Shown here piece by piece: positions 1-64,000 of a DNA stretch of 64,000 bases. The stretch is from positions 1 to 64,000 of the forward strand of contig JAITWI010000055.1 of the NCBI GenBank assembly GCA_031285345.1. Reading direction: 5' to 3'. Below the pieces are notes generated by a model. That model did no database searches. It was not told where the DNA came from and worked only from the letters and a program-made list of their open reading frames with translations. Made by a program: the position numbers and the translations under genes. This stretch comes from Alistipes sp. Its GTDB lineage: Bacteria > Bacteroidota > Bacteroidia > Bacteroidales > Rikenellaceae. The first letter of the stretch is position 1. Each line of letters opens with the position of its first letter.

Positions 1-702
1 GAAACTGAAGTCGGTGTGGCTGATCAGCGACGACACGTCCCTCATCATCAACTGCAGCCGCGGGTAGACGTCATTGGGGAAATGTTCGCTCCGCAGCACT
101 CCCGACAGCACCCTCTGGCGGTCGAAAATGCCCTCGCGAATCATCATCATGCTCTCCTGAATGGAGTTGATGCGCTTGATGAGCTGTTCGTTGCTACGCA
201 CCTCGTCGCCCACCTGGCCGCTCAACTGCGATATGCCCCGGGCCTCGGCCTCGACTATGTCGGCGTCGGCGTCGATGCGGATTTCGAGTATAGATACAAA
301 CAAGTGGTATCCCGTCGGATAGGCTTTGGTGTTGATTTGCAGCCTCTTGGATATTTCCGAAAACGTTCTGGCCTCGGCCTCGCGCACAGTCACCAACAGC
401 CCTTCGGCCAGGGTGAACGACACCGGTTGGAGGGCGAATCCATCCTCCCGCGGAACGAAGAAGTTGGAGTTGGCCACGATGCTCTGCTCGGTTTCAGCAT
501 ACTTCGACGAACTCTCGATCTCTTCGATCTGACCGCGCGTCAAAAGGTCGATGTCGAGATACTCCTCCACCGCCTTCTGCTCCTTGACCGACGGACTCAA
601 CAGGTCGATCCACAGAACGTCGTCGTAACCCAACTCTTCAAGCTGGTCGGGCTCGGCGTTGCGGACGATTTTGCCGTGTTGTTTAAGATATATTGTGATC
701 AT
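1..702 (-). CDS. corA: CorA-family divalent metal transporter, N-terminal part (cut by window edge)
   Basis: The minus frame is open from an ATG at 702 to the window edge, giving 234 residues that begin MITIYLKQHGKIVRN. The order of elements fits the cytoplasmic domain of CorA-type Mg2+/Co2+ channels: a short N-terminal beta region, the stretch DDVLWIDLLSPS near residue 28, then a long charged helical part (ESMMMIREGIFDRQRVLSG) leading toward the pore helix. The membrane segments and the diagnostic GMN motif would lie beyond position 1, so they are not visible and the family call rests on the N-terminal domain alone. Upstream, 703-787 is a short gap holding a perfect CTGTTAACAG palindrome (733-742). 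mqnA follows on the same strand. Confidence 0.82.
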   Translation of the reverse strand, partial: MITIYLKQHGKIVRNAEPDQLEELGYDDVLWIDLLSPSVKEQKAVEEYLDIDLLTRGQIEEIESSSKYAETEQSIVANSNFFVPREDGFALQPVSFTLAEGLLVTVREAEARTFSEISKRLQINTKAYPTGYHLFVSILEIRIDADADIVEAEARGISQLSGQVGDEVRSNEQLIKRINSIQESMMMIREGIFDRQRVLSGVLRSEHFPNDVYPRLQLMMRDVSSLISHTDFSF

Positions 703-787
703 GATTTCCTGTCGTTTAAGTGGTTGTACACTCTGTTAACAGGCTCGCCGCCATCTGTTTCGGCGCGCCTCAACGATAGGATATCAG

Positions 788-1564
788 TCAGCCGGGATTG
801 GCCCTCAGCACCCCCTTGAGACCCTCGTCCCAAAAAAGTTGCAGGCCCGCTCGTTTTTGTCGGTCGAAAAAGTAGTCTATGTTCTGCGTCAGGTACTCAT
901 ACGCATAAGTTCGGTCGGCGAATTCGCTTTCGAGGATAGCCTCATAGACCCGCTCGACGCCCACCGTAAGGGCATCCTCCAGTGCGGCGATGGTCTCGGC
1001 CGGGACGCTTTTGCGCGCCACCCACACCGCGAACACGAACGGCAAACCGGTGTGAGCGCCCCACTCCACCGACAAATCCCACGTGTTGGCGAAACGGCCT
1101 TCGTGCTCGAAAACCTTGTCGCCTATCAGCACGAACGCATCGCCCTCTTGAGGCGCATCGAGCGCAGAGTACTCCTCCAGCGGCAGCCACTCGGGAGTGA
1201 TTTTCCAGTGTCGTGCCGCAAGCACGCGAGCCAGCGCCACCGAAGTGCGCGAATGGCCGTCCAACCAAACCCGGCGTATTTTTTTCAAAGGAGAATCGCT
1301 AACCAGCACCACCGTTCTGACAGGCCCGTCGGCGCCGATGCACCACGAGGTCACGATGTCGAAATCCGAATCGCCGAGCGACGCCAACCCGCCCACGGGA
1401 ATGAGCGCTATGTCGGCCTGGCGGCGTTCAAAGGCTTCGGCGCAACCCGCCGGTGGAGACAAAAGCAGCCGCGCCGACAACCCCTCGGAGTGCCGGATGC
1501 CATACAGAAACGGTATGGTATTGAGGTACGAAACCGCTGCGATGCTTACCTGGGGACGGGTCAT
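788..1564 (-). CDS. mqnA: Chorismate dehydratase MqnA (futalosine menaquinone pathway)
   Basis: 258 residues beginning MTRPQVSIAAVSYLNTIPFL. The SYLNTIPFLYG start is a hallmark of the MqnA/MqnD periplasmic-binding-protein-like fold family. In this family MqnA converts chorismate to 3-[(1-carboxyvinyl)oxy]benzoate, the first futalosine-pathway step, and MqnD acts later on cyclic dehypoxanthinylfutalosine; I prefer MqnA on overall resemblance. The length is normal. aroA and aroC, which make its substrate chorismate, lie near the other end of the window. A candidate -7 box (TATCTTTG on the minus strand, 1626-1633) and a perfect 13-bp hairpin sit just upstream, so the mRNA probably starts with that hairpin. 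Confidence 0.88.
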   Translation of the reverse strand: MTRPQVSIAAVSYLNTIPFLYGIRHSEGLSARLLLSPPAGCAEAFERRQADIALIPVGGLASLGDSDFDIVTSWCIGADGPVRTVVLVSDSPLKKIRRVWLDGHSRTSVALARVLAARHWKITPEWLPLEEYSALDAPQEGDAFVLIGDKVFEHEGRFANTWDLSVEWGAHTGLPFVFAVWVARKSVPAETIAALEDALTVGVERVYEAILESEFADRTYAYEYLTQNIDYFFDRQKRAGLQLFWDEGLKGVLRANPG

Positions 1565-1590
1565 CCATCTTTGCCTTCAATAGGTTACAC

Positions 1591-1628
1591 TTGCGCGTCG
1601 GAGCCGATCACCCGACTCCGACGCGCAA
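1591..1628 (-). promoter_or_regulatory. 13-bp perfect hairpin in the predicted 5' leader of mqnA
   Basis: TTGCGCGTCGGAG (1591-1603) is the exact reverse complement of 1616-1628, with a 12-nt loop. There is no T-run after it on either strand. On the minus strand it lies between the -7-like box at 1626-1633 and the mqnA start at 1564, so it would form the very 5' end of the mqnA transcript. It could stabilise the message, act in attenuation, or contribute to ending the upstream lipoprotein transcript. Confidence 0.6.
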
Positions 1629-1633
1629 AGATA
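1626..1633 (-). promoter_or_regulatory. Candidate -7 box for mqnA
   Basis: On the minus strand this reads TATCTTTG, an exact match to the Bacteroidetes -7 consensus TAnnTTTG. I see no TTTG at the usual -33 spacing, so it is only a candidate. Confidence 0.45.
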
Positions 1634-1665
1634 AGCATTATTAACGATAATCGACTATTACGGCG

Positions 1666-2766
1666 CTAAAACCTCAACCCGCCGCCGATCTCGAAGGAGT
1701 TTAGCGAAATTCCGTAATCGTCGGACAAGCGAATAGAGCCCGAATAGAGTCCCGCCTTCAGACCCATCCACACCCCCTCGCCGACCCGAAAGTCGTAACC
1801 GATGTCGAGGCCGGTTCTGAATCCAATCCGGTTTATGTCGACGCCTCCTGTGCTTTCGTCATACACCACCGGACCCAAAGAGCAGCTGAATACCCACATG
1901 TTGACGTTGTTGCGGTCGGCTATTCGCGCCACATACTCCGGAGCGAAATAGAACATATTGATATTGCATCCGCCTTCGACCAGATCCGACGAGTAGTGGC
2001 TGCCGACGATTTTTCCGCCGAAACCGTGTATGTCGTTCGAAAATCCGGCGGCGGCGAATCCCCACGAGAATCCGTTGGCCAAATCGCTTTCCGCCCGGCT
2101 GTCCAATCCCGATACGCCTCTATCGAAGATTCGAGCGCTGTACATAATATCGAGCGCGATGCGCGATTTGGGCAGCTTCATCTCGGGCGGGGCGTAATAG
2201 TCTTGGTGTCGACCTACGTAGCCGCTATGGTGACCGCCCTGTCTGCCGCCCGAGTAGCGGGTCCTGTGGTATTCGCGCTCGCCCCTCTGGCGGAATCCGA
2301 TACCTTCTTGCGACTCAGGTTCGGCGTACCGCCCTTCGGACTGCGATGCCGGTTGCATGGGTTCAAGCCGCGGTTCGTACTCATCCGCGTATCGGTCGGA
2401 CTCGATCTCTTCTTCGTCACCGTCGAAGTGGACTATGGCCGCTACGATCTGATGGCACGAGCTTACTATATCGGGAACCCGATGGTCTATCACATAGAGT
2501 CGGTTGCCGCCCGCCTTTCGGGCCTCGCCAATCGCAAGGCCCAACACCTGGGCGTAGCTGCAGCCCGTGGAGGCTCCGGTGTCGGAAACGCTCACCGTCC
2601 CGACGAGTCGCGCGTTTTCGGGCAGAGGCTCCTCCCTCACCACGACCATCTCGTTTGGGTCGAGCGGCGGAAGTGGCCGGGAGATGTTGGCGACCACTCT
2701 CGGAGAGCACGACGCGGCCATTGCGGCGATCGTCACTGCCAAGGACAGTATATATAGATTTCTCAT
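1666..2766 (-). CDS. Predicted lipoprotein with C-terminal beta-barrel-like region, function unknown
   Basis: 366 residues with a lipoprotein signal peptide (hydrophobic stretch then AASC, Cys20), so the product is probably anchored in the outer membrane or its inner leaflet. Residues about 30-115 form a small alpha/beta-looking domain (ARLVGTVSVSDTGASTGCSY, then GEARKAGGNRLYVIDHR). Residues about 120-200 are a charged, Arg/Gly/Tyr-rich linker (REYHRTRYSGGRQGGHHSGY). The C-terminal half alternates aromatic and Gly-rich strands and ends GGGLRF, as many outer-membrane barrels do. I do not recognise the family. It sits between the fimbrillin/LRR gene and mqnA on the same strand, with its own gap on each side. 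Confidence 0.8.
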   Translation of the reverse strand: MRNLYILSLAVTIAAMAASCSPRVVANISRPLPPLDPNEMVVVREEPLPENARLVGTVSVSDTGASTGCSYAQVLGLAIGEARKAGGNRLYVIDHRVPDIVSSCHQIVAAIVHFDGDEEEIESDRYADEYEPRLEPMQPASQSEGRYAEPESQEGIGFRQRGEREYHRTRYSGGRQGGHHSGYVGRHQDYYAPPEMKLPKSRIALDIMYSARIFDRGVSGLDSRAESDLANGFSWGFAAAGFSNDIHGFGGKIVGSHYSSDLVEGGCNINMFYFAPEYVARIADRNNVNMWVFSCSLGPVVYDESTGGVDINRIGFRTGLDIGYDFRVGEGVWMGLKAGLYSGSIRLSDDYGISLNSFEIGGGLRF

Positions 2767-2800
2767 AAATTACATGTTAGGTTTTTGTGTGTGTCGAGCA

Positions 2801-4933
2801 TCAATAGTCCCTCACCGTCCAGCCCTTGTTTATCGCGATGTCGTAGTTGGCGTACATCGTGTTGGGGTTGCCCCTTATGTATATCGTTTTGCGACCCTGG
2901 GTGTCGTTCAGCATACCGAACAGCGCGTCTATCTGCTCGGTGGTGTAGCGATTGTTGTCGCAATACATATTCATAAGTGCGGTCAGGTTTGTCACGTCCA
3001 CAAACAGTTGGGGGTTGTTGTTGATGTTGAGCAGCGTTAGCGCGGTGTTGTTCGACACGTCGAGATTTTCGATCAGTGTATTGCCGATGCACGACAGTTG
3101 TTTGAGCGCCGTGTTGGCCGACACGTCGAGTTCGGCGATCTTGTTGTTGCCGCACACCAACACTTCGAGCGCCGCGAGTCCGCTCACGTCGAGGCTCTCC
3201 AGGGCGTTGTCGTTACACGAAAGACTGGTTAGCTTGGCGGTGCCCGTCAGGTCGAGGGTGGTGAGTTTCGGATTGCCGAAGCAGTTGAGGAATGTCAGCT
3301 CGGTGTTGTTTTCCAAATCGAGCTCTGTCAACTCGGGGATCATGTTGCATATCAACTCCGTCAATTTGGCGTTACGGCTCACGTCGATGGCCGTCAATGC
3401 CGTGGCCGAACAGCGGAACGAAGTGAGTTCGGTGTTGGCCGTCACGTCTATTTCGGTCAGCAGACCGTTCATGCCGCAGCTCAAAAACGTCAGCGCCGCG
3501 TTTGCGCTCACATCGAGGCTCCGCAGGGGATTGTTGTCGCAATCGAGGTAGGTGAGCGCGGGGTTGCCTTCGAGATTCAGACTCTCTATAAGGTTGATGA
3601 AGCAACTCAACTCTTCGAGTTGCGTAAGTGCGCTCACGTCGAGGGCCCGCAGTGCGTTTTGGCCGCAGCTCAGTTTCACGAGCGAGGTGTTGGCGCCCAC
3701 GTCGAGAGTCGTGAGTTTGTTGTTGTTGAGAAACAGTTCGCGCAGTCCCGGGTTGCGGCTCCCGTCGAATCCGCCTATCGAATTGTTGTCGCCCGTCAGG
3801 TGCGCGACCTCTCCCTCGACGACCACTTCATACGGGGTCGAACCTGTAAAACTGTGGCGCACCTCCAGCGCGGGCGAACCGAACTCGGGCATCGTCACCG
3901 TCGTCGGTTCCGAACCGTCGCCCCAATCGAAGGTGGCCGTTCCGCTGCCCGACACATAGAGCAACATGGTGAAGCCGCCCAACTGAGCGGTCGTGAGCGT
4001 CATGGCGGGACCGTTGGAGAATGTGTAGTCGCGGGTCACCTCACCTCGCGGCGTAATCGAAGTGCCCGCGGAGAGAAAAACCGCTTCCGAAGGGTTGGTA
4101 AGGTCGAGTGTGTAGCCTAAGTTGTACTGCATTCCGGCCTGATAGCCGTCGGTGACGGTCGGGGTGGTATAATCTTCGCCATTGACGGTGAAGGTAAAGG
4201 TGGTTCGGGGTTCCGCAACGGGCAGCACCAACGCTTCGAATATGACGGTAGTGGCAGTGTTGCCGACTTTACGCATCACCACTTCGGCCTCCGAGCCCTC
4301 CATAAACAGCACTTCGCCCGTTTCGAGCACTTTTGCGCCTCGGGTCGGCATGCCGCCTATCGCAACGCCCATCGAGGCGAACGCGGCCTCGTCGAGATTC
4401 GATTCGGCGGAGGCTCGGACTGTCATCACAATCTTGGTCAGCACATAGTCGAAGTTGAGGTCTACCGCGCTTTCGGTGGCGGCCTGACCTGTCAGATTGT
4501 CGGAGTAGAGCACCTCGACGGGCAGCGTTTGACCATCCGAAGAGACGTCGACGGGCAGGATTAGCCCCATGTCGGGATGGTTGGTCAACTCGGCGTTATA
4601 TGGGTGGTAGGCCACAAAATCGACCTCGCCCGCTTCGGGATAGTTCATCTGTTCGGCCGGGGTAACCTCGCCCGAAGAGGAGACCGCGGCCTCGACGTTT
4701 TCGTAATCGGCCAGGCTTATCGACTCTCCGGCCGGAATCATGAAAATTCCGATCTTGTCGCCCGTCTCCCACCGATCGTCTGCCACGCGGGTGTGGTCCA
4801 TTCCTGCGATACGGGAGGTGAATGTCGCCGCGACGGGGTGGCCCGGCTGCGGTGGTGGCGGAGTTTCGGGGGTTCTTTCGCACGAAGCGAAAACGGCGCC
4901 GGCGAGGGCGACAAGGGATAAAATCTTCTTCAT
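2801..4933 (-). CDS. Fimbrillin-like lipoprotein fused to a cysteine-patterned leucine-rich-repeat domain
   Basis: 710 residues from the ATG at 4933; an upstream ATG in frame at 5029 would put 32 non-signal residues before the signal peptide, so I reject it. MKKILSLVALAGAVFASCE is a lipoprotein signal. Residues about 30-300 resemble the fimbrillin (Mfa-like) family: TSRIAGM, then DDRWETGDKIGIFMIPAG and VDFVAYHPYN. Near 335-400 comes a PKD-like segment with FDWGDGSEP. From about 400 there are 12-13 repeats of about 21 residues with the pattern LxxLxCxxNxLxxLDVSxNx, closed by a cap ending WTVRDY. The likely role is a cell-surface adhesin or a protein-binding component of a pilus-like assembly; the ligand is unknown. 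The 231-bp gap upstream separates it from polA. Confidence 0.9.
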   Translation of the reverse strand: MKKILSLVALAGAVFASCERTPETPPPPQPGHPVAATFTSRIAGMDHTRVADDRWETGDKIGIFMIPAGESISLADYENVEAAVSSSGEVTPAEQMNYPEAGEVDFVAYHPYNAELTNHPDMGLILPVDVSSDGQTLPVEVLYSDNLTGQAATESAVDLNFDYVLTKIVMTVRASAESNLDEAAFASMGVAIGGMPTRGAKVLETGEVLFMEGSEAEVVMRKVGNTATTVIFEALVLPVAEPRTTFTFTVNGEDYTTPTVTDGYQAGMQYNLGYTLDLTNPSEAVFLSAGTSITPRGEVTRDYTFSNGPAMTLTTAQLGGFTMLLYVSGSGTATFDWGDGSEPTTVTMPEFGSPALEVRHSFTGSTPYEVVVEGEVAHLTGDNNSIGGFDGSRNPGLRELFLNNNKLTTLDVGANTSLVKLSCGQNALRALDVSALTQLEELSCFINLIESLNLEGNPALTYLDCDNNPLRSLDVSANAALTFLSCGMNGLLTEIDVTANTELTSFRCSATALTAIDVSRNAKLTELICNMIPELTELDLENNTELTFLNCFGNPKLTTLDLTGTAKLTSLSCNDNALESLDVSGLAALEVLVCGNNKIAELDVSANTALKQLSCIGNTLIENLDVSNNTALTLLNINNNPQLFVDVTNLTALMNMYCDNNRYTTEQIDALFGMLNDTQGRKTIYIRGNPNTMYANYDIAINKGWTVRDY

Positions 4934-5138
4934 AAAAGGTATTGGTTTAGGATGTTGAAACTTTTTTAGGGCGGCATTTACGTTAAGCGGTCTGCAGTCG
5001 ATCGTGGGTTCGGGTATTCGAGAAGTCAACCCGAATCCCGTCCATCACAAAATTAAAACATTTCGGCGACATAATCAAATAAAACCGCCTAAAAAGCCAC
5101 TCCTCTTTTTATGGCCTTTGCCTTGCCCGCGGCTTTTT

Positions 5139-5165
5139 AGAAGTTGTTCGAATTAAACAACTTCT
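5139..5165. other. Perfect 10-bp inverted repeat at the polA stop codon
   Basis: AGAAGTTGTT (5139-5148) pairs with AACAACTTCT (5156-5165) across a 7-nt loop. The right arm reaches the stop codon of polA (minus strand, 5165-5167). The T-run expected of an intrinsic terminator is missing in the polA direction, where A residues follow, so its role is unclear. Confidence 0.5.
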
Positions 5166-8065
5166 CAATGTGCCGCGAGCCAGTTGTCGCCCACACCGTG
5201 GTCGGCCACAAGCTTCACGGCGAGCGCCGCCGCACCCTCCATAGCCTCGGTAACAAGCGCCGCGACCGCATCGCGTTCGGAGGGCACCAGATCCACCACC
5301 ACCTCATCGTGCACCTGAAGGATCATCCGCGAACGGAAACCTCCCTCGCGCAGGGCGTCGGCCACGCGGATCATGGCGATCTTCATCACGTCGGCCGCGC
5401 CGCCCTGAATGGGGGCGTTGATGGCGTTGCGTTCGGCAAGTCCGCGGGCGATGGCGTTGCGCGAGTTGATGTCGGTAAGGTAGCGACGACGGCCGAAAAT
5501 AGTCTCCACGTAGCCCGTTTCGCGCGCCTCGGCCACCACCCGCTCCATGTAGGCCTTCACCCCCGGGTAGGAGCGGAAATAGCCCTCGATGATGTCGGCG
5601 GCCTCTTTGCGAGCGATGCCCAGACGCTGAGCGAGCCCGAACGCCGATATGCCGTAGATGATGCCAAAGTTGGCTGTCTTCGCTTTACGGCGCATATCAG
5701 GGGTAACTTCGTCCGGAGCGACGCCGAAAATGCGTGCCGCCGTGGCGCGGTGGATATCTTCGCCCGCCCGGAAAGCCTCGATCATGGCGGGATCGCCGCT
5801 CAGGTGGGCCATCACGCGAAGTTCCACCTGCGAGTAGTCGGCGGAGAGTAGCAGCCTCTCCTTTTCGGATGGGATGAACGCCCGGCGGATCTTGCGCCCC
5901 TGCTCCTCGCGGACGGGAATGTTTTGCAGGTTGGGGTTGGTGGACGACAGTCGTCCCGTCGCCGTCACGGCCTGGTTGTACGACGTGTGGATGCGTCCCG
6001 TCGCGCGATTGACCAGCAGCGGCAGCGCTTCGACGTAGGTCGAAAGCAGTTTTTTGACACCCCTGTATTCGAGAATCTTCGCGACCACGGGATGGCGGTC
6101 GGCAAGGCCCTGAAGCGTCTCCTCGTCGGTGGCGTATTGGCGGGTTTTGGTCATCCGCGGCTTGTCGCCCGCCAGACGCATCTTACCGAACAACACCTCG
6201 CCTAACTGCCGCGCCGAGTTGACGTTGAGCGACGGTTCGGCGGTTTCTGCGCGGATTTGTTCTTCGAGCCCTGCGAGTTGCGCCGACAACTCTCCCGCGT
6301 ATTCGGCCAGCGCGGCGGTGTCGATGCGAACCCCCTCGCGCTCCATAGCTTCGAGTACGCCGATAAGAGGTTCCTCTATTTCGAGGTAAAGTTTATCCAG
6401 CCCCTGCTCCTCGACCATAGGCCACAGGGCGTTTTTCAGTCGCAACGTCACGTCGGCATCCTCGGCGGCATAGTCGCTCACCCTCTCGGGCGGCACCATG
6501 TCCATGGTTATCTGCCTGGCGCCGCTGCCTATCAGAGACGAGATGGGGATGGGGTCGTAGTTCAGATATTTTCGCGCCAAATAGTCCATCCCGTGCCTCG
6601 ACTCGGGGTCGAGCAGGTAGTGGAGGATCATCGTGTCGAACTTCCGCCCGCGCACCTCCACGCCCGCCTGTCGCAGAAAATGGTCGTCGAACTTTATGTT
6701 TTGACCGATCTTGGCTATGTCGGGGTTTTCGAAAAGAGGCTTTAGGATTTTCAGCCGCTCCTCCGCGTTTTCGGGCGAGAGGGGGATGTAGAACGCCTCG
6801 CCCGGTTCGGCGGCGAGCGACAGCCCCACCATACGGTCGTTGAAGTAGTCGTAGCCGGTGGTTTCGGTGTCGTAGGCGAACTCTTCGAGCGCGCCGAACC
6901 GAGCCGCAAGTTTTTTTATTTCCGCCTCGTCGTCCACCATTTTGTAGTCGTGCGTCACCGTCGAGATGTTATCCGCCGCCGAAGCGTCCGAAAACAGGTC
7001 GGGCGGGGCGGTTTGCGGCGCGGCAGTTTCTCCCGAAGAAAAGAGGTCGCCCTGACCGGCAAGTTTCGGATCGGTTTTTTTATGCGCCGCCGTTACCGCG
7101 TCCTGCTCTGCTTTGACCGCGGTCATTTCGACGTTCGGTTCTTTCGCGCCGCCAGCCACCATGCCGCACATCGCCGCCGAAACGAACGGCGACCGCCCGT
7201 CGGTGGCCATCTCGCGCAGGAACATATTGAATCCGAGTTCGGTGTAGACCTCCCTCAGCGCCTCGCAGTCGGGGTCGCACATAACCAGCCGGTCGGGCTC
7301 GAAATCGACCGGAACGGCGGTGTCGATCGTCACAAGGCGCTTGGCCAGCAGCAACTGCTCGCGGTTGGCGACAAGGTTTTCGCCCACGCGCCCGCCGATT
7401 TTCGCAACGTTGGCCAAGATATTCTCCACCGAACCCCACTGCCCCACAAGTTTCATCGCCCCCTTTTCGCCTATGCCCGGCACACCCGGCACGTTGTCCG
7501 AAGCGTCGCCCCACAGAGCCAAAATGTCGATCACAAGCCTCGGGTCGTCGATTCCGTACTGCGCCTTTATCGCCGCCGCGTCCACTATCTCGACCCCTTC
7601 GCCGCCGCGCCCCTGCTTGTAGATCCGCGCCGAGGGGCTCACCAACTGGCCGTAGTCCTTGTCGGGCGTCACCATAAACGTCTCGAAGCCCCGAGCCGAA
7701 GCCTTCACCGACAGGGTGCCTATCACGTCGTCGGCCTCGAAGCCCGCCACCTCCAATACCGGAATGCACATAGCCTCCAGAATGCGCTTGATGTAGGGCA
7801 CCGACAGCAGAATATCCTCAGGCGTGGCGCTGCGATTGGCCTTGTACAGAGGATAGAGTTCGTGTCTGAAATTGCCACCGCGCGGGTCGAACGCCACGCC
7901 CAGGTGGTGCGGCCGCTCACGCACGATGATGTCGCGCAGAAACTTTGCAAAGCCAAAGACGGCCGACGTGTTCAACCCCTCGGAGTTGCGCATCGGCCGA
8001 CTGATGAACGCGTAGTAGGCCCTGAAGATCAGGGCGTAGGCGTCAAGTAAAAACAATTTCTGCAT
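5165..8065 (-). CDS. polA: DNA polymerase I
   Basis: 966 residues with all three domains. The N-terminal 5' nuclease begins MQKLFLLDAYALIFRAYYAF and carries acidic clusters such as EADDVIGTL and a helix-hairpin-helix (GVPGIGEKGA). The middle 3'-5' exonuclease domain keeps the metal-binding YDTETTG motif, so proofreading is probably active. The polymerase domain has motif A (ADYSQVELR), motif B (RKAKTANFGIIYG) and motif C (VHDEVV, His about residue 919). It fills gaps after Okazaki fragment processing and excision repair. The linker between the first two domains (about 290-350) is a little long. Its first 23 bases overlap the end of queD, which suggests coupled expression with queD, the Lrp gene and kbl upstream. 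Confidence 0.98.
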   Translation of the reverse strand: MQKLFLLDAYALIFRAYYAFISRPMRNSEGLNTSAVFGFAKFLRDIIVRERPHHLGVAFDPRGGNFRHELYPLYKANRSATPEDILLSVPYIKRILEAMCIPVLEVAGFEADDVIGTLSVKASARGFETFMVTPDKDYGQLVSPSARIYKQGRGGEGVEIVDAAAIKAQYGIDDPRLVIDILALWGDASDNVPGVPGIGEKGAMKLVGQWGSVENILANVAKIGGRVGENLVANREQLLLAKRLVTIDTAVPVDFEPDRLVMCDPDCEALREVYTELGFNMFLREMATDGRSPFVSAAMCGMVAGGAKEPNVEMTAVKAEQDAVTAAHKKTDPKLAGQGDLFSSGETAAPQTAPPDLFSDASAADNISTVTHDYKMVDDEAEIKKLAARFGALEEFAYDTETTGYDYFNDRMVGLSLAAEPGEAFYIPLSPENAEERLKILKPLFENPDIAKIGQNIKFDDHFLRQAGVEVRGRKFDTMILHYLLDPESRHGMDYLARKYLNYDPIPISSLIGSGARQITMDMVPPERVSDYAAEDADVTLRLKNALWPMVEEQGLDKLYLEIEEPLIGVLEAMEREGVRIDTAALAEYAGELSAQLAGLEEQIRAETAEPSLNVNSARQLGEVLFGKMRLAGDKPRMTKTRQYATDEETLQGLADRHPVVAKILEYRGVKKLLSTYVEALPLLVNRATGRIHTSYNQAVTATGRLSSTNPNLQNIPVREEQGRKIRRAFIPSEKERLLLSADYSQVELRVMAHLSGDPAMIEAFRAGEDIHRATAARIFGVAPDEVTPDMRRKAKTANFGIIYGISAFGLAQRLGIARKEAADIIEGYFRSYPGVKAYMERVVAEARETGYVETIFGRRRYLTDINSRNAIARGLAERNAINAPIQGGAADVMKIAMIRVADALREGGFRSRMILQVHDEVVVDLVPSERDAVAALVTEAMEGAAALAVKLVADHGVGDNWLAAH

Positions 8066-8486
8066 AGGACGTGGCTGTTTCGGAGAGGCGCAAAGAGTGA
8101 AGTTTCACACCCCCGGGAAGAGAGGGCGTTATGAGCGAGGCGAAGTGCGCCAGCAGGTTTTCGCTCGTGGGCTGCCAATCGACCGTAACGACCCCCTCGT
8201 AGTGAGCGGCCATGGCGTCTGTCAACTCGCCGTTTTCGGTCGTCCGGCGAACCACGAACGCGTGGTCGAAACGGGTCAAAATCTCCCGCGACACTATCTT
8301 TTTCAACTCGCCGAAGTCGATCACCATCCCCCGTTTGGGCGACGACGCCGAAGCGCACGGCTCGCCCTCGACCGTCACCCACAGCCTGTATGAGTGACCG
8401 TGGATGCGGCTGCACGCGCCATCGTACCCCTCCAGCGCATGAGCCATCTCGAACGAAAACTCCTTGGTAACCCTTGTCATATTCAT
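8043..8486 (-). CDS. queD: 6-carboxytetrahydropterin synthase (QueD family)
   Basis: 147 residues from the ATG at 8486 (a second ATG two codons on, at 8480, is equally possible). The zinc ligands are visible as His16 (EMAHAL) and the HGH pair (His29, His31), and Cys25 in ACSRIHGH is in the place of the catalytic cysteine. The family converts 7,8-dihydroneopterin triphosphate, the product of FolE, to 6-carboxytetrahydropterin for queuosine synthesis; the mammalian PTPS relatives make a biopterin precursor. folE is present at 17240-17845. The gene lies 8 bp after the Lrp-type gene and overlaps the start of polA by 23 bp. Confidence 0.92.
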   Translation of the reverse strand: MNMTRVTKEFSFEMAHALEGYDGACSRIHGHSYRLWVTVEGEPCASASSPKRGMVIDFGELKKIVSREILTRFDHAFVVRRTTENGELTDAMAAHYEGVVTVDWQPTSENLLAHFASLITPSLPGGVKLHSLRLSETATSYAEIVFT

Positions 8487-8494
8487 CGGAGCGG

Positions 8495-8977
8495 CTATTC
8501 GGTATCGGCCACCACTCCATCCTCCACCGACACCTGCCGCGAGAACGATTCGCTCAGCGAGATGAAGGTTTCGGTGGTGGTGATGCCGGGCACGGTTAGT
8601 ATGCGGTCGAAAATGGTGTGCATCAGATGTTCGTTGTCGCGGCAGTAGACCTTGATGAGGATATTGTACCGCCCCGTGAGGAAGAAGCACTCCACCACCT
8701 CGGGCACGGCGCGCAGAGTGGCCACCGTGGTGCTGTGCATAGCCACCTCCTGCAACTGAATGCCTATGAAGGCGCACACGTCGAAGCCGAGGCTCTTGGG
8801 ATCGACCTCCAGCCTGGTGCCCCGAATCACCCCCGTGTCGGTCAGTTTTTTGACCCGCTGGTGGATGGCGGCCCCCGAAATGCCGCACTCGCGGGCGATT
8901 TCGAGGTAGGGCATCCGGGCGTTTTTCATAAGCAGGCGCAGGATCGTCTGATCCACCTGATCCATCTCGATGCCCAT
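8495..8977 (-). CDS. Lrp/AsnC-family transcriptional regulator
   Basis: 160 residues; translation could start at MGIEMD or four codons later at MDQVDQTILRLL. Residues about 5-65 form the AsnC-type winged helix-turn-helix (NARMPYLEIARECGISGAAIHQRVKKL). Residues about 70-150 are the RAM ligand-binding and oligomerisation domain (VPEVVECFFLTGRYNILIKV). Such proteins usually sense amino acids. It starts 2 bp after kbl ends. In E. coli, Lrp controls the kbl-tdh operon, so local control of glycine/threonine catabolism is a reasonable inference, but no operator could be recognised. Confidence 0.93.
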   Translation of the reverse strand: MGIEMDQVDQTILRLLMKNARMPYLEIARECGISGAAIHQRVKKLTDTGVIRGTRLEVDPKSLGFDVCAFIGIQLQEVAMHSTTVATLRAVPEVVECFFLTGRYNILIKVYCRDNEHLMHTIFDRILTVPGITTTETFISLSESFSRQVSVEDGVVADTE

Positions 8978-8979
8978 GG

Positions 8980-10167
8980 TCAGGAGATCACTTTGAGTTC
9001 ACGACCGATCTTCACGAACGCGGCCACGCAGGCGTCCAGCTGCTGGCGAGTGTGACCCGCCGACACCTGCACGCGGATGCGAGCCTGACCCTTGGGCACC
9101 ACCGGATAGTAGAACCCCGTGACGAACACCCCCTCTTGCTGCAACTTGGCCGCAAACTGCTGCGACAGCGGAGCGTCGTAGAGCATCACCGCGCAGATGG
9201 CCGATTTGGTGGGTTTGATGTCGAATCCGGCGGCGGTCATCGCGCCCAGGAAGTGTTCGACGTTGGACGCCAGACGGTCGTGCAGCTCGTCACTCTCGCC
9301 CAAAATTTTGAACACCTCCAGCGAAGCGCCCACAACCGCCGGGGGAATGGAGTTCGAAAACAGATAGGGTCTCGAACGCTGACGCAGCAGCTCGATGATT
9401 TCGCGTCGACCGGTGGTGAATCCGCCGATAGCGCCGCCGAAAGCCTTGCCCAACGTGCCGGTGATGATATCCACCTTGCCCCGCTGGTCGTAGAGTTCGG
9501 TCACCCCGCGACCCGTGGCGCCCACCACTCCCGCCGAGTGGCACTCGTCGACCATCACCAGGGCGTCGTATTTGTCGGCCAGAGCGCAGATCTTGTCCAT
9601 CGGGGCGACGTTGCCGTCCATCGAGAAGACCCCGTCCGTCACTATAATGCGAAAACGGGCGCCCGCAGCCGCTTTGAGTTGCTCCTCCAGATCGGCCATG
9701 TCGGCGTTGGCGTAGCGATAGCGCGCCGCCTTACACAGGCGAACCCCGTCGATGATCGAAGCGTGGTTGAGCGAGTCCGAAATTATAGCGTCCTCCTCCG
9801 AAAAGAGAGGCTCGAACACCCCGCCGTTGGCGTCGAAGCAGGCGGCGTAGAGAATAGTGTCCTCGGTGCCGAAGTAGTCGGCTATGGCCTTCTCCAACTG
9901 CTTGTGGATATCCTGAGTGCCGCAGATGAAGCGCACCGATGACATTCCGTAACCGCGTTCGTCCATCGCCTTTTTGCCGGCGGCCACAAGGCGCGGATGA
10001 TCCGAAAGACCCAGATAGTTGTTGGCGCAGAAGTTCAGAACCTTGCGCCCCGCCACCTCTATTTCAGCGCGTTGCGGACTTTCGATGATGCGTTCCTCCT
10101 TGTAGAGCCCGGCCGTTCTTATACTCTGTAACTCGTCGGTCAGGTGCTGTTTCATTTTTCCGTACAT
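8980..10167 (-). CDS. kbl: Glycine C-acetyltransferase (2-amino-3-ketobutyrate CoA ligase)
   Basis: 395 residues, normal for Kbl. A PLP-dependent alpha-oxoamine synthase: the N-terminal part has FCANNYLGLSDHP, the cofactor region VMVDECHSAGVVGATGRG, and the Schiff-base lysine sits in GTLGKAFGGA. Kbl cleaves 2-amino-3-ketobutyrate with CoA to glycine and acetyl-CoA in threonine breakdown. The sequence is much closer to Kbl than the second family member at 34777-36051. No threonine dehydrogenase gene is in the window. It is the first gene of a minus-strand unit (kbl, Lrp-type regulator, queD, polA), with a consensus promoter about 50 bp upstream. Confidence 0.96.
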   Translation of the reverse strand: MYGKMKQHLTDELQSIRTAGLYKEERIIESPQRAEIEVAGRKVLNFCANNYLGLSDHPRLVAAGKKAMDERGYGMSSVRFICGTQDIHKQLEKAIADYFGTEDTILYAACFDANGGVFEPLFSEEDAIISDSLNHASIIDGVRLCKAARYRYANADMADLEEQLKAAAGARFRIIVTDGVFSMDGNVAPMDKICALADKYDALVMVDECHSAGVVGATGRGVTELYDQRGKVDIITGTLGKAFGGAIGGFTTGRREIIELLRQRSRPYLFSNSIPPAVVGASLEVFKILGESDELHDRLASNVEHFLGAMTAAGFDIKPTKSAICAVMLYDAPLSQQFAAKLQQEGVFVTGFYYPVVPKGQARIRVQVSAGHTRQQLDACVAAFVKIGRELKVIS

Positions 10168-10217
10168 AACGTTATGGTTGTTTATAATTTAGACTTAAAA
10201 TGGTTTCGGTTCGAAGC

Positions 10218-10248
10218 CAAAGGTAGTGTTTCTTGAGACGATTTCAAA
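10218..10248 (-). promoter_or_regulatory. Bacteroidetes-type promoter for kbl
   Basis: On the minus strand, TTTG (10245-10248) is followed after exactly 19 bases by TACCTTTG (10218-10225), matching the TTTG-N19-21-TAnnTTTG consensus of the Bacteroidetes primary sigma factor. Transcription would begin near 10212, giving a leader of roughly 45 nt. Confidence 0.75.
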
Positions 10249-10335
10249 GTAACAAATTATTATTTACGCGAAAAATGTGAAATATTCGACAAAATCGCGT
10301 ACCTTGCAATGTTTTTACCAACACTCCATAATACC

Positions 10336-11595
10336 ATGCAATCCATAGACACCTACGACTTCGCGGGCAAGCGAGCCATTGTCCGGGTCGATTTCAACGT
10401 CCCATTGGACGACAACCTGCGCGTGACGGACGACAGCCGAATCCGCGCCGCCATCCTGACGATCCGAAAGATCCTCGCCGGAGGGGGTTCGGTGATACTT
10501 ATGTCGCACCTCGGCCGCCCCAAGCGCAACAACGACGAACACTACTCGCTCGTGCACATAGTCCCCGCGATCGAGGCTCTGCTGGGGCACAAGGTGATGT
10601 TCGCGGGCGACTCGTGGGGTGCTCGGGGAGCGGAAATGGCCGCGGCGCTCAAACCGGGCGAGGTGATGCTGCTCGAAAACCTGCGCTTCTACGCCGAGGA
10701 GGAGGGCAAGCCGCGCGGATTGGCCAAAGACGCCACGGAAGAGGAGACGGCGGCGGCTAAAAAAGCGGTCAAGGCTTCGCAAAAGGAGTTCGTGCGCCAC
10801 CTCGCCTCGCTGGCCGACGTCTATGTTAACGACGCTTTCGGCACCGCCCACCGCGCCCACGCATCCACGGCCCTCATCGCCGACCACTTCCCCGGCGACA
10901 AGATGTTCGGCTACGTGATGGAGAACGAACTGCGCGCGATAGACGGGGTGATGGAGAACCCCGAGCGTCCCTTCATGGCTATTTTGGGCGGTTCGAAGGT
11001 CTCCACCAAAATTGTCATCATAGAGAAGTTAATGGAGAAGGTCGACTCGATGATCCTCGCGGGAGGCATGACCTACACCTTCGCGGCGGCTCAAGGCGGC
11101 CGTGTGGGCGATTCGATAAACGAGAAGGAGATGCACCCGCTGGCGCTCAAACTCATCGAAAAGGCTCGCCAAAGGGGTGTGAAGCTATATTTTTCGCCCG
11201 ACGCGCTGTGCGGCAACGAGTTTTCGAACGACACCCAAACCCGCGAGTGCGGCGTGATGGAGATTCCCGACGGCTGGGAGGGGATGGACATCGGCCCCGA
11301 GGGTAAGCGCGCGTTCGCCCAAGCCATCGCCGGCCACAAAACCATTATGTGGAACGGCCCGGTGGGTGTGTTCGAGTTCGACAAGTTCTCCACCGGAACG
11401 CGAGCCGTGGCCGAGGCGATAGTCGACGCGACGGCGCGGGGGGCATTCTCGCTCATCGGCGGGGGCGACAGCGTGGCGGCTATCAACAAGTTCGGCCTGG
11501 CGGAAAAGGTGAGCTACAACTCGACCGGCGGCGGCGCGCTGCTGGAGTACATCGAGGGCAAGGAGCTGCCGGGCGTGGCCGCGATAAGAAAGTAA
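10336..11595 (+). CDS. pgk: Phosphoglycerate kinase
   Basis: 419 residues from the ATG at 10336; an in-frame ATG 27 bp earlier adds nine residues (MFLPTLHNT) with no family support. Motifs in order: [12 protein letters not shown] near the start, HLGRPKR, the hinge region [13 protein letters not shown] near the middle, WNGPVGVFE, and [13 protein letters not shown] near the C-terminus. It interconverts 1,3-bisphosphoglycerate plus ADP and 3-phosphoglycerate plus ATP in glycolysis. It is slightly longer than E. coli Pgk (387 residues), with a charged stretch ([18 protein letters not shown]) that is common in Bacteroidetes. It is divergent from kbl and precedes the M13 peptidase gene by 33 bp. 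Confidence 0.98.
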
Positions 11596-11628
11596 TTTCA
11601 AAATCAACTATAAATCTAAATCTTAAAA

Positions 11629-13665
11629 ATGAACCGTTTATTTATCATCAGTTTGGCACTTCTTATGACAGGATGCGCAGGAAGCGACAGCAAAAAGACG
11701 CCGGGCATCGACCTGGCCAACCTCGACACCTCGATCGCGCCGAGCGCCGACTTCTATGAGTATGCCACCGCCGGATGGCAGAGGGCCAATCCGCTGAAGC
11801 CCGAATTCTCGCGCTTCGGCTCGTTCGACGTCCTTCGCGAAAACAACGAGATCCGCATTCGCGACCTGTTCGCCGAGATGGAGAAGACCCAGGCCGCCGC
11901 CGGCAGCGTCGAGCAGAAGATCGGCGACCTCTATCGCCTGGGTATGGACAGCGTGCGCCTCAACGCCGAAGGGCTGACCCCCGTGGCGGGCGACCTGGCC
12001 ACCATCGACGCCGCCGAAGGACGCACCGGAGTGAGCACCCTGTTAGCTACGTTCCACCGTACGATGGGCAACCCGTTCTTCGCCCCCTATGTGGAGGCCG
12101 ACCTCATGAACAGCGCCACCAGCATGGCCTACCTGCATCAGGCGGGTCTGGGCATGGGCAACCGCGACTACTATCTCGACGCCGAGAACGAAGCCATCCG
12201 CGAGGCGTATAAGAAATACATCGCCACCATCTTCGGATACGCCGGCTATGGCGACGCGACTGCGGCCGTCGAAGCTGTGATGGAGATCGAAACGGCTATC
12301 GCCGAGGCCTCGCTGTCGAACGTCGAGTTGCGCAACCCCTACGCCAGCTACAACAAGGTGGCGGTCGAGAGCCTCAAGGCCGACTACCCCGCCATCGACT
12401 GGGACGCATACCTCACCGCGCTGGGTCTGGGCGGCATCACCGAGATCAACGCCTCGCACCCCAAGGTGTTGAAGGTGGCAAACGACATCATCGCCGGCGA
12501 CCGCGCCAAACTCAACTACTATTTGGCGTTCAATCTGTTGGACGGCGCGGCAAGCCTTCTCAGCGACGATATGCAGACCGCCTCGTTCGAGTTCTTCGGC
12601 CGCACTATGTCGGGTCAGGAGCAGCAGCGTCCGCGCTGGAAACGTGCGTTGGGCGTACCCAACGGAACCCTCGGCGAAGCGGTGGGCGAGATGTACGTGG
12701 CCAAATACTTCCCCGAATCGAGCAAGGAGAAGATGGTCACGATGGTGGCCAACCTGCAAACCGCGCTGGGCAAACATATCGAGGCCCTCGAATGGATGTC
12801 GGACGAGACCAAGGCCAGAGCTCTCGACAAACTCTCGACCTTCATCGTAAAGATCGGCTACCCCGACACATGGAAGGACTACTCGACCCTCACGGTAGAC
12901 CCCGCCCTCTCCTACTGGGAAAACGTCAAGCGCGCCTCGGCGTGGCACAGCGACGAACAGATGGCCAAGGCCGGCAAACCGGTGGACAAGACCGAGTGGC
13001 ACATGAGCCCCCAGACGGTGAACGCCTACTACAACCCGACCACCAACGAGATTTGTTTCCCGGCGGCCATCCTTCAGCCCCCGTTCTTCAACGCCGATGC
13101 CGACGACGCGGTTAACTACGGCGCCATCGGGGTGGTGATCGGCCACGAGATGACCCACGGGTTCGACGACCAGGGCCGCCAGTTCGATAAAGACGGCAAC
13201 CTTAACGACTGGTGGACCGCCGAGGACACCGAAGCGTTCAACAAGCGCGCCGACGTGCTCGTCGCCCAGTACGACGCAATCGAGATCCAGCCCGGCCTCA
13301 TGGCCAACGGCCGCTACACGTTGGGCGAGAACATCGCCGACCAGGGAGGTCTGCGCGTCGCCCACACCGCGATGAAGATGGCTCAGGGCGCGACAGTGGA
13401 AGCGGGCGTTGTGACCGGCGGTACCGAACCCGCCCCGATCGACAACTTCTCGGCCGACCAGCGCTTCTTCCTCGCCTACGCGGGTCTGTGGGCGCAGAAC
13501 ATCCGCCCCGAAGAGGAGGCCCGCCTAACTAAGCTCGACGTGCACTCGCTCGGCAAGTGGAGGGTGAACGGTGCGCTGAGGAACGTGGACGACTTCTTCA
13601 CCGCGTTCGGCATCGCCGACGGAGAGATGTGGCTCGCTCCCGAACAGAGGGTCGTTATTTGGTAA
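11629..13665 (+). CDS. M13-family (neprilysin/PepO-like) metallopeptidase, lipoprotein
   Basis: 678 residues with a lipoprotein signal (LALLMTGCAG, Cys16), so probably periplasmic and membrane-anchored. The zinc site is intact: HEMTHGFDDQG (HExxH) near residue 505, followed by ENIADQGGLRVAH, which supplies the third ligand. The N-terminal M13 domain is present (NLDTSIAPSADFYEYATAGW) and the structural NAYYNPTTNEICFPAAIL segment precedes the active site. These enzymes cut oligopeptides on the amino side of hydrophobic residues. Length is typical. A GC-rich hairpin follows at 13674-13707. Confidence 0.96.
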   Translation: MNRLFIISLALLMTGCAGSDSKKTPGIDLANLDTSIAPSADFYEYATAGWQRANPLKPEFSRFGSFDVLRENNEIRIRDLFAEMEKTQAAAGSVEQKIGDLYRLGMDSVRLNAEGLTPVAGDLATIDAAEGRTGVSTLLATFHRTMGNPFFAPYVEADLMNSATSMAYLHQAGLGMGNRDYYLDAENEAIREAYKKYIATIFGYAGYGDATAAVEAVMEIETAIAEASLSNVELRNPYASYNKVAVESLKADYPAIDWDAYLTALGLGGITEINASHPKVLKVANDIIAGDRAKLNYYLAFNLLDGAASLLSDDMQTASFEFFGRTMSGQEQQRPRWKRALGVPNGTLGEAVGEMYVAKYFPESSKEKMVTMVANLQTALGKHIEALEWMSDETKARALDKLSTFIVKIGYPDTWKDYSTLTVDPALSYWENVKRASAWHSDEQMAKAGKPVDKTEWHMSPQTVNAYYNPTTNEICFPAAILQPPFFNADADDAVNYGAIGVVIGHEMTHGFDDQGRQFDKDGNLNDWWTAEDTEAFNKRADVLVAQYDAIEIQPGLMANGRYTLGENIADQGGLRVAHTAMKMAQGATVEAGVVTGGTEPAPIDNFSADQRFFLAYAGLWAQNIRPEEEARLTKLDVHSLGKWRVNGALRNVDDFFTAFGIADGEMWLAPEQRVVIW

Positions 13666-13673
13666 CTAACATC

Positions 13674-13707
13674 GAACGGGGTGGCGGCGAAAGTGGTCGC
13701 CCCGTTC
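13674..13707 (+). terminator. Hairpin after the M13 peptidase gene, possible terminator
   Basis: GAACGGGG (13674-13681) pairs with CCCCGTTC (13700-13707). The T-run after it is weak (TCTATAAAAA), so it may be only a partial terminator before the next gene. Confidence 0.5.
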
Positions 13708-13724
13708 TATAAAAACTAACTCAA

Positions 13725-14402
13725 ATGAAAAAAACACTATTCACTATTCTGTTGGCTTCGACGGCCACTTTGGCTACTTTGGCCGCCGGAACGGCTTCCG
13801 CACAAACCGAACCGCAAACCGAATCGCGGGAGGTCAAAAAGAACGAATTCAAAAAGAGGGAGTACTTCAACGTCAACTACGCTTTCCAGAATCTTTACGG
13901 GAACCCGAATGTCGGCGATGACGTGAAATTCGGAACCTCCGATTGGGGCGTCGGCTTCACCTCGGGCCAGAGCTACATCCTGCACCGCGATCCGATCGCC
14001 GGCATGATCCACCTGGGTATCGACGCCACGTGGATGGACATAAACGTGGCGCACCTCAACACCACCGGGCCGTCGGTTTTAGGCGGGGGTAATTCGCTCT
14101 ATCAGGCAGACATTGCGCTGGGTATCGGCCTGGGGGCTCACGTCATGCCGGTCGATAACATCGGAGTGCACACCTACGTGCGCTACAACCCCACCCTGGC
14201 CATGACCAGCGATTTCAGCAGCTCGATTTCGGGCGGCTATGCGTCGGGACTGGTGGTTGGCGCGGCATTCTCCTACAACCTCGTTCAGGTCGGCATCGAG
14301 GGTCGTTGGGGCTACGGAAAATACAAAAACTGGGTAGACGGAGGCGCCGCGCAGAAGATGAACACCAAAGGCGGCAGGGTCTACGTCGGCTTCAGGTGGT
14401 AG
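13725..14402 (+). CDS. Predicted outer-membrane beta-barrel protein, function unknown
   Basis: 225 residues with a clear type I signal peptide (MKKTLFTILLAST to ASAQ, cleavage near residue 27). The mature part begins with a charged segment (REVKKNEFKKRE), then alternating beta strands rich in Gly, Tyr and Trp, and ends with an aromatic C-terminal residue (VYVGFRW), as outer-membrane barrels do. The predicted size suits an 8-stranded barrel. I do not recognise a specific family. A strong bidirectional terminator follows, so it may be transcribed alone or with the M13 peptidase. Confidence 0.82.
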   Translation: MKKTLFTILLASTATLATLAAGTASAQTEPQTESREVKKNEFKKREYFNVNYAFQNLYGNPNVGDDVKFGTSDWGVGFTSGQSYILHRDPIAGMIHLGIDATWMDINVAHLNTTGPSVLGGGNSLYQADIALGIGLGAHVMPVDNIGVHTYVRYNPTLAMTSDFSSSISGGYASGLVVGAAFSYNLVQVGIEGRWGYGKYKNWVDGGAAQKMNTKGGRVYVGFRW

Positions 14403-14425
14403 AGTTTAGGCTCTTATAGGCAACA

Positions 14426-14462
14426 AAAAGTCCCGGGCTCTGTCGCGAGTCCGGGACTTTTC
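14426..14462. terminator. Bidirectional intrinsic terminator
   Basis: AAAAGTCCCGG (14426-14436) pairs with CCGGGACTTTT (14451-14461) around a GC-rich inner loop. It has A-runs and T-runs on both sides and lies between convergent genes (the barrel protein, plus; the DUF4293 protein, minus). Confidence 0.85.
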
Positions 14463-14475
14463 GTGCGATAACCTC

Positions 14476-14964
14476 CTATCTGATCCTGTCGGCCGCCCTC
14501 ACCATCATCTCGTCGCGCAGCACGCCGCGAATCGCCAAATAGTTGACCACCATCGCCGCCACAAGAACCAGCGGAAAGAACGACAAAAAATAGTTCTCCG
14601 ACACCCCGGCCACAATGCCGTAGAACGTCCACACGTAGTAGCCCATAAAGCCCGCGCCGCCCAACAGCAGCACAAACTCGGCGCCGAGCAGGCGCGTTTG
14701 GATCAGGCGCCGGCGATAGAAAAACATCGCCACCAACGGCACCAAAGCGGCCAGTCCTAACAGCGCCGTAAGGCAGGCAGACAGCACCGGCGCGGTGAGC
14801 TCTTCGCCACCCGCCAACACCTCGCCCGAAACGGACTTCAACCCGTAGGTCATGACGCGGAAATCGGCTCCCGCCATCGAAAAATAGATCACCGGCATCA
14901 GCAACGCGATGCACACCAGCGCCACCGTCAACGTCATCCAGACGCTTTGTACTCTTTGCAACAT
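14476..14964 (-). CDS. DUF4293 family membrane protein
   Basis: 162 residues starting MLQRVQSVWMTLTVALVCIA. Four hydrophobic segments are seen, near residues 8-30, 60-85, 90-115 and 120-145, with the loop after the first containing GADFRVMTYGLKSVSGE. This architecture and the MLQR(V/I)Q start match the Bacteroidetes-specific DUF4293 family, whose function is unknown. The last residues are charged (RDEMMVRAADRIR). It is the last gene of the long minus-strand run and ends just before the bidirectional terminator. Confidence 0.85.
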   Translation of the reverse strand: MLQRVQSVWMTLTVALVCIALLMPVIYFSMAGADFRVMTYGLKSVSGEVLAGGEELTAPVLSACLTALLGLAALVPLVAMFFYRRRLIQTRLLGAEFVLLLGGAGFMGYYVWTFYGIVAGVSENYFLSFFPLVLVAAMVVNYLAIRGVLRDEMMVRAADRIR

Positions 14965-15011
14965 TTTTTTACATCATATTACGGGCCTCGGACGAATATC
15001 CGAAACCCCGA

Positions 15012-16007
15012 TTATATCTCTTTTTCTCTCGAATAGCGGTTGCGGTCGGGGGCGTTGCGATTGATGAGCTCGGCCAAAAATCCGGTCAAAAACAGCATCA
15101 CGCCCAGCATCAGCGTCACCAATGCGATGTAGAACATCGGCTGGTCGGCCACTCCGCGAATGGGCAGTCCCTGCGACTGCTTCACCAATTTTTCGACTAT
15201 CAGCCACACCGCCGTCACGCCGCCCGCCAAAAACATCAGCGTCCCCAGCCCCCCGAACAGATACATCGGCCGCCGCCCGAAGCGCGACATGAACGACACC
15301 GTAATGAGATCCAGATAACCCTTCACCATCCGTTCGATGCCATATTTCGACTGACCGTACTTGCGCGCCCTGTGCTCCACCACCTTTTCGCCTATGCGCC
15401 GGAAGCCCGCCTGACGCGCCAAAATGGGGATGTAGCGGTGCATCTCGCCATACACCTCGATGCTCTTGACCACCGCGCGGCGATAGGCCTTCAGACCGCA
15501 GTTCATGTCGTGCAGTCGGATGCCGCTCACCAACCGCACCGTGGCGTTGTAGAATTTACTCGGCAGACGCTTGGCCGCCGGGTCGTGCCGCTCGCGTTTC
15601 CAACCCGACACAAGGTCGTAGCCTTCTTGTATTATCATGCGACGCAGCTCGGGGATCTCGTCGGGCGAATCCTGAAGGTCGGCGTCCATGGTGACGACCA
15701 CCTCGCCCCGTGCCGCCTCGAAACCGGCGTACAGAGCCGCCGCCTTGCCGTAGTTGTGCGAAAATTTTATGGCTCGCACAGCGGAATTTGAGGCCGCCAG
15801 CTCCGCCGCCCCTGTCGCTTTGGCCGTGTTGATTTCGGCGGCGATATCCTCCACCGTCGCCCACGAACCGTCCGTAGAGCCGTCGTCCACAAAGATAAGC
15901 TCGTAGGAGAGCCCCGCCTCACGGCACACCCGCCCGACCCACGCGGCAAGCTCGCGCAGCGACTCCTCCTCGTTGTAAAGAGGTACGACTATCGACAGGT
16001 CGATCAT
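15012..16007 (-). CDS. Family 2 glycosyltransferase, DPM1/GtrB-like, with C-terminal membrane segments
   Basis: 331 residues. The GT-A domain begins SIVVPLYNEEESL, with FVDDGSTDGSW near residue 40 and the metal-binding motif MDADLQDSPDEIP near residue 100. After about residue 235 there are two hydrophobic segments (MYLFGGLGTLMFLAGGVTAV and MFYIALVTLMLGVMLFLTGF), as in GtrB-like enzymes. These transfer a sugar from a nucleotide donor to undecaprenyl or dolichyl phosphate at the membrane; the donor here cannot be told. A low-complexity stretch around residues 58-78 (AAEINTAKATGAAELAA) looks like a small insertion. The start overlaps the DUF4199 gene by 4 bp (ATGA). Confidence 0.94.
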   Translation of the reverse strand: MIDLSIVVPLYNEEESLRELAAWVGRVCREAGLSYELIFVDDGSTDGSWATVEDIAAEINTAKATGAAELAASNSAVRAIKFSHNYGKAAALYAGFEAARGEVVVTMDADLQDSPDEIPELRRMIIQEGYDLVSGWKRERHDPAAKRLPSKFYNATVRLVSGIRLHDMNCGLKAYRRAVVKSIEVYGEMHRYIPILARQAGFRRIGEKVVEHRARKYGQSKYGIERMVKGYLDLITVSFMSRFGRRPMYLFGGLGTLMFLAGGVTAVWLIVEKLVKQSQGLPIRGVADQPMFYIALVTLMLGVMLFLTGFLAELINRNAPDRNRYSREKEI

Positions 16008-16561
16008 ATCGCGGCGCCTTGATCCCGGTTAGAGCCGGCGAACATATCGGGCTTCTTATAAAGGAACGCGCACAGGAAAAGACCCAAAAATCCTCCCTTT
16101 ATCACAAGCTCGCAAACACTCATAAACATGAGCGATAGCGGGTTGGTCATCATGCCCTCGGCCATCGCGCGCATCTGGCCGGCCATCGGCGAGCTCCGAT
16201 ACATTTGCACCATCGTCTCGATCGCCTTCTCGTTTATAGCGGCGTAGTAGTCATGGGCAATGTAGTTGACCATCAAAAATCGGCCTATCCCGAAGACTAT
16301 TCCGGCGAACAGCATCAGGGCGAACACAAAACTCACCGCCCGGCCATAGCTGTAACCCTCCCGGCCCACGCCAGCCGCATTTCGCCGTCCCGTGACGACA
16401 ATCAGCGAGCCGATTATCACGAAATGCATCAGCTCGACCGGCCAGCCGATGTTATCTGCCTCCCATCCGAAGCCCCACGAGATGAGGTTAACCACAAAAA
16501 GCCCTACCCCGCCCATCAAGCCCCAATTTGAGGCGCTCTGCCAAAACTGTTTTCCTGTCAT
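16004..16561 (-). CDS. DUF4199 family membrane protein
   Basis: 185 residues with four predicted membrane segments (near 12-30, 38-56, 72-95 and 145-168). The EGYSYGRAVSFVFALMLFAG segment before the third helix and the later MSVCELVIKGGFLGLFLCAF are typical of DUF4199, a Bacteroidetes family of unknown function often encoded beside a GT2 glycosyltransferase. Here too, its stop overlaps the GT2 start by 4 bp, so the two are probably translationally coupled. Confidence 0.87.
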   Translation of the reverse strand: MTGKQFWQSASNWGLMGGVGLFVVNLISWGFGWEADNIGWPVELMHFVIIGSLIVVTGRRNAAGVGREGYSYGRAVSFVFALMLFAGIVFGIGRFLMVNYIAHDYYAAINEKAIETMVQMYRSSPMAGQMRAMAEGMMTNPLSLMFMSVCELVIKGGFLGLFLCAFLYKKPDMFAGSNRDQGAAI

Positions 16562-16609
16562 ACTGTCTATCGTTTCGGTGCGTTCGCGGGCTCCGCGAAC
16601 ACTCCTCCG

Positions 16610-17212
16610 TTATTTCAATTCGCCTATCCCCTCACGCAATATCTCCGGTTCGTCGCCGCAAAGGTCGACCACCGTCGTGGGTGTCACCAGCCCCTCTCCG
16701 CCGTCGATCACCATATCCACCAGCCGGCCGTAGCGCTCATGGATCAGCTCCGGATCGGTGGTGTACTCCACCGCCTCGTCGTCGTCCCTCACCGAGGTCG
16801 TCAACATCGGGCAACCCAACTGCTCGACCAGCGCGCGGGCGATGGTGTTCGCCGGAATCCTCACCCCTATGCTTTTGCGTTTGGCCAGCGCCTTCTCGGG
16901 CACACGCGACAGGGGCGGCAGCAGGAAGGTGAACTCGCCGGGCAGGTTGGCCTTCAACACCCTGAACTGGGGATTGTCGACCCTCGCGTAGTCGGCCACA
17001 CGCGCCAGCGAATCGAACACCAACGTGAACACGCTCGCGTCCTTGCCCTTTATCGCCCTCATTCGCTCGATCGCCTTGGGGTTGCGCACCGAACAGCCGA
17101 ATGCGTACACGCTGTCGGTTGGGTATACGACCACTCCGTCGGCCCGCAGCACCTCGGCGGCGTGGGCGATCTGTTTGGGGTTGGGGTTATCGGGCCAAAT
17201 CTTTACGAGCAT
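16610..17212 (-). CDS. L-threonylcarbamoyladenylate synthase-like protein (Sua5/YciO/YrdC family)
   Basis: 200 residues of the YrdC fold. Key elements: GVVVYPTDSVYAFGCSVRNPKAIERM near residues 26-50, the KGKDASVFTLVF segment, GEFTFLLP near 90, SIGVRIPAN near 113 and PMLTTSVRDDDE near 135. The family makes threonylcarbamoyl-AMP from threonine, bicarbonate and ATP for the t6A37 tRNA modification. The family has TsaC (essential) and YciO branches. The RxKxKxxxxT-like site reads IKGKDASVFTLV, so a YciO-type or a divergent TsaC protein cannot be excluded. It lies 27 bp downstream of folE. Confidence 0.85.
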   Translation of the reverse strand: MLVKIWPDNPNPKQIAHAAEVLRADGVVVYPTDSVYAFGCSVRNPKAIERMRAIKGKDASVFTLVFDSLARVADYARVDNPQFRVLKANLPGEFTFLLPPLSRVPEKALAKRKSIGVRIPANTIARALVEQLGCPMLTTSVRDDDEAVEYTTDPELIHERYGRLVDMVIDGGEGLVTPTTVVDLCGDEPEILREGIGELK

Positions 17213-17239
17213 CTCTTATGTGGGCGGGTTGTGGGTGTG

Positions 17240-17845
17240 TCAGTGCAGGTTGTTGCTAACCAATGTTATAAATTCTTCTCTGGTGCGGTGTTGCGACAGG
17301 AATACCCCTGTGAAGGCCGAGGTGGTGGTCACCGAGTTCTGCTTCTGCACCCCGCGCATCGACATGCAGGTGTGCGCCGCCTCGATCACCACCGCCACGC
17401 CCATCGGATTCAACACTTCCTGAATGCAGTCGCGGATCTGCACCGTGAGTCGCTCCTGCACCTGCAACCGGCGGGCGAAGCACTCCACCACGCGGGCGAT
17501 CTTCGACAGGCCGGTGATGTGACCGTTGGGAATGTAGGCCACGTGCGCCTTGCCGATGAATGGCAGCAGGTGGTGCTCGCACAGCGAGTATATCTCGATA
17601 TCCTTGACCAGCACCATCTGGCGGTACTCCTCGCGGAACATCGCGCTCGTCAAAATGGCGCGCGGATCTTCGGTGTAACCCTTGGTCATGAACGCCATCG
17701 CCCGCGCCACCCGCTCGGGGGTTTTCACAAGTCCTTCGCGCGCGGGATCCTCGCCCAGGATGCGCAAAATCTCCTTATAATGAACGGCGAGCTGTGCGGT
17801 TCGCGCCTCGTCGTAGGTCTCCTCTCTGTGGTAAAGTTCTTCCAT
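17240..17845 (-). CDS. folE: GTP cyclohydrolase I
   Basis: 201 residues. The zinc and active-site motifs are present: [18 protein letters not shown] near residue 90 (Cys and His zinc ligands), [20 protein letters not shown], and HTCMSMRGV near 160 with the second zinc cysteine. The enzyme converts GTP to 7,8-dihydroneopterin triphosphate, the entry to folate and to the queuosine branch. folK (25268-25780) and queD (8043-8486) are also in the window. It begins 15 bp after the amidohydrolase gene; a -7-like TATATTTG (minus strand, 17853-17860) lies in that gap but would give an extremely short leader. Confidence 0.97.
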
Positions 17846-17860
17846 ATTGGCGCAAATATA

Positions 17861-18952
17861 CTAAATTATTCTTTGCGTGCGTGCTTTTTCCGTCAGGCGG
17901 AGGGTTTGCATATCGACCCCCGCAAGGAGGGTGAGGCCGGGCGATTTACCCACTTCTATCGAGCCGATGGCGTCATCCATCCCGAGAGCCCTCGCGCCGC
18001 CGATGGTCGCCCAGCCGAGCATCTCCTCCAAAGTCGCGGCGGTGTGAGGGGCGAGCAACAGCAGCTCTTTCACCATGCTTAGAGTGTCGTTCGAGGCAAG
18101 CGAATCGGTGCCAATGGCTATTCGGAGGCCGTTTTTGCGGAGCAGCTCTATGGGCGGTGTCAGCCCCGAGATGTGGCGGTTCGACGCCGGACACACCACC
18201 CACGTGACCGGAGCGGCGAAGTGGTCCATCACTATGTCGATGTCGCGCTGGGTGACGGTGCAGTTATGAACCAGCAACACCGGGCGGTCTTTGGGGGTTT
18301 GGGCGACGAGCCGTGCCGCCGGATCGGACACCTCGAACCCGCTCTCCATAAAGTGGATCGACAGAGGGCTGTTTTCGGTCAGGCCTGCCGCCTGATCTTC
18401 GGCTCCTCCATTCACCGCGGCGATAAAATTCTCGCGCGACAGCGAGTACAAAGAGTGGGGAGTTACGGTGGCTCGCAAACCACTCCCGACAGCCTCGTCG
18501 CGCAACGAAGCCGCTTTGGCCGGATTGGCCGCGGCTCCGAATATCTCGACGAAACTGTGGTAACGAATCGGGCTTCGGCGCTTCAACTCGAAAGTCGCCA
18601 CCCCATTGCACACGTCGCCCACCGCCTGCACCCCATCCGACCACATGCGAGCGTCCCACATTTCGGCCGCCTCCACGCCGCAACCGCGAGGCGCCGCCTT
18701 CATCCCCTCGACGAACGCCGCAAAGCCTCCGCCGGACGGAATCAACCCCCGCAAATGCGACAGTTCCAAATGGCAGTGGGCGTTCACCATACCCGGGATC
18801 AATATCCCGGAATAGAACTCCACCCCCGCCTCGCCGTCGAGGTGGCGCGAGGTGTGGATATCGACGATGCGGCCGTCGTCGGCCACCGTGACTATCCTAC
18901 CGGGAAGCAGCCCCTGCGGTGTCAGCAGAAGGTGGGACGAGATTCGGCGCAT
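17861..18952 (-). CDS. Amidohydrolase-superfamily deaminase; candidate aminodeoxyfutalosine deaminase
   Basis: 363 residues of the cytosine-deaminase/ATZ-TRZ type amidohydrolase fold. Metal ligands appear as the HxH in GMVNAHCHLELSH (near 57), a histidine in VTPHSLYSLS (near 165), a histidine in LSIHFMESG, and an aspartate in AIGTDSLASND (near 280). Proteins with the NAHCHLELSH signature include aminodeoxyfutalosine deaminases of the modified menaquinone pathway. Since mqnA is present in the window that role is plausible, but S-adenosylhomocysteine or other deaminase activities cannot be excluded. Its start lies 56 bp inside the DUF4296 gene. Confidence 0.82.
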   Translation of the reverse strand: MRRISSHLLLTPQGLLPGRIVTVADDGRIVDIHTSRHLDGEAGVEFYSGILIPGMVNAHCHLELSHLRGLIPSGGGFAAFVEGMKAAPRGCGVEAAEMWDARMWSDGVQAVGDVCNGVATFELKRRSPIRYHSFVEIFGAAANPAKAASLRDEAVGSGLRATVTPHSLYSLSRENFIAAVNGGAEDQAAGLTENSPLSIHFMESGFEVSDPAARLVAQTPKDRPVLLVHNCTVTQRDIDIVMDHFAAPVTWVVCPASNRHISGLTPPIELLRKNGLRIAIGTDSLASNDTLSMVKELLLLAPHTAATLEEMLGWATIGGARALGMDDAIGSIEVGKSPGLTLLAGVDMQTLRLTEKARTQRII

Positions 18953-19811
18953 GAGAGCTTAAAGTGTCGGCGAAAGGCACCGCGACGTGCCGCGCACGGG
19001 GACCGGAGAGCGAATCGAGCACGCGGTAGTCGAACCAGCCGCGCGCCATCGAATCCAGCGCCACCCGGTCGGGAATGAAATATCGAACCACGAGGCTGTC
19101 GATACGCATCCGGGGATCGGTCACATCTTCGCGCGGGTAGCCGTTGAGGTTGAGCACCAACAGGCGCGACAGCGAATCGGCGGCAAGGGAGACCGTCACC
19201 CTTTCGCGCTCGAAGTTTCTGTGGCGGCGCGTCTCCTGACTACGTTCCCTCCCCGTGCCGTCACGAAAGAAGAAGCGGCTCGCCCTAAGGTTGTTGTGGT
19301 CGGAGCTGTCCACCAAATAGCTGTATTCTATTTCGTAGCGGCCGGGGCTCACGTCAGGAATCTCGATGCGCAACCGCGCGGTGTCGGCCACGCGTCCCAC
19401 TAGTATCAGCGAGTCGTCGTACACCACGGTGGCGTACTTCTCGCCCGCTATTTTGCGCAGCGTGTCGGCCATGGCTATGCGCGCGGAGTAGAAGTCGCTC
19501 TCGGCCTCGATCATCGCTATGGCCTCCTCCACCACGTCGCTCAGGCGGGCGCTCTTGCGTTTGGCAAAGTTGCCGATGGTGTACTGCACATCCTCCGTGG
19601 TGTAGCCGTAGCGGGCGAAGAGCGGTTCGTATATGTTGAGCGAATCCAGCGGATCGCGGGTCGTCTCGGCGTAGGCGTTGGTCAGATACACGTCGTGGAA
19701 CATGCGCGCCAGATCGCCGTCCGAAATTATCTTGGGTTTGGAGCACGCCGACACCACCGCCACGACAAAAAGCGTCGCCACCCAAACCAATATGCCGTTC
19801 AACCTTCTCAT
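18897..19811 (-). CDS. DUF4296 domain lipoprotein
   Basis: 304 residues. A lipoprotein signal (VVAVVSACSKP, Cys23) precedes the DUF4296-like domain at about 28-115: DGDLARMFHDVYLTNAYAE, then FARYGYTTEDVQYTIGNFAK. The C-terminal half is a beta-rich region of unknown type (RLRIEIPDVSPGRYEIEYSY). The family is common in Bacteroidetes and its role is not known. It overlaps the permease gene upstream by 4 bp and the amidohydrolase gene downstream by 56 bp, so the last codons are probably a loosely constrained tail (SADTAGAASR). Confidence 0.83.
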   Translation of the reverse strand: MRRLNGILVWVATLFVVAVVSACSKPKIISDGDLARMFHDVYLTNAYAETTRDPLDSLNIYEPLFARYGYTTEDVQYTIGNFAKRKSARLSDVVEEAIAMIEAESDFYSARIAMADTLRKIAGEKYATVVYDDSLILVGRVADTARLRIEIPDVSPGRYEIEYSYLVDSSDHNNLRASRFFFRDGTGRERSQETRRHRNFERERVTVSLAADSLSRLLVLNLNGYPREDVTDPRMRIDSLVVRYFIPDRVALDSMARGWFDYRVLDSLSGPRARHVAVPFADTLSSHAPNLVPPSADTAGAASR

Positions 19812-21019
19812 AAATCGCGCCTCCCTATCGTCTTAACGACCGTAAATGTAGTTATAATATATATGACGGTCAAAAACGCCGCGCAGATAACCGCGATGTC
19901 CATCCCGCGCATCAACACGGGGTAGCTGTCGACCAAAAACGTGGCCCCCGGCAGGCGCACCACCCCGAACAGCTGTTGCGCCGCGCACACCGCCGTTCCG
20001 AGAACGAGCCCTCCCGCCGCGCCCGCAACGCCGATCATCATCCCCTGACGGATGAACACCCGGCGGACGAAACGCGTGGTGGCCCCCATAGCCCTCAGGG
20101 TGCGGATGCCCGGGCGCTTGTCGATAATGAGCATGATGAGCGACCCGACGATCGAGAACGACGCGATGAGCAGCACCACGAAACCGATGAAGAACACCCC
20201 CCACTTCTCCATCTCCATCACGCGGTACATAGACGCCTTCTGTTCGTAGCGGGTCAAAACCCTAAAGTTCTCTCCGACTATCTTTTCAATATCGGCCTTC
20301 AGTCGCTTCCCGGGGGCGTCGGCGGCGAATCTCACGGTCAGAGATGTCGCGCCGTTCCCATAGTCGAAAAGCCGTTGCGCGAACCCCAGCGGAGCGATTA
20401 TGTATTCGCCGTCGGTGTCGGCGTCCAAAACGAAGATCCCGTCCACCCGCGCCTCGTCCATCGAAAAGGCGCTCATCGGCAGCAGCGACGAGAACGACCC
20501 CCGCCGCGGAACCAAAAACCGCATCGGGGTCGAGAAACCCATCCTGAAGCCGAGGTTGTACGCTATGCCCTGACCAACCACGACGCCTTGGTCGCCTTTG
20601 CCGTCATCGAACATTCGGCCGGCCCACATCATCTTTTTCATGTCGACCACACGGCCGTAGAGGCTATCCACCCCGCGCACCGTAGCCGCCATCTGACGGC
20701 CGCGGTATTCCACCAGAGCCCGCTCCTCCAGCACGAACGACACGCCCGCCACTCCGTCCAACGCCGCTATCGCCGCCACGTCCATCGTCGCCGGATCGAA
20801 CACCTTGCCCCCCGCCGGCAGCACCGCCAGATCGGGGTCGAACTCGCCGTACATCCGCCGCACAAGGTCGTCGAAGCCGTTGAACACCGACATGAGGATC
20901 ACCATCGCCGCCACCGGAATGCCCACCGCCACCATGCTCACCCGGCTGACGATGTTGATCACCGAATGCGACTTGGGCGAGAACAGGAATCGGCGGGCTA
21001 TGTGGCTCGATAAACTCAT
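19808..21019 (-). CDS. LolC/E-type lipoprotein-release ABC transporter permease
   Basis: 403 residues. The N-terminal SLSSHIARRFLFSPK, then a first membrane helix (VSRVSMVAVGIPVAAMVILM), a large periplasmic MacB-PCD-like domain (about 45-260), and three C-terminal helices of the FtsX domain (GVFFIGFVVLLIASFSIVGS; MMIGVAGAAGGLVLG; MDIAVICAAFLTVIYIITTF). This is the layout of LolC/LolE, which extract lipoproteins from the inner membrane together with the LolD ATPase. No LolD is in the window. In Bacteroidetes this permease commonly follows rbfA, as it does here (30 bp gap). Confidence 0.93.
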   Translation of the reverse strand: MSLSSHIARRFLFSPKSHSVINIVSRVSMVAVGIPVAAMVILMSVFNGFDDLVRRMYGEFDPDLAVLPAGGKVFDPATMDVAAIAALDGVAGVSFVLEERALVEYRGRQMAATVRGVDSLYGRVVDMKKMMWAGRMFDDGKGDQGVVVGQGIAYNLGFRMGFSTPMRFLVPRRGSFSSLLPMSAFSMDEARVDGIFVLDADTDGEYIIAPLGFAQRLFDYGNGATSLTVRFAADAPGKRLKADIEKIVGENFRVLTRYEQKASMYRVMEMEKWGVFFIGFVVLLIASFSIVGSLIMLIIDKRPGIRTLRAMGATTRFVRRVFIRQGMMIGVAGAAGGLVLGTAVCAAQQLFGVVRLPGATFLVDSYPVLMRGMDIAVICAAFLTVIYIITTFTVVKTIGRRDL

Positions 21020-21049
21020 GGTGTTCGAAAGGCTTTCCCTGCGGCGGGG

Positions 21050-21394
21050 CTACTTCAAAAGGTTGTCGATCTTGTCGATATACTCGAACGAATCGTCGAC
21101 AAAGAAACTCAGCTCGGGCACGACCCGCATCTGGTTGCGAATTTTGGCGCCCAGCGTCTTGCGGACGAGCCAATTGTTGGCATCGAGCGAGGCCATCACC
21201 TCGGCGTGACGCTCGAAGGGGAACACGCTCAGATAGATCCGCGCGTATTCGAGGTCGGGGCTCATCCTGACGCCCGTCACCGTCACCAGCGCGCCCCTGA
21301 GCAAAGGTGCCGACTCGCGGATGAACATCTCGCCGAGGTCTTTCTGTATCTGTCTGCCAATCTTCTGCTGGCGTGTTGTTTCGGGTTTTTCCAT
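21050..21394 (-). CDS. rbfA: 30S ribosome-binding factor A
   Basis: 114 residues, normal for RbfA. It begins with the family's N-terminal helix (TTRQQKIGRQIQKDLGEMFI) and contains the KH-like core with TVTGVRMSPDLEYARIYLSVF and a C-terminal VPELSFFVDDSFEYIDKIDNLL, where the SFEYxxxIdxLL ending is diagnostic. It binds the 30S subunit and helps mature the 5' end of 16S rRNA. It is followed by the Lol-type permease. Confidence 0.97.
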   Translation of the reverse strand: MEKPETTRQQKIGRQIQKDLGEMFIRESAPLLRGALVTVTGVRMSPDLEYARIYLSVFPFERHAEVMASLDANNWLVRKTLGAKIRNQMRVVPELSFFVDDSFEYIDKIDNLLK

Positions 21395-21432
21395 TCTCTT
21401 TTATGTGCGAGGTCGGGAGCTCTAAAAGCCCC

Positions 21433-22257
21433 TTAATACCTCATGTTATCCAGCTTGATATTGCGGAAGTCGCCGTCGCCCGGGGGCGGAGCGGGTGTGC
21501 GCCTAAGCGGAGGTTCGGTGATGCCGCCCTTACCCAGACGGAAGTAGACGCTCAGGTTGATCGACAGGTTATCCAACTCGGAGCGGATGTAATCGTTGAA
21601 CATGTAGCGGGTCTGAGTACGCAAAATATCCGACATGCCGTAGTAGTAGCGCGCCTCAGCGGCCACCTCCCATCGGCCGAAGAGCACTCCGAATCCCGCT
21701 CCGCCCATGATGCCGTAGTTCCAGCGGCCGTCGCGGGGAGCGATCATCTTATAGGGGGTGACTATGCTGCTCTGGGACACCACCTTGCCGTCCACAATTA
21801 CCCGCGACAACTCCGTCACCGTGTCACCCACGCCGAGATTATATGTGAACGTGAAGGCCGCGTTGACGAAGACCCTCAGGTGGCGCCGGGCAAAGTAGAG
21901 GTGGGGTTGCCAGATTAGGGGCATGGTGATGGAGTTCACCGTGCGGATGGTCGACATGTTACCCCTGTCGATCCGGTAGCCGCGCGCCATATAGAGTAGT
22001 TCGGCGCCCACTCCGCCCACCACCTGCTGGGGGCTGTAATATTTCCACGCCACGCCGCCGCTCATCTTGCCCCACGTCATCGACGTCTCCTCCGCCGGAT
22101 AGAACCGCCCTTGAGCCGCGCCGTAACCGCCCGTAAGGCCCACGTAGTGTTGCGCCGAGGCGGGCAGCGCCGCCACCGCAACGCACATTGCCAACACACA
22201 CCGCACGAATCTCCGCGCAACGCCGTTATTCTGTTTTATGTACTTCGCACCTCTCAT
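21433..22257 (-). CDS. Outer-membrane beta-barrel protein (porin-like), function unknown
   Basis: 274 residues from the ATG at 22257; an apparently longer frame upstream runs antisense-like through the neighbouring gene and is not supported. A signal peptide (CVLAMCVAVAALPASAQ) ends near residue 36. The mature protein shows regular amphipathic strands (HYVGLTGGYGAAQGRF; GGAGFGVLFGRWEVAAEARYYYGMS; LSINLSVYFRLGKGG) typical of OmpA-like or PorT-like barrels, and ends with a proline-rich tail and FRNIKLDNMRY. It lies 11 bp after the Ig-like lipoprotein gene, so the two are likely co-transcribed. Confidence 0.87.
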   Translation of the reverse strand: MRGAKYIKQNNGVARRFVRCVLAMCVAVAALPASAQHYVGLTGGYGAAQGRFYPAEETSMTWGKMSGGVAWKYYSPQQVVGGVGAELLYMARGYRIDRGNMSTIRTVNSITMPLIWQPHLYFARRHLRVFVNAAFTFTYNLGVGDTVTELSRVIVDGKVVSQSSIVTPYKMIAPRDGRWNYGIMGGAGFGVLFGRWEVAAEARYYYGMSDILRTQTRYMFNDYIRSELDNLSINLSVYFRLGKGGITEPPLRRTPAPPPGDGDFRNIKLDNMRY

Positions 22258-22268
22258 TTCGTCCGTCG

Positions 22269-24668
22269 TTAATACATTCCGCCGCCGTAGTTGCCGCCGC
22301 CCATGCCACCCATTCCGCCCATGCCGCCCGCACCGCCCATAGCGCCAACACCCGACTGTATTTGCGATTTGGCACCACCCAAAGCGCTGCCGATGCCCAG
22401 ACCTCCGCCGCCCTGACCCTGAGCCTCCTGACGCCTCCTCTCCTCGTCTTTTATTGCTTTGTCTTCGAGATATTTGACGACGCGGGCGTCTTCGGCCCTC
22501 TGAAGGTCGAGTCGTATCTTCTCCATCGAGATCGGGGCGAATATCTCGGCCGCATCGACCTCCGCCCGCGCGTCCCACCCGGGTTTCAGGGGAATGAGCC
22601 TGTCGCCGGTCGCACCCACGTAGAACTCGGTCCGCTCGGGCTGGCGGCGTTCCGTCAGAATCCCGGTGTCCCACTTGCCGTTGCCGTTGCCGTCCTCGGT
22701 CAGGCGCACGCTGACACTCCCCTCGGGCAGGTAGTAGAAGGTGTACTCGCCCGTAGTGGCCTCTTTGATCTCCCGTTCGTTTTTGCCGCTCTCGTTCACC
22801 ACCTGGAGGATATATTTCGATTCGGGGGTTTTGCCCTCAAGGTTTACGATAAGGGTGGCGAATTTGGCGCGTTGGGCGATCTTGAAATTGGCGCCCAGCG
22901 AGTCGTTGCTCTCGCCGGCGATGTTGGTGAACACCCCCTTGTTGATCGTCAGGCGGTAGGCGTGCCGCTCGTCCCAGTCGGAGGAGATTACCCAGCGGCG
23001 GATGTTCATCGTGTCGCGCTCCAGACGGAACGGCACGGGAGCCGGGTCGCCCAGGTCGGGAACGGTCACCAGTTCTATTCGCGCGCTGTCTATCGCCACG
23101 AGCGGCAGGTCGAACTCGATGGGGATGCTCTTCTCGGGATTGACCTCGGCCCCGGCGTCGACCTTGAACTTAAACGGGTTGGGCTTCTCGGGCGGGGTGT
23201 ACTCCTCGCCGTTTTCCAGCGCCTCCTCCATCGCCTTCTCCTCGCGTTCGCGTTCGCGTTCCTCTTCGCGGGTCTCGATTTTGCGCCACACGAGGTTCAG
23301 CGCCTGCGACGTGGGAGCCATCACGCCCAGCGAGTCGGGACGGCGGTAGGAGAGTCGGCCCTTTATGGTGTCGCCCAGAGCCTCGGGCGGCATGTCGAAC
23401 CAGAGCGAGATGGTGTCGCGGTCGGCGGTTTGGTACTCGCGGATTATTTTGTGTTCCGGAATGCTGTCGAACGTCAGCGTGTCGATCTGCGGCCAGGGGG
23501 CGTTGAATTGCAACACAGCCTGATGGCGGCTCGGGCGTTCGGCCAGCGTGAGGTTTTGACGCGCCGCGGAGGGCTCGGTGAACATGCGGAAATAGAGCTG
23601 CGGATCGGCCGTAGGATAGTGGCGCCATTGGTCGAGCCAAATCGTGACGGGATCCTGGTCGGCCGGATTGTAGAGACTGTCCAAAAAGCCCACCTTATCC
23701 ACCCCCGGGTCGTATTGCAGGTTGCTGTTGGTGTCCTCCAGCGCGTATATTCGGTATGGTATGTCTTTGAGGTTCTGGGCGATGAATATCCCGTTGCCCT
23801 CCGCCCGACCAACTGCCGATGGTTTGCCCAGCAGCAGCAGAGAGTCGTACGTCGCCGTGTTGTAGTATCGAGGCACGCGAGGTTTGGGCAGGGTATCCAA
23901 AGCCAAACCGTCGGGGGTGGCGAGGCTGTCGGATTTCTGAGGCGCGAGGCTGTCGGGCGCCGCCAAACTGTCGGGCACCGGAAGCGCGATACTATCCATC
24001 CGCAACGAGTCCGGCAAAAGGGTATCCGCGGCCGGCATAAGACTATCCACCAAAAGGCTGTCTAATCCAGGCAACAGACTGTCTGTCAGCAGCGAATCGC
24101 CCTTCGGCAGCAAACTGTCCACCATCAGAGTGTCGAACCCCGGCAGCAGCATAGAGTCGAACTTAGCGGCGTCATAAAAAAAGATAAGGGTCTTGGACAC
24201 GCTGTCGCCCTTCATGGCGTCGGCCGTGTAGCCGGTCATGAGCATCGAGTCGATCGCCGCGCCGGTGGAAAACACATAACGCAGTCCATAGAGCGGATTG
24301 CTCTCGTTGTTGTCCACTATCGAGGTGCCGAAGTTGAGCGAGTAGGTCTGGTTTTCGAGCAGCGTATCCTTAATGTCGATCCGCACCCCCTTGCCGCGCA
24401 CCTTGAGCGACGGATTGACCTTCATAAGGGGCGAGGTGAAGAACTCTTTGGTCTGGTCCTTGAGTTGAACGTACTCGTCGAACTCGATGAAGATGCGGCG
24501 GGCGGTGAAATGGCGCCCCTCGTTCTCGGGCAACATGATTCTGACCACCGGCGAGAGCGAGTCGCGCGGCCCGCCCTGGGGCGTGAGACGATTGGCGCAA
24601 CGCGGCAGCACGAGGGCACATACAATCGCCGAGATCGCTATTACGATATGTTTGAGTTCTTTGGACAC
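22269..24668 (-). CDS. Large Ig-like (Big_5/SbsA-type) lipoprotein with a DSL-repeat insertion
   Basis: 799 residues. A lipoprotein signal (ALVLPRCAN, Cys24) is followed by NRLTPQGGPRDSLSPVV and a Big_5-type Ig-like domain at about 40-140 (FTARRIFIEFDEYVQLKD). This family is found throughout Bacteroidetes and is probably surface or periplasmic; its function is unknown. Residues about 171-262 are an imperfect repeat of the pattern DSLLxxxDSLLP that interrupts the usual continuation into RYYNTATYDSLLLL. Later come prealbumin-like beta segments (YRIYALEDTNSNLQYDPG and VSVRLTEDGNGNGKWDTG), a coiled-coil-like ETREEEREREREEKAMEEA near 485, and a glycine/methionine tail (GGMGGMGGMGGG). A barrel gene follows by 11 bp. 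Confidence 0.88.
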   Translation of the reverse strand: MSKELKHIVIAISAIVCALVLPRCANRLTPQGGPRDSLSPVVRIMLPENEGRHFTARRIFIEFDEYVQLKDQTKEFFTSPLMKVNPSLKVRGKGVRIDIKDTLLENQTYSLNFGTSIVDNNESNPLYGLRYVFSTGAAIDSMLMTGYTADAMKGDSVSKTLIFFYDAAKFDSMLLPGFDTLMVDSLLPKGDSLLTDSLLPGLDSLLVDSLMPAADTLLPDSLRMDSIALPVPDSLAAPDSLAPQKSDSLATPDGLALDTLPKPRVPRYYNTATYDSLLLLGKPSAVGRAEGNGIFIAQNLKDIPYRIYALEDTNSNLQYDPGVDKVGFLDSLYNPADQDPVTIWLDQWRHYPTADPQLYFRMFTEPSAARQNLTLAERPSRHQAVLQFNAPWPQIDTLTFDSIPEHKIIREYQTADRDTISLWFDMPPEALGDTIKGRLSYRRPDSLGVMAPTSQALNLVWRKIETREEEREREREEKAMEEALENGEEYTPPEKPNPFKFKVDAGAEVNPEKSIPIEFDLPLVAIDSARIELVTVPDLGDPAPVPFRLERDTMNIRRWVISSDWDERHAYRLTINKGVFTNIAGESNDSLGANFKIAQRAKFATLIVNLEGKTPESKYILQVVNESGKNEREIKEATTGEYTFYYLPEGSVSVRLTEDGNGNGKWDTGILTERRQPERTEFYVGATGDRLIPLKPGWDARAEVDAAEIFAPISMEKIRLDLQRAEDARVVKYLEDKAIKDEERRRQEAQGQGGGGLGIGSALGGAKSQIQSGVGAMGGAGGMGGMGGMGGGNYGGGMY

Positions 24669-24683
24669 TTCTGTGATGTGAGT

Positions 24684-25277
24684 TTATAGTCCGGCGGTTC
24701 CGGCGGACGCATCGTCGGAATCGTCGTCCGGTTCGGGGCCCGCGTCGGATATTTCGGAGGCGTAGTTCCACAACCCTTCCTTATATGGAACGACGCTCTT
24801 CCAGGGCTGGAAACTGACGTAGAACTCCAACCGCGGCATCGGGATGCCGTACTCGAACACGCCCCACGCGTACTGTCCGTACAGCGGATCGACCGCCACC
24901 AGCAGCACCGGAGAACTCGTGACGGTCAGGTGGACGAAGCCGTCCTCCCCTTCGCCCGTGTTCTGTTCGCCCACTATGCTGAACGAGCGCTCCTCATCCG
25001 TATCGCGGTTGGTTATGATCCCGGCTTCGGCATCGGGGTACGACGCGGCGTACCACTCGTCCTGAATGGCCTCGACATCCTTGCCCAAGCCGTAGAAGGC
25101 GTACACCCTCGCCATGTAGGCCGGCTGGACGGGGTTGCCGCCATCCATCAACACCAGGCGCGGCTCGATGACGAACTCGCACTCGGCGTTGAAGGGGGTG
25201 CAGCCGCCGAAACCCGACAGCGCCGCCGCGCCGAACAGCGTCGCCGCACCGGCCAATATTTTTCGCGTCAGTCGCAT
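24684..25277 (-). CDS. Predicted lipoprotein, function unknown
   Basis: 197 residues. The N-terminus is hydrophobic with a lipobox-like SGFGGC (Cys26). The body includes ECEFVIEPRLVLMDGGNPVQ, VYAFYGLGKDVEAIQDEWYA and LYGQYAWGVFEYGIPMPRLE. The C-terminus is strongly acidic (DAGPEPDDDSDDASAGTAGL). I do not recognise a family, although the overall pattern resembles small Bacteroidetes lipoproteins with a transthyretin-like fold. It overlaps the end of folK by 10 bp and lies 15 bp before the large Ig-like lipoprotein gene. Confidence 0.78.
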   Translation of the reverse strand: MRLTRKILAGAATLFGAAALSGFGGCTPFNAECEFVIEPRLVLMDGGNPVQPAYMARVYAFYGLGKDVEAIQDEWYAASYPDAEAGIITNRDTDEERSFSIVGEQNTGEGEDGFVHLTVTSSPVLLVAVDPLYGQYAWGVFEYGIPMPRLEFYVSFQPWKSVVPYKEGLWNYASEISDAGPEPDDDSDDASAGTAGL

Positions 25278-25780
25278 TCCCTATCTCCGTTTCGTCCGTC
25301 CATTTCGTCCCAAAGTTCGGCCACCGTCCGCCCCAGTACCGGGTGGATCTTTTGCGGTGCGACCTCGCAGAGGGGTTCGAGCACAAAATCGCGCTCGTGA
25401 AGCAGCGGATGGGGAATAACCAGATCCATGTCGGCCACCACCTCGTCGTCGTAGAACAGTATGTCCACGTCGATCTCGCGCGAGGAGTATTTCTGCCCCG
25501 TGCGCTCTTTTTCGGCCTCTTCGGCGGCGCGGTCGCGACCCAGCGCCTGTTCTATAGCCTGCACTTTTTCGAGCACCTCGCGCGGAGAGAGGTCGGTGTC
25601 CGCAACAAGAACCTGATTAGAGAAGGGCTCATCTGCTTGAAAACCCCACGGAGCGCTCTTATAGCGGTGCGAACAGCGCATAACCGGGCCTATCTCGGCG
25701 TTGATCATCGACTGAGCCCGTTGGAGGCGCGATTTGACGTCGCCCCGGTTGCCTCCGGTTATCAAAATTACACGTGCCAT
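25268..25780 (-). CDS. folK: 2-amino-4-hydroxy-6-hydroxymethyldihydropteridine diphosphokinase
   Basis: 170 residues from the ATG at 25780 (MARVILITGGNRGD); four extra codons upstream are unlikely to be used. HPPK motifs: GGNRGD at the N-terminus, SHRYKSAPWGFQADEPFSNQ near 40-58, and REIDVDILFYDDEVV near 104, followed by the PHPLLHERDFVLEPLCEV segment near 123. It transfers pyrophosphate from ATP to 6-hydroxymethyl-7,8-dihydropterin in folate synthesis. It follows holB by 36 bp. Confidence 0.96.
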   Translation of the reverse strand: MARVILITGGNRGDVKSRLQRAQSMINAEIGPVMRCSHRYKSAPWGFQADEPFSNQVLVADTDLSPREVLEKVQAIEQALGRDRAAEEAEKERTGQKYSSREIDVDILFYDDEVVADMDLVIPHPLLHERDFVLEPLCEVAPQKIHPVLGRTVAELWDEMDGRNGDRECD

Positions 25781-25816
25781 ATTATCAAACATTCCGGGTC
25801 GGATTACCGCCCATAA

Positions 25817-26998
25817 CTATCTCTTTATTATCTGTTTGCTCACCGCCAGCGCAAAGTGGGTGAAGACGATCGCGGCACTGCCGTTGCGGCGAAGCTGCCC
25901 CCCCGCGCTCTCGATCTCGGCCACGATATTCTCGACGTTGTGGTTCGCGATGAAGGGCGAAAACTTGCGGCAAAACTCCATCTCCGCGCCCCAAAGGTAA
26001 GCAATATCTTCCAATCCGGCGTTAATCATGAAACTCGACCTTGTGAGCCGCACGAAATTTTCGAGCATCCGCTTCTGTCGTTCGCGCCCCAGAGCCGCCG
26101 CCCTCTCGGCCCATTTGAGCAGTTCGAGATGCTTGTCGTTGTAACTCAGGCGCATAAGTTCCACAAAAAGTTCGAAATCCTCACCCGTCTCGTCGGAGTT
26201 TTCGTCGTTGACTATCTTTTGCGCCTGCAACATATCTCCGCGCGAAAGTCGGGCCGCAAGCCGCGCCTTGGCCGGATCGACTTTTCGGGCGGCGAAATAG
26301 GTCTCGATGGCCTCGGGGTCGATGCCCGGAACGGCCACCTCCTGCACCCTCGAAATGATGGTCGGCAGCAGCATGCGCGGCTGGGCCGACACGAGCACGA
26401 ACAGCGTTCTCTCCCACGGCTCTTCGAGGATTTTGAGCAGCGTGTTGGCCGCCTCGCCGTTCATTTTTTCGGGCAACCATATCACCACCGCCTTGAATCC
26501 GCCCTCGAAGCTCTTGAAACTCAGTTTGCGGATCACCTCGTCGGCCTCTTTTTTGGAGATCAGGCCTTGTAGCTTTTCGAGGTCGAGGGCGCCGTACCAC
26601 ATCGCCTCGTCGAAATATCCGCCCGTTTCGGCCGTCAGTTTGCGCCACTGCGGCAGAAACAGGTCGCTGGTGATCGCCTCGCCCGATTTTTTGCCCTCCT
26701 TGTTGACCGGCATCACGAAGTGGAGGTCGGGGTGTTGCAACGCCGCGATCTTTTGGCAGCTCGGACACACACCGCATGAATCGCCGTAAGTGATTTCGGA
26801 CGTTCCTTCAGACTTTTGGGGTATCCCCGGCGTGCGGTTCGGGCAGTTGAGGTACTGAATGTAGGCGAGCGCGAGCGACAGCGTGCCGCTACCCGCCGCG
26901 CCGGTAAACATCTGCGCGTGGCTCACCCTGCCCTCGTCGACGGTTCTCGCGAGCCGCCGCTTGACGTCGTCCTGACCGATTATGTCGCTGAATCTCAT
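25817..26998 (-). CDS. holB: DNA polymerase III delta' subunit (clamp loader)
   Basis: 393 residues. It opens MRFSDIIGQDDVKRRLARTV. The P-loop position reads GAAGSGTLSLAL, lacking the Walker A lysine, so it should not bind ATP, as expected for delta'. A zinc-binding set of cysteines follows (CPN, then CGVCPSCQ). The sensor and SRC regions read VIWLPEKMNGEAANTLLKILEEP near 180, then ISRVQEVAVP. The C-terminal collar domain completes it. It loads the beta sliding clamp together with the gamma/tau and delta subunits. It lies 52 bp after dut. Confidence 0.93.
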   Translation of the reverse strand: MRFSDIIGQDDVKRRLARTVDEGRVSHAQMFTGAAGSGTLSLALAYIQYLNCPNRTPGIPQKSEGTSEITYGDSCGVCPSCQKIAALQHPDLHFVMPVNKEGKKSGEAITSDLFLPQWRKLTAETGGYFDEAMWYGALDLEKLQGLISKKEADEVIRKLSFKSFEGGFKAVVIWLPEKMNGEAANTLLKILEEPWERTLFVLVSAQPRMLLPTIISRVQEVAVPGIDPEAIETYFAARKVDPAKARLAARLSRGDMLQAQKIVNDENSDETGEDFELFVELMRLSYNDKHLELLKWAERAAALGRERQKRMLENFVRLTRSSFMINAGLEDIAYLWGAEMEFCRKFSPFIANHNVENIVAEIESAGGQLRRNGSAAIVFTHFALAVSKQIIKR

Positions 26999-27050
26999 TG
27001 TTTGTAAACTTTTTGGCCTTTGTTTAGAACGGCTTCATACTCACGACTTC

Positions 27051-27482
27051 TTATTTTCCTGTCGAGCCGAAACCTCCCGCACCGCGCCCGGTTTCGGAGA
27101 GAACTTCGGCGGCCTCCCACTCCACGCGTTCGTGCCGCGCCACCACCAACTGCGCAATGCGTTCGCCGGGCTTTATCTCGAACGGCTCGGACGACAGGTT
27201 CACAAGGATCACGCGAATCTCGCCGCGATAGTCGGCATCCACCGTGCCGGGCGAGTTCAGCACCGTGATGCCGTGCTTGGCCGCCAGACCACTGCGCGGA
27301 CGTACCTGCAACTCATATCCGGCGGGCAACTCGACATAAAGTCCCGTCGGCACCATGGCGCGTTCGAGCGAACCCAAAACAAGGCCTTCCGTAATATTCG
27401 CGCGCACGTCCATCCCTGCCGAGAGCGCGGTCTCGTACTTCGGCAGCTCGAAGTCGGATCTGTTAATGACTCTTATTCTCAT
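27051..27482 (-). CDS. dut: dUTP diphosphatase (dUTPase)
   Basis: 143 residues with all five trimeric dUTPase motifs: SAGMDVRAN near 21, the substrate motif [13 protein letters not shown] near 61, [14 protein letters not shown] near 77 with the catalytic aspartate, ERIAQLVVA near 107, and the flexible C-terminal [12 protein letters not shown]. It hydrolyses dUTP to dUMP, keeping uracil out of DNA and feeding thymidylate synthesis. Directly upstream is a 40-codon ORF whose first 17 residues resemble the N-terminus of this protein. Confidence 0.98.
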
Positions 27483-27513
27483 CTGTAATGTCTTTAATTT
27501 TTGTTTATCTCGC

Positions 27514-27636
27514 TCATACTATGCCTCCACCGCCTATGGCGACGATCGGCATTCGCTCGATGAGCTCGCACATTACGGTGCTCGGTTCGTAGCGCGGCAA
27601 TTCGAACGCCGAACGGTTGATTATTTTCACTATCAT
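27514..27636 (-). CDS. 40-residue ORF resembling the dUTPase N-terminus
   Basis: Starts at an ATG overlapping the flippase stop codon (ATGA, 27633-27636) and ends at a TGA at 27514-27516, 31 bp before dut. The translation begins [17 protein letters not shown]; the real dUTPase begins [25 protein letters not shown] and YE are identical and the other positions are mostly conservative, while the codons differ widely. After residue 17 the resemblance stops (it continues [20 protein letters not shown]). It could be an old partial duplication of dut or a small gene in its own right. Stop-start overlap suggests translational coupling to the flippase. Confidence 0.55.
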
Positions 27637-28895
27637 AATTCTCTGATTTTTTTCCGGTTCATATATAAAAGCCCCACGCTAACCGCCACCATCGCCGCCT
27701 CGCACCCCAACCGCGCCCACGCCGCACCCTCGTAGCCCATACGCGGCACCAAAACAAGGTTCAGGGCAAGCGCCGCCGCCAGCCCCGTACCCGTGATGGC
27801 GATCGCGACCCAGGTGCGCTCGGCCTGCTTGTACCAAAACGACAAACTGAACACCACCCCCGCCAGCGCGTTGGCCGCCAACAGCACCGGCAGCAGATGG
27901 CTCCCTTCGCGAAACTGTTCGCCCAGAATCAGCACCACCAACGGTTTGCCTATCATCACCGCCGCGAATATCAGCACCGCCACCCCGATATAGAGCCACA
28001 GGGCCAGCATGCTCTGCCGCGCAAAATCGCCGCGCCGCCCGAACTTCGCAAGGAATATCGGCTCGGCGGCAAGGCGGTACATGGTCGTGAAGAGTATCAT
28101 TATCACGGCAAGCTTGGTCGCCGCGCCGTAGACACCCAGCGCCTCCATCGCAACGTCGGGCGGCATCAGCCACTTCACCATCTGGCGGTCGACGAACTCG
28201 CCCGCCGTGCCCGCCACTCCGCTCACCAAAAGCGGCAGCGAGAAGACCATAACCCGCTTCAATAGTTTGGGATCGACGCGCGACAACCTAAGCCATCGCA
28301 TCGTGGGCAGCAACATTGCGAGCGACACCGCGCTCGCCGCGACGTTCGCCCAAAGCACCCACTCCACTCCCGTGCGACCCTGCGCGGTGTAGAAAAATCC
28401 GCACAACGCCAGATTGACAACCACCGAGACGAGCCTTATGGTCACGTATCGCATTCTGCGCCGTTGCTGGCGCAGGCGGGCGAATGGTATGGCGGTGATC
28501 GCGTCCAAAGATATGATAATCGCGGTGAGCCACACATACGACGCGTGGTCGCCATATCCCATCGACGAGGCTATCGGCTCCGAGAACGGCGAGACGGCAA
28601 GGCAAAAAACCGCCGCCGCGATGGCCGTCGCCGCCAACAGCGTGGCGAAAAGGGCGTTCCTCTCCGCCTCGTCCTCGGTCTTGCCGGCAAATCTGAAGTA
28701 GCCGTTCTCAAGGCCCATCGTCAGCAGCACCAAGGCTAACGGAATGAGCGAATAGAGATGGGTGTAGACGCCGTATTCGCCCGTGGTCATCACGCGCGTC
28801 AGGTAGGGCACAAGCAGATAGCCCAACATACGTGCCAGGATCGTACTCAGTCCGTATATTATCGTATCGCCCGCGAGGGTCTTTATACTGCTCAT
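27633..28895 (-). CDS. Oligosaccharide flippase (Wzx-like, MOP superfamily)
   Basis: 420 residues from the ATG at 28895 (MSSIKTLAGDTIIYGLSTIL); an ATG three codons upstream overlaps a -7-like TACTTTTG. About 12-14 hydrophobic segments span the sequence. The start KTLAGDTIIYGLSTILARMLGYLLVPYLTRVM, with GEYGVYTHLYS following, is typical of Wzx/RfbX flippases that move undecaprenyl-linked sugars across the inner membrane. No other surface polysaccharide genes surround it, so its substrate cannot be named. It is the first gene of the long minus-strand run toward dut, holB and folK. Confidence 0.92.
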   Translation of the reverse strand: MSSIKTLAGDTIIYGLSTILARMLGYLLVPYLTRVMTTGEYGVYTHLYSLIPLALVLLTMGLENGYFRFAGKTEDEAERNALFATLLAATAIAAAVFCLAVSPFSEPIASSMGYGDHASYVWLTAIIISLDAITAIPFARLRQQRRRMRYVTIRLVSVVVNLALCGFFYTAQGRTGVEWVLWANVAASAVSLAMLLPTMRWLRLSRVDPKLLKRVMVFSLPLLVSGVAGTAGEFVDRQMVKWLMPPDVAMEALGVYGAATKLAVIMILFTTMYRLAAEPIFLAKFGRRGDFARQSMLALWLYIGVAVLIFAAVMIGKPLVVLILGEQFREGSHLLPVLLAANALAGVVFSLSFWYKQAERTWVAIAITGTGLAAALALNLVLVPRMGYEGAAWARLGCEAAMVAVSVGLLYMNRKKIREL

Positions 28896-28916
28896 AACCC
28901 ACAAAAGTAGAAAAAG

Positions 28917-28948
28917 TTTGGGGATTTGTGGAAATTATTCTACTTTTG
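28917..28948 (+). promoter_or_regulatory. Bacteroidetes-type promoter upstream of tRNA(CAT)
   Basis: TTTG (28917-28920), a 20-base spacer, then TACTTTTG (28941-28948), matching TTTG-N19-21-TAnnTTTG. The tRNA begins about 68 bp downstream, which allows a 5' leader for RNase P processing. Confidence 0.7.
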
Positions 28949-29016
28949 CACTCTCGACGCGGGCCGCGGCCTGCCTAATCGCACGAAACCGCAAAACCGG
29001 GATGCGCAAAACGAGG

Positions 29017-29090
29017 GGGCTCATAGCTCAGTTGGTCAGAGCAGCGGACTCATAATCCGAAGGTCGGGGGATCATGACCCTCTGGGCCCA
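29017..29090 (+). tRNA. tRNA-Met-type, anticodon CAT
   Basis: A 74-nt cloverleaf: acceptor GGGCTCA/TGGGCCC, D stem GCTC/GAGC, anticodon stem with CTCATAA loop (CAT at 29051-29053), variable loop AGGTC, T stem GGGGG/CCCTC, discriminator A; CCA is not encoded. Elongator Met is the best reading; an Ile-CAT tRNA modified to lysidine is less likely but cannot be excluded from sequence alone. The T loop reads ATCATGA instead of the usual TTCRANT, so positions 54 and 58 are exchanged (A54, T58). The first anticodon-stem pair is G-A. Confidence 0.9.
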
Positions 29091-29091
29091 C

Positions 29092-29125
29092 AAAAAAGAC
29101 AGACGTTTTTTCGTCTGTCTTTTTT
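29092..29125 (+). terminator. Intrinsic terminator after the tRNA
   Basis: A perfect 14-bp stem (AAAAAAGACAGACG, 29092-29105, with its complement at 29112-29125), a 6-T loop, and a run of T at the end. It starts two bases after the tRNA. Confidence 0.88.
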
Positions 29126-29183
29126 GTGTACAACAACCCCTTGTTTCCGAAAATTTCACTACTTTTACGCTTTCATACCACAA

Positions 29184-29723
29184 ATGGCCTTGAAAGAAAT
29201 TAAAGAATATATCAATTACGCCTTTGCGCCGAAGGAACTCGGCGAAGTGCTCGTCGCCGCAACTCCCAAAGGGCTGTGCGCGCTGATGTTCGCCGACGAC
29301 CGTTCGACGGCGTTTGCGCGGTTGGGCAAAATATTCCCAGGGGCTGAACTCTCGGAGCGGATGACCCCGACGATGGAGGCCGCGCTGAAAACCGTCGATG
29401 GAGACGATGCTAAAAACATCCCGCTCGACCTGCGCGGCACTGCGTTCCAGAAGGAGGTGTGGGCGGCGCTGTGCGAAATTCCGCGGGGCGAGACTCGAAC
29501 CTATGCCCAAATAGCGGCACGAATAGGGCGCCCCAAAGCCTGCCGTGCGGTGGGTTCGGCGGTGGGAGCCAATCCGGTGTCGGTCGTGGTGCCGTGCCAC
29601 AGGGTGGTGCCGGGCTCAGGGGGAGTGGGCAATTACGAATGGGGCGCGGAGAGAAAGGCCGCCCTGTTGAAAGCGGAGGGAGCCGCGCTTAAAACGGCAC
29701 CGTCGAAGGCCGGGGCGCGATGA
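29184..29723 (+). CDS. Methylated-DNA--protein-cysteine S-methyltransferase (Ogt/AdaB type)
   Basis: 179 residues from the ATG at 29184; a longer frame reads through the tRNA and is rejected. The N-terminal part has TPKGLCALMFADD (near 28). The alkyltransferase domain begins GTAFQKEVWAALCEIPRGETRTYAQIAARIG (near 98-128), and the acceptor cysteine sits in VVVPCHRVV (near 149), followed by GGVGNYEWGAERKAALL. It repairs O6-alkylguanine by accepting the alkyl group irreversibly. It stands alone between the tRNA terminator and the CoA-transferase gene. Confidence 0.94.
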   Translation: MALKEIKEYINYAFAPKELGEVLVAATPKGLCALMFADDRSTAFARLGKIFPGAELSERMTPTMEAALKTVDGDDAKNIPLDLRGTAFQKEVWAALCEIPRGETRTYAQIAARIGRPKACRAVGSAVGANPVSVVVPCHRVVPGSGGVGNYEWGAERKAALLKAEGAALKTAPSKAGAR

Positions 29724-29776
29724 AAAGCGGCCGCAAAAACGTAAAAACTTCTAAATAATCGACTTAAATAAAAGAA

Positions 29777-31072
29777 ATGAACTGGCAACAACAATTCGAT
29801 GGTAAGATCATCACCGCCGCCGAGGCGGTAGGCAAGATAGAGGACGGCGTCACGGTCGTCTGTTCGCACGCGGCCACCAATCCGCAGGTGATAATGCGCG
29901 AACTTGTGGCGCAAAAGGAGCGTTACACCAACCTTCGCTTATTTCACGTCATGCCGTTGGGCTACGGGGAGTACGCGTCGATCGAAAATTCGGCCCACTT
30001 CCGCCACGTGACCACCTTCGCCGGCGGAACGACCCGCAAGGCGGTGGCCGAGGGCAGGGCCGACTTCATACCCTGCTTTTTTAAGAACGTGCCGGCGCTG
30101 TTGGGCAACGAGATTCCGGTGGATATCGCCGTCATAAACGTATCGACTCCCGACGAGGATGGCTATTGCAGCTTCTCGCTGTCGAGCGACTACACGGTGA
30201 GGGCTACCGAGCTGGCAAAAGTTGTGATCGCGCAGGTGAACGACGCCCTGCCGCGAGTGGGCGGCCGCGACAACTCGGTGCACATCTCGCGCTTCGACTG
30301 GATAGTTCCATGCTCCGACCCCGCTCCAGAACTTCCGACCGGCGGCGCGCCCTCGGAGTTAGAGGCCTCCATCGCCCGCCACTGCGCCTCGCTGGTGAAC
30401 GACGGAGACACGCTGCAATTGGGCATCGGCGCCATTCCGGACGCGGTGCTTGGCTTTTTGACGGATAAAAAACACCTGGGGCTGCACACCGAAATTCTGT
30501 GCGACGGGGCGGTGGATATGATCAAGAGCGGCGTGATAGACGGCTCGCGCAAGACGCTCCACCCGGGCAAGGTGGTGGTGACGTTTCTCGCCGGAACGCC
30601 CAAGCTCTACGACTTCGTGGCCGACAACCCCGACATCGTGATGTTGCCGGTGGACTACGTGAACGACCCGGCCACCATAGCAAAGCACGACAACATGGTG
30701 TCGATCAACTCGTGCGTCGAGGTCGATCTGACGGGTCAGGTCAACTCTGAGACCATCGGCGGCCGGCAGTTCAGCGGCCTTGGGGGTCAGGTCGACTTCG
30801 TGCGAGGGGCGCAGATGTCGCGCGGCGGCAAATCTATCATCACCATGTCGTCCACCGCTTCGGGCGGCAAGATTTCGCGCATAGTGCCTCAACTCTCGCC
30901 CGGCAACGTGGTGACCACTTCGAGGGGCGACGTGGACTACATAGTGACGGAGTACGGCATCGCCAAACTCAAAGGCAAAACTTTGCGAGAACGAGCACAG
31001 GCTTTGATCGCCATCGCCCACCCCGATTTCCGCGCGGGGCTCGAAGAGGAGTTCGGCCGGCGGTTTTATTAA
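29777..31072 (+). CDS. Acetyl-CoA hydrolase/4-hydroxybutyrate CoA-transferase family protein
   Basis: 431 residues, the normal size. Motifs include VVCSHAATNPQVIMREL near 28, GGTTRKAVAEGRADFIPCFF near 85, LQLGIGAIPDAVLGFL near 215, and MVSINSCVEVDLTGQVNSE then GGRQFSGLGGQVDFVRGAQ near 310-345. The EVDLTGQVNSE segment carries the family's catalytic glutamate. Members move CoA between acetate and 4-hydroxybutyrate, butyrate or succinate, and take part in amino-acid and fatty-acid fermentation. The substrate cannot be fixed from sequence; the Pta-AckA pair elsewhere in the window gives another acetate outlet. Confidence 0.92.
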   Translation: MNWQQQFDGKIITAAEAVGKIEDGVTVVCSHAATNPQVIMRELVAQKERYTNLRLFHVMPLGYGEYASIENSAHFRHVTTFAGGTTRKAVAEGRADFIPCFFKNVPALLGNEIPVDIAVINVSTPDEDGYCSFSLSSDYTVRATELAKVVIAQVNDALPRVGGRDNSVHISRFDWIVPCSDPAPELPTGGAPSELEASIARHCASLVNDGDTLQLGIGAIPDAVLGFLTDKKHLGLHTEILCDGAVDMIKSGVIDGSRKTLHPGKVVVTFLAGTPKLYDFVADNPDIVMLPVDYVNDPATIAKHDNMVSINSCVEVDLTGQVNSETIGGRQFSGLGGQVDFVRGAQMSRGGKSIITMSSTASGGKISRIVPQLSPGNVVTTSRGDVDYIVTEYGIAKLKGKTLRERAQALIAIAHPDFRAGLEEEFGRRFY

Positions 31073-31423
31073 ATAGTCGACGGGTTCCGTGAAAAATCCC
31101 CCGTCTTTGGCTTTGCCTTCCTCCTTCGCGCCTCGGCAATTCGTGCAGGGCACGATTGCACTCGGCTTGTCGTCGGTTGCGTGGGTCGTCGCGGAGCCGA
31201 AGCTAAAATGGCTCTCAAATTTCGGCGCACCGGAATTTGTACCATTTTAGATGAGGTGGGAGCAGGCCGGCGGAAACACGGGCCAACTATTTCACTGACC
31301 GTAGCCGGCAAGTCGTTGCGCAAGCAACGGCGCCGAAAAGCGGAGGGAAGTAATTTTTGCTTCTTTTTGTTGGTCAAAAAGAAATTAAGAGGAATTTATT
31401 ACAACTATATCTCAAAAACAATT
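31073..31423. repeat. Hairpin-rich non-coding cassette (351 bp)
   Basis: No credible gene lies here. Four hairpins follow one another: 31137-31159 (CAATTCGTGC against GCACGATTG, one bulge); 31203-31250 (CTAAAATGG with CCATTTTAG enclosing CAAATTTCGG with CCGGAATTTG around a CGCA loop); 31315-31328 (GTTGC, loop GCAA, GCAAC); and 31361-31383 (TTCTTTTTG, loop TTGGT, CAAAAAGAA). Bases 31328-31353 match 24 of 26 bases of the end of yidC (56714-56739). The arrangement suggests a copy of a genome-wide structured repeat rather than ordinary leader sequence. Confidence 0.6.
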
Positions 31424-32944
31424 ATGTTAAGGAAGATTAGAATCGCAGTCGCGTGGGTGGTTTTTGCCGCCGCGCTGCTGTTGGTGCTCGACCTGACGGG
31501 GGCGTTGCACGGTTGGTTGGGCTGGGTGGCTCGCGTGCAGCTCGTCCCTGCGATTTTGGCGGGCAACTTGATCGCACTGGTCGTGGTGGGGGTGCTGACG
31601 TTGCTGTTCGGCCGCGTCTACTGCTCTGTTTTGTGTCCGCTGGGCATCGCGCAGGACGGCATCTCGTGGCTCTCGGGGCGCCGCAAGGGCAAGAAAGCGC
31701 GGTTCAGCTACACCAAACCCATGTCGTGGCTGCGCTACGGATTGTTGACGATATTCGTCGTTGCCCTCGTGGTCGGCATCGGCGCCGTGGTGTCGCTGTT
31801 GGATCCGTGGGGAATCTTCGGGCGCACGGCGTCGAACCTGTTGGCTCCGTTGTGGGGCTGGGGTAACAACGCGCTGGCGTGGGTGGCCGAACGGGCCGAC
31901 AGCTACGCCTTCCACTCGCGGGAGGTGTGGGTGCGCAGTTGGATCGTGTTAAGCGTGACGGCGGCGACTTTTGCGCTGATAGCGGTGTTGGCGTGGCGGC
32001 GGGGACGCACCTGGTGCACGAAAGTTTGCCCGGTGGGGACGCTGCTCGGCTTGCTGTCGCTGGCGGCTCCTTTCCGCATCCGGTTCGACAAGTCGGCGTG
32101 CACCCACTGCGGCGTGTGCGAAAAGAAGTGCAAGAGCGGTTGCATCGACTCCAAAACCCAAACCATCGACCGCACCCGTTGCGTGGTGTGCTTCGACTGC
32201 CTGGACTCGTGCAACTTCGGGGCGATAAAATATGGTGCGTGTGGTTCGAAACGCGGCGGCTCGGCGAAGGAGGCCCCAGATGGCGGCGCACCCGAACGCA
32301 CGTCCGACAAAAAAGGAGTGTCGAGGCGCAACTTCCTCGCCATTGCCGGCGCCATTGCCGTGGCGAACACCGTAAAGGCTCAGCAGTTGAAGGTGGACGG
32401 CGGCCTGGCCGAGATTGAGGACAAAAAACGCCCCGTGCGCAAAAACCCCATCACACCCCCGGGCTCTAAGGACGCGCGCAACATGAAGCAGCATTGCGTG
32501 GCGTGTCAGTTGTGCGTAACCGCATGCCCCAACGGCGTTTTGGTGTCCTCGTCGCGTCTGGCCACGTTGATGCAGCCCGAGATGACCTTCGAGCGCGGAT
32601 ACTGCCGCCCCGAGTGCGTCGAATGCAGCGAAGTGTGCCCGGCGGGAGCGATAGAGCGCATCTCCCCTGCCGACAAATCCGCCATCTCTGTGGGCAACGC
32701 AAATTACATAGCCGACAACTGCGTTGTGGGTCGCGACAACCTACCCTGCACCGCCTGCGAGCGCCACTGCCCCACCAAGGCCATCACCCTCGTGCCGCGC
32801 GATCCGGCCGACCCGAAATCGCTGAAAATTCCGGCGATAGACAACACCCTGTGCATCGGCTGCGGCGCGTGCGAGTACCACTGCCCCGCAAGGCCGTTCG
32901 CCGCTATCTATGTAGAAGGAAACGTAACCCACCATTCGCTTTAA
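31424..32944 (+). CDS. NapH/NapG-like fused membrane polyferredoxin
   Basis: 506 residues from the ATG at 31424, where the first membrane helix begins. The N-terminal NapH-like part has four to five membrane helices and two cysteine motifs (YCSVLCPLG near 68, WCTKVCPVG near 200). Next come two [4Fe-4S] motifs (CTHCGVCEKKC, CVVCFDCLDSC). A twin-arginine-like signal, VSRRNFLAIAGAIAVANT, begins at residue 299, in the middle of the chain. After it are four more Fe-S motifs (CVACQLCVTACP, CVECSEVCP, CTACERHCP, CIGCGACEYHCP). It looks like NapH joined to a NapG-type ferredoxin, passing electrons from quinols to an exported acceptor. The stop overlaps the aldo/keto reductase ATG, so the two likely work together. 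Confidence 0.88.
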   Translation: MLRKIRIAVAWVVFAAALLLVLDLTGALHGWLGWVARVQLVPAILAGNLIALVVVGVLTLLFGRVYCSVLCPLGIAQDGISWLSGRRKGKKARFSYTKPMSWLRYGLLTIFVVALVVGIGAVVSLLDPWGIFGRTASNLLAPLWGWGNNALAWVAERADSYAFHSREVWVRSWIVLSVTAATFALIAVLAWRRGRTWCTKVCPVGTLLGLLSLAAPFRIRFDKSACTHCGVCEKKCKSGCIDSKTQTIDRTRCVVCFDCLDSCNFGAIKYGACGSKRGGSAKEAPDGGAPERTSDKKGVSRRNFLAIAGAIAVANTVKAQQLKVDGGLAEIEDKKRPVRKNPITPPGSKDARNMKQHCVACQLCVTACPNGVLVSSSRLATLMQPEMTFERGYCRPECVECSEVCPAGAIERISPADKSAISVGNANYIADNCVVGRDNLPCTACERHCPTKAITLVPRDPADPKSLKIPAIDNTLCIGCGACEYHCPARPFAAIYVEGNVTHHSL

Positions 32945-34317
32945 TGAGTATGAAAACTAACGATATATCGCGCCGCGATTTTTTGAAGGCCGCCGGTGCC
33001 GGAACCATAGTCACCGCCGCCGCGTTTGCGGGATGCAAACCGCGTAACGCCGTCTCGGCAGAAGGAGGCGAGCTGGGCGAAATCCCGACAGACCAAATGA
33101 CCATGCGCACCAACCCCCACACGGGCGACGTGGTGTCGCTGCTGGGCTACGGCTGCATGCGCTGGCCACTGCGCAAGAACGCCGAGGGGCAGGACGAGAT
33201 AGATCAGGAGAAGGTGAACGAACTGACCGACTACGCCATCGCCCACGGGGTGAACTACTTCGACACGGCGCCGGTATATATCCGCGGCTGGAGCGAGACC
33301 GCCACCGGCATTGCTTTGAAGCGCCACCCGCGCGACAAATTTTTCGTCGCCACCAAAGCCTCGGGCGGGCCGCACACGCTGGAAAACGGCATCGCCATGT
33401 ATCGCCGCTCGCTGGCCGCTTTGCAGGTCGACTATCTGGACTATTATCTGCTGCACAACGTGGGTTCGAGCATCGAGAGTTTCAGGGCGCGGTTCATCGA
33501 CAACGGGCTTCTCGACTTTTTCATCGCAGAACGCAAGGCCGGCCGTATCCGCAACTTAGGCTGGTCGTTCCACGGCGAGAAGGAGGTGTTCGACTACGTG
33601 TTGGCCTACAACGACATTCAGTGGGACTTCTGTCAGATTCAGCTCAACTATCAGGATTGGCAATACCCCATCGGCGCGGCCATCGAGGCGAAATACCTCT
33701 ACGACGAACTCGTAAAAAAGAACGTGCCGGTGGTGATCATGGAGCCCCTGCTGGGTGGTCGTTTGGCGCGCGTTCCGGCTCAGGCTCTGGCGATGATGAA
33801 CGGCATGCACCCGGGCGACACCGCCGCGAAGTGGGCTTTCCGTTACGCCGGCACCCCCGAAAAGGTGCTGACCGTGCTCTCGGGTATGGTCTACATGGAA
33901 CACCTTCAGGAGAACCTGCGCACCTTCGCGCCGCTCACCCCCATGAACGACCAGGAGTACGCCGTGTTAGACGACGTGTCGGACATCCTCGCGGGCGCCG
34001 AATATATCCAATGTACGACGTGCGAATATTGCATGCCCTGCCCCTACGGGTTGGATATTCCGCAAACATTCGCGCATTACAACAAGTGCGTGAGCGCGGG
34101 ACAGGTGATGGAGTCGTCCGACGACGAGAACTACAAACAGGCTCGCCGCGCGTTTCTGGTGGGTTACGACCGCAGCGTGCCGCGCCTTCGCCAGGCCGCC
34201 CGTTGCACCGAGTGCAAGCAGTGCCGCCCGAAGTGTCCGCAAAACATAGACATCCCCGCCGAGATGCGCAGGGTGGACGCCTACGCCGAAAAGCTGCGGC
34301 GGAAGTTGGAGTTTTAG
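32944..34317 (+). CDS. Tat-exported aldo/keto reductase with C-terminal [4Fe-4S] clusters
   Basis: 457 residues. A twin-arginine signal (SRRDFLKAAGAG) ends in a lipobox-like AFAGC, suggesting an exported lipoprotein. The aldo/keto reductase barrel covers about 45-370: LGYGCMRWPL, ITDYxx-type HGVNYFDTAPVY with the catalytic Asp/Tyr, and KASGG. The tail has two Fe-S motifs: CTTCEYCMPCPYGLDIP and CTECKQCRPKCPQNIDIP. This domain combination is common in anaerobic Bacteroidetes but no substrate is known. TAATG overlap with the polyferredoxin gene upstream makes a shared redox chain likely. Confidence 0.93.
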   Translation: MSMKTNDISRRDFLKAAGAGTIVTAAAFAGCKPRNAVSAEGGELGEIPTDQMTMRTNPHTGDVVSLLGYGCMRWPLRKNAEGQDEIDQEKVNELTDYAIAHGVNYFDTAPVYIRGWSETATGIALKRHPRDKFFVATKASGGPHTLENGIAMYRRSLAALQVDYLDYYLLHNVGSSIESFRARFIDNGLLDFFIAERKAGRIRNLGWSFHGEKEVFDYVLAYNDIQWDFCQIQLNYQDWQYPIGAAIEAKYLYDELVKKNVPVVIMEPLLGGRLARVPAQALAMMNGMHPGDTAAKWAFRYAGTPEKVLTVLSGMVYMEHLQENLRTFAPLTPMNDQEYAVLDDVSDILAGAEYIQCTTCEYCMPCPYGLDIPQTFAHYNKCVSAGQVMESSDDENYKQARRAFLVGYDRSVPRLRQAARCTECKQCRPKCPQNIDIPAEMRRVDAYAEKLRRKLEF

Positions 34318-34370
34318 AGACGGCGGAAAGCCGAAGTTTAAGGGTCGCCCATTATAGTTTGCTCTTCTTT

Positions 34371-34396
34371 TTGTGCCCGAAATATTTCGGGCACAA
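34371..34396. promoter_or_regulatory. Perfect 26-bp palindrome
   Basis: The half-site TTGTGCCCGAAAT (34371-34383) is followed directly by its exact reverse complement (34384-34396). It lies between the aldo/keto reductase gene and a small ORF. With no spacer it is better suited to binding a dimeric protein than to forming a terminator, although a hairpin with a small loop could form; no strong T-run follows. Confidence 0.6.
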
Positions 34397-34412
34397 GTTT
34401 TGATGGTCTGTC

Positions 34413-34610
34413 ATGTCAAAAAATTGTGCGATCATGAAGAACGTAATGGGCGGTGTCGCCGAAGACACCCTGATGAATACAATGGTGGATGCCGACGACT
34501 TCGGCCGCATCGACCCCACGGGCCCGAACGAACCGGCAAGCTGGGATGAGATCGAGGAGGAGAACGTCATGCTCAATCCCGACGCCGAGAGCTTCGAAGG
34601 GCGCGGATGA
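34413..34610 (+). CDS. Small acidic protein, function unknown
   Basis: 65 residues from the ATG at 34413, or 58 from a second ATG at 34434 (MKNVMGGVAEDT). The body is acidic: MVDADDFGRIDPTGPNEPAS, then WDEIEEENVMLNPDAESFEG. No signal peptide, membrane helix or known motif. It is bracketed by a 26-bp palindrome upstream and a clear terminator (34682-34707) downstream, which supports its being a transcribed unit. I do not recognise it. Confidence 0.5.
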   Translation: MSKNCAIMKNVMGGVAEDTLMNTMVDADDFGRIDPTGPNEPASWDEIEEENVMLNPDAESFEGRG

Positions 34611-34681
34611 AGAGAACGTTTCAAATTCGATTTGAGATAACGGACAAAGAGTTTCGAGCGGCGGACGACAAGTTGCGGGCG

Positions 34682-34707
34682 GCGGACTTTTTGTCCGCTA
34701 TTTTTTT
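34682..34707 (+). terminator. Intrinsic terminator
   Basis: GCGGAC (34682-34687), loop TTTTT, GTCCGC (34693-34698), then TA and seven T. It follows the small acidic ORF. The end of the T-run provides the TTTG of the next promoter. Confidence 0.8.
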
Positions 34708-34738
34708 GCGGTAAATCGTGTGGAATTTAGTAGCTTTG
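34705..34738 (+). promoter_or_regulatory. Promoter for the alpha-oxoamine synthase gene
   Basis: TTTG (34705-34708), 22-base spacer, then TAGCTTTG (34731-34738), an exact TAnnTTTG box. The spacer is one base longer than the common range. The ATG is 39 bp downstream of the box. Confidence 0.65.
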
Positions 34739-34776
34739 CGGATTCGTTGCGATTCATCTAAAAAACAGATAACTAT

Positions 34777-36051
34777 ATGGTAAATATCTTAGACAGACTG
34801 CAGAAATTCGCAGGCGGCCCCATCGGCCAGCACATGGCCAACGCCCACGGCTACTTCGCCTTTCCCAAGCTCGAAGGCGACATCGCTCCCCGCATGAAGT
34901 TCCGCGGCAAGGAGATGCTCAACTGGAGCCTCAACAACTACCTCGGCCTGGCCAACCACCCCGAAGTTCGCAAAGCCGACGCCGAGGGTGCGCGCGATTT
35001 CGGCATGGCCGCCCCGATGGGTGCGCGTATGATGAGCGGACAGACCAAGTGGCACGAACAGTTGGAGCGCGAACTCGCGGCATTCGTGGGAAAAGAGGAT
35101 GCTTTTTTGTTGAACTTCGGCTATCAGGGCATGATCTCCATTATCGACGTGCTGGTCGGCCCTCGCGACGTGGTGGTGTACGATGCCGAGGCTCACGCAT
35201 GCATCATCGACGGTCTGAGGATGCACAAGGGCAAACGGTTCGTGTTTCAGCACAACGACGTGGAGTCGTTGCGCAAGCAGTTAGGTCACGCTCAGGCGGT
35301 GGCGGAGGAGAACCGCGGCGGGATTTTGGTGATCACCGAAGGTGTGTTCGGCATGAAGGGCGACCTGGGCCCGTTAGACAAGATCGTGGCTCTGAAAAAG
35401 GAGTTCGACTTCACGCTGCTGGTGGACGACGCCCATGGTTTCGGCACTATGGGCCCCGAGGGTCGCGGAACGGCGGCGCACTTCGGCGCGACGGACGGTA
35501 TCGACGTGTTGTTCAACACGTTTGCCAAGTCGATGGCGGGCATCGGGGCGTTCGTCGCGTCGCACAAGTGGCTGATCGACATCATGCGCTACAATATGCG
35601 CTCGCAGCTCTATGCCAAGTCGCTGCCAATGCCTATGGTGATCGGGGCGTTGAAGCGCATCGAACTTATCCGCAACCACCCCGAATATCAGCAGCAACTG
35701 TGGACTATCGTGCACGCGTTGCAGGGCGGACTTCGCGAGAGAGGGTTCGAGATCGGGTCGACGGCCTCTCCCGTGACGCCGGTATACCTCAAGGGGGGCG
35801 TGGAAGAGGCGACGAATCTGGTAGTCGACCTGCGCGAAAACCACGGTCTGTTCTGCTCGGTGGTGGTCTATCCCGTGATCCCCAAGGGCGAGATCATTTT
35901 GCGCATCATCCCCACGGCTATGCACACGTTGGAAGATGTGGAGTATACGCTGGGTTGCTTCGACGCCGTCCGCGGCAAGTTGGAGGCGGGCGAATACCAA
36001 AAGCCGATGCCCGACATGAGCGACATGACGTGGGAGAAGGGCGGCAAATAA
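34777..36051 (+). CDS. Alpha-oxoamine synthase (serine palmitoyltransferase- or cysteate acyltransferase-like)
   Basis: 424 residues, PLP-dependent. The N-terminus reads YFAFPKLEGD then NWSLNNYLGLANHPEV. The cofactor site is LLVDDAHGFGTMGPEGRG (near 215) and the Schiff-base lysine is in NTFAKSMAGIGAFVASHKW (near 250). The fold family joins an amino acid to an acyl-CoA with loss of CO2. It differs clearly from kbl in this window. Members with the NWSLNNYLGLANHPEVRKADAE type start are a second Bacteroidetes clade; candidate roles are serine palmitoyltransferase for sphingolipids or a cysteate-using enzyme for sulfonolipids, both known from this phylum. I cannot choose between them. It has its own promoter and terminator. 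Confidence 0.87.
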   Translation: MVNILDRLQKFAGGPIGQHMANAHGYFAFPKLEGDIAPRMKFRGKEMLNWSLNNYLGLANHPEVRKADAEGARDFGMAAPMGARMMSGQTKWHEQLERELAAFVGKEDAFLLNFGYQGMISIIDVLVGPRDVVVYDAEAHACIIDGLRMHKGKRFVFQHNDVESLRKQLGHAQAVAEENRGGILVITEGVFGMKGDLGPLDKIVALKKEFDFTLLVDDAHGFGTMGPEGRGTAAHFGATDGIDVLFNTFAKSMAGIGAFVASHKWLIDIMRYNMRSQLYAKSLPMPMVIGALKRIELIRNHPEYQQQLWTIVHALQGGLRERGFEIGSTASPVTPVYLKGGVEEATNLVVDLRENHGLFCSVVVYPVIPKGEIILRIIPTAMHTLEDVEYTLGCFDAVRGKLEAGEYQKPMPDMSDMTWEKGGK

Positions 36052-36067
36052 AAAAGTACTACATAAT

Positions 36068-36099
36068 AAAGAGCGGCGAAAAAAATCGCCGCTCTTTTT
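36068..36099. terminator. Bidirectional intrinsic terminator
   Basis: GAGCGGCGA (36071-36079) pairs with TCGCCGCTC (36086-36094) around an A6 loop, with flanking A- and T-runs. It separates the convergent oxoamine synthase (plus) and PNPOx-like (minus) genes. Confidence 0.88.
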
Positions 36100-36130
36100 A
36101 TGTTGTTGTCCGAATGAGTTTTGGGCCGGA

Positions 36131-36682
36131 TCAGCTTTTTGTCCAGACGAGCTTCTTACCGAAACCCAACGTGTTGTCGGTCAGTTTCATCAGCGTCGGG
36201 ACGAGTATCCACAAAGGCTGCTCCATCACCGTGGCGTAGGGAAAACGCCTGAGATACGTCCGGCGGGCGGCCTCCAACTCCGCACCCGTCGCCATGCGCA
36301 CCTCGCCCTCGATCTGCAACCCCTGCAATCGCCCCACCACGCGGGTTTCGAGAGCGATCGCCGCCGCGACGTGGGTTCGCTCCAACATCTCGGTTCCATG
36401 GCGGGTCGCCGGATTGTTCATAAACACAAGGCACCCGCCCTGCTCCGCTCCCGTGCGTACCTTTCCGTCGGAGTCTTCCGCGCGCACCTTTCCGTCCGCG
36501 CGTTTTCCTTCCGCCATCCAAGCATAGAAAGCGTGGGCGCACCACGGCTGACCGTCGCTACCGACCGTGGCCAGCGTCATCACATGGTGTTTGCGGATAA
36601 ACGCCGCTATCTTCGCAAGATTGTCGTCGGAGGCTGCCGAAACGCCGCCCCCTTCGACCTCTTTTTTAGCGAACCCCATCAA
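36131..36682 (-). CDS. Pyridoxamine 5'-phosphate oxidase-like flavin-binding protein
   Basis: 183 residues. The split-barrel fold is suggested by IAAFIRKHHVMTLATVGSDGQPWCAHAFY (about 25-53), CLVFMNNPATRHGTEMLER near 85, VVGRLQGLQIEGEVR near 113, and a C-terminal WILVPTLMKLTDNTLGFGKK. Relatives bind FMN, F420 or haem; the exact activity is unknown. Residues about 58-83 hold a charged insertion with an internal near-repeat (ADGKVRAEDSDGKVRTGAEQ), where relatives have a short turn. The start overlaps the end of the M23 peptidase gene by 17 bp. Confidence 0.85.
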   Translation of the reverse strand: MMGFAKKEVEGGGVSAASDDNLAKIAAFIRKHHVMTLATVGSDGQPWCAHAFYAWMAEGKRADGKVRAEDSDGKVRTGAEQGGCLVFMNNPATRHGTEMLERTHVAAAIALETRVVGRLQGLQIEGEVRMATGAELEAARRTYLRRFPYATVMEQPLWILVPTLMKLTDNTLGFGKKLVWTKS

Positions 36683-38069
36683 TAAAATTCTTTGTCGTGT
36701 CGACCGGCGACGGATTCACCGGCGCGAGCGGGGTCTGGGGAATCACGATAGAATCGAGCGACATCAGCCGTTCGCCCTCGGGCAAAGTGCCGGCCAGCTC
36801 GCCCATAATCTTGTCGCGCACCACGGCGAACGCCTCCTTATTGCCGTCTTTGATCGGAATGCCTGGCTCCTGCGGAATCTTCAGCGGATCCATCGGCTTG
36901 CCGTTCACGCGAATACGATAATCGAGATGGGGACCGGTCGAGGCGCCCGTGCTGCCCACGTAGCCGATCACCTGACCCTGACTGACGCGAGTGCCGGCCG
37001 CGATGCCCGGACCGAAGCCTCGAAGGTGCAGATAGCCTGTCTCATATCCGCGGGCGTGTTTCAACCACACCGTGTTGCCGCCGCCTTTGCTGTCCCAATA
37101 ACGGCGCGACACGGTTCCGTCGGCCACCGCCCGCACGGGCGTTCCCGAAGGAGCGGCGTAGTCGACCGCGTGGTGCGGCCTCACCACACGGGTGATGGGA
37201 TGCCTGCGGGCGTTGGTGAAACGTGAAGAGATGCGCGAGTAGTTCAACGGAGCTTTCAGGAACTGCTTTTTGAGGCTGTTGCCGTTCTCGTCCCAATAGG
37301 AGATCTTATCGTCCTGCTTGAACGGGATGGCGTAGTAGGTTTTGCCGCCGTGCAGGAACGAAGCGCCCCAGATGCGCCCCACGCCTACCGCAACGCTGTC
37401 CACATAGCGCTGATCGTAGATCACCTCGAAGCTGTCGCCCTTTTGGATGCCGAAGAAGTCGACGCTCCAGCCATAGATATCCTCCAACTCCACCGCCAGC
37501 GCAAGGGGATGTCCGTTGCCTGCGATGGCGTTCCACATCGACGACTCTATGACCGCCTCGGCCGTTACGCGCTCTATGACGATCGGTTTCGAGCCGTTGC
37601 GCACCGTTATCGAGTCGCCGCCCGACACACTCCGAAGCCCGGCAGGCATCGAGATCACGAAATAGTCGGTCAGCGTCTTTTCGTACACAAAGTGAGCAAG
37701 TCGCGGCGGAGCGAGGCTGTCCAACGCCAAAGCCGCGGAGTCGGCCTCCAGCATCGCCACATATTTGTTGCCCGCCCTTACGTCGGTCAAATCGAAGATG
37801 CCTTTGCTCGCCTGCTCTATGCGGTAGGTGCCGCCCGCGCCGATGCCGAACCGCTCGAACAGTTTACCCAACGGCTGACCCGACTCTATCTCGCCCTCTT
37901 CCAGTTCGTATTGTTCGTAGGCGATATCGTACATAAACAGCGGTTCGCGCGGCTCGATCGCTTCGGCACCGCGCCTTCCGATGAACCAAGCCGCGGCGAG
38001 AATAAGACCGCCCAGCAGGGCCACCCCCGCCGCCACCGTCCATGCGTATTTTTTCAGAAAATTATTCAT
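36666..38069 (-). CDS. M23-family metallopeptidase (murein hydrolase-like)
   Basis: 467 residues. An N-terminal membrane anchor (AWTVAAGVALLGGLILAAAW, about 9-29) is followed by a long periplasmic region with OapA/LysM-like segments (YELEEGEIESGQPLGKLFER; DSFEVIYDQRYVDSVAVG). The M23 domain covers about 285-420: HPITRVVRPHHAVDYAAPSGTPV contains the HxxxD zinc pair, followed by YLHLRGFGPGI and STGASTGPHLDYRIRVNG. The last site reads HLD where many M23 peptidases have HxH, so the third zinc ligand position should be examined. It probably trims peptidoglycan crosslinks. It lies 53 bp after the M49 gene. Confidence 0.92.
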   Translation of the reverse strand: MNNFLKKYAWTVAAGVALLGGLILAAAWFIGRRGAEAIEPREPLFMYDIAYEQYELEEGEIESGQPLGKLFERFGIGAGGTYRIEQASKGIFDLTDVRAGNKYVAMLEADSAALALDSLAPPRLAHFVYEKTLTDYFVISMPAGLRSVSGGDSITVRNGSKPIVIERVTAEAVIESSMWNAIAGNGHPLALAVELEDIYGWSVDFFGIQKGDSFEVIYDQRYVDSVAVGVGRIWGASFLHGGKTYYAIPFKQDDKISYWDENGNSLKKQFLKAPLNYSRISSRFTNARRHPITRVVRPHHAVDYAAPSGTPVRAVADGTVSRRYWDSKGGGNTVWLKHARGYETGYLHLRGFGPGIAAGTRVSQGQVIGYVGSTGASTGPHLDYRIRVNGKPMDPLKIPQEPGIPIKDGNKEAFAVVRDKIMGELAGTLPEGERLMSLDSIVIPQTPLAPVNPSPVDTTKNFIDGVR

Positions 38070-38122
38070 CGGTTTGCGGAAAATTTTTTACCTGTCAGTT
38101 TTCGCTCGTCAATTTTCGCCGG

Positions 38123-40171
38123 TTAGTTTTTGCTCGGCAGGAACGAGTAGTCGCGGCTGTAACGCAGCATCTGATCGACGTAGCTCTCTTCGTAGGTAAC
38201 CTTCACGTCGGTCACTTCGCCCGAAGCCTCGTCGCGAACCAACTCATACACCGGATTGACGAACCCACCGTAGGGAGCCAGGTCGAGCGCGGTGAAGCGT
38301 TCGATGACTTCGGCGTGCAGCACGGGGTCGACGCGAACTCCGTAAGTTTCGATAAAGTCGCGACCCGCTTCGAAATCGCCTTCCGATTTGATGCGCTGAA
38401 TCTCGCCCAACAGCTCGCCCACCAAGCCGCGCAGAGCCTCGAAGTCGTTCACAACGAAATAGGTCTTGCCGTTTTCGACCACCTTTTCGATCACGTTATC
38501 AGCCATGCCCTTTTCGTAGCACCATCCGGCGATGGCGGCGCGGTTACGCATGTGCGACTCCTCGATGTTCTTGCCGGGGGCTATGCGCGACAGCTGCGTC
38601 AACAGGCCGTTGTTCATATAGCTTGCATACTCGGCCCACGCCACGTCCATGGTGGGAATGAGACCCAATTCCACCAACTTGGGATCGGCTATATAATATA
38701 GTGCGAACAGGTCGGCGCGACTCTCCTCGATCGCCGAGCCGTATTGGCGCATTTCGGCGCCCGTCACTCCCGGAGCGAGTTGACCCGAACCGTGACCCAG
38801 ACACTCGTGCAGGTCGGTGTGGAGGTTGCTGCCGATGGAGCCCCACTCCTTCATGCGAGCCCTGTCCTCTTCGCGCAACACGAACTCGGCCGCCGAGCCG
38901 CTTCCCTCGGCCGCCTTGTCGTAGGCGTAGGTTATGTTTTCGATGGTGACGGATTTAGAGCCGTGATCGCGGCGGATCCAGTCGGCGTTGGGCAGGTTGA
39001 TGCCGATGGGAGTGGACGGGAAGCAGTCGCCGCCCAACATAGCCACGGTGATCACCTTGGCCGACACGCCCTTAACCACCGGTTTGCGGTAGCGGGGATC
39101 GACGGGCGAGTTGTCTTCAAACCACTGGGCGTTGTCGGAGATGATCTCGGTGCGCTTGGTGGCCTCGGTGTCCATGAAGTTAGCGTTCGACTCCCAGCTC
39201 GATTTGAATCCCAGGGGGTCGCCGTAGTTTTCGATGAATCCGTTCACAAAGTCGACGTTCGACAGGGTGTCCCTCACCCACGCCACGTTGTAGGCGTCGA
39301 AGTCGCGCAGGTCGCCCGAACGGTAGTAGCGCACAAGGTTTTCGATAATGGTCTTTTGCGGTTCGACGGCCACTCCGGCGGCCTTTTCGAGCCAAAACGT
39401 TATCTGTTTGATGGCCGCGCCGTACATTCCGTCCTCTTTCCACACTATTTCGCGAATCGTACCGTCGGCATCTTTCATCAACTTCGAGTTGAGACCGTAA
39501 GAGATCGGCGTGGGATCGTCGCCTGCGGAGGCGGCCATCCCGGCGTAGAACGCTTCGGCCTCGGCCTGGGTCACCCCCTCGTAGTAGTTCATCGCGCTGG
39601 TGGCGAGCAGATCCTGACCCTCGGTCTGATTCATGCGAACCGCGTAGAGCGCGGGGTCGAACATCGCGGGCTTGATGGTGGCCACGAGCTCTTCGCGCGG
39701 TGCGAAATCGAGCGGCAGCACCTCGTCGGGCGTGGCGGCCAGCAGCGTGTCGAAATACTCGGCGGTGAAACCGGGCGCGAACTTGTCGCCAGAATAGTGG
39801 TGGTGAATGCCGTTGGCGAACCACACTTTTTTGAGGTATTTCTCAAACTCTGTCCACTCTTGGCTCGTGCGGTCGCCCTCGTAGCTTTTGTATATTCCCT
39901 CCAGCGTACGGCGGATTGGCAGGTTGAGGCAGAAATTTTGGTCGGCCAAAATGTCGCGCCCCGAGATAGCCGCCTCGCCCAGATAGTATACCAGCAGTTT
40001 CTGTTCAAGGGGGAGTTCGCTGAATCCCGGCACCTGATAGCGCATCACCTTGATGTCATCGAAACGGTCTATCTGCCACTGGAAATCGTCGGTTTGCGCG
40101 GTTTTGTCGCAGCATCCGGCCATACTAAAAACGGTTACACTCATCGCGATAGCGGTCAATATTCTCTTCAT
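38123..40171 (-). CDS. Dipeptidyl-peptidase III-like M49 metallopeptidase, lipoprotein
   Basis: 682 residues with a lipoprotein signal (TVFSMAGCCDK, Cys19). The M49 zinc motif HExxGH appears as HECLGHGSGQLAPG near residue 450, and the second motif EExxAD as IEESRADLFALYYIADPK near 480. A Bacteroidetes-type DPP III removes dipeptides from the N-terminus of short peptides; the lipoprotein signal places this one in the periplasm or outer membrane, which would suit use of peptides from outside. A -7-like TAACTTTG lies upstream on the minus strand (40200-40207). Confidence 0.95.
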   Translation of the reverse strand: MKRILTAIAMSVTVFSMAGCCDKTAQTDDFQWQIDRFDDIKVMRYQVPGFSELPLEQKLLVYYLGEAAISGRDILADQNFCLNLPIRRTLEGIYKSYEGDRTSQEWTEFEKYLKKVWFANGIHHHYSGDKFAPGFTAEYFDTLLAATPDEVLPLDFAPREELVATIKPAMFDPALYAVRMNQTEGQDLLATSAMNYYEGVTQAEAEAFYAGMAASAGDDPTPISYGLNSKLMKDADGTIREIVWKEDGMYGAAIKQITFWLEKAAGVAVEPQKTIIENLVRYYRSGDLRDFDAYNVAWVRDTLSNVDFVNGFIENYGDPLGFKSSWESNANFMDTEATKRTEIISDNAQWFEDNSPVDPRYRKPVVKGVSAKVITVAMLGGDCFPSTPIGINLPNADWIRRDHGSKSVTIENITYAYDKAAEGSGSAAEFVLREEDRARMKEWGSIGSNLHTDLHECLGHGSGQLAPGVTGAEMRQYGSAIEESRADLFALYYIADPKLVELGLIPTMDVAWAEYASYMNNGLLTQLSRIAPGKNIEESHMRNRAAIAGWCYEKGMADNVIEKVVENGKTYFVVNDFEALRGLVGELLGEIQRIKSEGDFEAGRDFIETYGVRVDPVLHAEVIERFTALDLAPYGGFVNPVYELVRDEASGEVTDVKVTYEESYVDQMLRYSRDYSFLPSKN

Positions 40172-40199
40172 ATTTTTAAGGTTTTATTTTCTTTGCCCG

Positions 40200-40207
40200 C
40201 AAAGTTA
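40200..40207 (-). promoter_or_regulatory. Candidate -7 box for the M49 peptidase gene
   Basis: Reads TAACTTTG on the minus strand, an exact TAnnTTTG match, 29 bp upstream of the ATG. No TTTG is found at the right distance upstream. Confidence 0.45.
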
Positions 40208-40247
40208 TCTTTTTTTTCTAACTTTACCGCGTATTTCCATCTGTAAA

Positions 40248-41039
40248 ATGACGATTGCATTAACGAAGAGCGAGTTGGAGGCGGCACTTTCGGGTGTCCT
40301 GCCGGGCGATATAGGGTTTGTACCCACAATGGGAGCGCTGCACGAGGGGCATCTGTCGCTGGTGAGGGCGGCCAAGCGAGACGAGAGCGTAACTGTTGTT
40401 AGCTTGTTTGTGAATCCGACGCAGTTCAACGATCCCGCCGATCTGCGGAACTATCCGCGCACGCCGGAGAAAGATTTGGCCATGTTGGAGGCGGAGGGGG
40501 TCGACGTGGTGTTTATGCCCTCTGTGGAAGAGATGTACCCCGAGCCCGACACCCGTGTGTGGGATTTCGGCGAGTTGGACAAGATAATGGAAGGGGCCAC
40601 CCGCCCGGGCCATTTCAACGGTGTGGCGCAGGTGGTGTCGCGGCTGTTCGACGCGGTGAGGCCGGCGCGGGCCTATTTCGGGCAGAAAGATTTTCAGCAG
40701 ATCGCGGTTATTCGCGAGATGGTGCGTCAGGCGCGCGAAACGAAGGAGCCTTGGGCGGGAGTGGAGATTGTGGAGTGTCCCATAGTGAGGGAGGCGGACG
40801 GGTTGGCGATGTCGTCGCGCAACGCGCTGCTTACCCCCGAGCACCGTGCCGCCGCGCCGGATATTTTTCGCGCTCTGCAAATGGGAGCCAAAAACCCGAA
40901 CGAAGAGACGATTCGCCGAGAGATAGAGCGCGGCGGATCGCTCAAAACGATATATTGCACAATTTTAGGCGGACGGATATTCGTCGCCGTTCAGGCGGGA
41001 GCCGTTCGCTTGATAGACAACGTGTTAATTGAACTATGA
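40248..41039 (+). CDS. panC: Pantothenate synthetase
   Basis: 263 residues from the ATG at 40248, a little shorter than E. coli PanC (283). The nucleotide-binding HIGH-like motif is in [19 protein letters not shown], followed by [28 protein letters not shown], the [17 protein letters not shown] segment, YFGQKDFQQ and AMSSRNALL (KMSKS-like region). It joins pantoate and beta-alanine with ATP. The next gene, panD, makes the beta-alanine; the 4-bp ATGA overlap indicates coupled translation. panB, the other pathway gene, is not in the window. Confidence 0.97.
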
Positions 41040-41389
41040 CCATAGAAGTTATAAAATCCAAGATACACCGCGTGACGGTGACCGAAGCCAACCTCGACTA
41101 TGTGGGCAGCATCACCATAGACGAGGATTTGATGGACGCGGCCAACCTCATAGCGGGCGAAAAGGTGACCCTGGCCGACGTGACCAACGGCGAGCGGCTC
41201 GACACCTATATAATAAAGGGTGAGCGGGGCAGCGGAGCGATAGGGGTGAACGGGGCGGCAGCGCACAAGATCCGCAAGGGCGACGTTATCATCATCATGT
41301 CCTACGCGAGGATGGATTTCGACGAGGCGCGCGATTTCAAGCCGTGGGTCGTCTTTCCCGACACCGAGACCAATAAATTAGTCAAGTGA
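41036..41389 (+). CDS. panD: Aspartate 1-decarboxylase (pyruvoyl enzyme)
   Basis: 117 residues. It begins with the PanD signature [20 protein letters not shown], followed by the self-cleavage site YVGSI, where the Gly-Ser bond is broken to make the pyruvoyl group on the new alpha chain. [34 protein letters not shown] completes the fold. It decarboxylates aspartate to beta-alanine for PanC. It overlaps panC by 4 bp. Confidence 0.97.
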
Positions 41390-41405
41390 AAGGTTAAAGA
41401 CGAAA

Positions 41406-41467
41406 AGTGAAAAGTTATGGATTTTATTAAAGAGCCTGCGGCTTATGCCACTCCTCAACTTTTCGCT
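41406..41467. other. Imperfect long hairpin between panD and the DUF456 gene
   Basis: AGTGAAAAGTT (41406-41416) matches the reverse complement of 41457-41467 at 10 of 11 positions, with a 40-nt loop. It is too wide to act as a simple terminator and may be a remnant of a repeat. Confidence 0.35.
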
Positions 41468-41475
41468 CCAAAAAC

Positions 41476-41955
41476 ATGGACATATTTTTAGCGATACTTG
41501 CCGTGCTTTTCGGCGTCGTGGGGCTCGCGGGATCGGTGGCGCCGATACTTCCCGGACCGCCGGTGAGTTGGGTGGGGCTGCTCGTGTTGTCGTTCACCGA
41601 GTATTACGACCGACCCCTGTGGTTTCTGTTGGTGTGGCTGGGCGTTGTGGCGATTGTGACGGCGGCGGATAATATTCTGCCTGTGATTATGACCAAAAAG
41701 TTCGGCGGCTCGCGTCCGGCGACCATCGGAACGGTTATAGGAATGATCGTGGGGTTCTTCTTCGGGCCGCTGGGAATGATTGCGGGGCCGTTCGTGGGGG
41801 CTTTTCTGGGCGAACTGTGGGGCAACAAGAGCGAGGGGCACGTGGCGCTGAGGGTGGCCACGGGAGCTTTCGCGGCGTTCATCTGCGGCACGGGCGCCAA
41901 ACTGATCGCCTCGGGGATGATACTTTATTACATGGCCAAGGAGATAATCGTGTAA
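41476..41955 (+). CDS. DUF456 family membrane protein
   Basis: 159 residues with four hydrophobic segments. The family pattern is clear: a first helix ending VGLAGSVAPILPGPPVSWVGLLVL, a middle part with VTAADNILPVIMTKKFGGSRPATIGTVIG, and glycine-rich FFFGPLGMIAGPFVGAFLGE followed by AAFICGTGAKLIASGMILYY. Function is unknown; glycine-zipper-like repeats suggest tight helix packing. It lies 86 bp after panD and 27 bp before a lipoprotein gene. Confidence 0.92.
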   Translation: MDIFLAILAVLFGVVGLAGSVAPILPGPPVSWVGLLVLSFTEYYDRPLWFLLVWLGVVAIVTAADNILPVIMTKKFGGSRPATIGTVIGMIVGFFFGPLGMIAGPFVGAFLGELWGNKSEGHVALRVATGAFAAFICGTGAKLIASGMILYYMAKEIIV

Positions 41956-41982
41956 CGAAACTACTGTCAAACACATACTATC

Positions 41983-43428
41983 ATGAAAAAACTGTTTTTT
42001 ATCACCCTTGCGGCTGTTGGCGTTGCGCTGTCGGCGTGCGAACCTGAGAAAAAAGTAACCACGCCCGAAACCGTGCTCGTGGAGAGCATCACCGTCGAAG
42101 ATATCACCTTAAACGTGAGCGACGTCGAGACTCTGGAGGCGGTCGTGCTGCCCGCCACGGCCGACGACGCCACCGTAGTCTGGTCGATCGACGATGAAGA
42201 GATTGCAACCATCGACCCCGCGACGGGCGAATTGGAGGCACTCGCCGTCGGTTCGACGACCGTCACCGCCACCGCCTCCGACGAGAGCGGCGTTACCGGA
42301 ACCTGCACCGTGACCGTCGAGGCCGCGGAAGTCGTGGTCGAAAGCGTAACGCTCAACGAGACGGAATTGACCCTCGGCATGGACGACTATTTCGTGCTCG
42401 AAGCGACCGTGACTCCGGCGGGAACCGCAGTGAGCTGGGAGAGCGAAAACAAAACCGTTGCGAGCATCGACGCCGGAGGCAAGGTTACCGCGCTCAAAGA
42501 GGGAACGTCGGTGATAACCGCCACGGCGGGCGACAAATCGGCGACCTGCACCGTGACCGTCGTGACGCCCGTCGCGATCGAAAGCGTGATGATCAACCGC
42601 GGGGTGGCCTCGCTTTTGGTCGACGCGACGCTGCAGTTGGAGCCCCTGTTCACCCCCGCCAACGCCACCAACAAAAAGGTTACGTGGATGTCGGAAAACG
42701 AAGCCGTGGCGACCGTAGATAAGGACGGTCTCGTGACAGCGCTCGCCCTCGGAGAGGCCAAAATAACCTTCACCACCGACGATGGCGGTTTTTCGATGTC
42801 GTGTCAGGTGAAGGTCAACACGGTCGAGACGTTGCGTTGCAGCACCGACGCTCCGGGTTGGGGCGAGAGTCTGGGCGAAGTAGGCTTCGCGACCGACAAC
42901 ACCTGGGAGTTGGGCGGATTGACATGGTCGGACGCCGTGGTCGCCTCGGCCTGCGACAAGGATACCTTCTGGGGAGGCGAAGGCGAGGACGACTACAAAT
43001 CGGACTGCCGCTCGATACCCGTCAAGGTGGTCGGCGCTAACGAGGTGAACTACAAGGGCAACTACTTCTCGTGGTGCGCCGTCGTACTCCATCAGGACGA
43101 GCTCTGCCCGGGAGAGTGGCGAGTGCCCGATTCGAACGACTTCGTGGCTCTGAACATAGCGCTGGGCGGCCCGGGCACCAACCAGAACAATCCGGGGATA
43201 ACGCAGCCCATCCTGCCCAAGTACGCCTCCGAATGGGGCGGCGAGTTCAACGGTTGGGCTATGAACACCGGAGCGGCGACGGCTCAGGATACGGACTCCC
43301 ACTACTGGACGGCGGAAGACCGCGACGGGCTCAGAGCGATGGAGATGTGCTACAAGCGCAGCATGTTCATCGGCCCGCTGAACTACAACGCAAAAACGGT
43401 CGGAGCCGCTCTCCGTTGCGTGAAATAA
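41983..43428 (+). CDS. Lipoprotein with three Big_2 (Ig-like) domains and a FISUMP-like C-terminal domain
   Basis: 481 residues. A lipoprotein signal (VGVALSACEPE, Cys19). Three bacterial Ig-like group 2 repeats follow at about 33-112, 117-190 and 196-275, each with the (T/V)-x-W-x-S-x-(N/D)-(E/K) core (VVWSIDDEEIATID; AVSWESENKTVASID; KVTWMSENEAVATVD) and a GxxxITA-type end. Residues about 290-481 resemble the Fibrobacter succinogenes major paralogous (FISUMP) domain, with CPGEWRVPDSNDFVALN and a C-terminal GAALRCVK. Likely exposed on the cell surface. It precedes the M16 peptidase by 49 bp; a second FISUMP-like lipoprotein lies on the far side of that gene. Confidence 0.9.
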   Translation: MKKLFFITLAAVGVALSACEPEKKVTTPETVLVESITVEDITLNVSDVETLEAVVLPATADDATVVWSIDDEEIATIDPATGELEALAVGSTTVTATASDESGVTGTCTVTVEAAEVVVESVTLNETELTLGMDDYFVLEATVTPAGTAVSWESENKTVASIDAGGKVTALKEGTSVITATAGDKSATCTVTVVTPVAIESVMINRGVASLLVDATLQLEPLFTPANATNKKVTWMSENEAVATVDKDGLVTALALGEAKITFTTDDGGFSMSCQVKVNTVETLRCSTDAPGWGESLGEVGFATDNTWELGGLTWSDAVVASACDKDTFWGGEGEDDYKSDCRSIPVKVVGANEVNYKGNYFSWCAVVLHQDELCPGEWRVPDSNDFVALNIALGGPGTNQNNPGITQPILPKYASEWGGEFNGWAMNTGAATAQDTDSHYWTAEDRDGLRAMEMCYKRSMFIGPLNYNAKTVGAALRCVK

Positions 43429-43477
43429 CGCGATATTGCCCGTCGAAGAGATAAAATACCATCAAACTCATACCACT

Positions 43478-46393
43478 ATGAAAAAAACAAGTTTAATTTT
43501 CGGAATGATCGCCGTGCTCGCGCTCGCGATCTCCTCCGCCTGCGGCTCGACCTACAAGTACGAGACCGTGAAGGGCGACCCGATGGGTTCGCGCATCTAC
43601 ACCCTGGACAACGGCCTGAAGGTGTATCTGGCCGTCAACAAGGAGACCCCGCGCATCCAAACCAACATCGCCGTGCGGGTGGGATCGAAGAACGACCCCG
43701 CCGAGACGACCGGTTTGGCCCACTACTTCGAACACCTGATGTTCAAGGGCACCCCCAACTTCGGCACCCAGAACTACGAGGCCGAAAAGCCCCTGCTGGA
43801 CAAGATCGAGGCTCTGTTCGAAACCTACCGCACGACGACCGACGAGGCCGAAAGGGCGGAGATATACAAACAGATCGACCAGCTGAGCTACGAGGCTTCG
43901 GGCTACTCCATTCCCAACGAGTACGACAAGCTGATGGCCGCCATCGGAGCTACGGGCACCAACGCCGGCACCAGCTACGACCTGACGGTCTACATCGAGG
44001 ACATCCCCTCGAATCAGATCGAGAACTGGCTCAAGATCGAGGCCGACCGCTTCAAGAATCCGGTCATCCGCGGCTTCCACACCGAGCTCGAAACGGTGTA
44101 CGAAGAGAAGAACATGTCGCTCACCCAGGATAGCCGCAAGGTTATGGAGGCTATGCTGACCGACCTCTTCCCCACCCACCCCTACGGCACTCAGACCGTG
44201 ATCGGCACCCAGGAACACCTGAAAAATCCGTCGATCACCAACATCAAGAACTACCACGCGCAGTGGTACGTGCCCAACAACATGGCCGTCTGTATGTCGG
44301 GCGACTTCGATTTCGACACCACCATCGCGCTGATAGATAAATATTTCGGCGACATGCTTCCCAATCCCGAGCTTCCCGCCACAGTGGCCGAACCCCTGCC
44401 CGCCATCACGGCTCCCGTGGTTAGCGAAGTGCTGGGCCTCGACGCCGAGAACGTATCCGTCGCATGGCGCACGGGTGGCGCCGCCTCGACCGACAACGAC
44501 ATGATGAGCCTTATTGGCAGCATTCTCTACAACGGTCAGGCCGGTCTGTTCGACCTCGATTTGATGCAGCAGCAGAAGGTTCTGTCGGCTCACGCCTACA
44601 CCATGCCTCTGGCCGACCACGGCGTGTTGATGTTGCAGGGTCGCCCCAAAGCGGGTCAGACTCTGGACGAAGTGAAGGATCTGATGATGGCCGAGATCGA
44701 AAAGCTGAAAGCGGGCGATTTCGACGAAAAACTCCTCGCCGCCACCATCAACAACTACAAATTGGGCCAGATGAACTATCTGGACAGCAACTACGGCCGC
44801 GCCGACGCCTTCGTGAGCGCGTTTATCAACAACATCCCGTGGGACAGGGCGGTAGGCGAAATCGACCGCATAGCCGCCATCACCAAAGCCGACGTGGTGG
44901 CATTCGCCAACGCCAACTTCACCGCCGACAACTGCGCCGTGATCTACAAACGTCAGGGCAAGGATCCCAACGAACTGACGATCGAAAAACCGCAGCTCAC
45001 CCCCATTCAGACCAACCGCGACGCCACGAGCGCGATGGTGACCGAAATCCAGAACTCCTCCGTCACCCCCATCGAGCCGGTGTTCGTGGACTTCGAGAAG
45101 GACATGGATCGCCTCACGGGCAAGAGCGGCATCGAGGTACTGTATAAGAAGAACGAAACGACCGACCTGTTCCAGATCATCTATCTCTACGAGGTGGGCA
45201 GCAACAACGACCCCGCAATCGGATACGCGGGACAATACCTCGACTATCTGGGCACCCCCACTATGAGCGCACAGCAGCGCGCGGCCGAACTCTACGATTT
45301 GGCCTGCTCGTTCGGCATCAGCACCAACGAAGACCGCACCTACCTTGTCATCACCGGCTTGAGCGAAAACATGCCCCGCGCTATGGAGATCGCCGCCGAC
45401 CTGATGGCCAACGCCGTGGCCGACGAGATGATTCTTGGCGCACTCAAAGCCGACTGGATGAAGAGCCGCGTGGATGCCAAACTCAACCAGGCCCGCAACT
45501 TCGGCGCACTGCGCACCTACACCACTCGCGGCCCCGAGTTCGTGGATGCCACCACCATGTCGAACGACGAACTGACAGCCCTCACCTCGGAAGACCTGCT
45601 GGGCAAGTTCCGTGTACTGGCCGGTCAGCAGCACCGCATCATGTACTACGGCCCCGCCACTCAGGAGGCCCTGTTGGCAGACATCGAAGCGAAGCACAAC
45701 GTGGCGGCCGAGCTCGCTCCGGTGCCCGCGAAAGTGAAATATCCCTTCGCCATGACTCCTTCGAACAGCGTGGTGCTGGCCGAATACGACGCCGCCCAGA
45801 TCTACTACTGGCAGTACGGCAACAGGGGAGAAACCTACGACCCGGCCAACGACGCCATCGAGAGCCTCTACAACAGCTACTTCGGCGGCGGCATGTCGTC
45901 GATCGTGTTCCAGGAGATGAGAGAAGCGCGCGGTCTGGCCTACTCGGCTCAGGCAACCCTGGGCCGTCCCTCGCGTAAAAACGACCCCTATGTATACATC
46001 GCCTTTATCGCCACTCAGAACGACAAGCTGAAGGACGCGGCCATGGCTTTCGACGACATCATCAACAACATGCCCGAGAGCGAAGCCGCCTTCAACATCG
46101 CCAAGGAGTCTCTGATAGAGAGCATGCGCACCGACCGCACCATCAAGAGCTACGTTCTGTGGAGCTGGGTGGCCGCTCAGGATCTGGGTCTGGACTACGA
46201 CGCCCGCTCACAGGTGTGGGACAAGATTCAGACCATGACTCTGGAAGACGTCAAGGCGTTCCAAAAGCAGTGGGTCGCAGGCCGCACCTACACCTTCGGC
46301 ATCCTCGGTCGCTCGGCCGACTTGGATATGGAGTATCTGCGCTCGCTGGGTCCGGTGAAGCAGGTGTCGCAGGAGGAGATTTTCGGATATTAA
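43478..46393 (+). CDS. M16-family (pitrilysin-like) zinc peptidase, two-domain
   Basis: 971 residues from the ATG at 43478, where a signal sequence with a lipobox-like ISSACGS begins; an upstream ATG adds 14 unsupported residues. The inverted zinc motif HxxEH is intact as HYFEHLMFKGTP near residue 85, with the downstream glutamate in FHTELETVYEEKNMS. The second half (about 530-971) is the catalytically inactive M16 partner domain, including GGMSSIVFQEMREARGLAYSAQA. Such proteins clamp and degrade peptides in the periplasm. A strong terminator follows. Confidence 0.96.
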   Translation: MKKTSLIFGMIAVLALAISSACGSTYKYETVKGDPMGSRIYTLDNGLKVYLAVNKETPRIQTNIAVRVGSKNDPAETTGLAHYFEHLMFKGTPNFGTQNYEAEKPLLDKIEALFETYRTTTDEAERAEIYKQIDQLSYEASGYSIPNEYDKLMAAIGATGTNAGTSYDLTVYIEDIPSNQIENWLKIEADRFKNPVIRGFHTELETVYEEKNMSLTQDSRKVMEAMLTDLFPTHPYGTQTVIGTQEHLKNPSITNIKNYHAQWYVPNNMAVCMSGDFDFDTTIALIDKYFGDMLPNPELPATVAEPLPAITAPVVSEVLGLDAENVSVAWRTGGAASTDNDMMSLIGSILYNGQAGLFDLDLMQQQKVLSAHAYTMPLADHGVLMLQGRPKAGQTLDEVKDLMMAEIEKLKAGDFDEKLLAATINNYKLGQMNYLDSNYGRADAFVSAFINNIPWDRAVGEIDRIAAITKADVVAFANANFTADNCAVIYKRQGKDPNELTIEKPQLTPIQTNRDATSAMVTEIQNSSVTPIEPVFVDFEKDMDRLTGKSGIEVLYKKNETTDLFQIIYLYEVGSNNDPAIGYAGQYLDYLGTPTMSAQQRAAELYDLACSFGISTNEDRTYLVITGLSENMPRAMEIAADLMANAVADEMILGALKADWMKSRVDAKLNQARNFGALRTYTTRGPEFVDATTMSNDELTALTSEDLLGKFRVLAGQQHRIMYYGPATQEALLADIEAKHNVAAELAPVPAKVKYPFAMTPSNSVVLAEYDAAQIYYWQYGNRGETYDPANDAIESLYNSYFGGGMSSIVFQEMREARGLAYSAQATLGRPSRKNDPYVYIAFIATQNDKLKDAAMAFDDIINNMPESEAAFNIAKESLIESMRTDRTIKSYVLWSWVAAQDLGLDYDARSQVWDKIQTMTLEDVKAFQKQWVAGRTYTFGILGRSADLDMEYLRSLGPVKQVSQEEIFGY

Positions 46394-46410
46394 TCCGTTA
46401 TCGTATCAAA

Positions 46411-46447
46411 AGAGGGGGCTTCGGAAATTCCGAAGCCCCCTTTCTTT
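46411..46447. terminator. Bidirectional intrinsic terminator
   Basis: GGGGGCTTCGG (46414-46424) pairs with CCGAAGCCCCC (46430-46440), followed by TTTCTTT. It separates the convergent M16 peptidase and FISUMP-like lipoprotein genes. Confidence 0.88.
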
Positions 46448-46483
46448 CATGTGACAGTGGCGAGCGGTCGCTTCGCCGGAGGG

Positions 46484-48031
46484 TTACTCAACGTCGCGAA
46501 CGCACCGCACCCAATTGGTGTCGGGGCCGGGAAACGTTCCGCTGCCGCGCATGGCTGTCTCCTTGAACGGCCATACGAGGGCCGTAATGCCGCCTCGTCC
46601 CGCAATAGCGGTTTCGACCCAGTAGTTGTCTACTTGGAAAGGAGTGAAGCCTTCGATCTCGTTAAGAACGGTCTCCGTCACGGGAGCGTTGTAGAACGGG
46701 CTCTCGGGATCGGTGTCGTATATCTCGGCCTCACCGCCACCGACGGCGTAGACCAACATCAGTTCGTACTGAGTGGGGGTTCTCCAGCCCTCGGCGCAGG
46801 CCAATTCGTTTCTAATCACCTTGCCTGTCGTCTCGTCGGCGTTGGCCACCTGCAATTTGTGCGGGATCATGTCGGTCAGAGTGGTCGCTTCGTGCTCGGG
46901 GGTTGTAGTCCAGTTGTCGTGGAACACGGGCATATCTACCCCGTCGTAGGTCGAGGCGGTAATCACCCCTCCGTCGGCGTCCCTCGACACGATGATCGGA
47001 CCCGCGGGGTCGGTGGTGTCGATGTAGGGATACTTTTTGCCGGCGGGAACGCTCTTTACGCACCTTCCTACGGTTACGCCGTACGAGGGCATCCAAAGGG
47101 TATACTTTCTCATGTAGTCGATACCCATGGCGTTGGTGTCGTCGTCTTTATACAGGGTCGAAGTCCAGTAGGTGGCTCCTCTGTACGCGTGATCCTGAAT
47201 GGCGTTGACATAGAGCAGGGAGATGATACCCTCGTTGTAGGTGGGCAGACGCCACCCTTCGGGGCAGTCTTCCATAGCGTCGGCGTACAGAATGTTTTCG
47301 CTCTCGGCCAGGTCGGAGGGGGCGATAACAAAGGCGGGCATCGCGTTGTCGGTGTAGTCGAGCGGCTTCTCCGCGGGGATCGCGACGAGGATGATGTACT
47401 CTTCGTTCACTTCCAACTCGGTGACGTCTTCGATGGGGAACGCCATCTTCTTGTCATTCACCGTCACCACCACGCGCGCGCTTTCGGTGAGCGTTTGGGC
47501 GGGCAGTTCGATGTAGCCATCCTCGGCGGTGACGTTTGCAGGTTCGGCTCCGGCAACGACTCCCGCGGGAGTTACAAGGCCGATCTCATATTCGGTCGCA
47601 TCGGGGCTCGCGGTTCCGTCCTTCGACACGCCCCTCAGGGCGATGCGGGTAACGGTTTCGCCGTTGCCGCTGAGCGACACTCCGATTTTGGCGACTTCGG
47701 GAGCGACGACCTCGGGAGCCTCAACGGTGACGGTAACGACGTTCGATTTGACTCCTTTGTACACCGCCTCGAAGGTGTAGGTGCCGGCCGTTTCCGACGT
47801 CCACACGGCGTCGGTCACCGCGGTCTGCGCTTCAATCGCGGTGATGGAGGCCGACGCGGTCACATCCTCTCCGTCTACCGTAACGGTAAAGGTGGTGGAG
47901 CCGCCCTCTTCGAACGTCTCCGGGGTGGCGGTCAGCACCGGCGTGATTACGGTCGCGTCGGGCTCGCCGCAGGCCGTGAACATAGCGGTCAAAGCAGCGG
48001 CCGCGAAAAATAATGATTTGAATGTTTTCAT
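46484..48031 (-). CDS. FISUMP-like surface lipoprotein
   Basis: 515 residues with a lipoprotein signal (ALTAMFTACGEP, Cys21). Residues about 30-110 form an Ig-like beta domain (TATPETFEEGGSTTFTVTVD). The rest holds two copies of a C-type segment: CPEGWRLPTYNEGIISLLYV near 255 and CAEGWRTPTQYELMLVYAVG near 415, the cysteine-W-R-x-P motif of FISUMP-type proteins, and a final GPDTNWVRCVRDVE. Function is unknown; proteins of this type are often surface or pilus-associated. It shares the C-x-x-W-R-x-P hallmark with the Big_2 lipoprotein at 41983-43428 but does not look like a recent duplicate. Confidence 0.88.
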   Translation of the reverse strand: MKTFKSLFFAAAALTAMFTACGEPDATVITPVLTATPETFEEGGSTTFTVTVDGEDVTASASITAIEAQTAVTDAVWTSETAGTYTFEAVYKGVKSNVVTVTVEAPEVVAPEVAKIGVSLSGNGETVTRIALRGVSKDGTASPDATEYEIGLVTPAGVVAGAEPANVTAEDGYIELPAQTLTESARVVVTVNDKKMAFPIEDVTELEVNEEYIILVAIPAEKPLDYTDNAMPAFVIAPSDLAESENILYADAMEDCPEGWRLPTYNEGIISLLYVNAIQDHAYRGATYWTSTLYKDDDTNAMGIDYMRKYTLWMPSYGVTVGRCVKSVPAGKKYPYIDTTDPAGPIIVSRDADGGVITASTYDGVDMPVFHDNWTTTPEHEATTLTDMIPHKLQVANADETTGKVIRNELACAEGWRTPTQYELMLVYAVGGGEAEIYDTDPESPFYNAPVTETVLNEIEGFTPFQVDNYWVETAIAGRGGITALVWPFKETAMRGSGTFPGPDTNWVRCVRDVE

Positions 48032-48057
48032 GATTTATTAGGTTTTGAAGTTAATAG

Positions 48058-48104
48058 AAAACGGCCGTCCCGACTTTTTTATTACTTGTCGGGGCGGTCG
48101 TTTT
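48058..48104 (-). terminator. Hairpin terminator after ackA
   Basis: A 17-bp stem with G-U pairs (48058-48074 with 48088-48104; the inner parts GTCCCGAC and GTCGGGGC), with a loop holding an A/T run. It follows the ackA stop on the minus strand and precedes the lipoprotein gene. Confidence 0.7.
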
Positions 48105-48122
48105 GGAGGTATGCCGGCGATG

Positions 48123-49325
48123 TTACTTCGCCAGCCTGTAAGTATCCTTTGCGATGACCAGCTCCTCGTCGGTGGTGACCACGGCCACCGCGACGCGCGA
48201 TGAGGGTTTGGAGATGATGCGATCCTGACTGCGCAGGCCGTCGTTGGCCTCCACGTCAAACTCGACGCCCATGTAGCCCAGGCTTTCGCACACCGAGCGG
48301 CGGGTCTGCCACTGGTTTTCGCCCACTCCGCCCGTGAAGATGATCATATCCACACCGCCCATCAAGGCCGCGTAGGCTCCCACGAAGTGTTTCACGCGGT
48401 TGTCGTACATGGCAAGAGCCAACTTTGCACGCTCGTTGCCCGCTTCGGCCGCGCCCACGATGTCGCGCATGTCGCTCGACATCTCCGACACGCCCAACAC
48501 ACCCGACTCCTTGTTCATCATCGAGGCGAGGGCGTCGTAGTCCAGACCCTCCTTCTTGGCGACGAAAATCAGCGCGCCCGGATCGACCAGACCCGTACGC
48601 GTACCCATAATGAGCCCGTCCACCGGAGTGAAGCCCATCGAGGTGTCGATCGACCGGCCGTTGAGCACCGCGGTGATAGAGCCTCCGTTGCCGATGTGGC
48701 AGGTGATGATCTTAGAGTCGGCGATATCGAGTCCCGCCATCTTGGCACCCTTTTCGGCCACGAACTTGTGGCTCGTGCCGTGGAAACCGAACTTGCGCAC
48801 CCCGTACTTTTCGTAGTACTTATACGGCAGCGCGTAGAGGTAGTTCTCGGCGGGGATGGTCTGGTGGAACGAGGTATCGAACGCCGCCACCTGCGGAGTG
48901 CTGGGCAGCAGTTCGGCGATCGACAAAATGCCCTGAAGGTTAGCCGGGTTGTGCAGCGGAGCCAGCTCGAAGCAGGCTTTGATCTTCTCGACAACGTCGG
49001 GCGTAACCAGCGCGCTGTCGGCGAAGTAGCTTCCGCCGTGAGCCACGCGGTGACCCACCGCCCCGATCTCGGCCAGCGATTCGACTATGCCGTGCTCGGG
49101 ATGGGTTATCGCCTCGATGATGAGCGCGATGCCGGCCTTGTGGTCGGCGATGGGCAGGGTGCGGGTGTAGTTGTCGCGCCCTTTGACCTTGAGCACGATC
49201 TCGCCCTCGGGCAGACCTACGCGATCGACGATGCCCTTGCCCAGCAGGCCGGGTTCGGATGAGCCCATGTCGATAACCTGGTATTTGATCGACGAGGAGC
49301 CGCAGTTAAGTACAAGAATTTTCAT
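48123..49325 (-). CDS. ackA: Acetate kinase
   Basis: 400 residues from the ATG at 49325 (MKILVLNCGSSSIKYQ); seven codons upstream in frame lie inside the pta end and are not needed. Signature NxGSSSxK near residue 7, VGHRVAHGGS near 85, FDTSFHQTIP near 145, FGFHGTSHKFV near 175, and a C-terminal TGGVGENQ motif near 325. It converts acetyl phosphate and ADP to acetate and ATP. It begins 2 bp after pta, so the two are one unit. Confidence 0.98.
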   Translation of the reverse strand: MKILVLNCGSSSIKYQVIDMGSSEPGLLGKGIVDRVGLPEGEIVLKVKGRDNYTRTLPIADHKAGIALIIEAITHPEHGIVESLAEIGAVGHRVAHGGSYFADSALVTPDVVEKIKACFELAPLHNPANLQGILSIAELLPSTPQVAAFDTSFHQTIPAENYLYALPYKYYEKYGVRKFGFHGTSHKFVAEKGAKMAGLDIADSKIITCHIGNGGSITAVLNGRSIDTSMGFTPVDGLIMGTRTGLVDPGALIFVAKKEGLDYDALASMMNKESGVLGVSEMSSDMRDIVGAAEAGNERAKLALAMYDNRVKHFVGAYAALMGGVDMIIFTGGVGENQWQTRRSVCESLGYMGVEFDVEANDGLRSQDRIISKPSSRVAVAVVTTDEELVIAKDTYRLAK

Positions 49326-49327
49326 AT

Positions 49328-50332
49328 TTAAGATTTGGATTGACAAGCTGTTATTGCCACAACGTTAACTATATCGTCCACCGAGCAACCTCTCGACAGG
49401 TCGTTGATGGGGGCGGCCATGCCCTGAAGCACCGGACCGATAGCCTCGGCGTGGGCCATGCGCTGCACGAGTTTATACGCTATGTTGCCCACTTCCAAGG
49501 AGGGGAACACCATGATGTTGGCGCGGCCTTTCAGCGGCGAGGTCGGAGCCTTGAGTTCGGCCACTTTGAGCACGATGGCGGTGTCGGCCTGAATCTCGCC
49601 GTCGATAATGAGCTCGGGATTCATCTCGCGGGCGATGCGGGTAGCCTCCACCACCTTGTCCACCATCGGATGTTTGGCCGAGCCGTGGGTCGAGAAGCTG
49701 AGCATCGCCACCCGCGGTTCGAGATCTACCAGGCTACGCGCCGTGCGGGCGGTCGAGACGGCTATCTCGGCCAGCTGCTGAGCGGTCGGATCGGGCGACA
49801 CGGCGCAGTCGGCGAACAGCATCGTCCCCTCGTCGCCGAACGACTTGTCGGGAATGCGCATGATGAACGCCCCCGAGACGACGCTGATGCCGGGTGCGGT
49901 CTTGACGTACTGAAGCGCCGGACGCAGCACGTCGCCCGTGTAGTTGATCGCTCCCGCCACCTCGCCGTCGGCGTCGCCCGCCTTGACCATCACGGCCGCA
50001 AGGTACAACGCGTCCTGCAACTGCTTTGCCGCCACCTCGGGGGTCACGCCCTTGTCGCCGCGAAGCTTAACCATCAGCTCCACGTAGCGCTTTTCAGCCT
50101 CTTCGGGAATGTTGTAGGGGTCGATTATGGTCGCCCGTTCGATGTTTTTGAGCCCGAAGCGTGCCGCCTCGGCCTTGATGCGGTCGGGCGAACCCAACAG
50201 GATCACCTCGGCAATGCCCTCTCCGATTATGATGTCCGCCGCCTGAATGGTGCGCTCTTCGGCCCCCTCGGGGAGCACGATCCGACGGCCGAGTCCCGCC
50301 GCCTTTTTTCTGATGTTGTATATTATCTCCAT
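49328..50332 (-). CDS. pta: Phosphate acetyltransferase
   Basis: 334 residues, the short PTA-only form without the regulatory N-terminal domains of E. coli Pta. Motifs: RRIVLPEGAEERTIQAADI at the start, GAINYTGDVLRPALQ near 130, and FPSLEVGNIAYKLVQRMA near 275, ending GSVDDIVNVVAITA-like (CSVDDIVNVVAITACQ). It turns acetyl-CoA and phosphate into acetyl phosphate. Upstream by 9 bp is a response regulator gene, downstream by 2 bp ackA. Confidence 0.98.
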   Translation of the reverse strand: MEIIYNIRKKAAGLGRRIVLPEGAEERTIQAADIIIGEGIAEVILLGSPDRIKAEAARFGLKNIERATIIDPYNIPEEAEKRYVELMVKLRGDKGVTPEVAAKQLQDALYLAAVMVKAGDADGEVAGAINYTGDVLRPALQYVKTAPGISVVSGAFIMRIPDKSFGDEGTMLFADCAVSPDPTAQQLAEIAVSTARTARSLVDLEPRVAMLSFSTHGSAKHPMVDKVVEATRIAREMNPELIIDGEIQADTAIVLKVAELKAPTSPLKGRANIMVFPSLEVGNIAYKLVQRMAHAEAIGPVLQGMAAPINDLSRGCSVDDIVNVVAITACQSKS

Positions 50333-50341
50333 AAGTTAGAA

Positions 50342-50998
50342 TTAGTCTTCGTATTTATATCCCACGCCCTTGACGGTGACGATGTGGCGGTCGCCTATCT
50401 TTTTGCGCAGGTTGCGGATGTGCACGTCTATCGTGCGCTCGCCCACCACCTCCGTCCCCCACACTGCGGCGTAAATCTCCTCGCGGGTGAACAGCCTGCC
50501 CGGCTGGGCGTGCAGCATCGCCAACAGGTTGAACTCCTTGCGAGGGAGCACTATCTCCTCGCCGCCCCGCGACACCTCGTGCCGCTCGATGTCGATCATA
50601 ACGGCCTCGTCCGACGTTTCGCCCGGATCGCGGCGCTTCAAAATGGCGCGAATACGGCTGGCGAGCGCTTTGAGCTGGATGGGTTTGGCGATGTAGTCGT
50701 CGGCCCCGGCGTCGAACCCTCCGACCTGCGAATTTTCGTCGCCCCGCGCGGTGAGAAACACCACTAAAGTATCCTCTATGCCCTTCGTGGTGCGGATCAG
50801 GCGGCACGCCTCGAATCCGTCCATAATGGGCATCATCGCGTCCAAAAGCACCAGATGGGGGTGCCACGCGAGGGTCTTGTCCACCGCCTCGCGTCCGTTC
50901 AGAGCCGTCATGACCCCGTATCCCTCTTTTTTGAGGTTGTATCCAACGAACTCCAATATATCGGGTTCGTCGTCGACTATGAGTATGCGGTAGGCCAT
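50342..50998 (-). CDS. OmpR/PhoB-family response regulator heading a pta-ackA operon
   Basis: 218 residues from the ATG at 50998 (MAYRILIVDDEPD); an ATG four codons earlier overlaps the -7 box. The receiver domain is complete: acidic pair D9-D10, phospho-acceptor D53 in LLDAMMP, T83 in FLTARGD and K105 in IAKPI. The C-terminal winged helix (about 125-218) has the PhoB/OmpR pattern: RKEFNLLAMLHAQPGRLFTREEI, then VHIRNLRKKIGD and VTVKGVGYKYED. No histidine kinase gene is next to it; pta starts 9 bp after its stop and ackA follows. Acetyl phosphate made by Pta could be its phosphate source. It is divergent from the DUF349 gene across a repeat-bearing region. Confidence 0.95.
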   Translation of the reverse strand: MAYRILIVDDEPDILEFVGYNLKKEGYGVMTALNGREAVDKTLAWHPHLVLLDAMMPIMDGFEACRLIRTTKGIEDTLVVFLTARGDENSQVGGFDAGADDYIAKPIQLKALASRIRAILKRRDPGETSDEAVMIDIERHEVSRGGEEIVLPRKEFNLLAMLHAQPGRLFTREEIYAAVWGTEVVGERTIDVHIRNLRKKIGDRHIVTVKGVGYKYED

Positions 50999-51007
50999 AA
51001 TATCCCG

Positions 51008-51015
51008 CAAAGGTA
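51008..51015 (-). promoter_or_regulatory. -7 box for the response regulator-pta-ackA operon
   Basis: On the minus strand it reads TACCTTTG, an exact match to the -7 consensus. The MAYR start codon ends only 10 bases downstream of it, so the transcript would be nearly leaderless. No -33 TTTG is found at the normal distance. Confidence 0.55.
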
Positions 51016-51058
51016 ATCATTAATCTATTAACCGATAATCATTAATCGTTAATCATTA
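51014..51058. repeat. Three TAATCATTA-type direct repeats in the divergent intergenic region
   Basis: TAATCATTAATC occurs exactly at 51014-51025 and 51036-51047, and a third copy (TAATCATTA) at 51050-51058. Starts are 22 and 14 bp apart. They lie between the response-regulator operon promoter and the DUF349 gene promoter, as binding sites for a dimeric regulator would. Confidence 0.65.
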
Positions 51059-51066
51059 TTTTTTCA

Positions 51067-51074
51067 TAACTTTG
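51067..51074 (+). promoter_or_regulatory. Candidate -7 box for the DUF349 gene
   Basis: TAACTTTG, an exact TAnnTTTG match 31 bp before the ATG at 51106. No matching -33 element is seen. Confidence 0.5.
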
Positions 51075-51105
51075 CGCAAATGTTTTATCCAAACTTCTGC
51101 AAGTT

Positions 51106-53091
51106 ATGGCTACCAATGAAATTTCTGTTCCCGAGGAACGAATCGACTCCGTTGTCGATGATGTAAAAGAGACTGCACAACAGCAGACCCCCTCCGAGGC
51201 GAGGGTCGACGACCTGCCTGTCGCCCAGAGCGATGCCGCCGAACCCGCCGCCCACAGCGAGGCGGTCGACTTCTCCGACGAGGAGGCCGCGCTCGCCGCC
51301 GACGCTTCGGATCTCGATCTGGGCGAAGAGGAGGACGAAGGCGAAGATGGCGACTCTTCGAAAGAGATCGCCTCGCGCAGCGAGCTCGACTTGGGCTCCA
51401 AAACCAAAGCCGAACTGGTCGAACTGCTCGCCCGGTCGCTCGAAGAGAAGCCCGTTCAGACCCTGCGCGGCGAGGTGGAGGCCATCAAGGTGGCTTTCTA
51501 CAAGTTGCACCGCAACGAGAGCGAGGCGGCGCGCAAACAGTTCGCCGAGGCTGGCGGAGATCCCGAAGCGTTCGAGGCTCCGGCCGACGTCGCCGAGGCT
51601 CGCCTCAAAGACCTTGTGGGCGAATACCGCCGCAAAAGGGACGCCTTTTTGGCCACGATAGAGGAGGACCGGGAGGCCAACCTCAAGACCAAGCTCGCCA
51701 TAATCGAGGAGCTCAAGGCTCTGGTCGGCGGCAGCGAAACGGTGGGGCAAACGTTCAACGCCTTCCGCGAACTTCAACAGCGGTGGCGCGACGCCGGCCC
51801 GGTGCCCGTGGCCAATGTCAAAGACCTGTGGGAGACCTACAACCACCATGTAGAGAATTTTTACAGTTATATCAAGATAAACAAGGAGCTGCGCGACCTC
51901 GACCTGCGCAAGAACTACGAAGTCAAGCTGCTGCTGTGCGAAGAGGCCGAGGCTCTGCTGCTGGAGCCGTCGATCATAGTGGCGTTCCACAAGCTCCAGA
52001 AGCTGCACGACCAGTGGAGGGAGACGGGTCCCGTGGCCGCCGAGTTCAAGGAGAGCGTGTGGGAGCGTTTCCGCGAAGCGTCGGGACGCATCAACCGTCA
52101 GCACCAGACCCACTTCGACGAGATAAAGGAGGAGCAAAAGAAGAACCTCGACCTCAAGACCGAACTGTGCGAACAGGTGGAGGCGCTGTCGAAAGAGCCC
52201 CTCACCAGCCGCAAGGAGTGGAATAAGGCGTCGGACAGGCTGCTCGAAATCCAAAAGGTGTGGAAGACCATCGGTTTCGCCCCCAGAAAGAACAATACCC
52301 GGGTGTACGAACGTTTCCGCACCGCGAGCGACGCCTTTTTCGCCGCCAAAAGGGAGTACTACAACGGTCTGAAGGGCGAGATGGACCACAACCTGGAGCT
52401 CAAGAACGAGATATGCCTCGCTGCCGAAGCGCTCGCCGCGAGCGACGACTGGCGCAAGACGAGCGACGAACTCATCGCCCTGCAAAAGAGGTGGAAAGAG
52501 ATCGGCCCCGTGCCCAGACGCCACTCCGACGCCGTGTGGAAACGTTTCAGAGCCGCCTGCGACGCCTTCTTCGAGCGCAAAAACAACCACTTCTCGGGCG
52601 TGGAGGGGGGCTACAAAGAGAACCTCGAACGCAAGCGCGCCCTTTTGGCCGCCGCCGAAGCGAAAGGCTTCGAGGGGATAACCTTCGACGACATAAAGGA
52701 GTTTCAGCGCCAATGGAGCGAGATAGGCTACGTGCCCATCAAACAGAAAGAGTCTGTCGCAAAGCAGTATAAAGAGTTGGTCGACAAGATGTTCACCACC
52801 CTGAGAGGCGGCGAGCAACAGCGTTCGATGGAGCGGTTCCGCAACCGCGTGAGCGACCTCAAGACGGGCGGCGACAAACGGCTCCGTTCCGAGCGCGAAA
52901 GGCTGTTCAACAAGGTCAAGCAGTTGGAGGGCGACATCGCCACGCTGGAGAACAACATCGGATTTTTCGGCCGCTCGAAGAACGCCGAGGCCATGATCGC
53001 CGGCGTGCGCGAGAAAATCGCCCGTACCCGCGGCGAAATGGCCGAGATAATCGAAAAAATAAAACTCATCGACGCCGAAGAGCAGCAATAA
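51106..53091 (+). CDS. DUF349 domain protein, repeat-rich, function unknown
   Basis: 661 residues. The first 110 or so are disordered and acidic (LDLGEEEDEGEDGDSSKE). Then come about five copies of the DUF349 helical repeat, each with a W(R/K)xxGPV-type centre: QQRWRDAGPVPVANVKDLWE, HDQWRETGPVAAEFKESVWE, VWKTIGFAPRKNNTRVYERF, KRWKEIGPVPRRHSDAVWKR, RQWSEIGYVPIKQKESVAKQ. A basic coiled-coil-like region closes the protein (LFNKVKQLEGDIATLENN). DUF349 proteins are widespread in Bacteroidetes; their role is not settled. The gene is divergent from the regulator-pta-ackA operon and 86 bp before pyrG. Confidence 0.92.
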   Translation: MATNEISVPEERIDSVVDDVKETAQQQTPSEARVDDLPVAQSDAAEPAAHSEAVDFSDEEAALAADASDLDLGEEEDEGEDGDSSKEIASRSELDLGSKTKAELVELLARSLEEKPVQTLRGEVEAIKVAFYKLHRNESEAARKQFAEAGGDPEAFEAPADVAEARLKDLVGEYRRKRDAFLATIEEDREANLKTKLAIIEELKALVGGSETVGQTFNAFRELQQRWRDAGPVPVANVKDLWETYNHHVENFYSYIKINKELRDLDLRKNYEVKLLLCEEAEALLLEPSIIVAFHKLQKLHDQWRETGPVAAEFKESVWERFREASGRINRQHQTHFDEIKEEQKKNLDLKTELCEQVEALSKEPLTSRKEWNKASDRLLEIQKVWKTIGFAPRKNNTRVYERFRTASDAFFAAKREYYNGLKGEMDHNLELKNEICLAAEALAASDDWRKTSDELIALQKRWKEIGPVPRRHSDAVWKRFRAACDAFFERKNNHFSGVEGGYKENLERKRALLAAAEAKGFEGITFDDIKEFQRQWSEIGYVPIKQKESVAKQYKELVDKMFTTLRGGEQQRSMERFRNRVSDLKTGGDKRLRSERERLFNKVKQLEGDIATLENNIGFFGRSKNAEAMIAGVREKIARTRGEMAEIIEKIKLIDAEEQQ

Positions 53092-53149
53092 AGAACCGGC
53101 AAACAGGCGCGGCGGGCGATCGAACGGCGACAAGCGCGGCAAACGATAG

Positions 53150-54769
<1,620 letters not shown>

Positions 54770-54792
54770 TTTTACCCTCTATACTTTGATAA

Positions 54793-56739
54793 ATGAATAA
54801 ACAGACAATAACGGGCCTTGTGATAATCGGGGCGATCCTTTTCGGATTCTCGTGGTATCAGAACAGCCAACAGAAAAAATTCGACGAACAAAAGCGCATC
54901 GAGGACTCCATAGCTTTGGCGAACGCTCCGGAGCCGCTTCCGCCCGTTGCGGATACGACGGCGCTTGTGGGCGGCGGCGCGGCAACCGCGACCGAAGTTG
55001 CGGACGGCGCGGACGGTGTGGGTTACCATTTGGGCGAAACCCTCGGCGCGGCGCGCGTAGGCGAGCCTCAAACGTTCTCGGTGGAGAACGACGTGGCGAC
55101 ATTCGAGTTTTCTACCCTCGGCGGCGCGATCTCCGACGTGGTGCTGAAAGACTACAAACAGTATGGCGGCGGCGATCTGCACCTGTGGGAACCGGGTTCG
55201 CAGAGGTTCGACGTGTCGCTGTTCCTGCGCCGTGAATTCCGCAACGCGCAGATCAACACCCGCGACTTCAACTTCGAACCGCTGATGGCCTCGGGCTCCG
55301 AATGGGCGGAGGGTGAAGAGTCGAAAGAGGTGACGATGCGCCTGCCGGTCGATTCTCTCGCTTCGATAGAGTTCGTCTACACCATTCCGCGGGCGGATTA
55401 CATGATCGACCTCGACGTGCGCTTCGTCAATATGGAGGGCCGGCTGTCGAACCAGTCGAGTTTCGACGTGGACTGGGCGAACACCGGGCTGCAAAACGAA
55501 AAGGGATTCAGCAACGAGAACACCTACTCCACCATCTCTTATCACTATCCCGACGTGGCCTCGATAGAGACTTTGGGGCAGGCGCGCGCGGGGCAGACCA
55601 AAGAGGAGTCCGAACCCAACAAGGTGCAGTGGGTGGCCTTCAAGGGGCAGTTCTTCTCGTCGATCCTCATCGCCGACGAGGCGTTTCAGGGCGCCGACAT
55701 GAACTACGCGACCCACGCCGAGGGAAGTGGCAAAATCAAGGATTTCCACGCGCGGATGAGCGTGCCGATGTCGGGCGACCGAACAGACTACGGATTCCGA
55801 ATGTATCTGGGGCCCAACAAGTTCTCGACGCTCAAGGAGTACGGCATCGCGATGGAGCGCCTGGTGCCGCTGGGCGGGTCGATCATCGGATGGATAAGCC
55901 GCCTGATTGTGATTCCGCTGTTCGACTGGCTGGGGGCGCAGGGGCTGGCGATGTGGCTTATCATTCTGATCATGACCTTCGTGATCAAGACGCTGATTTT
56001 TCCGCTGACCTTCTCGTCGTACAAGTCGTCGGCCAAAATGAGGGTAATCAAGCCCGAGGTGGACGAGATAAACGCCAAGTTCCCCGACCGCGAGGACGCG
56101 ATGAAAAAGCAGCAGGCCACGATGGAGCTCTACCGCCGTGCGGGCATCAATCCGCTGTTGGGTTGCATCCCGATGCTGATTCAGTTCCCTATCATCATAG
56201 CTATGTTCCGGTTCTTCCCCGCGGCGATCGAGCTGCGCGGCGAAAGCCTCTGGTGGGCGGAGGACTTGTCGAGCTACGACAGCGTGCTCGACCTGGGCTT
56301 CAACATTCCGTTCTACGGCGACCACGTTTCGCTGTTCGCGCTGTTGATGGCGGTGTCGACGTTCTTCTACTCGTGGCTCAACTTCAAGCAACAGGCCGCA
56401 CAGCCCCAGATGGCGGGCATGAAGTTCATGATGCTCTACGCAATGCCGGTGATGATGCTGTTCTTTTTGAACAACTACGCGGCGGGGCTCTGTTTCTACT
56501 ACCTGCTGTCGAACCTGTTCACCATTGCGCAGATCTACGGCGTGCGAATGTTTATCAACGAGGACAAACTGCGTGCGAAAATGCTCTCAACGCCCACCAA
56601 GCCCAAAAAGAAGAGCGGCTTTATGGCCCGGTTGGAGGAGGCGCAAAAGGCGCAACTAAGGCAGGCGAAGTCTGCCGGTCCCGCCGACCGGAGCCCACAG
56701 GTCGGCCGTAAGCCGGCGCGGAAAAGCGGAGGGAGGTAA
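54793..56739 (+). CDS. yidC: Membrane protein insertase YidC
   Basis: 648 residues. The N-terminal signal-anchor helix (GLVIIGAILFGFSWYQN) precedes a large periplasmic domain (about 75-365) with the beta-supersandwich pattern (FSVENDVATFEFSTLGGAISDV). The conserved 60K_IMP core has the helices at about 375-405 (LVPLGGSIIGWISRLIVIPL), 440-470, and the NPLLGCIPMLIQFPIIIAMF segment near 455, with NYAAGLCFYYLLSNLF near the end. It inserts inner-membrane proteins with or without SecYEG. The last about 45 residues are a basic tail (KSGFMARLEEAQKAQLRQAK). The 3' end of the gene shares a repeat with an intergenic cassette at 31328-31353. Confidence 0.97.
   Translation: MNKQTITGLVIIGAILFGFSWYQNSQQKKFDEQKRIEDSIALANAPEPLPPVADTTALVGGGAATATEVADGADGVGYHLGETLGAARVGEPQTFSVENDVATFEFSTLGGAISDVVLKDYKQYGGGDLHLWEPGSQRFDVSLFLRREFRNAQINTRDFNFEPLMASGSEWAEGEESKEVTMRLPVDSLASIEFVYTIPRADYMIDLDVRFVNMEGRLSNQSSFDVDWANTGLQNEKGFSNENTYSTISYHYPDVASIETLGQARAGQTKEESEPNKVQWVAFKGQFFSSILIADEAFQGADMNYATHAEGSGKIKDFHARMSVPMSGDRTDYGFRMYLGPNKFSTLKEYGIAMERLVPLGGSIIGWISRLIVIPLFDWLGAQGLAMWLIILIMTFVIKTLIFPLTFSSYKSSAKMRVIKPEVDEINAKFPDREDAMKKQQATMELYRRAGINPLLGCIPMLIQFPIIIAMFRFFPAAIELRGESLWWAEDLSSYDSVLDLGFNIPFYGDHVSLFALLMAVSTFFYSWLNFKQQAAQPQMAGMKFMMLYAMPVMMLFFLNNYAAGLCFYYLLSNLFTIAQIYGVRMFINEDKLRAKMLSTPTKPKKKSGFMARLEEAQKAQLRQAKSAGPADRSPQVGRKPARKSGGR
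56714..56739 (+). repeat. Repeat shared with the 31073-31423 cassette
   Basis: 26 bases (56714-56739) match 31328-31353 at 24 positions; the common core is GAAAAGCGGAGGGA. Here the repeat ends in the yidC stop codon TAA, so it encodes the end of the YidC tail. Confidence 0.6.
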
Positions 56740-56782
56740 GCTTGCTCAGGCGCGCGCTCAATGGCAGGGGCAAGGCAAGAAG

Positions 56783-56824
56783 AAAAGAAGAGAGCCTCGA
56801 AACGTTTCGAGGCTCTCTTCTTTT
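56783..56824. terminator. Bidirectional intrinsic terminator
   Basis: A perfect 20-bp inverted repeat (56783-56802 with 56805-56824) with A4 at the start and T4 at the end and a very small loop. It separates convergent yidC and rsmA. Confidence 0.9.
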
Positions 56825-56836
56825 ATCCCGCCGCTT

Positions 56837-58006
56837 TCAAGACTTCGGCATCCGCTCTGCAACCCAGTTAGTGAGCTCGACGAATTGCGCGACGGACAGT
56901 TTCTCGGCACGATCAGTGAAAAGCGGATGTTCCGCCCCGCCGAAATCGCCGAACACCGCCCCGAGCGAGTTGCGAAGCATTTTGCGCCGCTGGCCGAACG
57001 ACGCCTTCACCACCTTTACGAACAGAGCTTCGTCGCAACCAAGATTGGTCGTGGAGTTTCGTCTCAACCTTATTACCGCGCTTTTGACCTTTGGCGGCGG
57101 CGAAAACACCCCTTCCGACACGGTGAACAGATACTCTATGTCGTACCACGCCTGCAACAGCACGCTCAGTATGCCGTAGGTGCGGCTGCCGGGAGGTTCG
57201 GCGATCCTCTGCGCCACCTCTCGCTGCACCATCCCAACCACCTCGGGCACGAGGTCGCGGTTTTCCAGCACCTTGAAAAAAATCTGACTCGAAATGTTGT
57301 ACGGGAAGTTGCCGACGATTCTCACGCCGTCTGAAAACTTTTCGCGGGGAAACGCGCCGCGCAAATCGAACTTCAGAAAGTCGCCCTCTATCAGGCGGCC
57401 TGTGCCGGTCATGCCAATCGCGCCGGTTGTTGTCGATACGTCGCCGCACGCGGATATATCTCCAGCGCCCTGAACCGAACCCGTCGCCAATTCCGACACT
57501 TGATCGGTGGCGAAACCCGCTACCGCCACGGAATCGGGCTCGGGTGCACCCGCGGAACCCGTCGCAAATCCGGGAAAATGTTCGCGCATGTAGGCGATGC
57601 TTTCGCGGTCGATCTCGATGCCCCACAGCGTTATGTCGTCGCGCTCCAGCAGAAATTGAGTCAAAACGCCCATGCCGCCGCCGATCTCCAGCACCGCAAC
57701 CTTGCCCGACCTCGGCGCAATCTCCGGCACGGCAACCTTCGCTTCGCCCGAACCATAGCCTAAGCCACCGCTCGACCCTGCACCCTCGCCCGCCACGGTC
57801 TCCGAAACGCCATGCGACACCACTGCCACGCCACCGCCCGACCCCGACGCGATACGTGACCCGGACACCGCCTCGACGATGCGGCGCGCGACGCCCAGGT
57901 CGGTCAGAAAGTGCTGACCCAACGACTTTTTGGCCCGGACTCCCGCGTCGCGCTTCTCTCCGGAGGCGGGCCTCCTTTTTTCGCGAAGATCAGTGCCCCT
58001 GCTCAC
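56837..58006 (-). CDS. rsmA: 16S rRNA dimethyladenosine transferase RsmA (KsgA) with two low-complexity insertions
   Basis: 389 residues, about 110 more than a typical RsmA. Family motifs are all present: AKKSLGQHFLTD (near 26), SAM-binding LEIGGGMGVLTQFLL (near 106), WGIEID, EGDFLKFD, the catalytic NFPYNISS (near 233), and the C-terminal LRNSLGAVFGDF. It dimethylates two adjacent adenines of the 3' end of 16S rRNA in ribosome maturation. Two Gly/Ser/Ala-rich insertions interrupt it: about residues 48-100 (GSGGGVAVVSHGVSETV), between the first helix and the SAM motif, and about 147-203 (TGSAGAPEPDSVAVAGFATD), between strands 2 and 3. Both are in frame and leave the motifs whole. The start overlaps recQ by 17 bp. 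Confidence 0.94.
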   Translation of the reverse strand: MSRGTDLREKRRPASGEKRDAGVRAKKSLGQHFLTDLGVARRIVEAVSGSRIASGSGGGVAVVSHGVSETVAGEGAGSSGGLGYGSGEAKVAVPEIAPRSGKVAVLEIGGGMGVLTQFLLERDDITLWGIEIDRESIAYMREHFPGFATGSAGAPEPDSVAVAGFATDQVSELATGSVQGAGDISACGDVSTTTGAIGMTGTGRLIEGDFLKFDLRGAFPREKFSDGVRIVGNFPYNISSQIFFKVLENRDLVPEVVGMVQREVAQRIAEPPGSRTYGILSVLLQAWYDIEYLFTVSEGVFSPPPKVKSAVIRLRRNSTTNLGCDEALFVKVVKASFGQRRKMLRNSLGAVFGDFGGAEHPLFTDRAEKLSVAQFVELTNWVAERMPKS

Positions 58007-60185
58007 AGATAAATCTTATTCTGACGAGGCGAATCTCCTCCTCGGTGAAATCGCCGCCCAACTCCCTCATTGCCTCGTCCACGGAGTCGCTCTGGGCGTC
58101 CTCCTTGAAGTATAGGTATATCTCCTCGGCCTTGTCCTCGTCCATCACCTCGTCGATGTAGTAGCTGATGTTGAGACGGGTACCCGAGTTGACTATGGTC
58201 TCGATCTCGGTCAGCAGCTCCTCGAAGTCGAGGTCTTTGGCGCGCGCGATGTCGGCGAAGTCCATCTTGCGGTCGATGCACTGAATGATGTAGACCTTGT
58301 TGGCGCTGCGGTTGGCGACGCTCTTGACTATCATGTCCTGCGGACGGACGATCTCCTTTTCGGTAACGTAACGCGAGATGAGATCCACGAACGGCTGACC
58401 GAATTTTTTCGCCTTGCCGGCGCCCACGCCGCTGATCGACTGCATCTCCTCGATGGTGACGGGGTAGTGCACCGACATATCCTCCAGCGACGGATCCTGA
58501 AACACCACGAACGGAGGCAGCCCCTGCTGTTTGGCCACCTTCTTTCTCAGATCCTTCAGCATCGAGAACAGCTCCTCGTCGGCCGCGCCGCCGCCTTTAC
58601 CGCCCGCGACCGGCATGTCGTCCGCCTCGCCCTCGTCTTTGTACTCGTGGTCGAGGGTGACCGTCACCGGGAACGGCTTTTCGAGGTAGGCCCGGCCCTT
58701 GTCGTTGATGCAGAGCAGACCGTAGTTCTCGATATTCTTGTCGATTAGATCCAGTATCAGTCCCTGACGGATCACCGCCCCCCAGTAGCGTTCGTTGTGG
58801 TCGGAGCCCATCCCGAACTGCTCGATCTTGTGGTGGCGGTAGCTCTTTACCAGGGTGGTGCCTTTGCCCGTAAGTACGTTTTCGAGGTAGTCGATCTTGA
58901 ACTTGTCGCCGATGGCCTGCAACGTCTCCAGGGCGAGCTCCATATCTTCGGTCGCGTCGACCTTGGATCGCGGGTTGAGGCAGTTGTCGCACGCGCCGCA
59001 GTCGTCCAGCGGATAGGTCTCGCCGAAGTAGTGGAGCAGCGTCTTGCGCCTGCATACCGAAGACTCGGCATAGGCCACGGTCTCCATGAGCAGCAACTTG
59101 CCTATCTCCTGTTCGGCGATGGGCTTGCCCTGCATGAACTTCTCCAGTTTCTGAATGTCCTTGTAGCTGTAAAACGTCACGCACTGCCCCTCGCCGCCGT
59201 CTCTGCCGGCACGACCCGTCTCCTGATAATATCCTTCGAGGCTCTTGGGGATGTCGTAGTGAATGACGTAGCGCACGTCGGGCTTGTCGATCCCCATCCC
59301 GAAGGCGATGGTGGCCACTATAACGTCGACCGTCTCGTTAAGGAAATCGTCCTGATTGCGGGCGCGCGTCGCCGCATCCAGCCCCGCGTGATAGGGGTGC
59401 GCCTTGATGCCGTTGGCCACGAGGAGTTCGGTGAGCTCCTCCACCTTTTTGCGGCTCAGGCAGTAGATTATGCCGCTCTTGCCCTCGCGCCCCTTTATGT
59501 ATTTGATTATCTCGCGACTCTCGTCCACCTTGGGTCGTATCTCGTAGTAAAGATTCGGGCGGTTGAACGAACTCTTGTACACCGCCGCGTCGGACATACC
59601 CAGGTTTTTTTGGATATCCATCTGCACCTTTGGCGTCGCGGTGGCGGTGAGGGCGATGATCGGCGCGGTGCCTATGTCGTTGATGATGGGGCGAATGCGA
59701 CGGTACTCGGGGCGGAAGTCATGCCCCCACTCCGAGATGCAGTGCGCCTCGTCGATGGCGAAGAACGAGATTTTGATCTTGCGCAGAAACGCCACGTTGT
59801 CCTCCTTGGTGAGCGACTCGGGGGCGAAATACAACAGTTTGGTCTTGCCCGCCAACACGTCGTCGCGAACCTGCTGGATGGCTCCTTTGTTGAGTGACGA
59901 GTTGAGAAAATGGGCCACCCCGTCGGTCTCGGAGAAGGCTCTCATCGAGTCGACCTGGTTTTTCATCAGCGCGATAAGGGGCGAGATGACTATGGCCACC
60001 CCCTCCATCATCAGAGCCGGCAGCTGGTAGCACAGCGACTTGCCGCCGCCGGTGGGCATGAGCACAAAAGTGTCGTTGCCCGCAAGCACGTTGCGGATGA
60101 CGTCGAGCTGGTTGCCCTTGAACGAGGTGAAGCCGAAGTACTCCTTCAGCCTGTCGTAGATAAGTGTATCGGTTTGTGGACTCAC
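57990..60185 (-). CDS. recQ: ATP-dependent DNA helicase RecQ
   Basis: 731 residues. Helicase motif I VLMPTGGGKSLCYQ (near 41), motif II AIDEAHCISEWGHDFRPEY (near 143), motif V/VI IAFGMGIDKPDVRYVIHYD and QETGRAGRDG. The zinc-binding subdomain (CRRKTLLHYFGET then CGACDNC, near 385), a winged-helix region, and a C-terminal HRDC domain (LRKKVAKQQGLPPFVVF) near 540-610 are all present. It unwinds recombination and fork intermediates. The C-terminus extends about 100 residues past HRDC with an acidic helix-rich piece, as in Bacteroidetes RecQ. rsmA starts before its end on the same strand. Confidence 0.97.
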   Translation of the reverse strand: MSPQTDTLIYDRLKEYFGFTSFKGNQLDVIRNVLAGNDTFVLMPTGGGKSLCYQLPALMMEGVAIVISPLIALMKNQVDSMRAFSETDGVAHFLNSSLNKGAIQQVRDDVLAGKTKLLYFAPESLTKEDNVAFLRKIKISFFAIDEAHCISEWGHDFRPEYRRIRPIINDIGTAPIIALTATATPKVQMDIQKNLGMSDAAVYKSSFNRPNLYYEIRPKVDESREIIKYIKGREGKSGIIYCLSRKKVEELTELLVANGIKAHPYHAGLDAATRARNQDDFLNETVDVIVATIAFGMGIDKPDVRYVIHYDIPKSLEGYYQETGRAGRDGGEGQCVTFYSYKDIQKLEKFMQGKPIAEQEIGKLLLMETVAYAESSVCRRKTLLHYFGETYPLDDCGACDNCLNPRSKVDATEDMELALETLQAIGDKFKIDYLENVLTGKGTTLVKSYRHHKIEQFGMGSDHNERYWGAVIRQGLILDLIDKNIENYGLLCINDKGRAYLEKPFPVTVTLDHEYKDEGEADDMPVAGGKGGGAADEELFSMLKDLRKKVAKQQGLPPFVVFQDPSLEDMSVHYPVTIEEMQSISGVGAGKAKKFGQPFVDLISRYVTEKEIVRPQDMIVKSVANRSANKVYIIQCIDRKMDFADIARAKDLDFEELLTEIETIVNSGTRLNISYYIDEVMDEDKAEEIYLYFKEDAQSDSVDEAMRELGGDFTEEEIRLVRIRFICEQGH

Positions 60186-60248
60186 GCGTTAATACTTCGT
60201 ATGGACAGTTTTTAGAGAATAAAGATAGATATATTTTCTTAAATAACG

Positions 60249-60256
60249 TATCTTTG
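60249..60256 (+). promoter_or_regulatory. Candidate -7 box for lptB-aroA-aroC
   Basis: TATCTTTG, an exact TAnnTTTG match, 18 bp before the lptB ATG at 60275. The -33 element is not clear. Confidence 0.5.
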
Positions 60257-60274
60257 TGAAAATAATTTTGCTAA

Positions 60275-61012
60275 ATGAGATTATACACCTCCGATTTGGT
60301 GAAGCAGTACAAGGCGCGCACCGTTGTCGACCAAGTTTCGATAGATGTCCGGCAGGGCGAGATTGTGGGTCTGTTGGGTCCCAACGGCGCCGGCAAAACC
60401 ACCACCTTCTATATGATCGTGGGGCTCATCAAGCCCAATCAGGGGCAGATATTTCTCGAAAACGACCAGGGCACATCGACCGACATAACCAAGTTGCCGG
60501 TCTATCGCCGCGCCCAAATGGGGGTTGGCTATCTGGCTCAGGAGGCGTCGGTGTTTCGCCGCCTCAGCGTCGAGGACAACATCCGCGCCGTGTTGGAGAT
60601 GACCGACTTCTCGCGCGCCTACCAGCGAGAGCGGCTGGAGACCCTCATTTCGGAGTTCGGCCTGGCCAAGGTGCGCAAGAGCGCCGGGATCCAACTCTCG
60701 GGGGGGGAACGCCGCCGTTGCGAGATAGCGCGGGCGGTGGCCATAAATCCGGCGTTCATCCTGCTCGACGAACCATTCGCGGGGGTCGACCCCATCGCCG
60801 TGGAGGATATTCAAAGTATCGTCCGTTCGCTTAAGGAGCGCGGCATAGGGGTGATAATCACCGACCACAACGTTCACGAAACCCTCTCGATCACCGACCG
60901 GACCTACCTGCTGTTCGAGGGCAAGATTCTAAAGGCCGGCACCGCCGAAGAGTTGGCCGCCGACGAACGGGTTCGCGAGGTCTATCTGGGCAAGGACTTC
61001 ACGTTAAGATAA
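60275..61012 (+). CDS. lptB: LPS export ABC transporter ATP-binding protein
   Basis: 245 residues. Walker [17 protein letters not shown] (near 35), Q-loop region [19 protein letters not shown] (near 88), signature [14 protein letters not shown] (near 140), Walker [14 protein letters not shown] (near 161) and the H-loop [10 protein letters not shown]. The [17 protein letters not shown] phrase is LptB-specific. It powers transfer of lipopolysaccharide from the inner membrane through LptFG. Its stop overlaps the aroA ATG by 1 bp. No lptF/G genes are in the window. Confidence 0.97.
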
Positions 61013-62385
61013 TGGATATTACGGTGATCCCCGGCGAGGTTGCGGGCGAGATAGATCCTCCGGGTTCAAAAAGCTACGCCCAACGAGCTATCGCAGCGGC
61101 GCTTTTGGCCGACGGCGTCTCCTCGCTGCGGGGCGTCGGAGGTCGCCTCGGCTCTCGGTCTCTACCCGGTGCGGAAATTACGCATGGCGCGCAAGGAGAG
61201 CAGTGCGACGACACCGCCTCGGCACTCCGGGTGGCCGGGGTGTTGGGCGCGCGGTTAACACCGAACGGCGACGGATACGATATCACAGGCGGCCTTAGGA
61301 TCGTCTCCGGAACGTTGGATATCGGCGAATCGGGGCTGTCGGCACGCCTTTTCACCCCCATAGCGGCTCTGTGCGATTCGCCTGTTACGATAACCGGTCG
61401 CGGCTCTATTTTGAAAAGGCCGATGGGGGCGATGCTTGACGCGCTTCGAGAACTTGGAGTCGAGGTGACCGACACCGGCGGTTTTCTGCCCCTCACCGTG
61501 ACGGGCCCTATGCGAGGCGGCGAGGCGGAGATCGACGGCACCATCTCCTCCCAGTTCCTGACGGGCCTGTTGATGGCCCTGCCCCTTGCCCAAAGCGACA
61601 CCACGTTGCGTGTCCGGGGCCTGAAAAGCATCCCCTACATAGACATGACCCTCGACGTGATGGGGCGCTTCGGCATAAGGATCGACCATCGCGACTACGA
61701 GGAGTTTTACATACCCGGCGGGCAGCGCTACTCCTCCGCCGACTTCGACATCGAGGGGGACTGGAGTGCGGCCTCATGTCTGCTTGTCGCGGGCGCGACG
61801 GCGGGCGTTGGTTCGGGTTCAGGCTCGGGTTCGGGCTCGGGTTCCGGCTCAGGCGGTGTGACGGTTCGGGGGCTCAACCCGGTGTCGCTTCAGGCCGACG
61901 TGCGCATCATCGACGCGTTGTCGATGGCGGGCGCCCACATCGAGCAGCTTCCCGACGCGGTGACCGTTTCGCGCGGCCGGTTGCGTGCGTTCGAGTTCGA
62001 CGCCACCGACTGCCCCGATCTTTTCCCTGCGCTGGCGGCGCTGGCGGCCTCTTGCGAGGGGGTTTCTACTATCGTCGGTACCCGGCGGCTCAGGCATAAG
62101 GAGTGCGACCGGGCCGAAGCCATCCGCACCGAATACGGTCGCCTCGGCGTCGAGGTCGATATTTCCGAAGACGACGTGATGCGAATTACCGGCGGCGAAA
62201 TACGGGGTGGTGTTTCGTCTTCGCGCAAAGCCATAGTCGTCGATAGCCACGGCGACCACCGCATGGCGATGTCGCTGGCGGTGGCGGCACTCGGAGCGGC
62301 GGTGCCCGTGACTATCCTCGACGCGGAGTGCGTGTCGAAATCATACAGCGACTTTTGGACCGATTTCGACAGGATTAAGATATGA
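61012..62385 (+). CDS. aroA: 3-phosphoshikimate 1-carboxyvinyltransferase with Gly-Ser insertion
   Basis: 457 residues; the usual length is about 410-430. The active-site motifs are there: PGSKSYAQRA (near 17), GESGLSARLFTP (near 100), SSQFLTGLLMALP (near 185), RRLRHKECDRAEAI (near 360) and DSHGDHRMAMS (near 413). It joins shikimate-3-phosphate and PEP. Two stretches are extra: about 42-65 (GGRLGSRSLPGAEITHGAQG), before the DDTASAL element, and 267-280, a (GS)7 run coded by seven tandem GGYTCN hexamers (61810-61851) followed by GGVTVRGL. The hexamer unit keeps the frame, so length changes would not disrupt the gene. aroC follows with a 4-bp overlap. Confidence 0.95.
   Translation: MDITVIPGEVAGEIDPPGSKSYAQRAIAAALLADGVSSLRGVGGRLGSRSLPGAEITHGAQGEQCDDTASALRVAGVLGARLTPNGDGYDITGGLRIVSGTLDIGESGLSARLFTPIAALCDSPVTITGRGSILKRPMGAMLDALRELGVEVTDTGGFLPLTVTGPMRGGEAEIDGTISSQFLTGLLMALPLAQSDTTLRVRGLKSIPYIDMTLDVMGRFGIRIDHRDYEEFYIPGGQRYSSADFDIEGDWSAASCLLVAGATAGVGSGSGSGSGSGSGSGGVTVRGLNPVSLQADVRIIDALSMAGAHIEQLPDAVTVSRGRLRAFEFDATDCPDLFPALAALAASCEGVSTIVGTRRLRHKECDRAEAIRTEYGRLGVEVDISEDDVMRITGGEIRGGVSSSRKAIVVDSHGDHRMAMSLAVAALGAAVPVTILDAECVSKSYSDFWTDFDRIKI
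61810..61851 (+). repeat. Seven tandem hexanucleotide units (GGYTCN) in aroA
   Basis: Units GGTTCG, GGTTCA, GGCTCG, GGTTCG, GGCTCG, GGTTCC, GGCTCA, each coding Gly-Ser. Third-base differences show the block is not recently expanded. Confidence 0.9.
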
Positions 62386-63395
62386 ACCGTTTCGGACATA
62401 ATTTCAGAGTAAGCCTCTTCGGCGAGTCTCACGGTGAGGCGGTCGGCGTTATCGTCGATGGGGTCGCGCCCGGCATCGAGTTGTCGGCTGCCGATTTCGA
62501 AGTCGATCTGGCGCGGCGGCGCGGCGGCGGAACCTCTTCGGACGGTTCTGACGGAGGCGGGCTAACGGGCACAACCCCGCGCCGCGAGGCCGACGTTCCC
62601 GAGATGGTTTCGGGGGTGTACGAAGGCCACACGACCGGCGCGCCGCTTGCGATAGTTTTTCGCAACTGCGATGTACGCTCCGGGGATTACACGATTTTTG
62701 CCGATCATCCGCGCCCGTCGCACGCCGATCTGGTGGCGCGGCAAAAGTTCGGCGGCCACAACGACCCGCGCGGCGGCGGTCATTTTTCGGGTCGGCTGAC
62801 GCTCTGCCTTGTGACGGCGGGGGTGGTGGCGAAAAAGGTACTCGCATCGCGTTATTCGGAGATTGAAATTGCCGCAGAAATAGTCGAGATCGGCGGCGGC
62901 CGCGACAACACCGAATTCAACAGCATAATCGCCGCCGCCATGGCCGACACAGATTCGGTGGGCGGGGTGATAGAGTGCCGTGCCGCGGGAGTTCCGGCGG
63001 GTCTGGGCGAACCGTTTTTCGATTCGGTGGAGAGCGTGGCGGCCCATTTGCTGTTTTCGATTCCGGGGGTTAAGGGGGTGGAGTTCGGCAGCGGGTTCGC
63101 AGGCGCGGCATCGCGTGGGTCGCAAAACAACGACCCTATAATCGACGCCCAAGGCACTACCGCGACCAACAATTCGGGCGGCGTGGTCGGCGGCATTACG
63201 AACGGAGGCGAGATCGTGGTGCGCGTGGCCGTGAAACCCACCGCCAGCATCGCGCGTCCTCAACGAACCTTCAACTTAGCCACCTGGCGCGTCGAACCTC
63301 TATCGGTGGGTGGCCGCCACGACGCCTGCATAGCCCTGCGCGCGGCTGTGGTGGTCGAAGCGTGCATGGCCATCGCCCTTGCGGATTTGGTCTGA
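62382..63395 (+). CDS. aroC: Chorismate synthase
   Basis: 337 residues, near the usual size for short AroC. It begins NRFGHNFRVSLFGESHGEAVG with the FMN/substrate site, and includes RPSHADLVARQKFGG near 107 and RGGGHFSGRLT near 128, the conserved GGVVGGITNGGEI near 261. It converts EPSP to chorismate with reduced FMN. The usual RRRPGQ element is altered: after R45-R47 the sequence is GGGTSSDGSDGGGLTG, then TTPRREADVPEMVSGV, so a Gly/Ser/Asp-rich insertion of about 10 residues sits where the PGQ loop normally is. It overlaps aroA by 4 bp; the lptB-aroA-aroC order suggests one transcript. Confidence 0.96.
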   Translation: MNRFGHNFRVSLFGESHGEAVGVIVDGVAPGIELSAADFEVDLARRRGGGTSSDGSDGGGLTGTTPRREADVPEMVSGVYEGHTTGAPLAIVFRNCDVRSGDYTIFADHPRPSHADLVARQKFGGHNDPRGGGHFSGRLTLCLVTAGVVAKKVLASRYSEIEIAAEIVEIGGGRDNTEFNSIIAAAMADTDSVGGVIECRAAGVPAGLGEPFFDSVESVAAHLLFSIPGVKGVEFGSGFAGAASRGSQNNDPIIDAQGTTATNNSGGVVGGITNGGEIVVRVAVKPTASIARPQRTFNLATWRVEPLSVGGRHDACIALRAAVVVEACMAIALADLV

Positions 63396-63718
63396 GTCTT
63401 AACTCAATCCTCCGCCCCGAACATTCCCGACTCCGGCTCGACCCGAACCACCCTCTAAGAAGTATTTTTTCGTCAGAGTGGTGCAGATGACGCGCTGAAC
63501 GCAAATTGAGAAGGCGGGGATAGTACATAAAGTACAGCCCCGCCTTCGAAATAAGTAAGCGCGGCAATGTGTGCCGCTATAATTTTACGCCCTTATTTTG
63601 TGGTCAAAAGTGCGATTCTGCAACGCTGTCGAAGAAAATCGCGAGGGAGTTTACTCGTCGTAAATGACCGAGCGATTTTCGAGACGAAGGAAGCAGAATT
63701 GTGCTTTTCACCGCAAAA
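63396..63718. repeat. Structured non-coding region between aroC and infB (323 bp)
   Basis: No convincing gene. It holds three structures: a stem GAAGGCGGGG/CCCCGCCTTC (63510-63519 with 63538-63547) around an inner GTACATAAAGTAC; a small GCGGCA/TGCCGC hairpin within 63559-63577; and a long imperfect palindrome 63606-63708, in which AAAAGTGCGATTCTGC pairs with GCAGAATTGTGCTTTT (13 of 16) and GAAAATCGC pairs exactly with GCGATTTTC. The palindrome ends 10 bases before the infB stop (minus strand). It resembles a MITE-like or repeated RNA-structure element more than a normal terminator. Confidence 0.55.
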
Positions 63719-64000
63719 TCAGCGCTTCACCTCAACCGACTCATACCCCTCGACAATATCGCCGATGTGAATGTCGTTGAAGTTGTCGATGTTCAGACCG
63801 CACTCCATGCCCGTGCCCACCTCCTTGGCGTCGTCCTTGAATCGCTTGAGCGAGCCCAGGCGGCCGGTGTGGACCACGATGCCGTCGTGAATGACGCGGA
63901 TGTGGGTGTTGCGGGTGATCTTGCCCTCGCGCACGATACAGCCCGCGATGGTACCCACTTTCGATATCTTGAACGTTTCCAAAACCTCGACCGAGCAGAC
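63719..64000 (-). CDS. infB: Translation initiation factor IF-2, C-terminal fragment (cut by window edge)
   Basis: 94 residues of the C-terminal domain in the open minus-strand frame ending at 63719. The sequence [20 protein letters not shown], then [11 protein letters not shown], a hairpin [24 protein letters not shown], and the end YESVEVKR is the fMet-tRNA-binding domain of IF-2 (domain C2). Motifs DDAKEV, GMECGL and [11 protein letters not shown] fit the family. The GTPase part lies beyond position 64000. Confidence 0.95.

Follow-up and report, generated by a model that had tools for sequence, protein, structure and literature searches.

The intergenic region that separates an acetyl-CoA hydrolase/transferase gene from a 4Fe-4S polyferredoxin gene in the window (the whole stretch of 64,000 nucleotides of Alistipes sp. 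DNA that was analysed) is very probably a nest of non-autonomous mobile repeats, of which the base element, here called BC, appears suited to function in single-stranded form, most likely as RNA in the direction of the flanking genes. The features of the region are collected in Table 1. The source genome (G000) is a draft of 1.72 Mb in 82 contigs that is 81% complete; below, the other G numbers denote relatives (e.g. G008) and L numbers denote loci.

Table 1. Features of the intergenic region and its flanking genes (positions in the window)
Feature	Position	Strand	Description and basis
Acetyl-CoA hydrolase/transferase gene	29777-31072		upstream flank of the gap
Non-coding gap	31073-31423		351 bp, between the CoA-transferase and polyferredoxin genes
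BC, window copy	31098-31384 (31098-31108, 31179-31286, 31352-31384)	+	covariance model R1 and BLASTN
BC outer stem	31100-31282	+	CCCGT 31100-31104 pairs with ACGGG 31278-31282 and the stem extends further inward; A interrupts its 5' strand; alignment
Insert A	31109-31176	-	68-nt structured repeat, CCGACGACAAG...GGAGGAA-GGCAAAGCC; own-genome copies, congener copies, alignment
48-nt hairpin	31203-31250	+	two nested stems, CTAAAATGG/CCATTTTAG and CAAATTTCGG/CCGGAATTTG; energy and covariation between copies
Predicted 3' pseudoknot module	31283-31384	+	split by D; S1/loop covariation
Predicted module parts	S1 31283-31286; U-run 31354-31359; S2 hairpin 31360-31384	+	S1 is CCAA; S2 loop TTGG (31370-31373) pairs with S1
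Insert D	31287-31351	+	65 nt, CGTTGC/GCAACG hairpin; absent from other BC copies
4Fe-4S polyferredoxin gene	31424-32944		downstream flank of the gap

The intergenic region is a mosaic

The original prediction had placed a gap of 351 bp without a protein-like frame between these two genes, and this was borne out. The single sizeable ORF within it, an antisense frame of 102 aa (31069-31377), gave no Pfam match, and a protein-coding reading was rejected. The plus-strand frame is also open across the 3' half of the gap (31181-32944); despite this, the polyferredoxin start in the congeners is a conserved ATG that adjoins the gene.

The gap is a mosaic, in which a BC copy is interrupted by two inserts, A and D. 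When the 351 bp were used as a BLASTN query against the own genome, different parts of the query matched at different places: part q105-214 at six other sites, part q39-109 at 11 other sites with E < 1e-3 and at 2 weaker ones, and part q280-324 beside several of the q105-214 copies, where q214 and q280 are directly adjacent. As these other copies run on without a break at the places of A and D, the window copy carries two extra pieces. In total, eight dispersed BC copies were recovered in the own genome by covariance model and BLASTN, the window copy included. The idea of one cassette of four hairpins was therefore rejected, considering that none of the other BC copies contains A or D and that A is found alone elsewhere; the hairpins proposed for that cassette are real, and belong to one element and two inserts.

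Folded as RNA, the whole gap reached -132.3 kcal/mol against -108.2 +- 5.1 for dinucleotide shuffles (z = -4.8; 0/100 as good). The difference is mostly caused by the 48-nt hairpin with two nested stems, which was found as predicted (31198-31255: z = -4.5; 0/200 shuffles as good) and whose stems covary, with CTAACG/CGTTAG and CAAAAG/CTTTTG at the same place in other copies. Taken singly, the remaining hairpins scored z = -2.0 (31280-31350; 8/200 shuffles), -1.4 (31350-31395; 23/200), -0.3 (31111-31180; 79/200) and +0.6 (31096-31143; 144/200), and we accept them as real because of their conservation between copies and not because of their energy. Several of these single hairpins are thus no better than shuffles, as would be expected of chance hairpins within a G+C-rich spacer, but the z-score of the whole region and the eight dispersed, covarying copies make that reading practically untenable; the copies by themselves already refute it.

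Two short inserts landed inside BC, of which at least A is also a mobile repeat. Insert A has 11 other copies in the own genome (E < 1e-3) and further copies in congeners, and splits a conserved CTTTGC of BC in the window copy, where it is flanked on the minus strand by AA (31177-31178 and 31107-31108). An alignment was made of 26 copies and the window copy; the boundaries of A were evaluated for 21 of these loci and the window, counting only rows that matched the regular expression. Among these 21 rows (19 distinct ones, as L008 and L009 overlap) 18 have AA directly before the insert, and in 20 the insert closes with a short tail hairpin and a subsequent AA, against 8% for shuffled flanks. 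The wobble pairs (6 G-U and 0 A-C on the minus strand; 2 G-U and 3 A-C on the other) point to the minus strand of the window as the folding strand of A. In G008 an A copy lies within the loop of a BC-like element (L123), so A invaded this type of element at least twice. Three of the A copies (L009, L010 and L024) are located between or beside tRNA genes. Insert D lies between AA 31285-31286 and AA 31352-31353, and no family was found for it: its sole other match in the own genome (56686-56739, query q225-281; E 4e-5, 79% over 54 bases) is at the 3' end of a gene and may represent a gene piece or chance. The AA flanks of A and D are indistinguishable from the AA ends of the inserts themselves.

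Covariation and strand bias of the base element

Without the inserts, BC measures around 150 nt and consists of a long imperfect hairpin closed by CCCGU/ACGGG, followed by a U-rich hairpin. Its layout in the loci read is CCCGTCTTTGC...GCGAACACGGG, then (C)CAG-TTTTTG-CTTCTTTTTG-CTGGYC-AAAAAGAAG; at L003 and L006 the 3' module is instead GTGAG-TTTTTTTG-GTTACTTTTTTTG-CTCATC-AAAAAAAGTAAC. From the alignment of the seven non-window copies (115 columns) RNAalifold derived 41 pairs, 13 of which show double changes. Of the 287 cells in these pairs, 96.5% were paired (88.1 +- 1.1 in shuffles), and the covariation score of 0.334 (0.170 +- 0.018 in shuffles) was reached by 0/500 shuffles and exceeded every slid version by a wide margin; further pair types were no more numerous in the alignment than in the control (86/500 shuffles). 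Since the structure was derived from the same aligned sequences, independent support from matches outside the training set matters. The covariance model R1, trained without the window copy, scored that copy at 101.9 bits (E 1.8e-21). In the genus search it also recovered two G008 copies, with E-values of 1e-8 and 4e-8, and none of the other 9 congeners gave a match at E <= 0.01. A third G008 copy was obtained in a separate later search. The family-wide covariance-model result of 1/250 genomes is a lower bound, because the stricter filters used there lost the known G008 copies, and a DNA search with a BC copy in 150 genomes returned the own-genome copies plus two weak short matches (3/150 genomes). 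A structured RNA, one of the possibilities raised beforehand, is thereby supported in outline, and the opposite case of a single copy without conserved structure is contradicted by the eight copies, the two or more in a congener and the strong covariation.

The same 287 cells comprise 257 Watson-Crick pairs, 20 G-U pairs, 0 A-C pairs and 10 purine-purine mismatches. The occurrence of 20 G-U pairs next to 0 A-C pairs implies that the fold is under selection on the plus strand of the window. Given that G.T pairs are tolerated in single-stranded DNA too, this bias is no proof of RNA; we consider a putative RNA-level role for BC likely.

Sites without the element and gene context

In G003, G009 and G004 the CoA-transferase and polyferredoxin genes are direct neighbours and the element is missing; the aligned parts are 19, 63 and 80 nt apart, respectively. 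In G001 and G008 another gene lies between the two and model R1 found no BC there (the loci of G002 and G010 do not show both genes, and G005-G007 gave no match). A second site, L011, lies between genes with Pfam domains PF01192 and PF02441, which we take to be Rpb6-like and coaBC-like. In G001, G002, G003, G004, G005, G006 and G010 the two genes of this pair lie close to each other and the element is missing (G007 and G009 gave no match). The dispersed copies and these orthologous sites without element, in three and seven congeners, respectively, identify BC as a non-autonomous mobile repeat, in agreement with the mobility that had been suggested. G008 holds an element of another type (E) in the very gap that contains BC in the own genome, which means that this gap was entered by two different members. 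At L011, the coaBC-like gene downstream of BC meets a stop after codon 180, which may reflect a frameshift, a split gene or an assembly error. Gaps of G008 (the upstream part of L280, L263 and L068) hold further dispersed repeats, of the GTCATTGCGAGC...GAAGCAATCC and GTCATCCCGA...GAGGGATCTACC kind. A BLASTN search with one BC copy returned no described plasmids or phages that carry it.

The positions within the own genome could also be explained by a cis-acting 3'-UTR or operon element, which ends or stabilises the upstream transcript and was kept and spread because it is useful in place. By reading, all nine sites (8 BC and L025) lie at most ~45 nt behind the stop of a gene that points towards the element; the automatic gene caller agreed on the orientation at 8/9 and mis-called L011, where the Rpb6-like stop precedes the BC copy by 23 nt and the next start follows after 16 nt. 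Moreover, most copies have a strong stem followed by a U-run within 4-6 nt, and the Rpb6-like/coaBC gap is occupied by two element types in G000 and G008. Nevertheless, no intrinsic terminator (G+C-rich stem with a T-run within 2 nt) was detected in 30900-31600, where shuffles gave a mean of 1.2; in the window copy S1 lies between the stem and the T-run. In other genomes (G036, G008 and more) the orientation relative to the neighbouring genes is mixed: within the wide module set described below the upstream gene points towards the module in 35/63 cases and the downstream gene away from it in 42/63, a count that omits 65 further matches at a contig edge, inside an ORF or without a neighbour. 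Considering also that congeners lack the element at the same sites and that the genes flanking BC have no function in common, we regard a cis-acting role as the origin of the distribution as rather unlikely, at about one chance in a handful, and favour the mobile repeat.

The 3' module and its differing 5' domains

In H-type pseudoknots with a U.A-U triple helix, a stem, a U-rich loop and a U/A stem follow one another. The 3' module of BC has the order of an H-type pseudoknot, in that a hairpin loop is complementary to the bases just 5' of a U-run. In the own-genome type-1 modules that fit the exact pattern the loop pairs with these bases in 6/6 cases, with four different stem sequences. The type-1 pattern was found in 11/268 genomes of the family and the type-2 pattern in 7/268, the latter against 0 for a reversed-pattern control; together they occur in 14/268. 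Copy numbers ran up to 48 (G055) and 26 (G007) for type 1, and up to 28 (G008) and 16 (G036) for type 2. A scan of a collection of named genomes gave at least 119 stretches with the module (80 stretches among the matches listed), in Bacteroidota, Oscillospiraceae and others, and the type-2 pattern also occurs in 6 viral stretches, which are included in the following count. Of 99 distinct loops, 56 had >=4 Watson-Crick pairs to the 10 bases before the U-run, compared with 16.9 +- 3.6 (maximum 30; 500 shuffles) when loops were exchanged and with 19 when the bases after the module were used instead. An earlier count, with redundant copies and G-U pairs allowed, was 92/130 vs 60.7 +- 4.7. In a check set chosen afterwards, 18 copies from the congeners G006 and G007, 15 reached >=4 Watson-Crick pairs (16 with G-U). 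The pairing between S1 and loop fails in L298, L303 and about two fifths of the 99 loops, and of one copy each from G005 and G048 one showed a weak S1 pairing and one failed. The covarying second stem between the loop and the upstream bases argues for a predicted H-type pseudoknot. The lengths of U-run and A-U stem match as well (rho 0.63, while the pattern itself forces both to be >=5), and a U.A-U triple helix is possibly present.

The loops occur in both orientations (e.g. CTTCAG/CTGAAG, and the type-1 modules of G036), as if a palindromic hairpin loop flips, by which the S1 pairing would be broken; the loop of L303 is the reverse complement of that of L300. At L101-L117 and L120 further hairpins lie downstream of the module: in the genus of G036 often a small one with a variable stem and a GGCATGA-like loop, and in G008 a TCGC...GCGA-like hairpin. 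Oscillospiraceae records (L140, L144, L157, L173 and L207) hold several modules in each genome, and the frames beside them are repeated too. Apart from this one cluster the neighbours in the wide scan are unrelated, and a gene family that travels with the module was rejected.

Within one genus, the same kind of 3' module occurs behind three 5' domains: that of BC, the L025/E type (present in G000 and G008; 18 G-U vs 1 A-C cells) and the type of G006 and G007, a very long hairpin. In another genus (G036) it stands behind yet another hairpin, which is near-identical in 14 copies and has 58 G-U vs 4 A-C cells, with 0 double changes as the copies are too alike. Tentatively, and with odds somewhat against it, these observations might be extended to a cross-phylum family of mobile, RNA-structured repeats with a constant 3' U-run pseudoknot and interchangeable 5' hairpins, a bacterial counterpart of SINEs, whose 3' end would be recognised for stability or copying. 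Within such a family, the loop of the S2 hairpin would close S1, and the U-run of the module would roughly equal in length the A-U stem opposite to it and would probably form a U.A-U triple helix with that stem.

The 3' module that stays constant while the 5' domains of a single genus differ, together with the RNA-like strand bias, would also fit a SINE-like retroelement, with BC copied via RNA by a reverse transcriptase that acts in trans and recognises the 3' pseudoknot. Searches for mobilising enzymes, run on mostly incomplete drafts (the own genome being 81% complete), gave no RVT_1 match in G000 or G008, and retrotransposition by a reverse transcriptase of its own was rejected. Elsewhere, two RVT_1 genes were found in G036 and one in G062, and those of G036 are about 10 kb or more away from the nearest modules among the matches listed. 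We therefore consider this mode of copying improbable.

Comparison to known repeats and RNAs

REP elements are palindromes, one end of which bears a conserved tag, GTAG or CGTC. They are described as 20-40 bp long (PMC3733652). BC (~150 nt) and A (68 nt), which have ends other than GTAG/CGTC, fall outside this description. BC resembles the REP/RAYT system in its short, intergenic, dispersed and strand-specific hairpins and, like BIMEs, forms a mosaic of several units, but it has a long domain and a predicted 3' pseudoknot. A repeat that moves as single-stranded DNA by a Y1 transposase, of the REP/IS200 type, would account for the strand-specific hairpins, the intergenic positions and the lack of a clear target duplication. 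However, Y1_Tnp (PF01797) had no match in the own genome and six relatives (G001, G003, G008, G009, G036 and G062), most of these genomes being incomplete drafts, while control genomes matched. The REP/RAYT candidate was rejected on this ground, the REP type that had been proposed was not substantiated, and transfer as single-stranded DNA by such an enzyme is in our opinion very unlikely.

The classical MITE type, the other class that had been put forward, is not supported either. BC is small, non-autonomous, multi-copy and intergenic like bacterial MITEs, and the ends of its hairpin domain resemble imperfect terminal inverted repeats: the sequences given above for these ends pair with each other, with the constant 3' module outside them. 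Unlike in MITEs, the inverted repeats covary with G-U pairs on one strand, no parent element was found and no target duplication was seen for BC in the loci read. Copies and sites were counted as had been recommended, and A and D show AA at most.

The small RNA sRNA-Xcc1 is integron-borne and multi-copy, and its layout prompted a comparison. BC is likewise mobile, multi-copy and structured, but Rfam gave nothing for eight module loci even with the E threshold raised to 10, and no integron cassette context was seen. Rfam families, including sRNA-Xcc1, were rejected, as no covariance model of Rfam 15 matched over the element or the module; pseudoknots of type III antitoxins were a further candidate considered. 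The GTTAGAC in some BC copies resembles what we take to be the core of an integron attC site; this candidate was abandoned, since the window copy carries CTAAAA/TTTTAG at that position. The SAM-V riboswitch, described as an H-type pseudoknot with a U.A-U triple helix (PMC6061858), shares with the module the order S1, U-rich loop, U/A stem, S1', S2'. Unlike SAM-V, the module is a dispersed repeat without a known ligand or regulated gene class, and its triple helix is putative. In the literature covered, mostly that outside subscription, we found no description of BC, which may have been described earlier under another name.

Proposed history and implications

The following course of events best accounts for the above. 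BC would have spread by copying to sites between genes, with selection acting on its folded single strand. In this fold, a long hairpin domain precedes the 3' module, where the U/A hairpin has a loop that pairs back to the bases ahead of a U-run of about equal length. In this lineage BC would have moved into the gap behind the CoA-transferase gene, after which A and D inserted at AA dinucleotides inside it. Transcripts of BC are expected to fold as modelled, including the pseudoknot in vivo, and to act as RNA rather than as single-stranded DNA, although this expectation comes from comparative data. Being the constant part, the 3' pseudoknot is the best candidate for recognition by a cellular or mobilising factor; it may protect or tag the RNA, or serve a mobilising enzyme, and mobility would rely on an enzyme from elsewhere in the cell. 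As D splits the pseudoknot and A the outer stem, the window copy itself is probably an inactive relic whose only effect is extra structure in the mRNA between the genes.

The usual explanation of interspersed repeats in bacteria is that of DNA hairpins moved by transposases. In the BC family a single-strand, RNA-like constraint is visible: the shape of the element, its knot-like end included, is maintained by matching mutations, and the 3' module is common to unrelated 5' domains and to several phyla, with dozens of modules in some genomes (48 of one type in G055). The region also calls for caution, in that chains of hairpins may be nested insertions and not one RNA. With this family, it becomes directly testable whether mobilisation or retention of a repeat in bacteria takes place as RNA.
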